Source: Thuidium tamariscinum
Taxonomy: Eukaryota; Streptophyta; Bryopsida; Hypnales; Thuidiaceae
Length of the DNA stretch: 64,000 nucleotides
NCBI GenBank assembly: GCA_947034885.2
Contig: OX344751.2
Location: forward strand, 14,880,001 to 14,944,000
Direction: 5' to 3'
A model generated the notes under the pieces. The model did not search any database and was not told the DNA's origin. It saw only the letters and a list, made by a program, of their open reading frames with translations. Position numbers and translations under genes: made by a program. Numbering within the stretch: the first letter of the stretch is position 1; every line of letters starts with the position of its first letter. Positions 1 to 64,000 of the stretch are shown piece after piece.

Positions 1-323
1 ATTTTTCCAATTGTAATATTGTTTTTTATTGCTTGTCTACCACTCAAATTATTCCCACATTTAAAAAAAGTAGTATCATGCTATACTAGTCATTTTATTA
101 ATTTATCTATAATGAGGTATTTCACCTTATGTCTTTAAGTTAGAAGGTTTATTGTTTCTAATTACACGTTAGACAAGAATAAACTAACTTTTAGTGTATA
201 TAATTGATTAGTGTCCAAAGATTTTCTATTAGGCTTGTAACATATATAAGGTGGATACCTTTGAATGCATACCATCTTCATTTAGTATATATCTCTAAAA
301 ATCAAGGTTGACACCATCTTCAC
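1..323. other. AT-rich sequence, nothing recognised
   Basis: No coding frame, RNA gene or clear repeat is visible. It forms the left flank of the first TTAA-bordered element. Confidence 0.5.
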
Positions 324-327
324 TTAA

Positions 328-1264
328 TCGCCTAAGCTCCAAATGGATCAAAAAGCATCTTTGTTTTTCAAGTCTTGTAAAGTTAAATGTCAATAAGATA
401 TGAAAATCTCAACCATACAATCTTATAGTGTGCATGTTGTAGATGATGTGGATCAAATTTGGAGTCATTTGGCTGCATAGATTGCAAGATTATAATGTTT
501 TAGTCTTGAAAAAGATGTTGAAATTTTCCTAAAAACACATGTGGAGGTGAAACCTCAATCCTAAACCTACTCAAATGAACAAACTTTAAACTACAAAGTG
601 ATTTGAAAACAAAATACAAATACATTGGTGAAAAGAAATTTCATTCAAATGCTTTGAAATAATTGCAAAATGACTTTAAAATGTAAAAAACACATCTATG
701 ATTGCACCTCCTTCTACTAAAATGCTTCTGAGTCACTCATAACTTCTTGGATTGATATGAAGTCTTAGCCGCAAACTAGACTACAATGCACAACTTTTCC
801 AACAAAAATGATTAGAAACAAACATTGTATTAGGAAGAAAGAAGCCGCCGAAATTCATTGTAAACAAAAAATGTTTGGCTTTTGAACTTTGAATTTCTCC
901 CTAACATTCAAAACAACTTGGATTTCCACGAAATTTGATCACAATAACTAGACTTCTAGAAGAACATAACCCAACAAATTTTATTGAAAAAAAACATTGG
1001 ATGAAGGATATACAAGCCCCCAAAGTTGCAGCCATCAACTATAGTTTAGTGAACTCAAAATGAACCTGTGAACTTCGATTGGTTCCAAAAATATTTTTAC
1101 TTCTTGGATTGATCTGAAAATTTTACCAAACAAACTAGACTTGAATGCACAACTTTTCCAATAAGTTTGATTGAATTTGAACATTGGATGAAAAAGTTAA
1201 AGCAATTTGAATTAGACTGCCAAACTATGTGAGGATACTTTTTGTCCCTTTAGGTGATGAAGGG
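328..1264. mobile_element. TTAA-flanked nonautonomous DNA element, subfamily B copy 1
   Basis: The body aligns by eye along most of its length with 20758-21712. Both contain the same block about a bound, accumulating series of 'cacaacttttccaac' and 'gaacattggatga' phrases. TTAA lies at 324-327 and 1265-1268. The right terminus read inward is CCCTTCATCACC. The left terminus, TCGCCTAAGC, is degenerate but lines up with the left end of copy 2. No transposase frame is present, so it would depend on an enzyme supplied elsewhere. The four-base border and C-rich ends suggest a piggyBac-like type. This is an older copy than subfamily A. Confidence 0.6.
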
Positions 1265-1617
1265 TTAATCACACCTCCTTCAAAAAACAAAATTCTATAA
1301 AGTGAGAGAAGTTGGTGAGAGGAATTAAAGAAGGATCAATGGATTTCCATTGTGCATGAAGGTGTGACCCCCCTTTTTGTTGTTTGGAGTAGGGAGTATC
1401 AAGTCTTGGAGAATGCATTACCTGTATAGTTGAATGGGAGTACTACAAGCCATGTGCAACCAACCAAAATAAAAAATTCTTCAAGAACATTTCTTTACTT
1501 CCAAAGGAGAAGAATCGCCACTTAGAATTCTCAAAGAATTGGAGCTCCACATGCCATGAACAACCAACAAAAAAAAATGCAAGGTGTGCATTCTCCAAGA
1601 ATTGCAATTGAGGTGAA

Positions 1618-1795
1618 GGAATTAGTGACTATCCATACGGTACATCTCCAAAACCAATCATGTGTCAGTGGAAGAAACAATTGTAGAACCAAACTTTGTT
1701 CCTTCAGGAATTAGTGACTACCCGTAAGGTACATCTCCAAAACCAATCATGTGTCAGTGGAAGAAACAATTGTAGAACCAAACTTTGTTCCTTCA
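1618..1795. repeat. Two-copy 89-bp tandem duplication
   Basis: The unit starting 'ggaattagtgacta' occurs at 1618 and again at 1707, nearly identical over its length. The second copy runs on into a remnant of the TA-flanked MITE family. High identity suggests a recent local duplication. Confidence 0.8.
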
Positions 1796-1955
1796 TAACT
1801 TTTGCATAGGATATCCAAATCTCACGTTCTTTGGTGCGTTGGAACCTCCTTTCACTTACCAACCTGAAAATCAATGAATATCTCATCAGTCTACTAGTAA
1901 TAGTAACGAGGCACAGTACCAGAGAGTGGCGGATTTGGGGGAACCCACCTTAAGC
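1720..1955. mobile_element. Remnant of the TA-flanked AGGTGG MITE
   Basis: The order of blocks matches the complete copy at 19282-19554: 'ccaaaaccaatcatg', 'aacttttgcata', 'atccaaat', 'ttctttggtg', then the terminal 'acccacctta'. The left terminus is degraded. An open frame on the minus strand across it is an accident of the repeat. Confidence 0.6.
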
Positions 1956-2903
1956 GAATTTCAGGTATCGGTGGCCCGGCCTGGGTACTCTCAACATCCC
2001 CGAGAACTCGTGATCCACGGTAACCCATGATTAGCTAAGCCTAGCTTTCCCAGCTATCTGCAGTTGGTTCTGGCTGCACGAAACTCCAAACTAGTTCAAA
2101 ACGAGGGTAATTCGATCTCATCATACAACAATACCGTATTTTAGTTTCAGGCAGACCCTGGCTAAGCACTAAGTTAAGTTTTGTACTGTACCGCACTGCA
2201 CTGACTGGAGGGGAAGGGAGGGAAGGGGAGGGGAGGGGAGGGGAGGGGAGGGAAGGGGAGGGAAGGGTTGCAGCGCAGATCATCGACGACTCAGTGGAGT
2301 GGCTGCCTGCGGCCTGCCTGCCTGCAAGTGAAGCAAGTCTGCACCTGAAGGCCGCTCTTCTGGATGCTTCAGCAAAATCATTGGAAACTTCAACATCCCC
2401 GCCCTGACAAAGGCATGCTTGATATTCTGCCTGTCCTGTGTCAGCCCTGAAGCTCCAACCAGCCCTGATCGACGCCTGGAGCTGATGGAACTTATATCCC
2501 TTAATTAATTAAGCTAACGCACTGGGCTTCAGAGCTCAGACACGGCAGCACTGCAGCAGCTTTGGTGCAGACAGACCATCAACGGCACCCAGAAATGTGG
2601 GAGGTCATTTGGGTGCCGTGCGCTCGGTCACTGCGTGGCTCCGGCCTTTTCTTCTGTCTGATCGAGCTGCTGGCATGGTCAGTGGTTTCATTGGGATTGC
2701 ACGCCGCTCGAGGGGAGAGGAAAGTGGACAGGAAAGGAAGCCTTTCGAGGGAGGGGAAGGGCCGAGGAGGGATCCACTTGCATTGCGGAACTGGGGGGGG
2801 GGCGACGGAGGTGCACATGGCATGATGGGGTCGGTCGGTCGGGTCGGGTCGGCTGGGGTGCCAAAAATGAAGGAGGGGCTTGAATTTAGGTTGAGGAACT
2901 AGC
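1956..2903. other. GC-richer island without a recognised gene
   Basis: Base composition jumps relative to the flanks. Overlapping short frames occur in several phases around 2560-2900, but none shows a recognisable domain, and the overlaps follow from GC content. The stretch could hold an unannotated exon or promoter; nothing in it decides this. Confidence 0.35.
2204..2268. repeat. GGGGA-type purine minisatellite
   Basis: Repeated GGGGA and GGGAA units form an almost pure purine strand. The many runs of three or four G make it a candidate for G-quadruplex or triplex formation. The 80-residue Pro/Ser/Leu frame antisense to it is a by-product of the repeat. Confidence 0.85.
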
Positions 2904-4854
2904 TTAACCCCTAAGCATCTAGACTAATCTCTAGAATTGCTGATTTGGGAAAAATCATTATAAAGCACTACTTGGAAGAATATTTTGGAATTGAGTTGCA
3001 AATGAAAATTGCAGAGTTTGAGTTTTAGATTATATCCATACAATTAGATGCACCAATGCTATCACAAATATTTTTCTATAAATTTTGAAAGGGGAAATTC
3101 TAAATTCCTTCTAAATTGAATTACAAGCAAAAATATTGTCATTTTCTGAGTAAATTTAGTTGGAATGAATTTGAAAAAAGGTTCTCTTGATATGGTGATT
3201 TTTTGAAATTTTTGTGTTATTTGATTCTTTGACCTTGTTTTTGTGACTCCAAGTTAGAACTACAATCAATGCAAGTCAACCACTTGACATATTCCCACAT
3301 TTGTAGTTTTAGAAAAATATGTACTCTAATAGCACCAAATCCAACCCTTGGATAAGACAACAACTTCCAAAAGCATCTCAAAAAATTAGGATAACTTTCA
3401 TCTAAGCTGTAATGAGAAAAAAAATTGGTTTTCAATTTGTACATCATCCAGGTATTGGACATTGGAGCATTTTGGGGTTTAAGGGAGTTTGCTCTTGAAG
3501 TGACCATTCAAGAATGGATTTGCCTTTCCAGGGAAGCTAAATATATTCCTTTCAAAAAAAAATTGTAGGAACAAAAATGGAATTGGCTTTGAATCCAAAT
3601 TGTATCATATTTTTTTGGACCTTTGTAGAATTAGTTATGAATTTTTGAAGTTGGAATGTAGTGGTCACCAAAAGTGCCTAGCTCTTGAAATGTACATTAT
3701 TAGTACATTGAAAAAAGTAAAATATTTTCATGTGTCATGATTGCTTTTAGAACATAGGTGCTTTTAGAACAAATTAATGTAAGCTAGAGCATGCCAACTA
3801 GGCTTAGAAAGTAGATGAACCTCTTAAGACATCATCCAATTTGTAAGGCAAGTTGGTATTAGGGCTTGAAAATAAGTTCATTTTGCAAGCTATGCTAATG
3901 TGTGGCTTGAAAATAGCTTGCTTCAATTGGTTGGAGGATCTTTTTCCTAGGAAGGACTTTAGAAGGTAGGACATGCTTACAATTCAAAAAACCCATGGAA
4001 AAGGAACTCAACCTATATTATGTAGCATTGACTTTCATTGAAAATACTTTATTCAAATTGAAAAATTCAAATTCAAATTCAAAAACTCTGGCTCAAAAGG
4101 ACAATCTACCAATCGATCTCAACAACTCTAACCTTACAGGTTATGAGCAATAAAAACAAGGTTTGAAAACTTGTATTTAAAGAGCGGACAGATAATTTAC
4201 TCCTCAAAAATGTAAATTAATTTTGATAATGGAAAGAATTGATGATACATTAGACGATCAAAACACTTGATGTCAAGACTCCAACAGTGAAAGGTGCCAC
4301 AAATTTCAACCACACCCTTCTTGTTAAGGGTAATCACACTTTCTTCACTACTCCATTTTTTGAAGAATGGGGGCATGGAACTTATGAATTGGCTTTCCAT
4401 AGGCTATAAAGAGCAAATTATTCTTTCAAAGGTGAGTAATGGACATTGTGAAGCATTCTTCAAACAATTATATTATGTTCCACTTTTGCCTCTCTTCTCT
4501 TGGTTGGTTCTTTCTACTCTGTTGCTCCCTCCCCCTTGCTCGTTGGTACCTTCCACTACACCTTTGCTGCTTTTGCGTGACTTTCGGTCTTTGTAGCCTC
4601 CATTTGCAATTCATGTGCAAAGGGTATTACACCTTCTTCATGAATCCATAATCCCCATTGACTCATCTTTTTTCTCATTCTTAGGAGAATTTCTGCACAG
4701 TGGATGCAGCCACTTGACTTACAATGTGGCGAAAAGAGGCAGCCGGCCTGGTTTCCAATTTCCATAACCCCCCACCTCATCAAAAAATTGTGAACCATCA
4801 GATTTGAAATTTAAAAAATCTCACCTATCCCTAAGGAAAATCAGCAGCCGTTGA
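2904..4854. other. AT-rich sequence with repeat fragments
   Basis: It opens with an orphan terminus, TTAACCCCTAAGCATC (2904-2919), closely matching the left end of the 238-bp element at 28258. Around 3560-3730 there is sequence resembling one arm of the foldback element found at 23570-24280. No gene is recognisable; short frames at 3217-3507 and 4294-4596 have no domain character. Confidence 0.4.
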
Positions 4855-4861
4855 TACATGT

Positions 4862-5035
4862 ACTAAATACAAATACAAATACGGATACAAATACTGGATA
4901 TGAAATACGTGGTATATCTGTGTGATATAGATATGGGTATAAATATTGAATACGGATACGGGTATGTGTACATGTACGGGTATGAATACTGAATGCGGAT
5001 ACGGAATACTGGTACGTGTACAGGATATGAGATAT
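4862..5035. repeat. Degenerate ~6-bp tandem array, ATACGG-like
   Basis: The stretch is a drifting series of 'atacgg', 'atacaa', 'atatgg' and 'gtacgg' hexamers. It explains the two overlapping Tyr/His/Ile-rich minus-strand frames. Short pieces of the same pattern occur near 38930-38955 and 40553-40600. Confidence 0.75.
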
Positions 5036-5049
5036 CCCATATGGATTGT

Positions 5050-6126
5050 AAGAAGGCCCACCTCTCAAAATTATAAGAGGGGGTGAGGTGGGGGTCAGAT
5101 TTAGAAGTTTCTGAAATTTAAAAATTTAATACTTAACATTTAAATCAGATTGGGAGGGGAGGGGTCTCAAAATAATTAAAATTTTAAATTTTTTTACTTT
5201 TTGAGCTCATTGTGACACAGTTTGTCACAATGACAATGAGCTCAAAAGAGGCAGTTACTGCCTCAGCACAACAAATGGTACTTACATCCATTGCTGAAAG
5301 TCTTCTTGAATGTCGGTGCACTATAAAGTACAAAATTGTGAGCATGGTTTATAATTGATGACTTCATGTGTTCATTAAATTTTTCACCACATCAGGCCTT
5401 ATTACCTACCTCTGTGAAGTGACACAACTTTTTGTCGATCAGCTTTTACACGGTACAAACCTTGTTGTCCATCTCCATCTCCATAAAACTTTGCCCCTCT
5501 CACCCTTTGCAGAATACAAAGTTCGCTGTCTGTCACCCTCTTCAAAATTTTGTCAATTAACCTCAGCACAGCTATTGTCCTCTCACTTTCTACGAAGTAC
5601 AAATCTGCTGTGTATGACTGACCCTCTTGTATTTTACACCTACCTGAAGTCCTTTGGCGCTTGCTTTCGTAGCTCTCAGCCTTTACACAGCGTTAGCTCG
5701 TGTGTCATGTAAGGCTGGAATGCGAGCCAAATTAAAAAAAGGTGCATAGGAAGCAGAGATCCTGTAACAGATTTCAAGTCACAAGCGGAGATTCCAATAA
5801 AGTGGGGGCAAATGACAAGGAGACAGAAAGTTGGCAAATACACAATTTGAGGAAGAGAATTTTACTCATTTTTGCAAATTTGTGGATTAAATGAGACTTC
5901 AGCATGTACAGATTGCGGGACGGATTGTTTTTAAAGAATGAGCAGAACAAAAAGTATCGCCTACCAAAATTGCATTGCCTAATTACATCCTCGTTGATAC
6001 TACCTCACCATAATGTTACAGAGGCCTGTTACAGAGGCCTGTTACCGGCGGCCTGAGTTATGTGGAGAAAATAGTGGTGACCAGGATTCAATATTGGGTT
6101 TCATCCCCCGTAGTTTCGGCTAATCA
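5050..6126. other. Region 3' of the isopentenyltransferase gene
   Basis: A plus-strand frame of 114 codons at 5368-5712 has no recognisable domain. A short direct duplication of 'gttacagaggcct' lies at about 6015-6042. The 3' untranslated region of the minus-strand gene should end here, but I see no convincing AATAAA signal. Confidence 0.35.
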
Positions 6127-9100
6127 TCATCTAATTACATTCCATTGAAATCTCCGATCTCCTTGAGTCCGCTTCACCCATTTCAAAACGGAAGCGACCG
6201 CTGCTGAGTTAGTGAAAATCCTGCATGACACAAGCCTTGTTAGAAAACTGACTAATCTTTTAACAGATTGAAAAACAAAAATTCAACTTACGTAACAACT
6301 GCTTCACGAGTTACAAGTTCGGCCAAAATTTGTACCTATTTTTAACCTCGTAGTATTTCAGTATCTTGCCCTCTTTGTAGCTGGCGCATTTGCGAGCATC
6401 GCTTCCGCTCAATTCAGAGGGATAATCTGGGCGACGCCAATATTCTTTCCTCAGAGCTTCCAAAATCTTTTCCTGCACATTATCACGCGGAAAAGTGGCT
6501 TGAACTATGTTCTGAACTTTACGTAGTACTTGATCTGAACTTTTCACAGTACTCGACCTGACCTTTTACCCAGTAACGGATCTGAGCTTTGAACAGTACT
6601 CGCTTTGAACTTTACACAGTACTCGACAGACTTCAATAATTCCAATGATGGTTGTGGGCGCACTTGAGCATATCGTGATCTTCCATATCGACAAGTCAGA
6701 GGTTTCAAACTTACCGTAGGCTGAGAAGCGTCAATCCAGTGGAATTGCTTTACATCGCCATGTTGTTCGCTCCGAAACCATGCGAGTTGTTTTTTCACCA
6801 GGCTTCTGCTAAAGCAAAAACAGACCATTAATTTACGATTGCAAAAGCTGTATACGTAAACAAGGAAAACGTAATCCAGGATGTGCCAACCGATCTAAGA
6901 TCGCACCGTGAAACATGTTGAAAATCTGACAGAAAAGCCAAGAACTTCTCCTCAGTTGTATGCCCTCCAGCTTCTCGACATTCCACCAGAAATTCCATTG
7001 CCTGACATAAAAATATCCACCACTTGTGAGTAACGTTAATTTACCCTTCGTGGATCGCTGCTGTCAAGTCTAATTCCAGCAATAAGGAAGAAACATGCCC
7101 ACCAACTACACAACAGGGTACATCTGACATATGACGAATTCACCATGACCACAATTAAATTAACAGTAGTATCGCCTGCAACTTACTTCCTGGTAGCCGA
7201 TTCCACGAGATGCGGAACTGGTATCAGGCTTTAACCCGAGATCTAGGAGCCAAGATGCCTCTACCAGCAAACCCTTTCGTAGATCTGCAAACATTTCGAA
7301 TTCTATCATTTTTCAAACCAAATAATCGGCATTTTCATGAAAATATAGTAGCCACATGGCCCAGACCAGCCCTGCAGAATATGCTGGCAGAAACTGCAAC
7401 GTACAACTAATTGCATCGCCATACCTGCAAGCATCTGTTCGCAACGGTAGTCTATCCAATGATACAGTTCTGCCCGGTGCTGGTACAAAAAGTAGCACTG
7501 AAAATCATAGTCGTAGTCCCACTCGGACCCGTCCATGTGATCTAGCGTGTAGTTAAAGGGCTTGGGAAACGCTCCCCGAGGCTGACCAGAAACCTGCAGC
7601 AGCAGCACCACTCCAAACTCAGCCCTGTGTCAAACTTTCCGTCTCACTTTTAACTGCCTAACCAGTTCAACCAGACGACCATTCCTCATACCAGGGTAGA
7701 ACTGATCAACTTAACCTCTTTGAAAAGACCAAGAATTCAGAGTAATAAAATGAACCAATGCAAATGCTGCAGAAAAATATACAAAATCGAAAAACAGAAA
7801 GTCCCCTACTTACGAACCTCAAAAGTGGTAAGAAAAACATGAGACTCCACTTGGTCTTTTAGGGGCATGCACTTGTGGGTGAAAACAAGGAATTGTGAGA
7901 GGAGGCGTTTTGCGTTGTGACAAACCGTGATGACTTCGAGAGCTCGATGAAGGTGATACCAATCGTTGGGAGACAAGTTGCTCGCTGTTGTAGGATCCCC
8001 CGCTTGCGCGAGCTTGTGCACAGCAGTGTCCCAGCCGTCGGGGAGACTGGCCAAGCGCCGAATCTCGTTGTCGATGGCGGCGTTCACTTCAGGAGTGGCT
8101 TTGGGCGCTCCAGCTTTTCCATTCATGTACCTGAAAATGGGTCGATCATTACGTTAGGAAATTGTGGCAAAGCATTGAAGCTCCCCAAACGCAACTGTCC
8201 ACAAATTCCTGAAGGAATGCTTGCGCGCCCTCGCACCGGTGAATGCTTGAGCTGGTAGGCGATGGTGTCCATACCAGCGCAGGTAAGTGCATGTGCCTCC
8301 CACGACGATGGGCACGCGCTTGCGCGCTAGCACCAGCTCCGTCGCCGCTCGGGCGTCCTTGAAAAATCGGCTCGCTGAGTACTCTGTCCCTAGCAAATCA
8401 GAATCGGTAAGCGATCGAAGCAGCGGAACCACAAAGTGCTTGAGCAAATTTATATACCAGTCTTTCCACATCTTTAAAGAATGCACCTCCAATTTCTACA
8501 AACTTAAAGAATGCGCTTACAATTTGGACAAATTTCTACAGGCTTAAAGAAATTTGTAAGTTACAACTGGCAGGCATCGGTCACTAACCTTCTGTGGGAT
8601 AAACCATGTCAAGGAGGTGATGCGGAACGCCCTGCACACAGTGATAACAAAAATTTCAAAAATAGACTGAGCAAAGATTTGAAGACAATCGTACTTCGGA
8701 CGGTCGATCTTCCCATTAACCTTGACAAGAATTCAAACCGAAGAAGCGCAGCAAAGGTACAGCACGAAAATGAAACCGATCGCGAACCCACCTCTCGCTC
8801 CTTGTCCGGCGTTTTGGCACTTCCGACGTCCATGCCTTGATACACCTGCAGTTCAAAAATTGTTCACTTCAGGGGCTAACTCAAAGCCTGCAACCCCTCG
8901 ACCTTCTACAGTGGCGCACAAAATGGAGTTCCAACCAGGAAATTCTCTTCGGCGGGAAAGAACGAGTTGCTTCTACCAAGCAGATTGATTCAATTGCTGG
9001 TGTGCTCGGGTGGACGGTGATGAAAGACAACAGAAAAGGAATTGTGAAACACGCATTCGTTCAAGATCGCGGAAGCCCGCGTCCAACAGAGTGATTGTCG

Positions 9101-9668
9101 TGACATTCTTGAAAAGGACATCAAACTTGCAAACACAGAGTGGCGGACGACCTAGCTTCGACATCCACATTGTGTGATTGCTCGAGCAGTAGTGAGCTCG
9201 AAATTGGACGACGCACAAACAGAGGAAGTAGGAAGTGGACTCCAAGTCGAGAGTGGCGAAGGTTGCGAGTTATAAAGAACTGACTGATCAGCAGGAACCC
9301 CTGTTCTGAGGCATTGAGAAAACAAGAATTTCTATGGGACGCAACAGAAAGATCGAAAATGAGAGGACCAGCAGGCTAGGGACCTGTATGGAATCGGCAC
9401 TGATGATCTCGCCCCTGAGCTGCTTGGCCAAGGCTATCGCGATTCTCGACTTGCCGACGGCCGTCGGCCCTGCAATTACCACCACGCGCCCTTTCTGCGT
9501 GCCCACGCCCGTGACCTTTCGGTCCGCATTGTCCAATCTCCCAGGAGCGAATTCCAAGCACCCCATGTTGTTGTGGTGGTGGTTCTTCTTCTTCGTCGTC
9601 GTCTCGCCGCCTTCTGTGAACGTCCTCGCCTGCCTGCCACCATCGCCCACTGCAACTTTTGCCACCAT
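6127..9668 (-). CDS. IPT9: tRNA dimethylallyltransferase, plant IPT9 type (11 coding exons)
   Basis: The enzyme transfers the isopentenyl group of DMAPP to N6 of A37 in tRNAs, the tRNA route to cis-zeatin. Coding exons (minus strand): 9384-9668, 8792-8845, 8589-8631, 8275-8389, 7926-8130, 7425-7593, 7187-7284, 6907-7001, 6715-6805, 6336-6511, 6127-6220. All introns are GT-AG, phases agree across every junction, and the product is 474 residues. Motifs: P-loop GPTAVGKS (67-74), SADSIQ (90-95), MDVGSAK (about 100-106), VPHHL (115-119), VVGGT (156-160), NDWYHLHRALE (221-231), ending in a KWVKRTQ tail. The C-terminal zinc finger of the cytosolic IPT2/MOD5 type is absent, and the length is close to the ~470 residues I recall for Arabidopsis IPT9. 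I chose ATG 9668 for its CACCATGG context and the resulting length; an in-frame ATG at 9830 would add 54 residues. Odd points: Cys161 where GGTGLYL-type enzymes have Gly, and a Lys/His/Asn-rich N-terminus. No disabling change is visible. Confidence 0.9.
6511..6630. repeat. ~23-bp tandem repeat in intron 9 of the isopentenyltransferase gene
   Basis: About five units of 23-24 bp share 'ctgaactttacacagtactcga' in degenerate form. On the gene strand most units end in a CAG preceded by pyrimidines or T, so the array offers several acceptor-like sites just before exon 10. The acceptor giving the correct phase and homology is the last one, with exon 10 starting at 6511. Confidence 0.75.
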
Positions 9669-11700
9669 GGTGAGTCGCACCAGCTGCTGCTTCTTCTTCT
9701 GCCGCAGTCGCACCTGTAGCTCCATCCGCCGAAAGTCCTTGCATTGTGGCTGCTGGCCCCCATTCCCCCGTCCCACCACCAATTCCCCGCCTCGACTGGA
9801 CCAGCAAGGACATGCTTTCTGAGTCCACATGTAGCTCCCCTCGCTCGCCCTCGCCGCAAGATCACCAAGAAAATGATCCCCCAAAGATCAAACGCACTCG
9901 CAAACCCAAACCCAAACCCCCAAAATATCTCAGAAAACTCAGAAATCAATCCAATCGATCCCCAATGATGCTCCCCGTCCACAGCCCGTCTGAATCCCAC
10001 CCAAAAAGGAGGCGCTAGCTCATTACACCAAGCACGAGATCAGCAGCGACCAACTGGGAGGCAATGAAGGAGAGTCTGCACTGGATCACACTCCCGAAAG
10101 AGTCTCTCATCCCAAAGAGATCAGCACTGTCTTGCTCACGCACTCCCTCACTCGCTCAGAAAAAAACATGCGGTGTGTAAGTTTGGTTCCCAGTGCGCGC
10201 AGCTTCTGTGCGGCCAAAGAAGAATAATCAGCAGGCCAGGGAATGAATGGAGGAATGAAGTAATGAATGAGGAGGGAATGAGTGGCAGGAAGCTCCAGGT
10301 CTCCTCCAGCCTGCTATGACTGCGCAGACCTGCCCTGCCCTGCACGAGCAGAAGACTGCTAATCAATCAACAGTCGTAACTTAGCAGTAGTCCTTCGTCT
10401 TCTTCTTCGTCCAAGTACGATGGCATTGGCAATTAATGGACGAGCAAGGAAGGCTGGGGCAAGTGAAGGAGGAACCAATCAAATAAGCTACGAAGCTAAT
10501 AAGGAGGCGCGTGCTCTTCCTCTGCACTGGCAGGCCAACGAAGTGGGAGTTCGCGGCCTGAGAAGCCGCGGTTTGTCCTGTTGTGCAGTGGAAGCTGAGA
10601 GGAGGCTGAAGCCCAGCAGTGAACCCAGGAGTGAGGAGGCGCTAGAAGGAGGCGGGTCCCGTTGGCTTTCATTCCAAAGCGGCTGACTGGCTGCAAGGGC
10701 GGACTTAAGCTATCATATTGGGTGCGGCAGTCGAGGCCCCGAAAGCTGCTACTGCTGCAGCAGCTGCTGGTGCAGCGGAATCGCTAGACTGATGACATGA
10801 GCCTCGAATGTGTGCGTTGGCAAGCATTGGAAGCCTACTTACTCGTCGTCGTCATCTCCCCACCACCCCCACCCCACCCCACCCCACCCCCAAGTCCCCA
10901 ACGCCACGCCAGGCTCACACTGGCGTCCTTGTTCCCAGGATTTCCAGGGACTTGAGGGATTTCAGGGACTGAAGTCACTGAACTCCAGGGACTTGAGGGA
11001 CTCCTTCCTCCTGTCCAAGACTGTCTGAGCTAAGATAGGAGGCCAGCAACCATAGCGGCAGGAGTACTAATAAGTTATCATAGCACCGTCCTCCGCCGCA
11101 ATGGAAACGGACCGTCTCTTCGCCTCCCTGGCTGTCCTGCCTGCTTGCCTGTTGGAGTGCCTGCCTCCCTGCCTGTTTACCTGCCTGCCCGTCCGCGATT
11201 GATCCCTGTTGCCGTGCCTCCACTGCGACTCTGCAAGCGAGCGAAGGAGGCCACGCCAGTCCAGTCCAGTCCAGGAGGGTGGGGCCTAGATTTGCTCCTC
11301 CTACGTTACTGCCCCGTTATTTAAAGTTCCTCGTAACGAAGTGTAGTGTGGGAGTGGGCGACTGGGTTGGTGTGGCGCTGGGGGCGTTGGGGGCGTTGGG
11401 CGGTCCTACCGTCTGTTCAGTTCCTGTGTTCCTGTGTCGCGGCGTGACCAGCGTTGTCCTATGTTTCTGTGCTCCTTATCTCATGGGCCGGGTACGCCCC
11501 CCCGCACTCATGCGCTGTTGCACTGGCACTTGCGGCAGCGTCCCACCCTGATTTCTGGAGAAGTGCAATAGCCGGGACTCCGGGGAGGGAGTGTCCTTCC
11601 TTGCTGCTCATGAGGAGAGAAAGAGAGTGAGAGAGGAAAACAAAACTCCGATTCAAGGCCGTCAGTATGTTTCAAATTCTTTTTCAAATTAATCATTTAA
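9669..11700. other. GC-richer 5' region of the isopentenyltransferase gene
   Basis: This presumably holds the 5' untranslated region and promoter of the minus-strand gene. The gene-strand frame stays open upstream to 9830, the alternative start. There are C-rich CCCCA repeats at about 10860-10892 and a degenerate CTGCCTGC array at about 11130-11195. Plus-strand frames at 10420-10686 and 11279-11551 have no recognisable domain. I cannot place a transcription start. Confidence 0.4.
10858..10892. repeat. CCCCA-rich simple repeat
   Basis: Short runs of CCCCACCCCA units form a C-rich strand opposite a G-rich one. It lies about 1.2 kb upstream of the preferred start codon of the isopentenyltransferase gene. 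Confidence 0.7.
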
Positions 11701-14700
11701 TCAATCAATCAATTGAAACTCCGATTCTGAAATCTAAAAATCTTCCGTCGGTTGGTTCAATTTACTGTTTCCCTTGCAATGGAAATTGTCCATTTGGTTC
11801 AAAAAAAGAAGAAAAAACTCCGATTCTGGCTTGAAGGAATCATTCCTTAACTTATCTTAGTTGGTAATTATCTTACCATGTGAGTGAGTGCATCCTGTCC
11901 TGTCTGCGAACCACTTGGACTCCGGACATGCCGGATACCCGCCACTGTCAGCCTTGCGACGCTTAACTTAGACCTGTTGCTTTTTCTTCAGTGGGGGCAG
12001 CCGAATCCGTCTTGTAACTTACCATTGCTTTGGGACAATTGGGAGGGAGAGATATCGTACGTTGAGGTCTGATTCGGCAACGAGTTGCCGAAATCATTTA
12101 ATTTTCACATTTCAACAATTTGGCAATCTGTTTCAATTTTCCTGGTTTTCTCTTATTTTCAAAAATAGTTGAAATCTTCTCAAATCTTCTCTTGAAATTT
12201 TTTCAGGTTTTCAGAAATAGTTGTAGAATTTTTTTTAATTTTAGACACGAACCAAAATTGGCCTAGTTATTTACAAAATTGGCCTATACGTACGATAATT
12301 AGAAGGGAAGGGATGAAACCTTGCCCTCATTACTAGGGTGACTACACCTAAAATTGCACAAACCAGCTTTGTGGCACAACCAATGTATTGCAGAAACTAA
12401 ACAATGATTCTTGCACATTGGTCAAGGACTATGAATCAAAATGCAAGTGGTCCCATAATTTTTGGGTGCATTGTGATTCAATTACAAATTTTCAAAGATG
12501 TAAGGTGGAGGGTGCTAAAAATGTCAAGTAGGTGATGCCAAAATGCATCCTGATGTGCATGAAGAAATGACACTAGTAGTATCAAAACCATGTCATAAGA
12601 AATTCATACAACGAAAAGTGTACCCTTGGTTGAATTTAAGTAAGGTGGCCCCCTCTACAATATTATAAATAGAGTTGTAGACTTTTCAAAATAGCCATTC
12701 ATTCCACCTTTTACTTGTCCTTGTAATGTGTACCATTTTGAGAAGTTTCTTATTTATTTCTCTTTCAAAAATAGGATTTGATTTTGACAAGTGGTCCATT
12801 TTTAGATGTAGCTATGTTAAATGGGTATTTTAGAGCCTTTGGAGGAGGGGTGTAGAAAGCTCCAAGACATTTTACACATAAGGGCCATGCCAATTTATTG
12901 TGGAAGAGGCTTGAAATCCTTACTTGTGATTAGACAAAAGGCTAAATTTGGTCAAAATCCCTATACAACTTGAAGCCATGCCAATTAGTTGTATGAGAAG
13001 CTTGAAATCTTTGTTTGTGATTGGTCAAAAGGTTAAAATTGGTTCAAACCCTTTTAAACCAAGTGTAGGGGTCAATTTGGTGGAACAAATTTTTTATTCA
13101 AGAAAGGCACGATTTAATATAGCCTAAGCTCAGAAGCTCATTGAATTGGGTGCATCAAGAATGGAGGGTCAACTCTTGGCATTAGGGCCAATGTCAAATT
13201 TGGATTTTAAAATTATTTTATAAAATATTATTTTTTTCAACAAATCAAATGCGTTGGATTTTGTAGAGATGTACTTGACTTTTTGGTCCCAAATGGCAAT
13301 GAATAGAGAAGAAGAGAAAGGAACAAAAAATTCTTAGGTTTTATTGAACTGGCTTAGCTTTTTGGCCTTCATGCCTTCATATATGGGAGAATTGACCCTT
13401 CTTATACTCTTATTCTTATGAGTAGTTGAAGATGGCCTTAAGCCTAAATAAAAGTGTTCTCCTACTTTCAATAGTTTAGAAGCTTACACAATCTAAACAT
13501 CAATTATAGAAGACTATATGTCAACAAAAATAAATCTTTTTATACTTAGCATGCTTAGCAGGGATTCTAGTTGATGTCATTTTCATTCATATGATTGTTC
13601 TTTATTTATTCAATATAGATAGTATGAATTTGTTTTCCTTTTAGTAATTATCATTTAAGGTTTGTAAAAGTTTATTCAAATTGAATAGGCATGTAATATT
13701 GTTTATTTATTTTTATCAATGGAGATTGTTCTAATGTCCTCGTCATTTCTTTTTTCACTTATTAAGCCCTTTGGGGTTTGTTGAATTCTTGGTCACTCTC
13801 TGCCTTACACATTGCATTTTTTAATTTTTTGGGTTTTCTTCTAGCATTTGGATTTTCTTCTTTGATTCATCTTTTGGCCTTTGGTACTTTCCTTTGAATG
13901 GATTTTGGGTCATCTCTTTTCTTCAGTTGGTCCAAAGATTTGCACAACCTATGAATGTTGTCCTTATACTTGTACAATGCTCAAAATGGCTCTTTCATAG
14001 TCATGGTTTTACTCTTTAGCTCATCATACACACTTGTTCTCAATAATTTAATTTAGTTCATATCATGTCACCCCCAAACCCTATTGTAAATAAGTATTGA
14101 ACTCGACTTTGACGACATTGTTTATTAATATTAATATTCTTATTTCACTATGTCATGCGATAAAAGGTCAAATTTATTTAATCTTTGGAAAATTGGCAAG
14201 TACCTATTTTTGAAAGCATCTTTTGAATTTATTTTAAAATATTTTTTTGAGTTTGCTATGTAACTAAATACAAATCAAAAGAATAAAATATGAACCAAAG
14301 TATAGAGGATTTTGTCCCGATAAAGTTTTTTTCCAAATAATTAATATTTTTCTAATAAAAGACAAATCTCCAACTAAATCTCCAATTAACTCTCATTTTA
14401 ATGGTACTTAAATGATGTATGGTGATACGTGGATGAAATACAAGAATCAAAATGCATTAGCATTTGAAATTCACAGCACTTAGAAACCTTTGATTTCATT
14501 TGATGTTTTCTTCATGACATTGTATTTTGAAACAAGTTTACATTTCAAATTGATTTTTCACATAGTGTTAGAATGAAAGCATAGAATTTATAAGCCCATG
14601 AGCCTATAAGATTATATTATAAACACCTCAGTCTATGGTTTTAGATGTCTATATTATAAGTACTTATATTATAGACTCTTTCCATATTATAGTGTACCTT

Positions 14701-17700
14701 TGTTATAGTTACATATGTTATAAACACCTTCAAATGTTTCCATATACATACCTGCAACTAAATTCAAGTCTTATAGGTTCACATCTCTATATTCATATAC
14801 TAACATTGTTGGATTTTTTTCTGAATTTGAGTTACAATTTATTATTTGTTTCAATCCACCATTGTTTAATTTCATTGAACATTGGACAAATTAGTAAAGA
14901 ATTTAGAATCTAAAATTCATCGTAATTCTTTTGAATATAGGATACGTGATTCCATCATTGGTTATCATTTGGCATTCACTTATCATTGTACACCCTAGGA
15001 CCCTCCTCTTGCATTTTTGATTTGAATGGGAGCCAAATCTATACTATTCTTGCAATGTTCTTTAATAAATATCAAGAAATGATGATGAGAGATAGTGTCT
15101 AGAAGAAAACTTGACTATATGACTTACTAATTTGCCACATGTTGAACCTTTTATTTTGGGGATATTGAATTCAATTATGAGTCTAAGGCTTTAAATTTTT
15201 AAAGAAATATTTTAGCTATCCTCAAAATACAACACTCTATAGCTTTTCCATTACTAACTTGAATGGAATATATTAAGATTTTTACAAAGATTAAAATATG
15301 TGTCATAAGAAAAAAAAATCAAAGAATTATATTTTGCATTGTTGTTGTTGTCTAGGCACATCTAGTATATTGAGCTTAGAATTGCATAATATTTACTCCT
15401 ACTTAAGAACCAATTAAAATAAGAAATTTATTCCAAAAAAGTTGATTTGTTTTTTTCTATCAAAAACAAGTTTTTATACAATAATCCAAAAATTGAGACG
15501 AAGGAGCTTGTCCAACTTTCATTTGTGCCCTAAGGTTAAGGTTAACAAAATTTTGACATTAAAAAATATCTAAGAAAATCTTGGAAAATGTAAACATGGG
15601 GTGTTTTTGTACTACTGTTATACTTAAATTATTTCATTTGGACCCTCAAAAATTATGAGTGTTTAAAGTTTTGGCAATGGTTGTGTTGGTTGTGGCAACA
15701 ACTAGACAACTCATACAATGAGCTTAACAAATCAATTTGGATTTCATCCCTCTATTTTATTCAATCCCTGTCTTTTGCTTGTATGATAGATTACAAAAAT
15801 GTAAAGATTTCAAGAGGGGCTTTGAAATTTATGAGATTGCAACTAGTCTTATGAAATATATTAGGAACACAATCAACACATCATATGCAAGATTTTGAAA
15901 TAAACAAATAACCAAACAAAAGTTTGACAATTTGTTAAGATATTGAATTTTTTTAATTTTAGAGTTCAAAAATATTTATCTTCAAAAGTATAGGAAAGGG
16001 CCAATGAAAAATTGAGAGATGAAATAGTCTACCTTGGATCTTTTTGAGACCTCTACAATTTTAAAAATACTTATGAAGTGAAAATAGGTACTAGGCATTT
16101 GGAAGTGCTAAGTGAAAAATTTGAAGATCTTTGATATGGACTAATTTATATGTTTGAAGGGTTCATGTGTATCATATTTGGATTGCTACAAGTGCAAAGA
16201 AGGATCTCAACAAAGAAGGCCACGATGAATTTCGATTTAATGAATGACTTTCATATGCTCTTCCAATCAAAAGAACCCAAGTGGACTTTCATATGCCAAA
16301 TTCATTAGCTTTGATTGATAAATGGTAATACATTCACCTTTGCAATAATTGTTGCATGTTATAATATAGTAGATTCTAAACTTGTATTGCAAAGTAATTG
16401 ATCACCATTGGTAAATTAAATAGATTGTAAGAAAAAATTTCAGAAATTCCAAAATAATTCCTTCTATTAATTGATAATTTTATAATTATTTAGATTTTGA
16501 AAAGATATTAAGAAAATCATAATCTAATTACTAGTCAATATAGTGAGGCAAACAAAAAAAATAAAACATGTCATTCAATAGATGTCTTAATGAAGATACT
16601 TTTGATGAATAACATGCCTCTAAGCAACCTCAACACAAGCACATGTAACCAGTGTTTTTTTATTGGCTAAAAATCGCCAAAATTCACCCACCGTGCATGT
16701 ACTTTGATTTTATTATAGGAATTTAAGGAGTAGAAATTATGGTTTTTTGCCTAATTTCACAATCTACTAATTATATTTAGCCATCTAACTTCTTGCCAAA
16801 AGATAACATCGCCACTAAATTCAATAAGCACAAGCTTATAATTGCCTATTCTTTTCTCATTATGGCAATATATTCCAAACAAAGTTGTAAGATCTAAGTC
16901 ACTAGATCACATTTTTAGTTCTCACTCTTATACATCTTCTACAAAAGACAAAACCAAAATTCAGTATTGTTCATCTGTTTAGCAAAATTGTTTTCTCCCT
17001 ACAATGAACAAAAGTAGCCACTTCATTGAAAGTTCATTGAAAATTATTGCCAGTACTTCAAAAAAGCTAAATCCCTAAAAAAACACTACATGTAATACAA
17101 ATGCAACAACTTCAATCTTTGTCTTTGTGATGGTTATACAATAAATTTATTACCAATGAATCTTAGTCAATGGTCGACAATAAATCTGTAAATAGTCATG
17201 CTAGATATGAGTCCACTAATGTTGTCTATTGGAACCACCTTATTGATTGTTTTTCAATCACTTGTATGAAATGAACGATTGATATGAATTCTTTCATTAC
17301 CATGTGGTGACTATAAACCTCTAGATGTACAATATGCATATTCACTATTGAAATATCTAATATGATATACAATGCCACCATCTATAAAACTAATCTAATT
17401 TGGCTACTATTAGATCTTTTATAGTAATTGACAATGTTACCCCCATGATGTAAGTCTTATATTCTACCTATGTTGGCAAGATAAATGATAATCAGATAAT
17501 GGTCTTCACAATCATTTCTAAATGACACCATAGGAATTAACTCACATAGCAATTAAAAACATCAAAATAAGCATGAATTATACAAAATAATATAAGTAAG
17601 TCTTAGTGTTAAATTGCCTTCTAGAAAAATAACTTCAATTATGCTTCAAGCACTTGATCTCTCTTCAAAATTGGACATAAACTCAACTAGTCTCAATAGC

Positions 17701-19279
17701 TATTTTTTTAATGCCATCTTTGGACCTACCAAAGTTAATTATTTTAGATTTGGTCACCCAATTAGACTAAAAGCAATAAGTCTTAATCCACATCAATGCC
17801 CTCAATAATAAATTTCTCATTTTATTGAAGAGTCTTCTTTACTGAGGCATCTCTATTATGGAATGGTCAAATCTACACTAAAAAATATTCAAGTTGGCAT
17901 AACTGAGGTGATTTAATATTTAGACAGATTAGCCTTTATCTTGTCATGCCATGCAATCACACCAAGTATAGATTCTTGGAAATCTTTTTTGATTTTATTC
18001 TTAGATGTCGTTTTGGTTGAAACTTCTTACAATTCATTTTGTCATCATTGGTCTTTGCCAAAGTATCTTTGGTTTTGAGGCATGGAAAAAATTGAGGGGC
18101 CATGTATGATGAGGTCCCCAAACCATTCAACAATTTAGAAAGTTTTTACTATACTAGACTATGTTGCACTAGCTACCTTAACCAACTACCAAATTGATAT
18201 AAGGGATTGAGGCGGCGATGCCTTTACAATACCAATTATCAATGTTTGGATGAAGATATTTGTTCCAAAATCAAAAATAATTTGACTCAAGGTTCATACT
18301 TGATTTCTACTATGGTTTACTTTACTCATAAGATGATGATTCAATTTGCAATATTCGACTTTGCTTCAATCTAATGTGAATGCAAATAATACTTCTTGCT
18401 TTTGATACAATTTGGGATTCTATTGGTATGTTAAGTGTTTGAAGAATAGTTTTCATATTTGAAATATACTAATTTAATTTACAGAATACAACAATACAAT
18501 TTACATATTTCAAAAAGTCCAAGCATTAGGAAAAATCTCCAAACATCATGTAAAAAAATAGGCTAATGGGAAACATAAAAAATAGACACACTTTTTGATA
18601 TCATTTCCATAAAAACAATTTCTCCAATTTGTGTGTTTACTTATAAAGAGTAGACTTTGAGAATATTTGTAAAATATACATTATAGTATTTTATAAATCA
18701 TTTGCTGGTCTTCTTGATTCTTAAAAGCAATTCTATATCTATATTTTTAAATCCCAATTTACTACAATGTGAGCCTAGAAGACTATATACCTATTGTGTA
18801 AGTGTCTTCACTAAAGAAATCTTCTATGATTATAGTGTATTTCCATTATAAATATCAATATTATAGATATTTATGTCATAAACATCTTCAATGGTCATAG
18901 TATATCTACTCATTTATATACCCAAGGCTCACATGCTCACATTTTCATGCTCACATACTGGCCCCATTGTTTGAAGTAGCCTTTAAATGTTTGTAGAGGA
19001 TCACATTCATCTTTTACCATATTGGATTCTAGAATATTAACTATGTCCTCAAAAATGGCAAAACACGCACTATTGAATCGATGATTCAATAATTAGCATC
19101 TTTCATTGGGATGTCATTTTAACATCTTAACTGCATGATGCTCAACTATAAGACCATACAAAGTTAAGTATTTGACTACTTTATAGCTTCTTTAGTATGT
19201 AAGAGACAATAATGATCCAAATTGGGAATGCCATGTTTCGTTAGATCCATCACAATGTGAGAACAAAGTCTGTCAACAG
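11701..19279. other. AT-rich intergenic block without recognised genes
   Basis: No frame longer than about 92 codons and no domain could be recognised. The stretch contains degenerate short repeats, for example 'ttataaacacct'-like units near 14580-14740 and related ones near 18780-18930, and a two-copy duplication at 12885. It probably consists of old, decayed repeats. Confidence 0.45.
12885..13065. repeat. Two-copy ~91-bp direct duplication
   Basis: The unit beginning 'ccatgccaatt' starts at 12885 and again at 12976. The copies share 'gcttgaaatc' and 'ttgtgatt' in the same order but differ at many sites, so this is an older duplication than the one at 1618. Confidence 0.65.
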
Positions 19280-19556
19280 TAAGGTGGATACACCCAAAAG
19301 TGCAACTAACCTTAAAGCACCATCCATAATCTATATACATTTCCAAAATCAATCATGTATACAGGCTATAGATGGCACTTCTAGAAACAAGCTTTGATCC
19401 TTAATAACTTTTGCATACTATATCCAAATGTTGTTTTCTTTGGTGCATAGGAATGTGCTTTTACTTGCCATCAAAACTATATGAAAATCAAAACACCTTT
19501 ATAGGAGTAACTAGGCACATGTCCAATTTGTGGTGCTTTTGAGTGTACCCACCTTA
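19280..19556. mobile_element. Complete TA-flanked MITE with AGGTGG ends
   Basis: The two ends are inverted copies of AGGTGGRTACACYCAAAAG, each bordered by TA, giving an element of about 273 bp with no coding capacity. TA borders are typical of mariner/Stowaway-type insertions, though the terminal sequence is not the classic Stowaway one. Truncated relatives lie at 1720-1955 and 40315-40552. Confidence 0.75.
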
Positions 19557-19566
19557 AGGTAAATCA

Positions 19567-19700
19567 TCCCATGATAGACCAAATGGGAGTAGACCCATTG
19601 TGGGTCAAATTGTACAGGGGTGTACATTTAAGAACTTGAATGTTCACCTCTACTATAATCTGACCCACAATGGGTTTGCTCCCATTTATTTTGTAATGGG
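19567..19700. mobile_element. Short foldback MITE, ~130 bp
   Basis: Two arms of about 45 bp, 19581-19625 and 19641-19688, are inverted copies sharing 'acccattgtgggtca' and 'aaatgggag'. They are separated by a loop of about 15 bp. The sequence could form a long hairpin. It lies directly beside the AGGTGG element and the repeat continuing to 20105. Confidence 0.7.
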
Positions 19701-19704
19701 GTAG

Positions 19705-20110
19705 TTTACCATACAATGGAAACACCCAAAACCGTCCAAATAAGGAACTCAGCATAGTTGGAGGCAATGTTTTCTAAAAATGATATTTTTCTAGTATTAG
19801 CAAGTGAAAATCGTGAATATTATTAAAAAAAATTAGATTTTTTAGATATAGTATGTAATTTCTACAAACTTTTAAAGTGTTGGCCCCCTAGACCTGTGGA
19901 ACCATCCTGTAGGTGCCTCCCAAACTGAACCCTGCGAAAATTAGTACTCAGCCAATCAAATTTTCCTACGTATCCTTTAGTTGTGTCAGCAAATTACAAT
20001 CATACATGTGGCGAACACATTAAGAAAAGTCTACTGACGCATTTCGATGAATCTACAGTTCATTGCAAGGAACAAGTGCGAGAATGGGTGTTTTGCCCTT
20101 ATATACCTTA
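19705..20110. repeat. Repeat Q, uninterrupted copy containing an unoccupied TTAA site
   Basis: This stretch matches, on the opposite strand, the two blocks 38960-39079 and 40019-40315. The match is collinear except that the second locus carries a 939-bp insertion at TTAA. Here the corresponding site is a single TTAA at 20020-20023. This copy therefore records the state before insertion. Confidence 0.85.
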
Positions 20111-20757
20111 ATTTATGCACCTTTGATGTCAAACACACAAAAAACACCATGGTGCAGCACTACTCGGGTTCTGCAAACGATGAAGGGCTCTCATCTCAAT
20201 CACGCCCTCCAGCCAGCCAGCCAGCCACTACCCAGTGTTAACTTAGTGAAATGAGCGGCGGTGGCGGCGGAGTCGAGTTAAGGTATAAATCAATTCTGTA
20301 TGTGATCATTACCTGGCCTTTCGTGGCAGCTCGGTGAGCTCCGTTGGTGCAGGTCTCAATCATCAGTCCGGCATGGGTCTGGAGCCGTACCGAGGTCCAG
20401 CCTTTCTCCCCAACTTCAACTGCTCTTTTTCCTTTTGCAGGCCGAAGGAAAAAAAATACAAAACTCAAGCCATGTAAGTTAAGTGAAGTAGCTGAACTTG
20501 TAGCCGAGCGGAGCCAAGGTGCGCACACACTGCACTAAAATGGTGCCGGCTTATAAAACAGTGTGCTGCCCAGCTTTTATATCATTGCCTTCGTCCTGAT
20601 AAGGTTTGTGCTTGTCAGCAGCTACAAGTACACTACAATACCATTGAGAGAGGGAGAGAGAGAGAGAGTGTCACCGCTTAACTTGTTGGAGGTCAATGGA
20701 AGAAACTATTGAAGTTGAGTTAAGGTAAGGTAGTCTACTCCTAAAGTGATTGTTTAA
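20111..20757. other. GC-richer island with simple repeats; possible exon
   Basis: AGCC repeats lie at about 20212-20226 and a GA tract at about 20645-20670. On the minus strand a frame at 20238-20528 reads into a plausible splice donor (CAG followed by GTAATG near 20310), which would suit an exon end. I do not recognise the peptide, so this stays a possibility only. Confidence 0.3.
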
Positions 20758-21712
20758 TCCCTCAAGGCCTGTGGCAGAAACATGTTCAAAAACATCGTAG
20801 CTTTTGAAGCCTTATAGATCTAAATGTCACTAAGCTATACAAATCTCAACTGTGCAATCTTGTAGTAGACATGTTGTAGATGACATGTACAAAATTTGGA
20901 GTCATTTGACTGCATAGATTGCAAGATTATAATGTTTTAGTGCTGAAAATGGATGTTGAAATTTTCCCGAAAACACATTCAAAGGTGAAATTTGATTTCT
21001 AAACCTACTCAAATGAAAAAAATTTACACTACAAAGTGATTCAAAACTAGTATACAAACATATTGGTGAAAAAAGAATTCACTCAATTAACTCATTGTGT
21101 CTACAAAACAACTTTGAAATGTCAAAAATTAGCAAGAAAAACTACAAAAACTACATCTAAGGTTGAACCTCCATTTACTAGAACGCTTCTCAGTCACTCA
21201 TTACTTCTTGGATTGACATGAAACTTTAGTCACACAAATTAGACTAGTATGCGCAACTTTTTCAACAAATTTTATTGAAAATGGACTCTATATGAAGAAG
21301 AAACAACCCGTCAAAGTTTATTATATTTCAAAAATGGCAAGGTTTTGAACTTTGAATTGCTCCCAAACATTCAAAACAACTTGAATTGACACGAAAATTT
21401 TACCACACAAACTAGATTTCAAGGGAAACAAAATCCAGTAAATATAATTGAAAATGATCATTTGATGAAAGAGAAACAAGCCCCTAAAATGGAGTTTCTG
21501 AACTCAAATTGAACCTGTGAACTTTGATTGGCTGCCAAAAAGTCATCACGTTTTGGATCAATTTGAAAATTTTACCACACAAACTAGAAGACAACATGCA
21601 ACTTTCCCAACAAGTTTTGTTGAGTTCGAACATTAGATGCAAAAGTTATAGCACTTTGAATTTAACTAAAAACTTTGAAATGCGCTATTTGCGCCCTTGG
21701 GGCGTTGAGGGG
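20758..21712. mobile_element. TTAA-flanked nonautonomous DNA element, subfamily B copy 2
   Basis: TTAA borders lie at 20754-20757 and 21713-21716. Termini read inward are TCCCTCAAGGCC on the left and CCCCTCAACGCC on the right, an imperfect inverted pair. The 955-bp body aligns with the copy at 328-1264. There is no transposase frame. The plus-strand frame at 21524-21763 runs out of the element and looks accidental. Confidence 0.75.
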
Positions 21713-21885
21713 TTAAGAGCTGATTGTGTTTTGGGGAATCTAGATTCCTTGAAACAATTTTGAGTAAATTTTGATAGGAAGAAAAATGGAATTGGCATCT
21801 TACTCAAGTTGTTTTATATTTTTTGGACCTTCATGGAATTAACTTAGTTACTAAATTTTGAAGGTGAAATTGTTGTAGTCACTAG

Positions 21886-22724
21886 CCCCTAAGCGCTCAA
21901 GCGACCATTTTCTGGTCGCTGCCTGACTTCGGGCAGAATTTTCGAGCAAAAAAAAAACTTTTTTCAAATTTTTTTTTTTTTCAGTTTTGAAAAAATTGGG
22001 TTTTCTTTCAACATTGATATTCAAAACTAAGATCAGTACGGTCAAACAAAAGTTATAGCAAAAAAAAGGAGAAATAGTACAAAGTGTCTAAAATTGCTTA
22101 GTGTTGAAAAACTTACTATTTGGGGGAATTACTGATGCTCTCATTAGTAAATACTTTTTATTTTTTTACAAGTCAATAAAAACCATAATTTTGACCAATC
22201 AAAAAAAATTTCAAATCATAAAAATAGAAAATGTATTTTTGGTGAATTTTTGAAGTTATATCGTCAAAATTCATTTGAAGAGAATCTATAAATATTTTTT
22301 AAATTTTGATCATATGTATACTTTCTGCTTTTTGTGCTTTACATTATCTTCTTTGATGCTAACTTCAAAAAAGTTGTAAAGCTTATATTTTATAACACAT
22401 TTGTATTTTGTCTTAATCCCTTGGGCTTTTAGAGGTTGAATATTTTTCATTTTTCTATAAATCAATAAAAAACACAATTTTGACCAATCAAAAAAAAATT
22501 CAAATCCTAAAAATAGAAATTGTATTTTTGGTGAATTTTTGAAGTTATATCTTCAAAATTCATTTAAAAATAATCTAAAAACATTTTTTTTACTTTGACT
22601 GTATGGATACTGTCTACTTGTTGTGCTTTACATTATCTTCTTTAATTCTAACTTCAAAAAAGTTATAATTCTTATATATTATAGCACATTTGTGTTTTGT
22701 CCTAACCCCTTGGGCTTTTAGGGG
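21886..22724. mobile_element. CCCCTAA-ended element flanked by CTAG
   Basis: The left end reads CCCCTAAGCGCTCAAG and the right end, read inward, CCCCTAAAAGCCCAAG, so the termini are inverted and of the same kind as in the TTAA elements. The flanks are CTAG at 21882-21885 and 22725-22728 instead of TTAA. Length is 839 bp with no coding frame. The inside holds a direct duplication with a period of about 290 bp (near 22150-22436 and 22440-22724), so a near-copy of the right terminus also occurs at about 22401-22436. Confidence 0.65.
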
Positions 22725-22729
22725 CTAGT

Positions 22730-23566
22730 AGCGAATCCAACTATGCTGAATTTCTTGTTTGGACAGTTTTGGGTGCTTCCACTGACCATCGGGGGACCTG
22801 CTTTTGCATGTTCTGGGTACACTTGCCGTAGTGCGGGCACATTTTCACATCCCCCATTCATGGAAGAACTGACTGAAGGGGCTCTCCAATCGACATTCCA
22901 TTCCGAATATTTGTACTTGAAGCAACTGAAGGCTCATGGCCCATTGCACCTGGATAGCGCCCATGCAACGCACCCTTCAACGTACATATGTTATTAGTTT
23001 GTCGCACTCTTACTGAAATCAGAAAGCATGGCCTCACATGGAAATCTAATCTTAGCGCACCAACATCCACCAATTTCATACTACTACTACAGACCACTAC
23101 CAACAGTGAGTCAGTACGTACCCATTACCCAATATTCACCACAGGACCACCTTGAGTTCTCTCAAATTTCACGAGGATGCATGCCACAACATTCCTCCAA
23201 CTCCTCATTGCCATTGTGACATTCTTTACCAATGACGCAGGGGTCTCTTTTGCATCCTTGAAAAGGGAACCTCTACAGCGAACATCCACAGTGAACAAAA
23301 TTGTCTTACGTGGCTTGTCAGCCAACACCAATTCTTGCATTAATTGATTATTCCTCCCAAGTATCTAGGAAAGCATAATTATACCTGTCCAACATGGAGA
23401 GGACCATTGCCTAGTTCTACAATGTTGTGGGATCTTTATGCAGTGTCAGAGTACAGTACCGTTGAGTCCAATAATGAGGCTTACAAATTTTGTTCCCAGG
23501 GGGATTCTACAGAAAGTTTCATAAATTTGAAAAGGTTCTACACTTCTACCATGCTCAAAAATTACT
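22730..23566. other. GC-richer island without a recognised gene
   Basis: It begins with the recurring 'aactatgctgaatt...ggacagttttgggtg' boundary block shared with 19705-19765 (inverted) and 40268-40315. Beyond that there are frames at 22743-22997 (plus), 23028-23219 (plus) and 23125-23340 (minus). None carries a domain I recognise. Confidence 0.35.
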
Positions 23567-23569
23567 GAG

Positions 23570-24280
23570 GAGGCTCGAAAACCGCTCAGGCTCCAAAACC
23601 GCTCACCTTCCTAAATGTACATCCTAGGTATGTGCTGCTTTTTTATCTTTAAAGTGATGTACAAACAATGTACATTTTAGGGGGTGGACAGTTTTCGAGC
23701 CCTATGCCTTACTGACTTCAAAAATTCATAACTAATTCCACAAAGCTTCAAAAAAATATGAAACAACTTGGATTAAATGCCTATTCTAGTTGTCTTTCAA
23801 GAAAAATTCACTTAAAAAAAATATTTCTAGATGTTTCATCTCTCCAAAATTCAGTTCCAGCCCCTAGATGGTCGGTTTATGGACCTCCTACCCCTTAGTA
23901 GATTTTCAAATTGCAAATTGTACTGGAGTTATAGTGAAACCATATCTACCTACAAACTAAAGTAGGAGGATCATAAACCGACCATCTAAGGGTTGGAATT
24001 GAATTTTGAGGAGGTGAAACAATTGCAAATATTTTTTAGTGAATTTTCCTTGAAAGACAACTAGAATAAGCATCTAACCCAATTCATTTCATGTTTTTTT
24101 GGAGCTTTATGGAATTATTTATGAATTTCTAAAGTCAATATGGCATAGGGTTCCAAAATTGTCCACCCTTTCAAATGTACACTATTTGTACATCATTATA
24201 AAGATAAAAAAGCAGCACATACCAAAGATGTATATTTGGAAAGGTGAGTAGTTTTGAAGTATGAGGGATTTTTGAGCCTC
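23570..24280. mobile_element. Large foldback (long terminal inverted repeat) element
   Basis: Arms of about 320 bp, 23570-23892 and about 23965-24280, are inverted copies. Both begin with GAGGCTC and share the blocks 'atgtgctgcttttttatctt', 'gaccatct' and 'tgtctttcaag'. The loop is about 70 bp. There is no coding frame. A single arm of the same family is at 41118-41429, and sequence resembling part of an arm occurs near 3560-3730 and 21780-21870. I found no clear target duplication. Confidence 0.8.
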
Positions 24281-24289
24281 TTACCTTAG

Positions 24290-24640
24290 AATTTCTCATA
24301 ACTTTCATCCCATTAATCAAAATGGAATGATTCAAAGTTTTTTTTATGTACATATAAACCTAAATTATCAGTTTGAAATTTTTATTTCTTAAAAAAATGA
24401 TTTTTGAAGAAGTTTTTTGACTTGCTTGGGCTTTGTGCCAAGCAATGAAAATCACATGTTGTACAATAACTCTTTAACCATGTAGTCAACAATTTTGAAA
24501 ATTGTTGGATTTTAAAGCTATTCTATGAGCACATGTTGTGTGAATTTTTCAAAAAAAATTAAAGAAAAATTCCATTTGTAGTAAGCTGCCCAAAATCTCA
24601 GTGTTGTCAAAAAATGTAGTTTGGGCATTTGAAGGCTAAT
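24290..24640 (-). mobile_element. Truncated subfamily A TTAA element, inverted
   Basis: Read on the minus strand, this stretch follows the left part of the elements at 36290, 39080 and 49375: 'gacaaca..gagattttgggcag', 'cacacaacatgtgctc', 'caacaattttca', 'ttgactacatgg'. The right part is missing at the junction with the foldback element. It is the only copy in this orientation. Confidence 0.65.
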
Positions 24641-27499
24641 GTGGATCCTTGATATTAGACAACTTGTCATCAAGGCTTTTTTTAAAAAACTAGTGTCCTC
24701 TAAACTAGCTTTGTTGCACTAGCCAATTTTTGGAGGGACCATTGTTGATTCATCAAATTTTGACATATTTGGCAATATTTTGCCAAGATAGGCCTTGCTT
24801 GTCATTGGATGAAGGTACCCTGAGTTTGGGGTTTAGAGTTTATTTGGGACAATGTTTGCGTTGTATTGCTCTAACAACAATCCTATTCTTAATTTAAGGT
24901 GTTTTTTGTTTGGCCCAAGGAGATCACTTAATGTATTCAAAACAAATTACATGTGTTAAAATGATTTTTTGATCTGCTATATATTTTTTAATAAACTATG
25001 ATTTCAACCTATAATTTTGAAATGTGCTTAATAATGACCATAGGTTTCTATTGCCAAAAATTTTGAACTCAAATAACATTATGAAATGATTTCTAAAATA
25101 GATTGTAAAATGAACTAAAATGGAATGTTTTTCAACTCAAATATTTATAGAAAATGCATTTAAATGACCATGGCATCAATATTCAAGAAAATTTAATTTC
25201 CAATGAAAATTTATTTTCAGCAATTTTTTGTTCAATTTTTAGACAATTTTTTCTTATATAAAATAGGGGTGTGAAAGTTATTTTCAACTTTACATTATTA
25301 TTTTTTTACTTCAAAAATTTGTAACTAATTATAATCAATACATAAAAATATCAATAATTCAAATTATCGACTTTCAAAGTAGGAGAATTTTTTTTTTTTT
25401 CATTTAAATTTTAGGACATAAAATAGGAGGTCTAAAATCTTAACACACGTGGTTACTAATAGACACTCTAAGTAATCTCCCTGAGTTGTTTGGTTAGTGG
25501 CTTTGAATGCAACTAAGGTTAAAGTAGAATAAGGCTTGCAAGAGTTGCACCTCTTCTTTTCTCCATGGTTTTGGGCATTTGGTCAAGGGCACTCACATTT
25601 TTCTCTTATTTGGATCTAAAAGTAGGTTAAACAATGTATTGTATATTACAAGTAATTATATTGCTTTATAATTTATAAGTTCATTTTGTATTATCTTGTT
25701 GTGAACATGTTGGTAGGTATTTGCTATCAATTGCAAGTGTAGCTAGTCTCCATTTACATCTTTTGGTTAATTATTAGAAGGAATATTTTAATTGTATCCC
25801 ATACAATATGTGATAGTCATCAAAGTCAAGAAAGTTTATCCTATTGTAAACTCATTTAGGGGGTTGTCTTGCTAAACAAGCAGATGCAAGATTTGAACAC
25901 CAAGCCCTTTGTTTAGCCATGTAGAAAGTGGTAGTAATATGCATAGTAATGATTGAGTGATCCTAGAAAAGCTACAATATGTGAAGCCTGGGTGGATCAC
26001 TCCTTGCAGTTTAAAAACCACATACGACATAATATAGCATGGATTTTATTGTTTCAAGGTAAAATTTATAAAGGATTTACAAATAAATAGTAGCAGACTT
26101 TCAAAATCAAAGATGCATTATAAGTAAAATAGGTAGCTAAAAAATCTCAAGTATTAAAAAAATTTATATATAATTTAAGGATTAAAAATTAGGATCTTGG
26201 AAATTGTATTTAGCAGGGTCAATTTTATTTAGAACTGGTTTAGGATTTAGGATTTTAGGATTTAAGTTCTATGGCATGTAAAAGACAATCCCTTCTGTTT
26301 TTTGAGTCGTACATTCAAAATTGATTCTTGTTTAGAACCCATGGATGACATTAATTTTTTCTCATTTTTCAAAGCATTGCAATTTTTATAAACTGTGATT
26401 CTATTGTTTGCCTTTCATGCATTGTCAAACTATGTTTTTTATGCATTGCAGAAGTTCTTATACATTCAATTTTTGGATTTTTGTATATTGCAAGTGATAA
26501 AATTGTCATACTAGTTCACTTGATTGAATTCTATATACAAAAAAAGGGTGTGATAGTAGAAAAGAATATTGAGCCAAGTAAACATCCCAACTTTTCATGC
26601 AAATTTCCTTGATCTTCTCTCTAACCTTCTTGCTTTTAATTTTCTCTTCAATTCACAATTTTTCCTTATAAAGAAAATATCCTAGAAAAAAATACTTTTA
26701 CCTACATAATATAAGTAAATATAGGGCACCATAATATAGGACATTTTCACAAATTATGTAATTATAGATGACCATTTATTCAAACCTTCGAGGTAAATAG
26801 CCCCCCCCAAAAAATACCCCCTCACTACACGGGGTGGGGGTGGAGTATGAAACATACAAAGAGTGATCCACCTAAGATGTGAAGTTTCAAACAAATTGTA
26901 AAGTCTTTACCTATAGCCAAAACTTAACTCAATGCATCAATCCTAGTTGATGGCTTTATTTTTACATGCCTTGACGGTTACAAAGCTAAAAAAATTTGTG
27001 CCAAACTTTTTGTACATAATGGCATGAATATGAATATGCACTCTCTTGTGCAACAATTGTGGATTGCACCAACAACATGGTTGTAGTATTTTCTAAGATG
27101 TGCTACAATTTCTTGTATGATGTAATAGGCTCACACATTTAGGTCATTGAAGAATGAGTGTATGTCTTATAAATTAAGCATGATGCTTAATTTGCTTAGT
27201 TTTATATGGATTCAACAATTTTGATGTTGCACTTTTTAATTCTAAACTAGCTATGTCTTTTGCATTATATTCTTTGGTTCTGTTGTTGAGCTTATTTGTA
27301 TATATATACTATTGTAAATGTAAAGAATGCTAGATGCCCTTCATTGATGTCAATTTTTTTCTACTCATTGTATATTTGTTTATTCATTCAAGTAGAATAT
27401 TACATATTTGACATTTACATATGTTTTATTGGTCTAGATAGGAATTGGTTTTACAAATGAATCAAAGTACAAAAACACGTAGCTAGAGGAGGCTAATAA
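24641..27499. other. AT-rich block, nothing recognised
   Basis: Only short random frames are present. A run of C followed by 'aaaaaataccccc' at about 26802-26820 and a G-rich 'ggggtggggg' at 26830-26840 interrupt the AT-rich sequence. No gene or bounded repeat could be supported. Confidence 0.4.
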
Positions 27500-27990
27500 T
27501 TTCTAACTCCTTTTTGAAAATATGCCTATTTAAAATACCCTCTATATTCAAAGGGCTTAAACTTTACAAAGGATATCTTTCCAAGAGTCTATGTAAACCA
27601 CACCTTAATGAATTTGTACAATGTGAAGTGCATCAAGGTAGATTTGAAGGCAAGGGAAGGATGTTTCAAGGTCATTCTCCTGCTTATTCCATGTGTTGTC
27701 TTGAAACAATAAATTAACCTATAATGTTTCAATTTTCAATTTTTTTTTCAAAAATTCTAAAGAGTGTTAAGAAATTTAAAATTGAATTCCTTAAAATTAA
27801 AAAATATATATTCAAAAAATTAAAATTAAAATTAAAATTAATTTTTTAAATCACTATTTTCTAACGTGGCAGTGTCTCGACTATGTTAGACTATTGATTT
27901 GGCATGTCCCTATAGCCCACAAACTCAAGATAACTTGTGGTCTTCTAATGCCCTAAAATCTTCACTAATGGATTAAGCACTAAATGTCAC
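27500..27990. repeat. Fragment of the TGTGAGC LTR-like family (3' part)
   Basis: It parallels 57400-57860 in order: 'tcttgaaacaataaatyarcc', a long A/T stretch, 'ttctaac.tggca.t.tcgac', then 'caaa.actcaa....acttstrgtcttc'. Only the 3' part is present. The 67-codon frame at 27514-27717 also has a counterpart at 57398-57586, but neither looks like a recognised protein. Confidence 0.65.
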
Positions 27991-28257
27991 ATAACGTAAT
28001 ACAATGTAGTTTTTAAAAGGTAGTATAATTGAAGAAAATATTGTGGCAACATAAATGAAGAAGAGTTACATCCACTAGAACAATTAAGTCAACCATATAT
28101 GCTAAATGTACACTTTGTTGATAATCAATAAACATGAGATTGAAGACTTTGAAGTATGGATTAATATTTATTTCATGCAATAAAATCACATACCAAACTA
28201 ATGTAGTTATACTTAAGATAATATGAATCAATATTTGAGCATGATGTATATTATTAA

Positions 28258-28495
28258 CCTCTAAGCATCACAAGACAAACAGCGAAAGTGAGAAGTTTTT
28301 TTTGAAAAAATGAAATAATTTGAAATTGCTGCGTTTACTAACTACATTGTTAAATTTTGGAGCCAACTACTTGATGAACGTGAATGTGCAATTTCTTAGA
28401 AAATCCACCGTGCAAATATTGACATTACAATATTTAATCAACAGGTTATTTCAAATTTTCAATGTCCAAAAAATGGCCATTGTGACGTTCAGGGG
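28258..28495. mobile_element. Short TTAA-flanked MITE, 238 bp
   Basis: TTAA borders lie at 28254-28257 and 28496-28499. Read inward, the termini are CCTCTAAGCATCACAA and CCCCTGAACGTCACAA, a clear inverted pair. The element is too short to code. Its left end matches the orphan terminus at 2904. Confidence 0.75.
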
Positions 28496-28499
28496 TTAA

Positions 28500-30419
28500 C
28501 CTTTAAAAGACATTTTATATTTCTACTTTGTCAAGCTTCATTAGTTTTCTATATCAAAATACGTATTACAAAAAATTGATATTTTTTCATATTTTTTTAT
28601 ATATTTGAAATTTATCTCCATTTCTTTTGTTATTTAAAAAAATTAAAATGATTATTGTATATTTTTAATGTTATTTTTCTATTTTCTCTAAAAATCATAG
28701 TAATTAAAAATATCTAAAATGAAATTTTGAATAAAAATGGAGATGATAGTGACTAAAATTATGGTATAATTGATGTGCTACTGAAGGTCAAATTAAGGCA
28801 ACATTAAAAGAAGAAGTTCAAAAGTAGTATATTTTAACTTGTAAAGGATCAAATTATTGTTGAATGTATACACATGAATTTGAATACTTATTCAACATAT
28901 TGCTAAAGTTTTGGCATCACTATATTGTTGTTATTTGGTTTAAAATCACTTGCAATCCAAACAAATGTGCTATATACAACCTTTATAAACTAATGTATTG
29001 GATTTGAAAAGATTTGTAGTGAAAACAATCATTTTGGTTGCTAAATATAAATAATAGTGATTTGTATTAATTTTATATTACAACAAATATTGTCAAAACT
29101 ATTTAAAACACATGCAACAACAACTCAAATTGCAACCTATAGATCTTCCATGATTGTAATTGACAACTTGAGTCTTTGATTCATTAAAAATCTTCAAATT
29201 CCATTCAAATTCAAATCATCTACATTTTTTGCTATATATATAATTTTTTAAACGCATATGTATGTTAACTATTTAAAATACCAATGGAAGTGGGTTTAAA
29301 ATGGTGTATTGCAACATGAAAAAAAATATTCAAGTCATTGAGGCTCAAAAAAGAAGCCTAGGCAATTTTTGGACTAATAGTATAAATCCAGCCTCAACAA
29401 CTAAGTCTATGATCGGGGTGGTTAGTTTTGGAATTCACTTACTTCCAAACTGTAATTGCTTTTTTGCTTTGAGCTTTTTGTGGATTGTAGTGCACAAAGG
29501 ATACAACAACATCTGTGTTTGTTCATTTGCATTTTGTCCACTCAAATTCAACATATGATGCATAGAGTGAAACAAAACCAAGCATAAACTCAATTTTTGA
29601 AATCACTATACAAGCTAATATTTCAAATAGTGCAAGTATAGGTGTATTCAAAATTGACTTAAGATTATAGTAATTATAGGGTAGACATTTAAGAGATGAA
29701 TTCAAATGATTTAGCTTTAGAGACAAGGTCAATATCACAAATAGACATCTAAAAGATGGGGGTACATTTGGAGCCAAAGTTGTCAAATTATGCCATTTTT
29801 CAATATATCTTGCAAAATAAATATAAAATCTAAATTTTTACAATACAAAATTACATTAAACTACTCTAAAACTATGTGGTCTATATTCTAAAAATACAAC
29901 TATTAGTCCACCCAAATATACAACCCTTCTGCAAAACTTTATTTTCTAAGACCTAAAACAACTCCAATATGAATGACAACTTGTAATTTTGCAAGCATGT
30001 TTTGCAAGACTAGTGATCAAATTCTTTCTAATAGGTCCAAATTTGTAATCATCCTTGCAAAATTGATGATTGGCCTAAAAGAATATGAAAAAGACTAAAT
30101 TAAATATAAATGCAACGATTTTGTCCTTATCATTGTGTCTAGTAGGATCCTTCCTTCCAAATTCAAAAATCACTCCTACATCAATTTGTCCTAGTATTAG
30201 TGTGTGTTACAAACTAAACTCACATGTAGTTAAAAATATTTATCAAGAACAAAAACTTATAGCATTTTAAAAATTAATTAGAGTGATTTTGATTTTAAGG
30301 GTAAATTTTTTCTTAAAGTATGAAATCCTTTTGAAACCTATTGTTGAGGAGGGAGAAATTTTTTCTTCAACCTTCCCTATGCTACAGATAGGCTGAATTG
30401 CTTAAGAGGTTGGAAACAG
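28500..30419. other. AT-rich block, nothing recognised
   Basis: Frames at 29301-29558 and 29523-29786 are short, overlap on opposite strands and show no domain. No repeat boundary is evident. Confidence 0.4.
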
Positions 30420-30836
30420 GTGATCATCTTGATGTTTGTGTTAAAGAGTCTTCATAAACATCATTGGTAAAAACATTCTTCCCTTAGATGGTTCCTTTTG
30501 CAACACGAAATTGATATTTGTGTTGAAGAGACTTCACGATCATCATTGGTAAAAACATTCTTCCCTTGGATGGTTCCTTTTGCAACAGTAATTTGATATT
30601 TGTGTTGAAGAGTCTTCATAAACATCATTGATAAAAACATTCCTCCCTTAGATGGTTCCTTTTACAACACTGATTTGATATTTGTGTTGAAGAGTCTTTG
30701 TGAACGTCATTGGTAAAAACATTCCTCCCTTGGATGGTTCCTTTTGCAACACTAAATTGATATTTGTGTTGAAGAGTCTTCGTGAACATCATTGGTAAAA
30801 ACATTCCTCCCTTGGATGGTTCCTTTTGCAACACTA
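30420..30836. repeat. 82-bp tandem array, about five units
   Basis: The phrase 'tcattggtaaaaacattc' recurs at 30461, 30543, 30625 (one base different), 30707 and 30789, a constant spacing of 82 bp. Each unit also has 'ttgtgttgaagagtctt' and 'atggttccttttgcaac'. Because 82 is not a multiple of three, the 97-codon minus-strand frame over it repeats only every 246 bp and is unlikely to be a real protein. Confidence 0.9.
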
Positions 30837-31850
30837 ATAATAATAAGCCAAGTGGCTGGAAGAACTTTGAAGCCAGCCCCACTCCTTTGACTTTCCAAAA
30901 CCCTAAACTAAACTTCATGTAAGCTTAGAATGCACTACAAAATGTGGCAAGCCGCAAATGATGGAATAAGTTAGAATATGGTACGACAGACGACGCAGCC
31001 TCCTTGTTAATGCAGGGAGGGTCTACCCAACCAACCAAATCGTGATTGAACCAACATCCCGGATTCAAGGAATCAAGGGGGGGCGGATGGGATGGGTTCT
31101 TGTCCCGAGCTTCCGCCCCAGAACATTTCAGGAGCACCCCACGATGCAGTGCATAGGAGGAGCCTCCGTCCAAGAGAGAAAGACCCACCTCGTGTGTCAT
31201 GTACTTGCCCTAAAGTATGAATTTCCAGTTCCCTTACCCAAAGGCCTTGGGCACAGCGGAGGCCACCTAGTAGCCTAGCGCAGTCTTTAGAACTCCCTCA
31301 CACGTACTGAGTGTACAAGCCTGGCTTTCGTAGGGTATCAAAACCTGACATAAGTTCCAAAACAATTTGAAAAAATTGAGAAAAAAACCTGACACATGCT
31401 GCAAGCTGCCTTTGAAAAAACTGGAGCCTAACCTTGTGATTAGCTTTAGGAAAGCAGGCAATGGTCAGCCACGTGCTGGGAGGGTATTATGCTTTGGTAG
31501 ATGCATGGGAGGGAGGGAGGAAGTACTGTAGGAGCTAATGGAAGGATTGGGATGGGCGGGGCGGGGCGGGGGAGTCATGTATAAGATAATTTTGTTTACT
31601 GTAACGGTTCTTTTTCAAGGATGCAAAAGCAACCCCTGCCTCATGGCCTCATTGGTGAACATTGGGAAGAGAAGGACTAGCGGACCTCTCATGATTGTAC
31701 TATGTTGTACCCATTGGACAAACTCTCTGGAGAAAGTGGAACGATTTGGGCTAACACTCATAATTAACAATATACGGAATGATGCGGAGGATAGAAAGTG
31801 TAGGACGGATGCTTTTGTAGTGTGTACATGAAAACAAAAAGTGAACTTTT
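30837..31850. other. GC-richer island without a recognised gene
   Basis: Frames at 30925-31200 (minus), 31042-31278 (plus) and 31538-31831 (plus) overlap or abut and show no recognisable domain. A GGGGC tract lies at about 31556-31570. The composition resembles that around the isopentenyltransferase gene, so a decayed or unrecognised gene is possible. Confidence 0.3.
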
Positions 31851-34800
31851 TTCATGTGGTCAATGGATAATTGCATAGTTGACGATCATGGGGATAGGAA
31901 CTTTGTTTTTAGAGGTATTAAAAAAAACTCTGGTTGAAAGGGTAACAACATTGACAAGTATTTGAATTAGAGTTTGAGTAAAGGTTCCTATTATTGATTT
32001 ACAATTTTTTTTTCTTAGATCTTGTTGGTAATAAAAATAAAAATAAAATCTAAATTATTTTAAAATGTATATTTTGAAAATCACATAAATGATCAATAAG
32101 GTTTCAAATTGCTGAAAATAGGTGTGTCAAAAATAGAATCTAAGCTCTCTTGGATGAGAGTTGTGTATATTAGTCAAGAAACCTTCAGTTATTTCTAGAA
32201 CAGGAAACCTATAAAGTATGTACATCTATAATCAACATAACCCAAAGTGTGAGTCAATTATGTATTTAGACCAAAGAATCTATCTATTTCCTAGAAATTG
32301 GTTACAAAGGATGTATGTGATCTAAACATGAATGTATACAAGAGCCTAGCTACTATTGTTCTGTAAAATACAAAGAGAAATTCCTTTGAAAATTTAAAAC
32401 TTATCCATACAATGTTCAAATAATGCATACTAAAGTGTGATTGAGTCCTATTTTAGTTGCCATTAAGATCTAATAAAATAAATTTATTTCTAGTACTAGG
32501 AACTATATTCAATTGTATTAGTTGTCATTTATAGGTGCATATACCTTTGAAAGGATGGCCAATTTAATTCAAATGCTAATACTTATAAAGACTAATAACA
32601 ACTTTATTAATTGCAAGATAGACGGGGAACAATGAGTGGAGAATAATGACAATTTCAAAAAACATGAGCAAGCTTATTATAATGGTCTCCTTTTATTGCA
32701 ACCATTTTCTTCACATCATCCCTACAAGAGGCTTTGAAATGTATATGTGGTGGCCAATGAATGAACTATTGATAATGTGGGAGCCAATGATAAGATTTGT
32801 TAAATACTTGTTCATACTTCTCCAATGGATATAATAAGAGCTAGGTTGTGTCCAATTTCTAACTAAGCAGATAGTTTTCCATTGAAGTTTTTTTAAATGA
32901 GAAATAATAGCCTAACTACTTCCTTACGGAAACTAAGAAATTTGAGATGATAATTGACTTTAGCATCCATTTTAGTTTTGATAATGGTTCCATTTTGGAA
33001 CTTTTTCTATTACATTCTACATGCTTTGATGTTTATTCTTGGCAAAGCCATATCTTTTTTTAGATTGATCATCTTTGGGTTTTAAAAAGGATACAATTAG
33101 GAATATATCCTTTGGGCAAAGTTCTTCCAAAATTCCTAAGTGATTCACAAATGCTCCAAAAAATATGAAACCACTTGTATTAGACTTTGCATCAATTTGT
33201 CTTCAAGTGAAAGTATAGGAAAATACTTTCATGCATTCAAAACCAATAAAAAGGTCAATGAATCTTCAAAACATTATTTTATGACTATACTACTTTAGTT
33301 GACTTTGTAAACCTATGGAAGGGTTGTTGCAAAAAACACTTATTGTTTTTGGCTCAAAACAACCTATTTTGGTAAATAATGTGACTTTCGGAATAGATTT
33401 TTCAAAGATGATTCAAAATATGTATAATTTATAAATCAATAGAAATAGTATTTTCTAGAAATTCAAACCTATACAAAATTATCTCCAAAAGTTATGCCCA
33501 ACAAAAAGACAATGGAAAATGTTTTAAAAATGGACACTTTGATATTTGGTTCTTAAAAAATAAAATAATAAAATAAAATTTTGCCACTAACTTGAAGTTT
33601 TTGCTTCACAACCATTTTCATCTTTGAAAAAAAAATTTATGTTCTCAACACTTGCACAAAAATAGTGCACTTTGAGCACATGTGGAAGTTGGACAAGTGA
33701 CTATTTTTAAAAATCTTTTGTGGGATTGTATAATCATGATAGAAGTCCTTTTATCCTAATTTTAAGCTTCAAATTTGTGTTTTTGGATTAAAAATTGTAC
33801 TTCTTCTTCCCCTCAAATAATTTAGGCAGGCATATGATTGAGAAGTATTTAAACCCTAAATTCCTAGGCTTTTCCAAGTGTGTTTTGACTATAGAAAAAA
33901 AAAGCATTCAATAGTTACCTCCAATGAAGCAAATTGTTTTTTTTCAAATCTAACCATTTAGATGTTTATGGATCATGTTTATGGATCTTGTTTATGGAGT
34001 AGTATTCATACCATTTTTAAGTACAAAATTTTATAGGAGTCATAAAATTATATTTTTAGTATGCTATTTTTTTCCACAACGTTTTAGAAATTTGCATATA
34101 AATTTTTTTGAAGATTGCAAGTAATATGAACAACTACAAAGAGTGTTAGCACACTAAAATTCACTTTCGAAAATCTGATTTTACATGAAAAAACTTCAAA
34201 ATTGAATGGTAGAAATCATGAAAACACACCTTGCGTGTTTAAATTTTCAATGGTGGAAATCATGAAAACACTTTATTCTTTCCATTGGAACCATTCTCAA
34301 AGAAAATAGGTAAGTACAATTTCTTGAATCTCAAAGCAAGTGAAATTGCCAAGCTTTGTATAAAGCTGGGAAAGAAAGTAGAATTATCAAGCTTTACTCT
34401 CTACTTATGGTACATAACTACATAAATATGCCTTTGAAGACCTTTCAATTATCAAATATGTACTTTTTAAAATGGAACATAAAAGTTTTCAATAATTAAC
34501 ACTCAAAATTGCACAATTTTTTTTAAACGATCAAAGGAATTTAATTGCCCACATAGAAATGGGCCTAAAATTTCAGATTGACCACATATGGTCAATTAGG
34601 CATTAGTGGTTTAAAATAGTCAAAAATTTTGAATTTAAAAAAAATGATTGAATGTCTACATTTACTACATGTACTTTCATTCCAAATTTCATATAAAACT
34701 AGCATTTGATGCAAAAGTTATGAACAAAAAACCACCTATCCTAGGCCAAGGGGACAAAAAATAGGACAATGTTTCTTGCAATTACTTAGAAGTAAGTTAC

Positions 34801-36285
34801 CCCTAAAGGATTTTCTAGGCTAAAATAACCTACCATTTAAAATACACAAGCTAGACTGCGTATTTACCAAATCTTAATTGAACAACTATGATTCAAAATA
34901 TGGAAACTAAATTACTATGGAAAGACAAAAAGTATTTCGAGCAAAGACACAAAAATCGTGCATACAAAAAGTGAGTATTTTTACATATACTAGCCATAAT
35001 CTAGCTTGTATATTTGTTCTAAAGGGGCCACTTATTTTTGGTCTTTAAGAATTTCAATACTTCATTAATTAGCTCATGTCAAATTTAACCATACTAAGGT
35101 AGTAGAGATGGGGGAAAAAATTAAATTTTAAAAATGTGACTTGTAAGCTTTATTCAATATTAAATAGAATAATGAGATTCTTGAATATAGAATCATAAGA
35201 TACTAAGATTTTTCCAAAAACTCAAAATCAATCCAAAAAAAGGATGAATAATTTGTGTTACTATTCAATTATTGCAAGATTTTGTTGTAAAAATCTTAGC
35301 TCAGAAAAAACTTTTTAAAAAGTCAAACAATGTTGAATACATAGAAACTTTGGCAAAAACAATAGAATTCAAGGTGTACGATAGTCATGAGTACCTTATC
35401 TATAAATCTTGAGTCATTTTGAGTGTAAATAGAAAAGTGATAGCCAAAAAACACATTTTCATACAAGGTGTAATGTAAAAATAGGACAAGTATTTTTCAC
35501 AATCACCCCTTGATTGTAGTAAATTAAAAAGAAAATTAGAAAAAATATTTTATGATGATAACATCCCTCAACAAATTCCAAGGCAATTCAACATTGATAG
35601 GTATCTAAAATGGCATCTTCTTTGAATTTAGGCAGAGTTTGAACAAAATTAATGTGTTGATTAATGTATCAAGATATTGTGGTATTCAAATGGGTCTAAA
35701 GAAGAGTCTTTTATTACCCTCAAAAACCTTTGGACAATCTAGGCAAGTCAAAATATATGTAAAATAAAAATTCCAACATCCAAGATTTTTACATTTTCTT
35801 GTCTTGATAATTTATTGGCTTTTGCAAACATGAATGACATAAAATAGGGGAATCCCCGTGGCTAATTTGAACCTTCTACAATCAATGGTACAATCCATTT
35901 GTCATTTGAAACTTTTTCCCAAAAATTAAATAGGGTCCAACAATGGATTTGATTTTTTTTAGTTATCATCAATAATAAGCTTTTAATTCTATAAACTTCT
36001 AGAAGTTATAATGAGGAGAGGGAGGCATTGGGAAAAGTATAAGATGCTACCCTCTCCTCTCACAAACTACCTCCATTTCTATTGTCAAATTTCTGATGAT
36101 TTGTCATTTAAGTGTTTTGGGTCTAGTTTGGCCATTTTATGTCCATTTTGTATTTGTGAACATTGTGCTCATTCCTGTAAGTGTCTTGTAAAACTCTTTA
36201 AGGATACAAAGGGCCCTACCGTCTAAAGGTAAAAATTTTAAGTTGAGGAAAACAAGTTGTAATTATACAAGAAAAGACCTTTCAA
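31851..36285. other. AT-rich block, nothing recognised
   Basis: Apart from short random frames the stretch has no supported feature. An orphan 'ttacccctaaagga' at about 34797-34810 resembles a terminus of the TTAA elements but lacks a partner. Confidence 0.4.
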
Positions 36286-36289
36286 TTAA

Positions 36290-37212
36290 CCCCCAAATGA
36301 CCAACATGCTTTTTTTTGACAACATAGCGATTTTGGGCAGGTACGTGTGACTAGAGATTTCCATGTTTTGGGACCAAAATTTAATAGAAGGTGTGGATGA
36401 GGAATATCTTTAAAGTCCAACAATTTTCATGACTTTTGACTTCATGGCTAAGAAGTTATCGTACAATATGTTGTTTGTTTTTCAACTTGGACAATTCAAG
36501 CAGATTAGAAAAAATCACCTTTTTTGGAATAAAAAATTTGAAATTGATTTTATAGATTTATATATACATGGAAAGCTTTGAATCATTTCATTTGGATTAA
36601 TGAGTCAAAAGTTATGAAGGATTCTAGTTTGTCGGTAGTTATGGATTCTCTACTCTAAAATAAACTTTGAAGTCCTCTATTTTACTCAATTTTCAATATT
36701 TTTGAAAAAAAATTAAAAAATTGGGTGTAGATTTTTATTACAACATTTGAAACTTTGGGATTGGCATTTTTCAATTCAATAAATAAATTGTTATCATTTT
36801 TGTATTTTGAATCATTCTCTACTTCTTTCTACTTCTTATTTTTTTGTACATGTTGTACAATTCCAAATCGTTTGAAAATTTCAAGCATGTAGCCAACTTT
36901 GAAGTGAAGAATGATTTCAAAGAGTTGCAACCATTTTGGACATTTTTTCATACAAATGTAGCCTTCTGAAGTGCAATTGCCCGTATTTTTGCAGTGGTAA
37001 AAAATGATTTTTGTAACTTTAAACACTAATATCTTGCAATCTACACAGCAAAAAAATTTGATATTTTTTTTACATCTTTATAAAATAGTGCACTAAAATA
37101 TCCTATGGTTATATATGTCAAAAAATCTTTTTTTTGTGAAATGTGGTAGTTGTCCTAGAAATGATAGTTTTGGAGCAATTTTGGTGGAAACATAGTTGCG
37201 GTCCTTTAGGGG
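36290..37212 (+). mobile_element. TTAA-flanked nonautonomous DNA element, subfamily A copy 1
   Basis: Borders are TTAA at 36286-36289 and 37213-37216. The right terminus read inward is CCCCTAAAGGACC; the left, CCCCCAAATGACC, differs at a few bases. The 923-bp body contains the family blocks 'aacatagcgattttgggcag', 'gacttcatggctaagaagtta', 'ctcta.ttcttttctact'-like sequence and 'tgttgtacaattccaaat' in the order seen in the other copies. It lacks a transposase frame. Confidence 0.85.
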
Positions 37213-37216
37213 TTAA

Positions 37217-38000
37217 TGCTTTATATGCATTATTGGTTAATTTTTTCTAAGCAAAAAACTTATAGTGTTGATAATCCTTTTATTCCCAAATGATCTTCAT
37301 ATTGGAGAAAATGTTTTAGAGTAAGGTTTAAAATACCATTTTAAAAATCCATTTCATAGTGTAAATAGAGTACAATGCAATCCTAGCATTCTAAAAACTT
37401 TGAATTTCAAAACCTTTTTTGAGGTATAATTTTCAAGTACTGAAAAGTGAAAAATTTTATGCATTTTCAAAAAGCACCATTGGGGAGTTAATTGTTGAGT
37501 GTGAAGTTTTCATTTTGTAGATAGTTAATATGGGCCCCAAACCATGTGTGGACATCCTAGAGCTTCATCTCTTTCAATTGGGCAACATTGAAAGAAAGAG
37601 ATGTAAAAATAAGAAGATTCAACAATATTGATTGACTTTTTTTAATCATTTCATCTGTCTTTCAATCGATGTTTGCATAATGTTAATATTGCTTGGAGCT
37701 ATTATGTTGGTTCCAAATCATAGCAATCCAAATCCAAATCTTGCTAATTTGCAATGTTACAAAAGTGCAACAAGAAGAATAGTGGGGGATAGAAAACTTA
37801 GGCCAAAAAAAATGATCATTTAGAGACAAAGGAGTAAGAAACATTAAATTTCTAGTAAATCAAAAAACAACCCCAATGGTAGGAATGCTAAAGTACACAA
37901 TCCAAAGTCTACGATCCTTCCTAAAACACAAATTATAATAAATAAACCTAGAATAGCCACAAAAAAATTCATGCCTCCCACCAATGAAAGGACCTCATGG
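37217..38000. other. AT-rich sequence, nothing recognised
   Basis: A 63-codon frame at 37632-37823 has no domain character. No repeat boundary is visible. Confidence 0.35.
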
Positions 38001-38959
38001 CGACAAGGCGGCTTTTACAACGAGGTTTTTTGCACCCAATTCCACCCTTCCGGGGTAACCAATGCCCCCAACACATTCCGGTCAACGGAAGACTGACTTT
38101 CGAACCTGGTTAATAAGACAAACCCACACACTTTTTCGAAACATTCCGAGGCGGGTTGAAGAACTGAACTTGAGGATTCAGCCGCTGAATGATAGAAAGG
38201 TCATCCACCATGTGCAAATCTTGAAATGAGGTCCACAAGACAACAGGGTCCAACTAAAGGAATGATTACAATTGGTAAGGTAGGTTGGTAGGGGTTGGGG
38301 CTCCTGAGCGTGGTAATGTACTTCGATCATGGACCCAAACAACACAGGATTTGCAGCACTAAACCCAAGGTTTGAGTGAAATGAAATTTTTTGGGCATTT
38401 GCACACCCAGCCATGCCTCTTTTTTCTTCTTCTTCTGTTTTTTTCTCCCCTATTTCACTAGTTGAGTAGGGCGGCTGATCACTCAACCACCCTTCAGTAG
38501 GTTCTGCAAACCTGAGTTGGATGGAGCTTGGAAATCAGGGGATGATGAACTGATGAAGCTGAACTTAAGCTATTGGTTGAAGCTCATGGTTCAGTTGTTA
38601 TTTATTGGCTTCCATCCGTCCATGGCTCTGCAAGGCTGCATGTAAGTTAATAGTGTGCCTGGAGATTCCATTTTCCACTCCCTCAGCTACTAATTTAGCC
38701 ATCCCACAACTCAGGTAAAGGGTGGAAACAGTAGGAGTAGTACTATCCTCTGCAAAAGTGCAAACCCTCTGCTTGACTTCAATTTAAGCTTATCCCCCTC
38801 CCCCAAAAATGCGGAGGCATTGATCTCACATCAGGAAAAAAATTCCCCACCCCATCCCACATGCTGTCACTCACAAAAATCCTGAGACAGAGATGATATT
38901 TTGTCACATAGATGATCTTGTCTGTCCCAAATGAATACTGAATATGGGTATAAGGGAGG
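38001..38959. other. GC-richer island without a recognised gene
   Basis: A 102-codon minus-strand frame lies at 38178-38486. In a neighbouring minus-strand phase another open stretch runs from about 38230 down to 38110. Both look protein-like in composition but match nothing I know. This could be a decayed gene. Confidence 0.3.
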
Positions 38960-39079
38960 TGCATGCAAGAGTGCCACGTTTCTAAGGTATGTGCACATGA
39001 GGACAAAACACCCATTCCCGCACCTGTTCCTTGCAGTGGATTGTAGATTCACCCAAATGCGTCAGTAGACTTCCCTTAA
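38960..39079 (-). repeat. Repeat Q, left half of the interrupted copy
   Basis: On the minus strand this matches 20020-20110. It ends at TTAA (39076-39079), where the 939-bp element begins. Confidence 0.8.
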
Positions 39080-40018
39080 CCCCCTAAAGGACCAATCTGC
39101 ATTTTTTTGGCAACATAGCGATTTTGGGCAGCTCACTACGGATGGAGTTTTTATTTTTTTTTCATTGAAATTTTCACACAACATGTGCTCAAGGGGTAGC
39201 TTTAAGGCCCAACAATTTTCATAACTTTTGACTACATGGTCAAAAAGTTATTGCCTGATATATAGTTTTCATTGGTCGGCGGGAAGCCCAAAAATTTCTT
39301 ATAAAAACTTTTTTTTCAAAATTAAAAATTTGAAATTGGTTTTCTAGATGTACATATATGCAGAAATCTTTAAATCACTCCATTTTGATTTATGAGACGA
39401 AAGTTATAAAGAGATTTAGTTTGCGGACAGGTGTGGATTCTCTACTCTAAAATAAACCTTGAAAGCCTTTATTTTCCTCAATTTTAAATATTTTTGAAAA
39501 AAAATTAAAAATTTGGATGTTGATTGTTTGTCACAACATTACAACCATTGGGATTGACATTTTTTTAATTCTATAAATAAAATTTTAACAATTTAGTATT
39601 TTGAATCACTCTCTACTTCTTTCTACTTATTAATTTTTTCCTATATGTTGTATAATTCCAAATGTTGCAAATTTTTTTAGCATATAGCCAACTTGCTGTG
39701 AAGAATGAATCCAAAGAAGCACCACCATTTTGGACATTTTTTCATAGAAATGTGACCTTGTGAAGTGCAGTTGCCCGCTTTTTTGCAGGGACAAAAAAAG
39801 GGTTTTTGTCAATTCAAATGTTAATATCTTCCCGAATATCTTGCAATCTATATGGTGGAAAATTCTGAAATTTTTTCCACATCTTTTCACACAAGTGTAC
39901 TATAAGATCGTACAGTTACACGTGTCTAAACATGTTTTTTTCAAAAATTTGGTGCTTGAAGTAGACATGGCAGTTTTGGTGTGTTTTTGGTGAAGACATA
40001 GTCTCTGACCTTTAGGGG
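39080..40018 (+). mobile_element. TTAA-flanked DNA element, subfamily A copy 2, with empty site in window
   Basis: Borders are TTAA at 39076-39079 and 40019-40022. Termini read inward are CCCCCTAAAGGACC and CCCCTAAAGGTCAG. Removing 939 bp plus one TTAA restores repeat Q exactly as it stands, inverted, around 20020-20023. This is a direct filled/empty site pair and defines both ends. The minus-strand 86-codon frame at 39630-39890 is not a recognisable transposase. Confidence 0.92.
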
Positions 40019-40315
40019 TTAATGTGTTCACTACATGTATGATTGTAATTTGCTGACACAACTAAAGGACACATAGGGAAATTTGGTTGGTTGAGTGATG
40101 ATTTTTGCAGGGTTCAGTTTTGGGGGCACCTACAGGATGATTCCACAGGTCTAGGGAGCCAACACTTTGAAAATTTGTAGAAATTACATACTATATTTGA
40201 AAAATCTATTTTTTTTAATATTCATGATTTTCACTCGCTAATACTAGGGAAAATATCATTTTCAGAAAACGTTGCCTCCAACTATACTGAATTCCTTATT
40301 TGGACGTTTTTGGGT
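40019..40315 (-). repeat. Repeat Q, right half of the interrupted copy
   Basis: It matches 19705-20023 on the opposite strand, including 'tacatgtatgattgtaattt', 'cctacaggatg' and the terminal block ending 'ttttgggtgtttcca'. It runs straight into the AGGTGG MITE remnant. Confidence 0.8.
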
Positions 40316-40552
40316 GTTTCCACTATACATTTCCAGAATCAGTCATGTTCACAGATTGTAGATGGTGCTTTCAAAAACTGACTGTGATTGTTAATAACTT
40401 TTGCACACGGTATCCAAATCCCACGTTCTTTGGTGTGTTGGAACATGCTTTCACTTGCCAACAAGATTGCATGAAAATCTGAACAAGCTAATATCAATAA
40501 CAATATCTAGGCACAATATGAATAAGTGGCGCTTTTGGGTGTACCCACCTTA
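40316..40552. mobile_element. Truncated AGGTGG MITE
   Basis: It follows the inner and right parts of 19282-19554 and ends with the intact inverted terminus 'gtgtacccaccttag'. The left terminus is lost at the junction with repeat Q. Confidence 0.7.
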
Positions 40553-41117
40553 GATATGGGTACGAAATACAAATATAGATACCAATATGATTACAAAATT
40601 CAACTGAAATGTCCTTTATCGAATGCAATGGGAACTGACTTCCAAAATTACAAGTACAGTGGGTGCAGGGCCAGGGAGGGGGCCAAAACTTATGCACATG
40701 AATTTAAATAATAAGTGAAGAGTGGCATTCTCTCACTATCCACCTCCTGGAATTACTCGTGTACTACTAATTGTCCTGAAACTATACTTGAATGTTCTGA
40801 TGGATTCCAGACTTCCGTCCCGAATCCAGACTTCCAGCGCCTTCCAGCGCCTTCCAGTGACGGAGCATTTCTCCATTCTCGAGAATCTCATCTATTCCCA
40901 AAGTAGAAGTTGGTTGGGGATTTCACACATCCCCCCAAAGCAGCGGCTGTGGTGCAAACTGAACCCACTGCAAACTCAGTTCCATCTCCACAGTCCCTCT
41001 GTCCACATTCCCCAACAGGAAGGAATCCTTCCACACAAGGTAGGTGTAGATGCTGGAGTCGCTGCATTCTAGCGCAAAACAGTAAGTATGGAAAATACTG
41101 GCTACGGGAAGGTAAGG
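40553..41117. other. GC-richer island with short repeats
   Basis: It starts with ATACRA-type hexamers and has a short duplication of 'gccttccagc' near 40838-40860. Overlapping frames lie on both strands at 40715-41136. No domain is recognised. Confidence 0.3.
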
Positions 41118-41429
41118 GAGGAGGTCCATAAACCAACCATCTCAGGGCTGGAACAGAGTTTTGGGCAGGTCAAACATCTTGAAATATTTTTTAGTGAATT
41201 TTTCTTGAAAGACAGCTTGAATAGGCATCGAACCCAAGCCGTTTCATATTTTTTGGAGTTCTGTAGAATTAGTTATGAATTTCTGAATATGGCATAGGGC
41301 TCCAAAGCCGCCCACCTTCTCAAATGTTCACTGGTTGTACATTACTGTAAAGATCAAAAAGCATCATGTACCAGAAATATACATTTCAGAAGGTGAGCGA
41401 TTTTGGAGCATGAGCGGTTTTCGAGCCTC
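41118..41429. mobile_element. Single arm of the foldback element family
   Basis: This matches the right arm of 23570-24280 in order and ends with the same 'gagcggttttcgagcctc' terminus. The other arm is absent, so it is a half element. Confidence 0.75.
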
Positions 41430-41977
41430 CTCCCTTAATCATGGAACTTCTTCTCTTTCAGGCAGCCCAAGTTAAGGTAGGTTAGGGTCTGCTTCCATGT
41501 GCAATCACTGACCAGTTGGTGGACACAGGCTAAGCTGAAAACTGAACTTCAAGGAAAAACAGATGCATAGCTAAGAAGCTTAACTTAAGTTAGCAAGTCG
41601 TGACTCGTGACAAATTCCCTGGCACTGGAGAAAGGGAGAGCTGCCTGGACTAGAATTGGGTGACAGGCAGTCTGCAGCCAGTGAATTCTATGCACTTGGG
41701 AGAACTGGAAGTTGGAAGGCCAAATGGTATCCTTTTCTTCGGCGTAACCACTGGAAGGACGGTCCGGTAGCGGTGGAAATCATCCTTTGGCAACAATGTG
41801 AATCATCCACTTAAAAAAATTCCAAAAGCCAATATTTAGTGGAGACCAAACTATTATTCATGATCTTCCTGTGTAGCACAAAATTTCAAGGATGTATTAT
41901 TGTTCTTATGTTTTGCATACAAGACTTCTATGTCATCCATTGGACCATTTTGGTCTGCAACATTTTTATAGGGTTAC
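41430..41977. other. Mixed-composition sequence, nothing recognised
   Basis: No frame with recognisable domains and no bounded repeat was found between the foldback arm and the next MITE. Confidence 0.35.
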
Positions 41978-42387
41978 GAGCATCTCCATGCCAACATGGC
42001 CAATGGCTCAAACTGGGCATTTGGCTAGGCCAACCAAGTTTATTGCCCCATGGCACATAAAATAAGGCTTAACAAATGGCTGGCCATAGCCAAATTTCCC
42101 AAGCAAATAGGGAAAGGGAGTGTGCCCGACTTGGCTTGGTATGTGCTTTTTCTTAGCTTTTAAAGTACAATTGATGCATAGGAGGGCTTTCTCATTATGA
42201 CAACAAACAAAAGGACCAAGCCACCTCATCCTTATGTCATGTTTATCCTAAAAGGCCGTTTAGGTCCCCCCCCTCTTGTCTCTTTTGCTTAGTTGAGCCG
42301 TGGGGTGACCTCCTTTGACATTGCTCGGCCACCTTTGTTTTCAGACCCTAGCCGGGCCAAGGTCCCCTCTGAGGCATGGGGATGCTC
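41978..42387. mobile_element. MITE with GAGCATC ends
   Basis: The ends GAGCATCTCCATGCC (left) and GGCATGGGGATGCTC (right) are inverted copies with one mismatch. They enclose 410 bp that is GC-richer than its flanks. A terminal sequence of the GAGCATCTCCA kind is common in plant MITEs. No exact target duplication was identified. Confidence 0.7.
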
Positions 42388-42507
42388 TAAAGGTATTTTT
42401 GCATTTGGCACTAAAGAATATTACTCCTTTGGATTTTAGGAACAAATTTAGGCCTACTTCCCAGATTCTTAATGTAATCTACATTAAAAACATCACCTCT
42501 AACACCA

Positions 42508-42837
42508 AGTGAGTGAATATACTTTAATGTAACTTAGTGTAATAGATGGCAAGAGAAACAAGACATGATGTATTTCTTGAAATAGAATTACTATTAACAA
42601 TCAAGCTCAGACTAAAAGAATAAAAACCAAGAGATGTGTTGTCGAGACTGAAGAGTTCTTCAGCCTTGATCTTGTTATAAACCATAATCTAAAGTAAAAG
42701 GAACTAGAAGGTTCTGGATTTATACTTCTAATATTAATTCAAAGTATAAATAACTAGCACTAGAACTAGAAGTCATGTCTCTAACATGACTTTGTTGTCT
42801 AAGAAATTTTTTCTATCTTCTTATGTCTGTGACATCA
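42508..42837 (-). mobile_element. LTR of the chromovirus
   Basis: On the minus strand a purine tract (AAAAAAGAGGG) is followed by TGATGTCACAGACATAAG, the expected arrangement of polypurine tract and LTR start. The segment carries a TATA-like 'tatttatac' and ends near CACTCACT. Beyond it, TGGTGTTAGAGG resembles a tRNA-Met primer-binding site, which would instead follow a 5' LTR. Having both features suggests rearrangement, or the second is a chance match. Confidence 0.6.
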
Positions 42838-45380
42838 CCCTCTTTTTTAGCTCCAAGATCCTTCAAGGAGTTGCTTTGTTAGTTGTGTCTTGTTGCAGGC
42901 TTTGGCATCTCTGGGCGGCGACGATGAAAGTCTCGAACCTTCAAAGGTGCATAGGTTATATTTAAAGGTGTCTCCCACGTTCGTTCGCTAATTGGATATT
43001 CTCACCAATGAACAAAATACTCTAATTGTTCTTGCTGAATTCTTAAATAAAAAATGTCTTCAACTTCGTATTCTTAGTGACCATCCATCTCAATATTAGG
43101 TGGAGGAGCTTAGACTTTGCTAGGAAGGTTGGATTCTTTATAGAGTTCTAAGAGAGAAGTATGAAAGACAGGATGTATCTTCATAGTTACTGGTAAATCC
43201 AATTGATATGTGACAATGTTGATCTGTTTCTGAATGTGAAACAGTCCAGTTCCTTTGATAGTCAAGTTTGTCGCATGGACGAGAAGTCTTAATGTTGTGT
43301 CATAAAAGCCAGACCTTATTGCCTTCTTGAAATTTAGGTTGCTCCTTTATTTTAACCCCTAAAGCCCTGAACATCGTTTTTTGAGATTATAAATTTTTTG
43401 GGCAGCTCACTATGGATGGAGTTTTTATTTTTTTTCTTTGAAATTTTAATACAATGTGTGCCCAAGGAGTAGCTTTAAGGCCCGACAATTTTCATAACTT
43501 TTGAATTCACGATTTAAAAGTTATAGTAGGATATGTTGTTTTCTTTACTTGGCGGGCAGCATGGGCAGCTGAAAAAACTTCTTCAAAAAAACTTTAAAAA
43601 AAAAGTGAAATGTCAAATTGGTTCTTTAGGTTTATACATACATGGGAAGATTTGAATCAATCCATTCCAATCAATGAGTCAAAAGTTATGAAGATTTTGA
43701 GTTTGGAGTAGTTTGTAGCCAGTTTCAAAATCTCTAACAGTACAAAAAAAGTTTGAAATTCTTCATTTAATTCAATTTTTCATATTTTTGGAAAAAAATA
43801 AAAACAGAAGGTGTAGATTGTTTATTACAACATTTTTACCATTGGGATTGAAGATTTTCAATTCCATGAATAAAATGTTCACAATTTAGTATTTTGGCTC
43901 ATTTTTTACTTCTTTCTACTCACTTATTTTTTCCTATATGTTGTACAATTCCAAATGGTTTGAAATTTTTTGAGAATGTAGCCAACTTGCATTGAAGTAT
44001 GAATTCAAAGAGTAACCACCAGTTTGAATTTTTTTTCACACAAATGTGACCTTGTGAAGTGCAACGGCCCGGATTTTCGCAGGGATAAAAAAACAATTTT
44101 TGTCAATTCAAATGCTTATATCTTGCAATCTACATGGTAGAAATTTCTGAAATTTTTTCCACATGTTTACAAACCACCTTACTACAAGATCCTATAGTTA
44201 CATGAGTCAATTTAAATGTGTTTTTAAAAAACAATTTGCACTTGTATTAGAAATGACAATTTTGGAGCATTTTTGGTGAAAACATAGTCAAAAACCTTTA
44301 GGGGTTAACATCAACTGATTTTTTGTACTGGACTTGAGCTTCTTTAAGACTTGATTTCATTATCGTTTGTAGTTCTTTCAGTCATGTTGCAAAATTCTCC
44401 ATTACAACACTACTAGATTCTTCCCTTTCTAAGTTGGTTGTATATTGATTCTAGGATGATAAGTATAATTGGTGTAGAACGGCATTTGCTGAGTCGAGGC
44501 GTGTATACTATTATTATAATCAAATTTCACCAATGATATCAAGGATGTCCAATTATCTTGTTGATAATTAATATTACAACGCAAATATTGCTCCAAGACT
44601 TAATTTACTTGTTCAATTTGACCATCTATCTAAGGATGAAATGCCGATGAAAGTTTGATCTTGACTTGTAAGATTTCAAAAAACACTTGCCAGAATTTGA
44701 AAACAAATTGGGGACCGTGATCAAAGATAATGTGTTCAGGTAGGTCATGATGGCAATGTATGTTGTTGAGAAAGAGTTTTGTTGTTTCTTTGCTGATGAT
44801 TGTCTTCCGACATGGTATAAAATGTGCCATTTTGGAAAATTGATCTACTAGTACACATATGGGTTTGAACTTCTTCGAGAGTGGAAGGTCTGTAATAAAG
44901 TCTATAGAAACAAAGGACCAAGACTTCTTTGGAATTGGAAGTGGTTAAAGCAACCCGTAAAGACAATGTTGAGGGTTCTTCGAGCAAGAATAGATGTCGC
45001 AGGATAAGACAAAATTCGTAAGGATCCTTCACATTTGAGGCCACCAAAAATTATGAGAAATAAACTCCAAAATTTTGTTGAATCCAAAATGTTCAACTAT
45101 TGGAAGGTCATGTCGAGTTTGCAGAATTTGGAGGCATAGTGGTTTGTCAAGAACATAGAGACAATCTTGAAAATATATAAATTGGTCTTTGATGTAGACT
45201 GTACTAAAATTTTCAGAATTATTTGAAAGATGTTGCTTGATGTCAAGTACTAAAAGATCAGTGACAAAAGTTTTCTAAACTTCTTCTAAGAACTTAGAAT
45301 CAGTTGGAGCAGAGATATGAGTTGCTCGTAAACAAAGGCGTTTAGGCTTCAGAAGTGTCGTTTGTTATTGATCATATGTT
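42838..45380 (-). pseudogene. Ty3/gypsy chromovirus integrase and chromodomain remnant
   Basis: Read on the minus strand from high to low coordinate there is the zinc-binding region with a GHFG-like 'EHFGFNK', then WWPQM, the core-domain start with 'KMAHFIPC', 'DHGPQF' and 'KLSSAFHP', the C-terminal 'VWLL' and 'PCDKLDY' region, 'KIHPVFH', and a chromodomain-like stretch near 42995-43095 with 'EYFVHW'. Stops and frameshifts break it throughout. A subfamily A element at 43356-44304 interrupts it. The upstream half (RT and RNase H) is displaced to 51450-52700 by insertions. Confidence 0.85.
43356..44304 (+). mobile_element. TTAA-flanked nonautonomous DNA element, subfamily A copy 3
   Basis: TTAA borders lie at 43352-43355 and 44305-44308. 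Inward termini are CCCCTAAAGCCC and CCCCTAAAGGTTTT. The 949-bp body follows the family pattern. It lies inside the chromovirus between the integrase core and the C-terminal region, so it inserted after the retroelement. Confidence 0.87.
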
Positions 45381-47470
45381 GCTTTACCTCAAGTTGGGAC
45401 TTGAAACTCTGGGTCTATTTTTTGTGAATGTTTTGCGAAATTTAGTTTAATTATAGAAGAAAAATACATAAAAAGAGTGTTAGAAAAGTTTTGGTAGTAG
45501 TCTCTACCAAAATAGTGAAGAAGAATCTTAGAAGGTGAAAAATTCCTACTCTAAGAATTTTCATCATTCTAAGTCCTAGAAGTGAGTTTGAGAGAATAAT
45601 TAGTAATTTCAAGTGATGTGAGGATATAAGAATTAGTGAGTTCTAGTGTTTGTCTATGCAAAATCAATCTTTTAAGGATGCACATGGCATATTAGCTAAG
45701 CCAATAGAGTCTATTATAGGTCTAGAGGATCTACAGAAAGTCTAAATTCAATTTTTGTGTAAATTGGATTTAACAGCAAAAAACATTACAAGTAACTTTG
45801 TAAGTTGGAGTACTAGAGCATTGAAGATGGTGGAATTTACAATTGAAGACTATAGAGAGGTGTTCTAAGGGTAGGAGTATGCCGGGAACGAACAAGAATC
45901 AAGTAATTATCCAAGATTTTCAGGTATTGGGAATTAAATTGTCTAATTAGGCAAAGTAATTCCAAATTATTACAAATAGACAAGTGTAAGTGAGAATGGA
46001 ACTTATATTTAGAATCTAAAAATATCTTAGATGTTACCCAATTTATTTTAGATTTTTCCACAATTCCACGTGGACTCCATGGGAAGTCAACTACGGACAA
46101 ACATATTCGAAAATTCCTAGAAATTATATGTGTTGCGGTAAAATTTCACTGAAATTTTTATCAAGTTTTTGTCTGCTTAATAAGTGCCTAGTCAAGTTTG
46201 AAGAGATTCTGACATTCCCAACTACCAGAACCAGCATCGACATCAAATTTCACAAGAATTTTCAACTTGGCGGCGGGTTGACCAACGCAACAGGAATGAA
46301 TGATGTACAATTTGAGTAAATGAGGAAAAATTACTTTCTCTCACAAACATTCCTAATGACCTTAGCTTGACAGATTCATCAAAAAATGCAAATTCCAAAA
46401 GTTAGATTTTTAACTTTTAATTGGAGTTACCGTAATTCCAATTTGCGCTCACAAATGGCCTAGGAGTGAGATGTAAGCGGTCCGTTTGATTAATTGGGGT
46501 CTTTTGAAGACAATGGCGCAGACAGATTTCCGTTTCAAGTTGTTCCCTAAAAGATAGAGAGGGTCAGCTCTTAGTTTGACTTTTTTAAATTTTAATTACG
46601 GTTAACTGAAAGTGATTTTGAAAATATCTCTTGGAAAATCAAAGATTTGATTTGGTCAAGATCTCTTTCTAGCATAGAAATCCATCTTTGGACTAAAGAA
46701 AGACAATTTTTAAAATAACTTTTGGTTAATTTGCAAAATATCTAGGTAGATTAGGATTAGGTTCAAAATATCTTGGGTTAAGATCTTGGATTTGATTTGG
46801 CCAAGATTTCATTATCTAAATGGGGAGAGTTCTAGAGTTTTCCATCATTAAAAATGTATTATTTTGAAATTACATTTAGGTTAGTTTAGGAAAATAGTAA
46901 CAAAGTGTTTTCACTAGCAATTTACTAGGGAGGGCCCGAAAACAGGTATATAAGGGCCTCCCTTGAGATTGTCAATACCCTTATTTCTCATACAATGACA
47001 CTTTGTTCTTCTACACTTATTTCGTGCTAGGTACCGACATAGTCGGAGCACCGCTTGAACTAAAGATCTTGACAAAGTATGTTGTGTGTTTTGTTGTTGA
47101 ACCTTGAAGGCTTAGGGCCCCTTCAATTGATTCTATTTTCTTATTTTTGTGTTAAAGGCTTGACCTCAACCTCTTGTTGGACATTATTTTGTGGAAACTT
47201 TAAGGTTTTTAGTACCAAAGTTCAGTTAAATACTATCATGTGTACCTCCTTTGGTTTCTAAAAATTTGAAGTACTAGTTTGCGGACATTTGAAAGATTGA
47301 ATGCCAAAGTTTGGTTAAACACTATTATGTGTACCTTCTTTGGATGCAAGATTTTGAAATACTAAGACATTTTGGGAATTTAAAGAGAAAGTTCGATTAA
47401 ACACTATCATGTGTACTTCTTTTTGTGAAAAAAATTCTTAAAATACTACACGATATCTCCTATACAGCGG
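45380..47470 (+). repeat. TGTGAGC LTR-like repeat, copy R1
   Basis: It is collinear with 58760-60750 from 'actctgggtctattttt' through 'aagtcaac', 'tttttaacttttaa', 'gtatataagggcc' (TATA-like, at 46947) to the region of 'cactatcatgtgtacct' repeats. That phrase recurs three times at spacings of roughly 80-90 bp near 47230-47420. The start is eroded. There are no retroelement proteins inside, so it is a solo LTR-like unit of about 2 kb. Confidence 0.65.
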
Positions 47471-48208
47471 AGCTATAGCTCTAGCTATCCTTGAAATTTG
47501 ACCCAAAAGCTAAAAGGTTGAATAACCATTTGAATTATCATTCAAATTCAACCAAAGTTTAAATTAAACCAAGTTGATTAACTACTCCATTCTAACTAGA
47601 TTTGGGGTAGGTGGGGGTTTGAGAGGTTTTAAACTTCCAAGTCAAAGACAAGTTATCATTTCTTGCCTTTTTTCCATCAAAAAAACACTCTTCCTTTTTA
47701 TTTGCGTTATACCATAGATTGTTAGAATAATTTACAACCCTCAAAAATCTCAAAAATATTAGATTATCTAGATTTCTCCTTAATTTAGGCTTTAATTGTT
47801 TTAGTCTAATTATTTAAAATGTGTAAGAAAAACAAAAAAAACAAAATTCGAAGTCACAAGCCAGCGGACAGAGCCATCGAATTAGAGCCATTGAACCAGA
47901 TAGCAAATGGAGGATAGTAGATGGAAGCCAACAGACAGGTGCCCAACAACCAACCACTCCCCACCACGTGGCACGAACGCCACATCCGCCAACACTATGC
48001 GGGGAAAGGGCTGAGAGTTGGGGTTTGGAGTCCAAGGGTTTGGGGATTCGGGGGAGGAGTCGAAGGAGTTGGAATTCAAAGTCTAGGGAATTGGAGTTTG
48101 GGTCCAAAGAGTGGGAGTGCAAACTTCAACTCACACATACAAGAGCTCAACTCAACTTTCAACATTCTAACAATTATTCAAGTAAGTAGACCATTACTAA
48201 AACTTCAC
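47471..48208. other. Unassigned stretch with a GC-richer core
   Basis: The core at 47860-48130 has frames on both strands (47814-48122 minus, 47921-48289 plus) without domain character. It sits between R1 and the next MITE and may be the remainder of an insertion. Confidence 0.3.
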
Positions 48209-48212
48209 ATTA

Positions 48213-48946
48213 GGGTGGTTGCAAGAAACACCGGTCCTATTCTCCATCACAATTGGAGTGACGTTGTTCTTTTCTGCTATAACTTTTGAATTAAAATATT
48301 CAAGAATATGAAATAATTATTGGAACTCTCTAACTTGATGATTTTTACATACCTTATTTTTCAAAAATTATAAAAAATCATTTTATATTTAAAATTATTT
48401 TTTGTTAATTTGTCACAAACTGAGGTTTAGGGTTTTTTACTACATTAGGAGTACCCAAATTTAATGATCTAAAGTTGAAATTTTCACGATGCATTTACAT
48501 AATAGGAAAGCATATTCCTATGGAAGGGAATCTAAAAATACATTATTTTATGTCCTCCACATGCGTACAAACAACACTCCCTTTGCACGCAATTTATAAC
48601 CATTGATAATAGAATTGAGATTATTTTTTTGGTGAAATATCATCACCATCAACTCTTTCCAAATGGACAATTTTTAGATTCAAGAAAAATAACTTTTTCT
48701 ATTTTTTACAAATTAAAATGTAAATACACCCATTTTCATGAGATTTTCCACTTTTCTAGTTCTCCTACTTGGAGAATTTTCCTAAGCTTTTCCTTCATAG
48801 GATACCTTCTTCTTTAAGTTTTATACATTAGACATATTTTTCATATTTTTTAAAAATTGATTTTCTAATTAAATAATACTCCCAAAGAAAACAGCGTCCA
48901 TTTCCAAAACGCTATGGAAAATGGACAGTGTTTCTTGCAACAACCC
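48213..48946. mobile_element. MITE with GGGTKGTTGCAAGAAACAC ends
   Basis: The left end GGGTGGTTGCAAGAAACAC and right end read inward GGGTTGTTGCAAGAAACAC differ at one base. ATTA flanks both sides (48209-48212 and 48947-48950). The 734-bp interior has no transposase. The G-rich termini recall PIF/Harbinger elements, but those make 3-bp duplications, so the superfamily is open. Confidence 0.75.
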
Positions 48947-49374
48947 ATTAATAATCGATATTACAAACATTAGATTTTTGACCAAATTAGAAAGAGTTGG
49001 AAAGGGAATTCACAGCTCACAATTTTCGATTTTCTGTCAAGAATCTCACATTTGCAACATTCATAAGTCTTCACCAAATTTCTACAAACTCAAACGCCAT
49101 AACCTTTGTCTCTCCTAACAAAATTGCAAAACATCCCAAATACAAGAATGAGGGGGGAATGAAGGAATTAGGAGGATTAAGGTTGCGGGAAGAAACACAC
49201 GTAAAGGAATTAGTATTAAAAAACTAATTTCTAAAGAATAACACTGTTGAATTTGGTTCTTTATTCTTTGGCTTTGACCTTTGACAATAAAAAATTAATT
49301 TTTTTAGAATATTACTATTGAAATTGTTCTCATTCTTCGGGTTTGTTCTATATTCTTTGGTAGTTAGTTATTAA

Positions 49375-50300
49375 CCCTTAAAGGACAAAACTGCGTTTTT
49401 TGGCAACATAGCAATTTTGGGCAACTCACTACAAATGGAGTTTTAATTTTTTTTCATTGAAATTTTCACACAACATGTGCCCAAGGAGTAGCTTTAAGGC
49501 CTAACAACTTTCATAACTTTTGACTACATGGTCAAAAAGTTATTGCATGATATGTAGTTTTCATTGGTCAGCAGGCAGCCCAAAAATTTCTTATAAAAAC
49601 ATTTTTCTTAAAATTAAAAATTTGAAATTGGTTTTCTAGATGTATATATATGTAGAAAGCTTTAAATCATCCTATTTTGATTTATAAGATGAAAGTTATG
49701 AGGAGATTTAGTTTGCGGGCAGTTATGGATTTTCTACTCTAAAATAAACTTTGGAAGCCTTTACTTTACTCAATTTTAAATATTTTTGAAAAAAAATTAA
49801 AATTTTGGATGTTGATTGTTTGTCACAACATTACAACCATTGGGATTGGCCTTCTTTTTTGTTCTATAATAAAATTTTAACAATTTAGTACTTTGTATCA
49901 CTCTCTACTTCTTTCTACTCATTAATTTTTTCCTATATGTTGTACAATTCCAAATGATGCGAATTTTTTTGAACATGTAGCCAACTTTCCATGAAGAATG
50001 AATCCAAAGAAGCACCACCATTTTGGGCATTTTTTCATAGAAATGTCACCTTGAGAAGTGTAGCTGCCCGATTTTTTGCAGGGACAAAAAAAGGTTTTTT
50101 GTCAATTCAAATGCTAATATCTTGCAATTTATACGGTGAAAAATTCTGAAATTTTTTCCACATCTTTTCACCCAAGTTTACTATAAGATCTTACAGTTCT
50201 ATGTGTCTAAAAATGTTTTTTTTCAAAAATTTGGTACTTGAAGTAGAAATGGTAGTTTTGGTGTGTTTCTGGTGAAGACATAGTCTTTGACCTTTAGGGG
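49375..50300 (+). mobile_element. TTAA-flanked DNA element, subfamily A copy 4, with empty sites in window
   Basis: TTAA borders lie at 49371-49374 and 50301-50304. Inward termini are CCCTTAAAGGAC and CCCCTAAAGGTC. The equivalent position in X copy 2 (TTAA at 62090-62093) and X copy 3 (63913-63916, inverted) is a single TTAA without insertion. The body is very close to copy 2 at 39080. It lacks a transposase frame. Confidence 0.92.
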
Positions 50301-50804
50301 TTAATTAGATTTTTGGAAGGTTTGAATTTTTTTGGCTTTGTTTTATTATGCCTAACAAGCCAAAAAGGAAAAAACAAAATTGACAACCAATTTCTTTAAG
50401 AATTAGGGGAAATTAAAATTTTAATTAGATTTGAAAAGATTTGATTAGATTTTTAGATTATAAATAAATAAATTTGAATTTGAATTTAGGCTAGAAATTA
50501 TAAAATGAAAAAAAATTAACAAATATCAACAAATTAGTTAGAATCAACAATTGACTTTCCTTTAGAATAGATTTATTTGTTGGAAATTTAAATTACTCAA
50601 GTTGTTAGGGATTCATTAGTGGAATAAATTAACTTGTGGTATTTTTCTAATTACCAAAAAATTAGGAATTAATAAAAATATGCAATTAATTTAAATTTCC
50701 ATAACCATTAGTGTTTTGGAATTAGGATCATTTCCCATTTACCAACAAAAGTGGAAAATTATCATGAACTAGTTTATATGGATGGGCAAGATGAATCCAA
50801 CGGG

Positions 50805-51013
50805 CACTATAAGAAACCTATGTTTTAGGTGACGGATTTTAGGTGACATCCAATGTAGCAATACATGTTTTTATGTCACCAATGATGTCCGCCATAACAT
50901 CTTATGCTAATATCTTGATGTTATGGCGGACATCATTGGTGACATAAAAACATGTATTGCTACATTGGATGTCACCTAAAATCCGTCACCTAAAACATAG
51001 GTTTCTTATAGTG
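50805..51013. mobile_element. CACTA-ended hairpin MITE, nearly perfect palindrome
   Basis: It begins CACTATAAGAAACC and ends GGTTTCTTATAGTG. The arms, about 97 bp each, are almost perfect inverted copies around a ~15-bp loop near 50902-50917. G residues flank both sides, compatible with a 2-3 bp target duplication as in CACTA elements. It interrupts the exon-like unit of X copy 1. The near-perfect pairing implies a young insertion. Confidence 0.88.
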
Positions 51014-51449
51014 GGGGAGATTGCCGGCGATTCATATATATGATGATGTTTGATAACGGGATGATGGAGATTTAAACTGAGGAGGTAAGTTGACCCTATT
51101 TAATCTTTATTCTCATTGTTTTGTTGTTTAGTTTTATTTTGCCAAATGCTTAGAATTATTAATTAATTAGACTTTACGTTAGATTAATTGGAGAAGCTTA
51201 GAATTAATTAGAGTAGAGTAGTTGAAGTATTAGATTAAAATTTAGATTTAGAATATTCACAAAAGAACCTTAAACTACTAACCATTACTAAAAATGAGTG
51301 AAATTAGTGATTTTTAGGATTAAACCATATATTATTAAAGAATTCATTGCTTGAAAGGCACTCTTTGAACACCCAAGAGAAACTGGTAGTTGATTAAACA
51401 TGAAACCTGTGTGCTAGGTACTAGCTCAAGGGTGGAATTAGGACTGCTT

Positions 51450-52700
51450 ACAACCTTCCTTAGGAATAAGGTTAAAACGTCGAGATAAGGCATCTGATAA
51501 TCCTTGTTGTTTTTTGGGTCGATGGATAATGCCAAAGTCAAATTTGGATTAAAACATATTCCAACGAGCTTAAGTTCTTAACAACAATTTAGATCATAAG
51601 TAGACATGAAATATCAAGATTCTTGTGATTATAATATATTGTTACCTGATGAGTAGCACCTTCAAACAAGTGGCTCTAATCTTAGAAGGAATCCATATTT
51701 GCAAGTAGTTTTTTGTCATGGATTTCATAGTTTTTTTTTGCGGCATTGAATTTTTTTGAATGGAAAACAAGAGGATGGATTTTTCCACCTTTGTCTGGTT
51801 GGGATAACACTGCATTTAAAGCAAAGTTTGAGGTGTTTGTCTCTATAAAGAAAGGTTTTGAAAACTCAAGATGAACCAATATTAGAGGCATTGTAAAGGC
51901 TTCTTCAGGTCTTGAAAGGCTTTTTTTGCCTTGCGACTTCAATCAAGGGTCTCTTTACAAGTAAATCACATGAGGGGAGCAGTAATTTGCGAATAGTTTC
52001 TAATAAACATACGATAAAAATCTACAAAACCAAGAAAGCATTGAACATCATGTATAGTCTTGGATGTTGTCCAATTTTCAACGACTTGAATCTTCTCTGA
52101 ATCCATCAATAGTTCAATATTCCATTGCTAGAAATAATATAACTAGGAAACTCGACTTAATATGTATAGAGAATGCATTTATCAAGCTTTGTATACAATC
52201 CAGCATCTCAAATTTTATTTAAGAACAAGCCTCACGTGCTCTTCATGTTGGCTTGCGTCCTTTGAGTGTATCAAAAATATCCAAAAATTCATGAAAAATG
52301 TCGTTCATTAGATGTTGAAAGATGGCTAGCGCATTCGTCAACCCAAAAGGCATAACATTATGCTCGAAATAGTCATATCTCGATCGAAAAGCAGTCTTTC
52401 ATTCATCGCCTTCTTTAACTTGCACTAGATTGTAAGCTCCTCTTAGATCAATCTTGGTATAAATTTTGCTTGGCCAATTGGCCTAGTTGATCTAAAAATC
52501 TACTTATAAGTGGCAACGGGTACCAATTCTTGATTGTCATCTTGTTGAGTCCGCAATAGTCAACACATATGTAAAGACTTGTTTTTTTTCTTCACAAAAA
52601 GAATAGGAGCACCGGTTGGAGACTTCAAATGTCAAATAAAGTTCTTCGCAAGGTTCCTTATAAAGTTTTTGTCACAATTAATTTTTTTAACAAGGTAACC
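51450..52700 (-). pseudogene. Ty3/gypsy chromovirus reverse transcriptase and RNase H remnant
   Basis: From high to low coordinate the minus strand shows RT motifs '[16 protein letters not shown]', 'DYCGLNK', 'NWYPLPL' and a 'MPFGLTNA' box, then the RNase H side with 'FFIETNTSNFALNAVLSQ' and 'YEIHDKKLLA', and the linker 'IIHRPKKQQGLSDALSRR' near 51450-51540. The stretch that should hold the catalytic YLDD is missing, and there are several stops and frameshifts, so it is dead. Protease and gag are absent; a copia fragment begins where they would lie. Confidence 0.88.
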
Positions 52701-52716
52701 TAAGATTGAGGAGGAG

Positions 52717-53190
52717 TGTTGAGATAACAATCCCAATTATTTAGGTTAAGTGAGACTTAGGTTAAAATAAAAATAGTACTTCCAATGTTCATAATGATAC
52801 TATTGAGGCTATGGCCCTTATATATATGTGATCATGTAACCCTCATAATATATTTGAAAGTTATCAGTATGATTGTTTCTCTACTCTATTTTCTTTTTAT
52901 TATTCCATTTTCTATTTGCTTTTAGCTGCGATGGCCACACCAAATGCAAAGCACCCTAGGGAAACTAGCTCTTGAGTACAACCTCTTTTGTTCGATGCTT
53001 TGGAGGCGGATGGTAGCTACATTATGAAGTGGAGGATCAATGTCAAATCATATTTTTACGCGTAGGAATTGGAGGACGCGTTGAATCATGTATCTGAGGT
53101 GGACTTTCCAACATCATTGAGATGGAAAGCATTACTCATCCATCATCATCATCTCAACATCTCTCTTCGACAACAATACATTCAAGTTGA
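52717..53190 (+). pseudogene. Ty1/copia-type LTR with gag start, fragment
   Basis: TGTTGAGATAACAATCCC starts at 52717, just after a purine tract 'gattgaggaggag'. The segment carries TATA-like 'cttatatatatgtg' near 52815 and ends near 52926. An ATG at 52931 opens a gag-like reading with 'DALEADGSYIMKW' and, after a stop, 'SLRQQYIQVD', typical of the copia gag N-terminus. Stops break it, and it is cut off by the LTR-like repeat at 53191. A purine tract before and gag after the same LTR suggests a recombinant tandem arrangement. Confidence 0.65.
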
Positions 53191-55200
53191 TGTGAGCCCC
53201 CGATTTGTCACCGGAGACTTGTGGTGTTTTTTTTTAGATTCCTACACAATACAAGGTACAATTAGGTCCATAGAACCCATAAAAGAGGATAAAACAAGTA
53301 TTGGCATCTTACATGCCAATACACTATTTGGTCAATAGAAGGGGTTTAGGTAAGTTTGTATTCCAAATGGGCTTTGCTTTGGTCAAATAGACGACAATAT
53401 AAGAGTAATGTGGGGGTTTAGGGTAAGAAGCCTAAAAAGGACCTTGTTGGGTTAGGAACTCCCCATAGGAGAGTGTAGGATGAGATTCCCCACTCCCTAT
53501 AGCATCGAAGAGAATACGGGATAGAATACTAACTTTGGATTGTAGGTACCTAGTGTTTCCCTATTTTTCAGCGGACGCAGTGGGGATGTGAGTCCACATT
53601 GACTTGGGAGGATCCTATGGGAGGTCCCCTCCAAAGTTTGGGAATTTCCCAAGTATTATTGGATATTTTTCCGGGCGGTCAACTACAGCAGTCTTTGAGT
53701 GGAAATTCGCAAGAATATCCCAAGGTGTGGTAAAATTCCACTAAAAATCCGGCTAGAAGGTCTCACACCAACGGAGCACTCTTCTAAGTTTCAAGGCATT
53801 TTGATAGGCAACAGACCCCGAATCAGCAAACTCCCTCGACATTTGGCAATTTAATGGACGGTATTGAAAGTTGACCGACATATTGGGAGCATGTGACATC
53901 GGATCGGGACCTAATTTAGGTCTATTCCTACTCCATTATATCTACTTGAGAATTTGGTGAAGGAATGGGGTCCAAAAAGTCAAACTCCAAAAGTTGGGAA
54001 TTTATTCCAACTTTGACCCCAGCTTACACTAGGTTTTGTGGAGATTTGGAACATAGTTTAAGAGGTAAGGGGTTTAATATAGGCTAATTAAGGCCTCCCG
54101 GATCCAATGGCACAATCCATTCACAATTTGGAGTCAAACTCCAAAAGTTAGAGTTTTGGGACAACACATATTGGAAGAAATGGGGTTTAGGGCCCCCTAA
54201 TGAGAATTTGGGGGATTGGGGCCTCAATGGCTGTGGGAAATGTATGGAGAGCTTCTTGAATACATAGGAGCAAGTACAACCTCAAATACAAAGTGGAAGA
54301 AGCTCCAAGTGCTTGGTATAAGTAAATTTGAATTTGAAGTAAAAAGTAGGTGGGAACACATGGGAACTATTCCCATGTGGAAACTTGTAGATTTTGGAAA
54401 GGTAAAAGGAGGTAGATTACAAGTTCTTGTAAGGATTAGGTAAGATTTGAATTCTAAATTCAAATTACATAGATCCTAAGCAGATAATTAGATTTGGAGA
54501 AAGGTCACACGTACGATCCATCTTATTTCTTTAATCTAGTTTTTTTTAGTAGATTAAGGGTGTATATGTATAAGCTCCATTTTGGGTATAAAATGGACAG
54601 CATTCTCCTCTCATTCTCTCTCTCTTTCTCACTCCCTACATTTTGGGGGGAGTACTATTGGGCTCGATTTATGCCGGATTTTCTTTGGTTTGTTATGTTA
54701 AAGAAGCCTTTGATAGTTTTGGGGTTTTTACACCCTTGGCACTTGTATGTTGCACCTTAAGTACTTGAGACCACCCCAAGCTTGTGTCATACTTAATGCA
54801 ATCAATGTTGAAGGAACTTTGTGTACTTGTGAACTATTGAGTGGTGTTGTAGGAGAGAACTCGGAAGAATTGAGGGGTTACTAGGGAGGTGACTTATGAG
54901 TGTATGTAGCTTTTTTGTACCACCTCCTCTTCCCCCTCTTTTCTTGGTCACGGAGTTGTAAGGATTCCATGCATGATAGCAAAGCTTTGATTTCCCTATG
55001 TCTTTAAGAAATCAAAAGTCTTAGTCAAGTGTCAAAGTTACCAATCTCATGACGAAGCTTTGAACCCCCTAAGTCTTAGGAAGATGTCAAAAGCAACTCT
55101 CTTTGAGCTAGTCTCAACGTTTAATTTCCAACATATTGGAAACTAATGCAACGTTTAGTCTCCAACAATTAATGCTAGTTAATTGTTGGAATATGTAGGT
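53191..55200 (+). repeat. TGTGAGC LTR-like repeat, copy R2
   Basis: It starts TGTGAGCCCCCGATTTGTCACC, matching R3 at 55864, and continues collinearly through 'gccaatacactatttggtc' and the middle block with 'aaattccactaaaaatc' and 'ttttgatagg'. A TATA-like 'gggtataaaatgg' is at about 54585, followed by a CT-rich stretch. The 3' boundary is not clear. No retroelement proteins lie inside. Confidence 0.6.
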
Positions 55201-55239
55201 GTTGGTGTCCAAGTTTTGTATAGCTTTGCATGCCCCATT

Positions 55240-55470
55240 AGGAAATAAGGCAAGTCCAACACAAGGTTGATCTAGTCAGCCAAGAGCCCCCAGTCTACCA
55301 AAAGCTCCTAGTCTGCCGAGGAACCCCCAATCCGTTGGAACCCAGTTGGACCGCCCCGCTGAGTATCAGGGGTTGGATCGCTTAGTCAAGGGTCAGGCGC
55401 TTAATCGGAGGCCGATCGGCTTAGTGGGGGGCGGGCTGCTTAGTTGGGAGGTTGGACACTTGATCAAGGT
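55240..55470. repeat. GC-rich degenerate tandem repeat between R2 and R3
   Basis: Units of roughly 25-30 bp contain variants of 'cggcttagt', 'gggtcaggcgctta' and 'cagtctgccgagg'. It occupies the space between R2 and R3, and a comparable GC-rich array follows R4 at about 61165. Confidence 0.5.
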
Positions 55471-55863
55471 CTAGAAACTAAAATAGATAAAAAAAAGGGT
55501 AGTTATGAGGTGTAGTTAGGGGCAAGGGCCAATTTGAAAAGATAGTCTAGAGGAGATAGATTAGGAGAAAAAAGGCCATTTTAGAAGGGTTTAGAAGTAG
55601 AAGTCAATCTATAGGAGAATAGTTTAGGAAAAACAAGACAATTTGGAGATTGAAGTCCAACTCACTCAACAAAGGAAGAGCTACGGGCATAGAGTGGAAT
55701 GGGAGAGACCTGGAAGGTGTTGCACACGAATCCGAGGTAGGCTCCTAACTCTAGCCTTCATGGATTTAATTTGACTATGAAATTAGGGGATATTTAGGGA
55801 CAAAGGACTAGTGATTTAATTACAATTAGTGAATGGCAATTAGCGAATTAAGGATGGGTAAGG

Positions 55864-57610
55864 TGTGAGCTCCCAATTCGTCACTTGGGACTCATGTGGT
55901 TGTTTTTTTCAAAGTTTTGTAATTTATACTACAAATATTGACAAAAAGCCCTAAAAAGAGTGTAGTACCAAAATTGGTATATTACATGTAAATATAGTAT
56001 TTGGTCTCAATTGTACTTTTATCCATAGAACCACCCTAAAACCCACTTGTAAATAGGTTAAAACCAATAAATAGTGGGATTTTACAGGTTTGAGGGTTCT
56101 CACCCAAGAGAGCCTAAAACTCTAGATACATGTGACCTTGCAAGCTTGATTAGGTTTAAGTAGAGTCCGGGCCAACCCCCTAAGGAGATTCCTTAGAGAG
56201 GTTTCAATTTCTCCATTCCTTCGACGAAATAGTAGAAACCCCAATTGTTAGCATGCAGGTGTTACTTCCTCAAGATCATATGTAGGAGAATCTACAACCC
56301 ACGGATTGTGATCTTGGATTGGAACCATGCCAGGGTATCGGAAGCGAAATTGGTTCGCAAAGATTCCTTTACATGTAGAAGATTCCCTAACTATCGGTGA
56401 ATTCATAGAACGAGCGTTGTTGCCATCCATACCTAGACTTTGCAAGGGCCACTATGGACTTGGGTCTCTTGGGGGACTCCATCAGAGGTTCCCTTAAAAG
56501 TCTCGGTTTTTTTTAATCATCCCAAGATCTTTTTCCGAGCAATCAACCGCCCAAATTCAAGATGGAAAATTCATAGTAATTACTGAGGTGGCGATAAAAT
56601 CTCACTAAAAATTAGAGTAGCATCTTTTATGCTAATAACGCGCCCCAACAAGTTTCATGGGATTTTGATAGCGGGTAGTCCCCAAACTGGCAGAGTCTAT
56701 TCCAAATTATCCACGTGGCGGAATTTACGGAGCGTTGATCGACATCCCAGGAGCATACAAAGTCAGAATGAAGTCAACCAAGAGGCTTTTTTGGCTCCCA
56801 AGAACCTTTTGGACAACCTTGGCTAGTTCCCCTTGGCAAAAAAGGTGACCTCCAAAAAGTAGATTTTTAACATTTATGATAATCATGGTTGGCACAAGAT
56901 TAGGGGAGGATTCTTGCGGAATTAATAGGAATTGGGGGATCTCTTAGGCTAAAATTGGCACTCTAAAGCCAATGGCACAATCCATTTCCAATTTGGAATT
57001 GATCTCCAAAAGTTAGAACTTGTGACTAGCATAAAACCTAAAATTTAGATGAAAATCGACACTACAAGAGAAAGGGGTGTTTTAAGTAGTGTCCTAGACA
57101 TCACGTCTTTTAAGTATTGTCTTTTAAGTAAGGTTTTAAGTAAAATTATACTAAAAAGACAGTCTTTTTAGTAAAATCTTACTTAAAACCTTACTTAAAA
57201 GACAATACTTAAAAGATGTGATGTCTAGGATACTACTTAAAACACCCCTTTCTCTTGTAGTGATCTCAAAAGATAAGGATGCAAATCTGGAAAGATGAGG
57301 TTACTTGTAGTAAGTTGAGGGGGTAGGTGGTCCCTTGTATTCTATTTAAGGGGTCCATTTTCCCTTCTCCAACACCCCCAATACTTGTTTTGAGTCCATG
57401 GGTCTAAGTTATCTTGGAGATTTTGATGTTTCAAGCCAAAAACCTCTACGGTGTTTTTGGAGCACTTTTGGCTCCCTTTATTATGCAGCTAGGTCAGGAA
57501 TAGCCATTAGAAGACATTTGAGGATAAGGGAGGGCCGTTTCAGGGCCATTTTCTTGCCTATTTCTTATACTATCTTGAAACAATAAATCAGCCCATAATG
57601 ACTCAAATTT
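55864..57610 (+). repeat. TGTGAGC LTR-like repeat, copy R3
   Basis: It starts TGTGAGCTCCCAATTCGTCACTT and is collinear with R2 and, more loosely, with R1 and R4. The block around 56580-56770 aligns with 53740-53890, 46130-46320 and 59515-59690. It carries a later CACTA-ended hairpin at 57060-57262. With R2 it could form an LTR pair around a ~660-bp internal region, as in a short nonautonomous LTR element. Confidence 0.6.
57060..57262. mobile_element. CACTA-ended hairpin MITE, second type
   Basis: It begins CACTACAAGAGAAAGGGG and ends CCCCTTTCTCTTGTAGTG. Nearly the whole 203 bp is a palindrome with 'ttttaagta' phrases repeated in the arms. The interior differs from the element at 50805, so these are two families with similar ends. 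I could not confirm a target duplication. Confidence 0.82.
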
Positions 57611-58759
57611 TGAATTTTTGAATTTAAAAAATATATATTTCTATTTTTTTCAAAAATTTCAAAGGCTTTAAAGGAACCTAAAATTAAGTTAAAAAATATA
57701 TTTTCAAAAATATTTCAAAAAATAATTCAAAAATTCAAAAAATATTATTTTCTAACCTAGCAATCTTTCGACCACATCAAATTGTTGATGTGGCGCATTT
57801 CCACAGTTCAAAAACTCAAAGGAACTTCTAGTCTTCCATTACCCTCAAGTGTCTTCTAATGATGAATCTTTTGCTATAGAAATGCTTTGTATACAATTTC
57901 TTCTAAAACATAATCCCCATATCAACCCTTAATATATATCCCAAATATCCTTTTTTCTCAATCCCAATACTCAAATTTTCACAATAACTTAAAAATTAGC
58001 ATAGGTTGTTTAACCTAGAAGAATTGACAAAAAAAAATTTGAATGGTTTGAAACTTTGCCACAAAATAGATCAACTTTCAAAAAACTCAAATAGTAAATT
58101 TCACCCCAATTTGAGATACTTTCAAACTTTGAGAGAAATTTCTTCATTGTAACTAACTTAATGGCCTTTCCAAAGATAATCTAAAATTGATATAGTTAGC
58201 TTTGGCGACCTGACGTAATTCTTGTATAGTCACTCAAAATGTATTGAAACTTTGGTTTAATGTAGTAAACTTATCACATGTTTGCATATCAATTTACATT
58301 GTAATCTAAGATGTTTTCCAAATTTGGTGGACATTTATTCACTATTGACTTTTTGCATAGTCACAACTTTAATCCCCTATTAATTGTATTTTATTCATAG
58401 TAAAAGGTTCTATGTCTATTTCAACCAAACTTTTGACAAGGTGGTTGACTAATTAAAAAAACTACCTTGCAAGTTTCATAAGTAGATTACAAATACTCAA
58501 TAAAATTGATACTATCTAATGAATCCTTATTTGTTGCTACAGATTCTAAACACCTTAGGTTTGATGTCCCATATCTCCTACTATAAGAAACTTTGTGTTT
58601 TTGGTGGTGTTTCCAAAAGACATATATTATGTTTTGAGATGTCACTTAGATTGGACACTAAACATTTGTGAGAGTGTGAATTCAATGTGAGGTTGTGGAA
58701 AAGGTATGCAACTAAGTTGAAAAACAAGTAGATGGTGTGAGCAATTCCAACTCCACCCT
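57611..58759. other. AT-rich sequence, nothing certain
   Basis: Near 58580 the phrase 'ctactataagaaactttg' resembles a single CACTA-type terminus, but no partner end was found nearby. The 89-codon minus-strand frame at 58581-58850 runs over the start of R4 and is not recognised. Confidence 0.35.
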
Positions 58760-60760
58760 TGTGAGCCCTCGAGATGGCACTCAGGACTCTGGGTCTATTT
58801 TTCGCGATTAAATAGCGAAAATTAGCTAAAATATACAAGAAAAAGAACATAAAAACAGTGTTGAAGGAGTTTTGGTGTCAGTCTATGCCAAAATGGTGGA
58901 AAACCAACTTAGAAGGTGGAAAATTCCTAATTCTAGGAATTTGAATCATTTTAAGTCTCTAAAGTAAGTTTGTGTGAAAACTTAGTAGTTCCGAGAGAAA
59001 TGAGGAATCGAAAGTTAGTCAGTCCTAGTGTCTATCTATGCAAAATCAACCTTTTAAGGATGCACATGACATACTGACTAAGCCAAAAGAGTCTACTACG
59101 AGCCTAGAAGATTTACCAAGGCTTAAATTCAATTTTGGAACAAATTGAATTGAAAAGTAAAACAATTACAAATGACTTGGAGAAGTGGCATTTCACAAGA
59201 TGAAAGATGGAGGATTGGAGATTGAAGACTACAAAAAGGTGTTCCAAGGGTAGGAGCATGTCAGGAGCGAATAAGAATTAAACAATTGTCCAAGATTCCC
59301 TGGCATCGAGAATTAAATTGTCCAATTGGACAAAGTAATTCCAAATTACTAAATTTAGACTAGTGCAAGGTTACGTGGAACTTACACTAAGAATCTAGGA
59401 GTGCCCTAGATGTTACCCATTTTATTTCAGATTTTTCCAAAATTCCACGTTGACTCCATGGGAAGTCAACCGCACATAGAAATGTTCGTAAATTCCTAGA
59501 AGTTACGTATGATGCGGTAAAATCTCACTAAAAATTAAGATAGGTTTTTGTGTGCTTAATAAGTGTCTAGTCAAGTTTGAAGACATTCTGACATTCCCAA
59601 CTACTAGAACCGTCATCGACATCGAATTTCAATGGAATTTACAATTAGGCAACGGATTGACCGGCGTATGAGGAGCAAGTGATGTCCGATTGTCGCAAAT
59701 AAGGAATCATTCCTTACTCTCACAGACATTCCTAACAACCCTAGCCTGACAGATTCATCAAAATGCACAAATCCTAAAAGTTAGATTTTTGACTTTTAGT
59801 TGGAGTTACCGTAATTCCAATTTGGGCACGCAAACGGCCTAGGAGTGAGGGGTAAGGGGTTACTTAGGCTAATTGGGGTCTTCTAAAGACAATGGCGCAA
59901 ACGGTTTTCCGTTTTGAGTTGTTCCCTAAAAGATAGAGAAGGTCAGCTCTTAGTTTGACTTTTTAATCGTTAATTGCGATTAATTAGAAGTAATTTTGGA
60001 AATATCTCTTGGAAAATCAAAGATTGGATTTGGTCAAGATCTCTTTCTTGCGTAAAAAGCCATCTTTGGGCTAAAGAAAGACAATTTTCAAAATGACTTT
60101 TGGTTAATTTGCAAAATATCTACGTAAATTAGGGTTAATTCCAAAATATCCTGGGTTAAGATCTTGGATTAAGATCTTGGATTTGATTTGGCCAAAATTT
60201 CATTAGCCAAATGGGGATGTTTTTAGAAATTTTCACCATTAAACAAGTATTATTTTGGAATTACATTAGGGTAGTTTAGGGTAGGAAGTAACAAAGTGTT
60301 TTCACTGGCAATTACCGAGAGGGGCCCGGCCACGAGTATATAAGGGCCCCCCTCGAGGTTGTCAGTACCCTTATTTCTCGCACCGACACTTTGTTCTCTT
60401 CCGTTCTACCGACGTGGTCGGAACACTACTTGGACCAAAATTCTTGGCTAAGTCTTGTTACGTGTTTATTTGAAACTTTGGAGGCTTAGGGCCCCTTTGA
60501 AAGTTCACATTTCCTCACGGTCATCTAGACCCACTTCAAGCTGTCTTCTAAGCCTCTTTTCTCTGAAACTTGAAGAATTTGGTACCAAAGTTCGGTTTAA
60601 GCACTATCATGTGTACCTCCTTTGGTCTCCAGATTTTAAAGTAATAAGTTTTGGACATTCTAAATATTTTCCAGTGGAAGTTCGGTTAAGCACTGTCATG
60701 TGTACCTCCTTCTCCGCCTAAATACTTGGAATACTTAAATAATTTCCGCGTTAGTTAAAA
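58760..60760 (+). repeat. TGTGAGC LTR-like repeat, copy R4
   Basis: It starts TGTGAGCCCTCGAGATGG and is collinear with R1 over about 2 kb, including 'gtatataagggcc' (TATA-like, near 60337) about 1.58 kb from the start, followed by CT-rich sequence and 'tgtgtacctcctt' phrases. This is the best-preserved copy for defining the start. The 3' end could not be fixed. Confidence 0.68.
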
Positions 60761-61164
60761 GTAGAACTATTGGAGAAACCGCAATTGTTTGCATTTCAAA
60801 ATACCAAAGCTTTACCCTTCCACCAAGGAATTAGACTACCAAATAAACAACCCTTGGATTACAAGTACACTTGAAAGGGAAGAATTTAGGGAGCTTGGAT
60901 CTTCCAAATACTCCCATTCCAAGTATACTCTACTCAAGTTGATTTATACAATCCAGTAGTTTTCCTTATTAAAACAACAAACCCAAACAAACCGAGACAT
61001 TATTTAGAGTCATAGTCACTCATTAGAACTCCCGATTAGCTCAACCCTTCAATTAGTTTAGTCTTAGTAACCCAAAAATTTCAATTAGTTTAGTCTTAGT
61101 AAATTTCAAATTCAGTTTTAGTACCCCGAACACCTAGCTAGGCCATCGGCCCAGCCTGCAACGG
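60761..61164. other. Sequence downstream of R4, nothing recognised
   Basis: It includes a short duplication of 'caattagtttagtctta' near 61050-61100. No gene is supported. Confidence 0.35.
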
Positions 61165-61224
61165 CTAGGCAGCATCACTCAAGGGAGGCAGCGGTAAGCC
61201 CCGGGGGACCAATCGGGAGCCGCC

Positions 61225-61350
61225 ACGCGGCCTCGAGCAGCCAGTCCGTAAGGCAAGGCCGGAAGCAGTCAACCCGTAAGGCAAGGCCGGATAGCCAATC
61301 CATAAGGCAAGGCCGAAGCAGCCAGTCCGTAAAGGCAAGGTTAGAGCAGC
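61225..61350. repeat. ~30-bp GC-rich minisatellite
   Basis: About four units share 'cagccagtccgtaaggcaag' in variant form. The array gives the 87-codon minus-strand frame at 61165-61428 its repeated Gly/Leu/Thr pattern; I regard that frame as a product of the repeat. Confidence 0.8.
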
Positions 61351-61757
61351 CAGACCAGGGCTGGGAGGGGAGATAGTGGAGAGTCCAGGCCGCAGCTTGA
61401 CAATTTCAAGTTTGCCTTTTAAACTCACAATTTGGAAATCAAGGATTAATCATCAAGACAAGAAGTACAAGATCATTGGTAAGCCCACCAACTTGCCAAA
61501 CACCTTTCAATTCATGTCCTCACAATTAAAAGTAGTTTGATGTGGTCTTGAAATACAATCTCTATAAAACACAACTCTCTTCAAAAACAAGTCCTTGACT
61601 CAAACTAAAACACACACCAATCTCACATTCCATCACATGAACTCTAACTTGTGAAAGATGCACTAAAACCTTCTCAAAAAGGAATGTGGGGCAACTAGGA
61701 ATAAAATAATCTCTTGGTAGGGTCAAGGTGTGAGATTTTATTCCTTTAACTATTCAC

Positions 61758-62066
61758 ATGGGGAATTTCGTTAAAATGGCGGTATTCCACATGCCATTTT
61801 CACACCTTGACATCTAGGACAAGTATACATTGCTAATATCTAGGACACTTTTAGATTTCTGAAATCTATGACAAGCATAGATATTAGACCAAACAATCTA
61901 AAAATCTAGGATTGGTATAGATTTCTGAAATCTAGGAGAGTTGTAGATTTCCAAAATCTAATACAGGTGTAGATCCTAGGATAGAAAAAACGGTTCAGAT
62001 CACGCAGTCTAAACTGCTCAAAAGCGCCAATTTAACGAAATGGCGCCATTTTAACGAAATTTCCGT
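61758..62066. mobile_element. MITE with AATTTCGTTAAAATGGCG ends
   Basis: An 18-bp perfect inverted pair, aatttcgttaaaatggcg, lies near both ends, and TTCAC flanks both sides (61753-61757 and 62067-62071). The right end has a second, subterminal copy of the 'taacgaaatggcgcc' phrase. The 309-bp interior holds degenerate ~28-bp repeats of 'aaatctaggacaagtgtagat' type. No coding capacity. Confidence 0.7.
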
Positions 62067-62075
62067 TTCACTAAA

Positions 62076-63040
62076 TTGTTGGTTAGTTATTAAATTGATT
62101 CTTAGGGAATTAGGGACTTTGGAATGTTGTGGCTTTTGTCCTATTAGGCCTAATAAGTCGAATAGTATAAAACAAAAGTGACAACTAATTTCTTTAATAT
62201 TGTTGGGAATTAAAAATTTAGTTTAGATTTGCTTTGGATTTGATTAGAATTTAATATTCCAACCTTGTTTTATTAGGGCTAATAAGCCAAAAGGGAAAAA
62301 AAATTTGACAACTAATTTCTTTAAGATTTTAAAATAATTAGATTTGAAGGAATTTTGGATTCTCGAATTTAGAAATTAAAACAAACAATAACGGAAAATC
62401 AATAATTAGAATTTCATTTAGTTGGATGCACTAGGAATTTGACCAAATAGGTAGACTATGTTAATTTAGGATATTTTCCGATTACCAGAAAATTAGGAAT
62501 TGAAGGAAATATACAATTAACATAGCACTACATCACCCTTAATTTCTTTTTTCCTTTAAAACGGACTAGCTTTATTTCACCAACAACGTGAGAATTACTA
62601 TAGATTAGATGGGGAGCCGGGATGATTTTGATGGCGAGGTCGTGGGAGAATATCTACACATGATGATGTTCGACGACGGGACTATGGAGATTTACGTAGA
62701 GGAGGTAAACCGATCCCATTTTATTTTCATTCTCATTGTTTTATTATTAAGTTTCTTTTTATCGAATGCTTGGAATTAGAATTAGGTACGATTTCAATTA
62801 ACAAGTAGATTAGAATAGGAAAGATTAGTTAGATTCCAAAATAGGATTAGGAATATCTACCACGAGGACTTGAATTAACAACGAACCGGGTAGAAACATT
62901 GACACTCAAAAGACGTGACTAAAAGAGTTCATTGCTTGGAAGGCTCTCTTTGAACACCTAATTAGAGAGAAAACTCAATTAGACACAGGACCCGTGTGAT
63001 AAACTTTTAGCTCAAGGGTGGAGTTAGAAGCGCTCACAAC
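62076..63040 (+). mobile_element. Repeat family X, copy 2
   Basis: It is collinear with X copy 1 but has neither the TTAA element nor the CACTA hairpin. It carries an open exon-like unit at 62609-62704. It faces copy 3 head to head, and the two form an inverted repeat of nearly 2 kb with its centre at about 63042. Confidence 0.8.
62609..62704 (+). CDS. Exon-like 32-codon unit in repeat X, copy 2
   Basis: An ATG opens 32 codons that end at GAG followed by GTAAAC, a good splice donor. The peptide has a core 'YLHMMMFDDGTMEIY'. The inverted copy at 63323-63418 has the same length, start and donor, and most differences are synonymous or conservative (Asp/Glu, Val/Ile, Leu/Ile). This suggests it once evolved under protein-level selection as a first exon. 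I do not recognise the protein and see no second exon. Confidence 0.45.
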
Positions 63041-63044
63041 CCTC

Positions 63045-64000
63045 GAGCTTAAAATCTATCACATGAGTTCTGTGTCTAATCAAGTATTTTCTCTAATTGG
63101 GTGCTCCAAAGAGTGCCTTCCAAACAATGAACTCTTTTAATCACGTCTTCTAAATTCTAATTTTTCTAAAAATTTCAAATGTCTTAATTCAATTCAATTA
63201 CTATATTCTATCCTATCCTAGGTTGTCATGTCAAGTTCTATTTAAACCTAATTTCAAACATTTGGTAAAAAGAAACTTAACAACAAAACAATGAGAATAA
63301 AAATCAAGTGGGATCGATTTACCTTTTGAGCATAAATCTCCATCGTCCCATGATCAAACATCATCATGTGGATGTAATCACTCGCGATCTCCCCCGTGAA
63401 ATCATTGTGGCTCTCCATTTAATTCATGATAATTTCTCAAGTTGTTGGTAAAATAAAAATTTAACCTAAACAAGTCAACACTAATAATTATGTAGGTTTG
63501 AATTAATAGTGTATTTCTTTTAATCTCTAATTTTCCAGTGATTAGAAAATACCGCTAGTTAATCTAACCTAACTAAATGCCTAATAATAAATCAATTGAA
63601 AATTCTAGTCAATTAGGTAATTTTTGTTATTGTTTTTTCTTTTTATTCTAATTATAAAAATCTAACCAAATTCCTTTAAATATAATTATTATTATTTTTA
63701 ATTCCCTTTAATTGTTGAAGAAATTGGTTGTCAATTTTGTCCTTTTTGTTTGGCCTATTAGCGGAAATTATAATCAAATCCTTTCAAATATAATTAATTT
63801 TTAAAATTCCCTTAATTCCTAAAGAAATTGGTTGTCAATTTGTTGTTTTCCTTTTGTCTTATTAGGCCTAATAGGACAAAACCAACAAAATCTAAACCTT
63901 CTAAGAATCTAATTAATGACTAACTACCAAAGAATGTAGAACATTCTTAAAGAACAAGAACAATTTCAATAGTAGGATTCTTTAAAAAATGATTCTTTAA
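63045..64000 (-). mobile_element. Repeat family X, copy 3 (inverted), running to the window edge
   Basis: On the minus strand it is collinear with X copies 1 and 2 and extends further 5', matching the left part of copy 1 from about 49300. It contains an unoccupied TTAA at 63913-63916 where copy 1 carries a 926-bp insertion. Confidence 0.8.
63323..63418 (-). CDS. Exon-like 32-codon unit in repeat X, copy 3
   Basis: ATG at 63418-63416 opens 32 codons ending in AAG before GTAAAT. The peptide core is 'YIHMMMFDHGTMEIY', close to copy 2. The corresponding unit in copy 1 (about 50780-51087) lacks one codon, is frameshifted and is interrupted. No function can be assigned. Confidence 0.45.

Follow-up and report, generated by a model that had tools for sequence, protein, structure and literature searches.

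The closest described counterpart of the element studied here is found in the coral Acropora, where MITEs (CMITEs) with TTAA duplications and CCC-type ends occur together with AmiPB1, an autonomous piggyBac element that has the same inverted repeats as the MITEs and weak similarity to them in the interior (PMC2872659, in its available part). The same available text gives the ends of piggyBac elements as inverted repeats of 12–19 bp with a CC[C/T]T motif (PMC2872659). The coral system belongs to an animal host and includes tandem arrays, whereas the present one belongs to a land plant, consists of ~930-bp units in several subfamilies with one common end of 14–17 bp, and has a partner of 7.1 kb in which additional frames upstream are conserved (PMC2872659, same portion). 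For plants, piggyBac is stated in passing as known in the accessible text of PMC10813416, and the accessible text of PMC2874221 has a one-sentence statement on piggyBac elements in plants; neither portion names a plant. An excerpt of PMC12732532 describes piggyBac mostly from animals, fungi and protists, and gives beetle elements of 2.1–3.5 kb with a single frame; the piggyBac elements of the present host are 5–7 kb long, and one clade of them has additional conserved upstream modules that are putatively coding. PiggyBac MITEs of angiosperms carry that label as a classification (PMC10004981, in the portion available), and for the fern Ceratopteris a repeat table lists 1,230 PiggyBac copies as a count only (PMC6890710, likewise in part), whereas in the present genome transposase-coding elements with ends matching those of the MITE were found. 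We conclude, with a probability of roughly 95%, that the element is a non-autonomous piggyBac MITE that is inserted into TTAA by cut-and-paste, with the transposase supplied in trans by ~7.1-kb elements of the type found on C1 and C5 of the host genome.

The window, that is, the whole stretch of 64 kb that was analysed, contains this MITE-like element at 39076..40022 on the plus strand. Direct reading resolved it into a TTAA (39076..39079), a body of 939 bp (39080..40018) and a second TTAA (40019..40022), and the alignment described below identified the two TTAAs as a target-site duplication. The left terminal inverted repeat (39080..39090, plus strand) is CCCCCTAAAGG in this copy and CCCCTAAAGG in the family form, and the right one (40009..40018, minus strand) is CCTTTAGGGG, which reads CCCCTAAAGG when inverted. 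The ends of the element are CCCC(C)TAAAGG...CCTTTAGGGG, the window copy having one additional C at the left end where nearly all other copies have TTAACCCCTAAAGG. The left flank reads ...gacttccc before TTAA and the right flank tgtgttc... after the second TTAA, and the inverted repeat at 20 kb (reverse complement of 19500–20400) reads ...gacttttc TTAA tgtgttc..., with a single TTAA at 20020..20023 on the minus strand. This host repeat copy without the insertion (19717..20110, minus strand) aligns to ~38983–39079 and 40019–40322. When the flanks at 39 kb were fused by script with one TTAA, they gave one unbroken alignment to the inverted 20-kb repeat, which indicates that the insertion comprises 939 bp and a second TTAA and nothing more. 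The continuity of this alignment agrees with the sequence-only reading, which had claimed a TTAA insertion with an empty site 19 kb away and the duplication of TTAA alone. The empty site is paralogous and not allelic. For Acropora, an allele with and an allele without insertion are described (PMC2872659, available part). Since piggyBac excision is usually precise according to the same portion of that paper (PMC2872659), the empty site is compatible both with a place that was never occupied and with one that the element has left again.

When the genome was searched with the 947-bp sequence, 42 matches were obtained, and 40 of these, including the window copy, were near full length with 88–100% identity. 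The copy counts of the family are lower bounds because scoring covered 40 out of 10,742 first-look candidates. The aligned length was 926–949 bp in 38 of the 40 copies and 866 and 907 bp in the remaining two. Both ends were kept in 39 copies, in differing flanks, and the right end was gone in L040; the ends are the CCCC...GGGG that had been noticed from the window alone and that direct reading found there. TTAA was present on both sides of 33 copies, 31 of them recognized by script and two judged by eye because they are shifted by an extra C (the window copy) or an extra A (L032). Genome copies without TTAA flanks, which the sequence-only reading had named as the contrary outcome, accordingly did not prevail. 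Other perfect 4-bp duplications were found in four copies (ATAT in L007, TTAT in L016 and L029, ATAA in L036), indicating that the target choice is not absolute, and the flanks were unequal in L017 and L031. The 40 copies diverged from the column majority by 2.3–8.0%, with a median pairwise divergence of 6.2% and 3.1% in the closest pair, and this star-like divergence suggests a burst from one source. No coding frame was seen in the family, the longest stop-free frame of its majority sequence having 91 codons. The family is short, non-coding, uniform in length and high in copy number, as MITEs are. The plant MITEs Tourist and Stowaway are likewise short non-coding elements. They belong to PIF/Harbinger and Tc1/mariner, respectively, and Tourist has TAA/TTA duplications, whereas TTAA is duplicated here (PMC10004981, in the portion available).

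Inside TTAA, the inverted repeats CCCCTAAAGG are perfect for 10 bp and then broken, with CCCT starting one base in; those of the sister subfamilies L084 and L086 match over 14 bp. Measured against the CC[C/T]T motif and the 12–19 bp given for piggyBac, the CCCCT tip and the 10-bp perfect repeat are a small departure. The 14-bp end TTAACCCCTAAAGG has 8,526 exact occurrences in the 363 Mb of the genome, compared with 2 for the reversed control. A 34-bp left end has 183 exact matches genome-wide (reversed control, 0), and TTAACCCCTAAAGGACC, in which four positions are set against the window element's subfamily, occurs 1,528 times (control, 0). Several subfamilies of ~930 bp have the TTAACCCCTAAAGG end in common, as read from one copy each of three of them (L084, L085 and L086). 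Just inside the ends of L084 and L086 lies a short G+C-rich palindrome (TTGTCCCCTCGGGGGACAA, AGTCCCCTCGGGGGACT).

Three more full-length relatives with TTAA at both ends were found in the window, all on the plus strand: a 931-bp relative at 36286..37216, with the right end TTAACCCCTAAAGGACCGCAACTATG, which belongs to another subfamily (87.4% to L085); a 957-bp relative at 43352..44308, which is ~75–77% identical to the others compared; and a 934-bp copy at 49371..50304, which belongs to the window element's subfamily (91.6% to L003). A partial relative lies at 24287..24642 on the minus strand. The piggyBac reading of the window element made from the sequence alone stands, with the refinements that the element is non-autonomous and MITE-like, that it belongs to a very large family and that the window contains three further full-length relatives. 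The region 20754–21716 probably represents a second piggyBac-type MITE family, with the left end TTAATCCCTCAAGGCC and the inverted right end TTAACCCCTCAACGCCCC; its part 21570–21716 is 73.5% identical to L044, and the same part of L044 is 78.3% identical to window positions 1121–1271. A tblastn search at E 0.001, for which 30 loci each contributed their longest frame, detected no transposase relic in the window. A gene resembling tRNA isopentenyltransferase probably has its first exon at 9288–9884 on the minus strand (PF01745, E 0.00016, barely over the cut-off).

Searching for the piggyBac transposase domain PF13843 (DDE_Tnp_1_7) revealed at least 116 matches over the cut-off in the host genome (116 of 659 candidates scored) and none over the cut-off in 14 control genomes. 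Two transposase-coding elements have both ends in common with the MITE. The C1 element (42570958–42578078) is complete, 7,121 bp long and bounded by TTAA at both ends, with its transposase (L066) at 42573199–42574338 on the minus strand, and the C5 element (28977113–28984195) likewise has TTAA at both ends, both of which were read. The sequence inside the left inverted repeat of the window element resembles the 5' ends of these two elements. Of the first 40 bases at the 5' end of C1, 36 agree with the left end of the family copy L002, and BLAST aligned this 5' end to L002 with 70.6% identity over 211 bp (E 4e-21) and to the window copy with 69.9% over 146 bp (E 9e-11). At the 5' end of C5, 35 of 40 bases agree with L002; its BLAST identity to L002 is 88.9% over 54 bp (E 1e-15), and that to the window copy is 83.9% over 56 bp (E 3e-10). 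The 3' end of C1, TTAACCCCTAAAGGTC, equals the MITE right end over 16 exact bases (95% over 20), and that of C5 matches it with 86.7% over 30 bp.

The C1 transposase frame runs for 629 codons without a stop and matches PF13843 with E 2.9e-79. By phmmer, the L066 protein matched the solved structures of piggyBat (9c0f, E 1e-26) and piggyBac (6x67, E 1.8e-22). Aspartates 268, 346 and 447 of 6x67_C, which we take to be the catalytic triad, align with aspartates of the L066 protein, which also has a Cys-rich C-terminal stretch. The host protein thus resembles piggyBac (6x67/6x68) and piggyBat (9c0f) in the transposase-domain match, the three aligned aspartates and the Cys-rich C-terminus. Against the genome, the L066 protein gave at least 71 listed matches (70 of 839 candidates scored), the best 33 of which had 63–100% identity. 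Six of the listed matches extend from residue 44 or earlier to residue 622 or later without a stop, and it is from this search that the C5 frame is known to be free of stops. The transposase source that the sequence-only reading had looked to for a decision therefore lies in elements (C1 and C5) that share both ends with the MITE and encode DDE_Tnp_1_7 transposases.

Upstream of the transposase, C1 and C5 have two further frames in common, one with 51% identity over 169 aa (E 3e-52), the other with 39% over 146 aa (E 3e-12). These frames were recognized by their conservation between C1 and C5 and are located at 264–929 of L134 and 3552–4130 of L066, both on the minus strand, and in the upstream part of C5 (L142, L144). 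They have a conserved core around NPQP.NYRHHFYKQAA.CLGWCE, and the DNA of the two elements matches only in stretches, with 69–74% identity. Changes at third codon positions are moderately commoner than at the other two (112 versus 84 and 76 in one frame, 131 versus 100 and 95 in the other). The C1 upstream frames, one of them represented in part, gave no Pfam match even with the E-value limit set to 1. These frames could be N-terminal exons, or they could encode a second protein. At 5287–5926 of the C1 element, counted 5' to 3', a 130-bp tandem repeat of 4.9 copies lies 3' of the transposase frame.

To control the pairing of the MITE with these elements, the first 16 bases of the ends were omitted and the scores were compared with 100 shuffles, each represented by its highest score among 14 MITE ends. 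Over the remaining sequence, from base 17, the 5' ends of C1 and C5 scored 39 and 48 against the left end of the window copy, where the shuffles reached at most 26 and 29, and the 3' ends scored 25 and 19 against its right end, where the shuffles reached at most 25 and 28. Since the 3' ends were no better than shuffles against the window copy, the pairing rests on the left end and the exact right tip. The 3' end of C1 rose above the shuffles only against a sister MITE (41 versus 25), and that of C5 scored 33, which exceeded the shuffle maximum of 28 in one run and, as its best score over all MITE ends, equalled the maximum in another. The three C1/C5 ends other than the 3' end of C5 were checked for an opposite MITE end ~930 bp inside, and none was found. 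The 3' end of C5 is 75.5% identical to that of C1 over 139 bp (E 1e-20), and it is thus unlikely that a stray MITE lies at the 3' end of C5. Past ~211 bp from the left and 20–30 bp from the right, the MITE body showed only scattered short matches to the C1/C5 pieces, and an origin of the MITE by simple internal deletion of C1 or C5 is therefore unsupported.

The readable ends of the other transposase families in the genome are of the TTAACCC type without AAAGG, often with CGCC. A survey of 351-bp windows placed 1,150–1,500 bp 3' of the domain, covering 40 of 86 transposase places, found a TTAACCC-type end in 20 of the 40, and one more with one mismatch in L114; TTAACCCCTAAAGG was present in none of the 40 windows. 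Six further pieces yielded L130, the lead to the C1/C5 partner. Among another eight, L139 yielded the 3' end of C5, and the other seven had no end with an AAAGG or AAATG word. L083, a pair of inverted ends 3.4 kb apart, was rejected as an autonomous partner, being a nest of MITEs with no transposase-sized frame.

Another candidate was the L053 family, which was chosen for its recent copies. Compared with L053 over 3,984 bp, nine of the copies L054–L063 differ by 1 bp and one by 2 bp, and the eleven copies lie in eleven different flanks, indicating that the family transposed recently; one copy was read to its far end (C2:31544938-31550030). Mobilisation of the MITE mainly by a different piggyBac lineage such as this one, and not by the C1/C5 clade, nevertheless seems unlikely to us. 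Such a lineage would have the TTAACCC-type ends common to the host families whose ends were read, the L053 family offers its eleven nearly identical copies, and the 3' end of L094, from an unrelated family, scored 39 against a sister MITE with a shuffle maximum of 26. However, the subterminal scores at the left end favour C1/C5, whereas the two ends of L053 reached no more than 18 and 17 with the seven MITEs compared, scores that do not exceed their shuffle means, and L053 was rejected as the partner on this ground.

The duplication of TTAA alone fits both piggyBac and Kolobok, and the sequence-only reading had therefore made the terminal sequence a decider. Kolobok ends are described as 5'-RR...YY-3' with a TTAA duplication (PMC9587614, in its accessible part). 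Kolobok fails on this comparison, because the ends here are 5'-CCCC...GGGG-3', and the elements that have both ends in common with the MITE encode PF13843 transposases, which speaks against Sola3 as well; a Kolobok or Sola3 MITE, which would likewise account for the duplicated TTAA, is thus highly improbable. In a further copy of the host repeat, the TTAA matching the window element's site is occupied at C7:10018462 by an element that belongs to another family and whose 3' end lies there, as seen on one flank, and a transposase match lies 1.3 kb upstream of this end (L123, C7:10018266-10018616, position 197). Loss of 943 bp between two TTAA direct repeats in the 20-kb repeat copy, with no transposon insertion, would give an identical empty sequence, but its probability is negligible given that copies of the 939-bp unit with the same ends occur in different flanks and that the transposase-coding L123 element stands at the same TTAA.

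For the piggyBac MITE moved in trans, the following course is proposed. The MITE, which has no gene, would depend on a piggyBac transposase of the C1/C5 type supplied in trans. This enzyme would recognise and bind the common ends, that is, TTAACCCCTAAAGG and the left subterminal region, cut the MITE out at TTAA and paste it at another TTAA, which would be duplicated. By analogy with known piggyBac biology, the donor site would usually be restored. The TTAA insertion into a repeat with its duplication, the common ends, a transposase frame in which three aspartates align and the high copy number were observed directly; that a C1/C5-type transposase moves these MITE copies is the probable interpretation. 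Judged from sequence, the superfamily is piggyBac, with a mechanism of the ordinary piggyBac kind and with an unusual host and scale.

The genome (363 Mb, 19 contigs) contains 49 matches to the chlorophyll a/b-binding family. Among the best 120 of 512 matches to one LHCII frame (L077), the closest named organism was Sphagnum (92% over the whole query), followed by Ceratopteris and Marchantia (88%) and then seed plants, and the best unnamed match had 94%; rows ranked higher by score were longer or fused proteins with lower identity or coverage. These matches point to a land plant, most likely a moss, as the host. Since such plant genes are located on the large contigs that also carry the piggyBac elements, contamination is unlikely. 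In a maximum-likelihood tree of 39 chosen transposase rows, which was rooted at the midpoint and in which several named rows were long-branched, nine host proteins and ten unnamed environmental proteins formed one group (100/99) without named animal or fungal rows. Within this group the host rows were interleaved with the environmental ones, requiring at least six changes. The host proteins are distant in sequence from piggyBac and piggyBat and, in the 39-row tree, group apart from the named animal and fungal rows. No named plant appeared among the listed matches of the L053 protein (48) or the L066 protein (97), and most of these matches were nameless. Annotated plant proteomes often mask transposons. 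For these two reasons, the missing named plants are weak evidence of absence.

The present results describe an apparently new host lineage for a known mechanism. On balance we lean slightly towards the view that this moss-lineage plant has its own long-standing piggyBac radiation, with several transposase lineages in one group that lacks named animal sequences, continuing movement of at least one family, and MITEs mobilised in trans that number in the thousands. In the open-access literature, covered by titles and the starts of abstracts, with subscription journals and Repbase outside the scope, an endogenous moss piggyBac was not found, and a Physcomitrella paper, in its available part, mentions the moth piggyBac as a possible tool only (PMC5505980). 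The piggyBac transposon is a standard tool of genome engineering. The present genome, in which numerous transposase frames are intact, recent copies are nearly identical and MITE ends occur by the thousand, offers a candidate endogenous plant piggyBac system, with which the time of entry of piggyBac into plants and its control in bryophyte genomes could be addressed.
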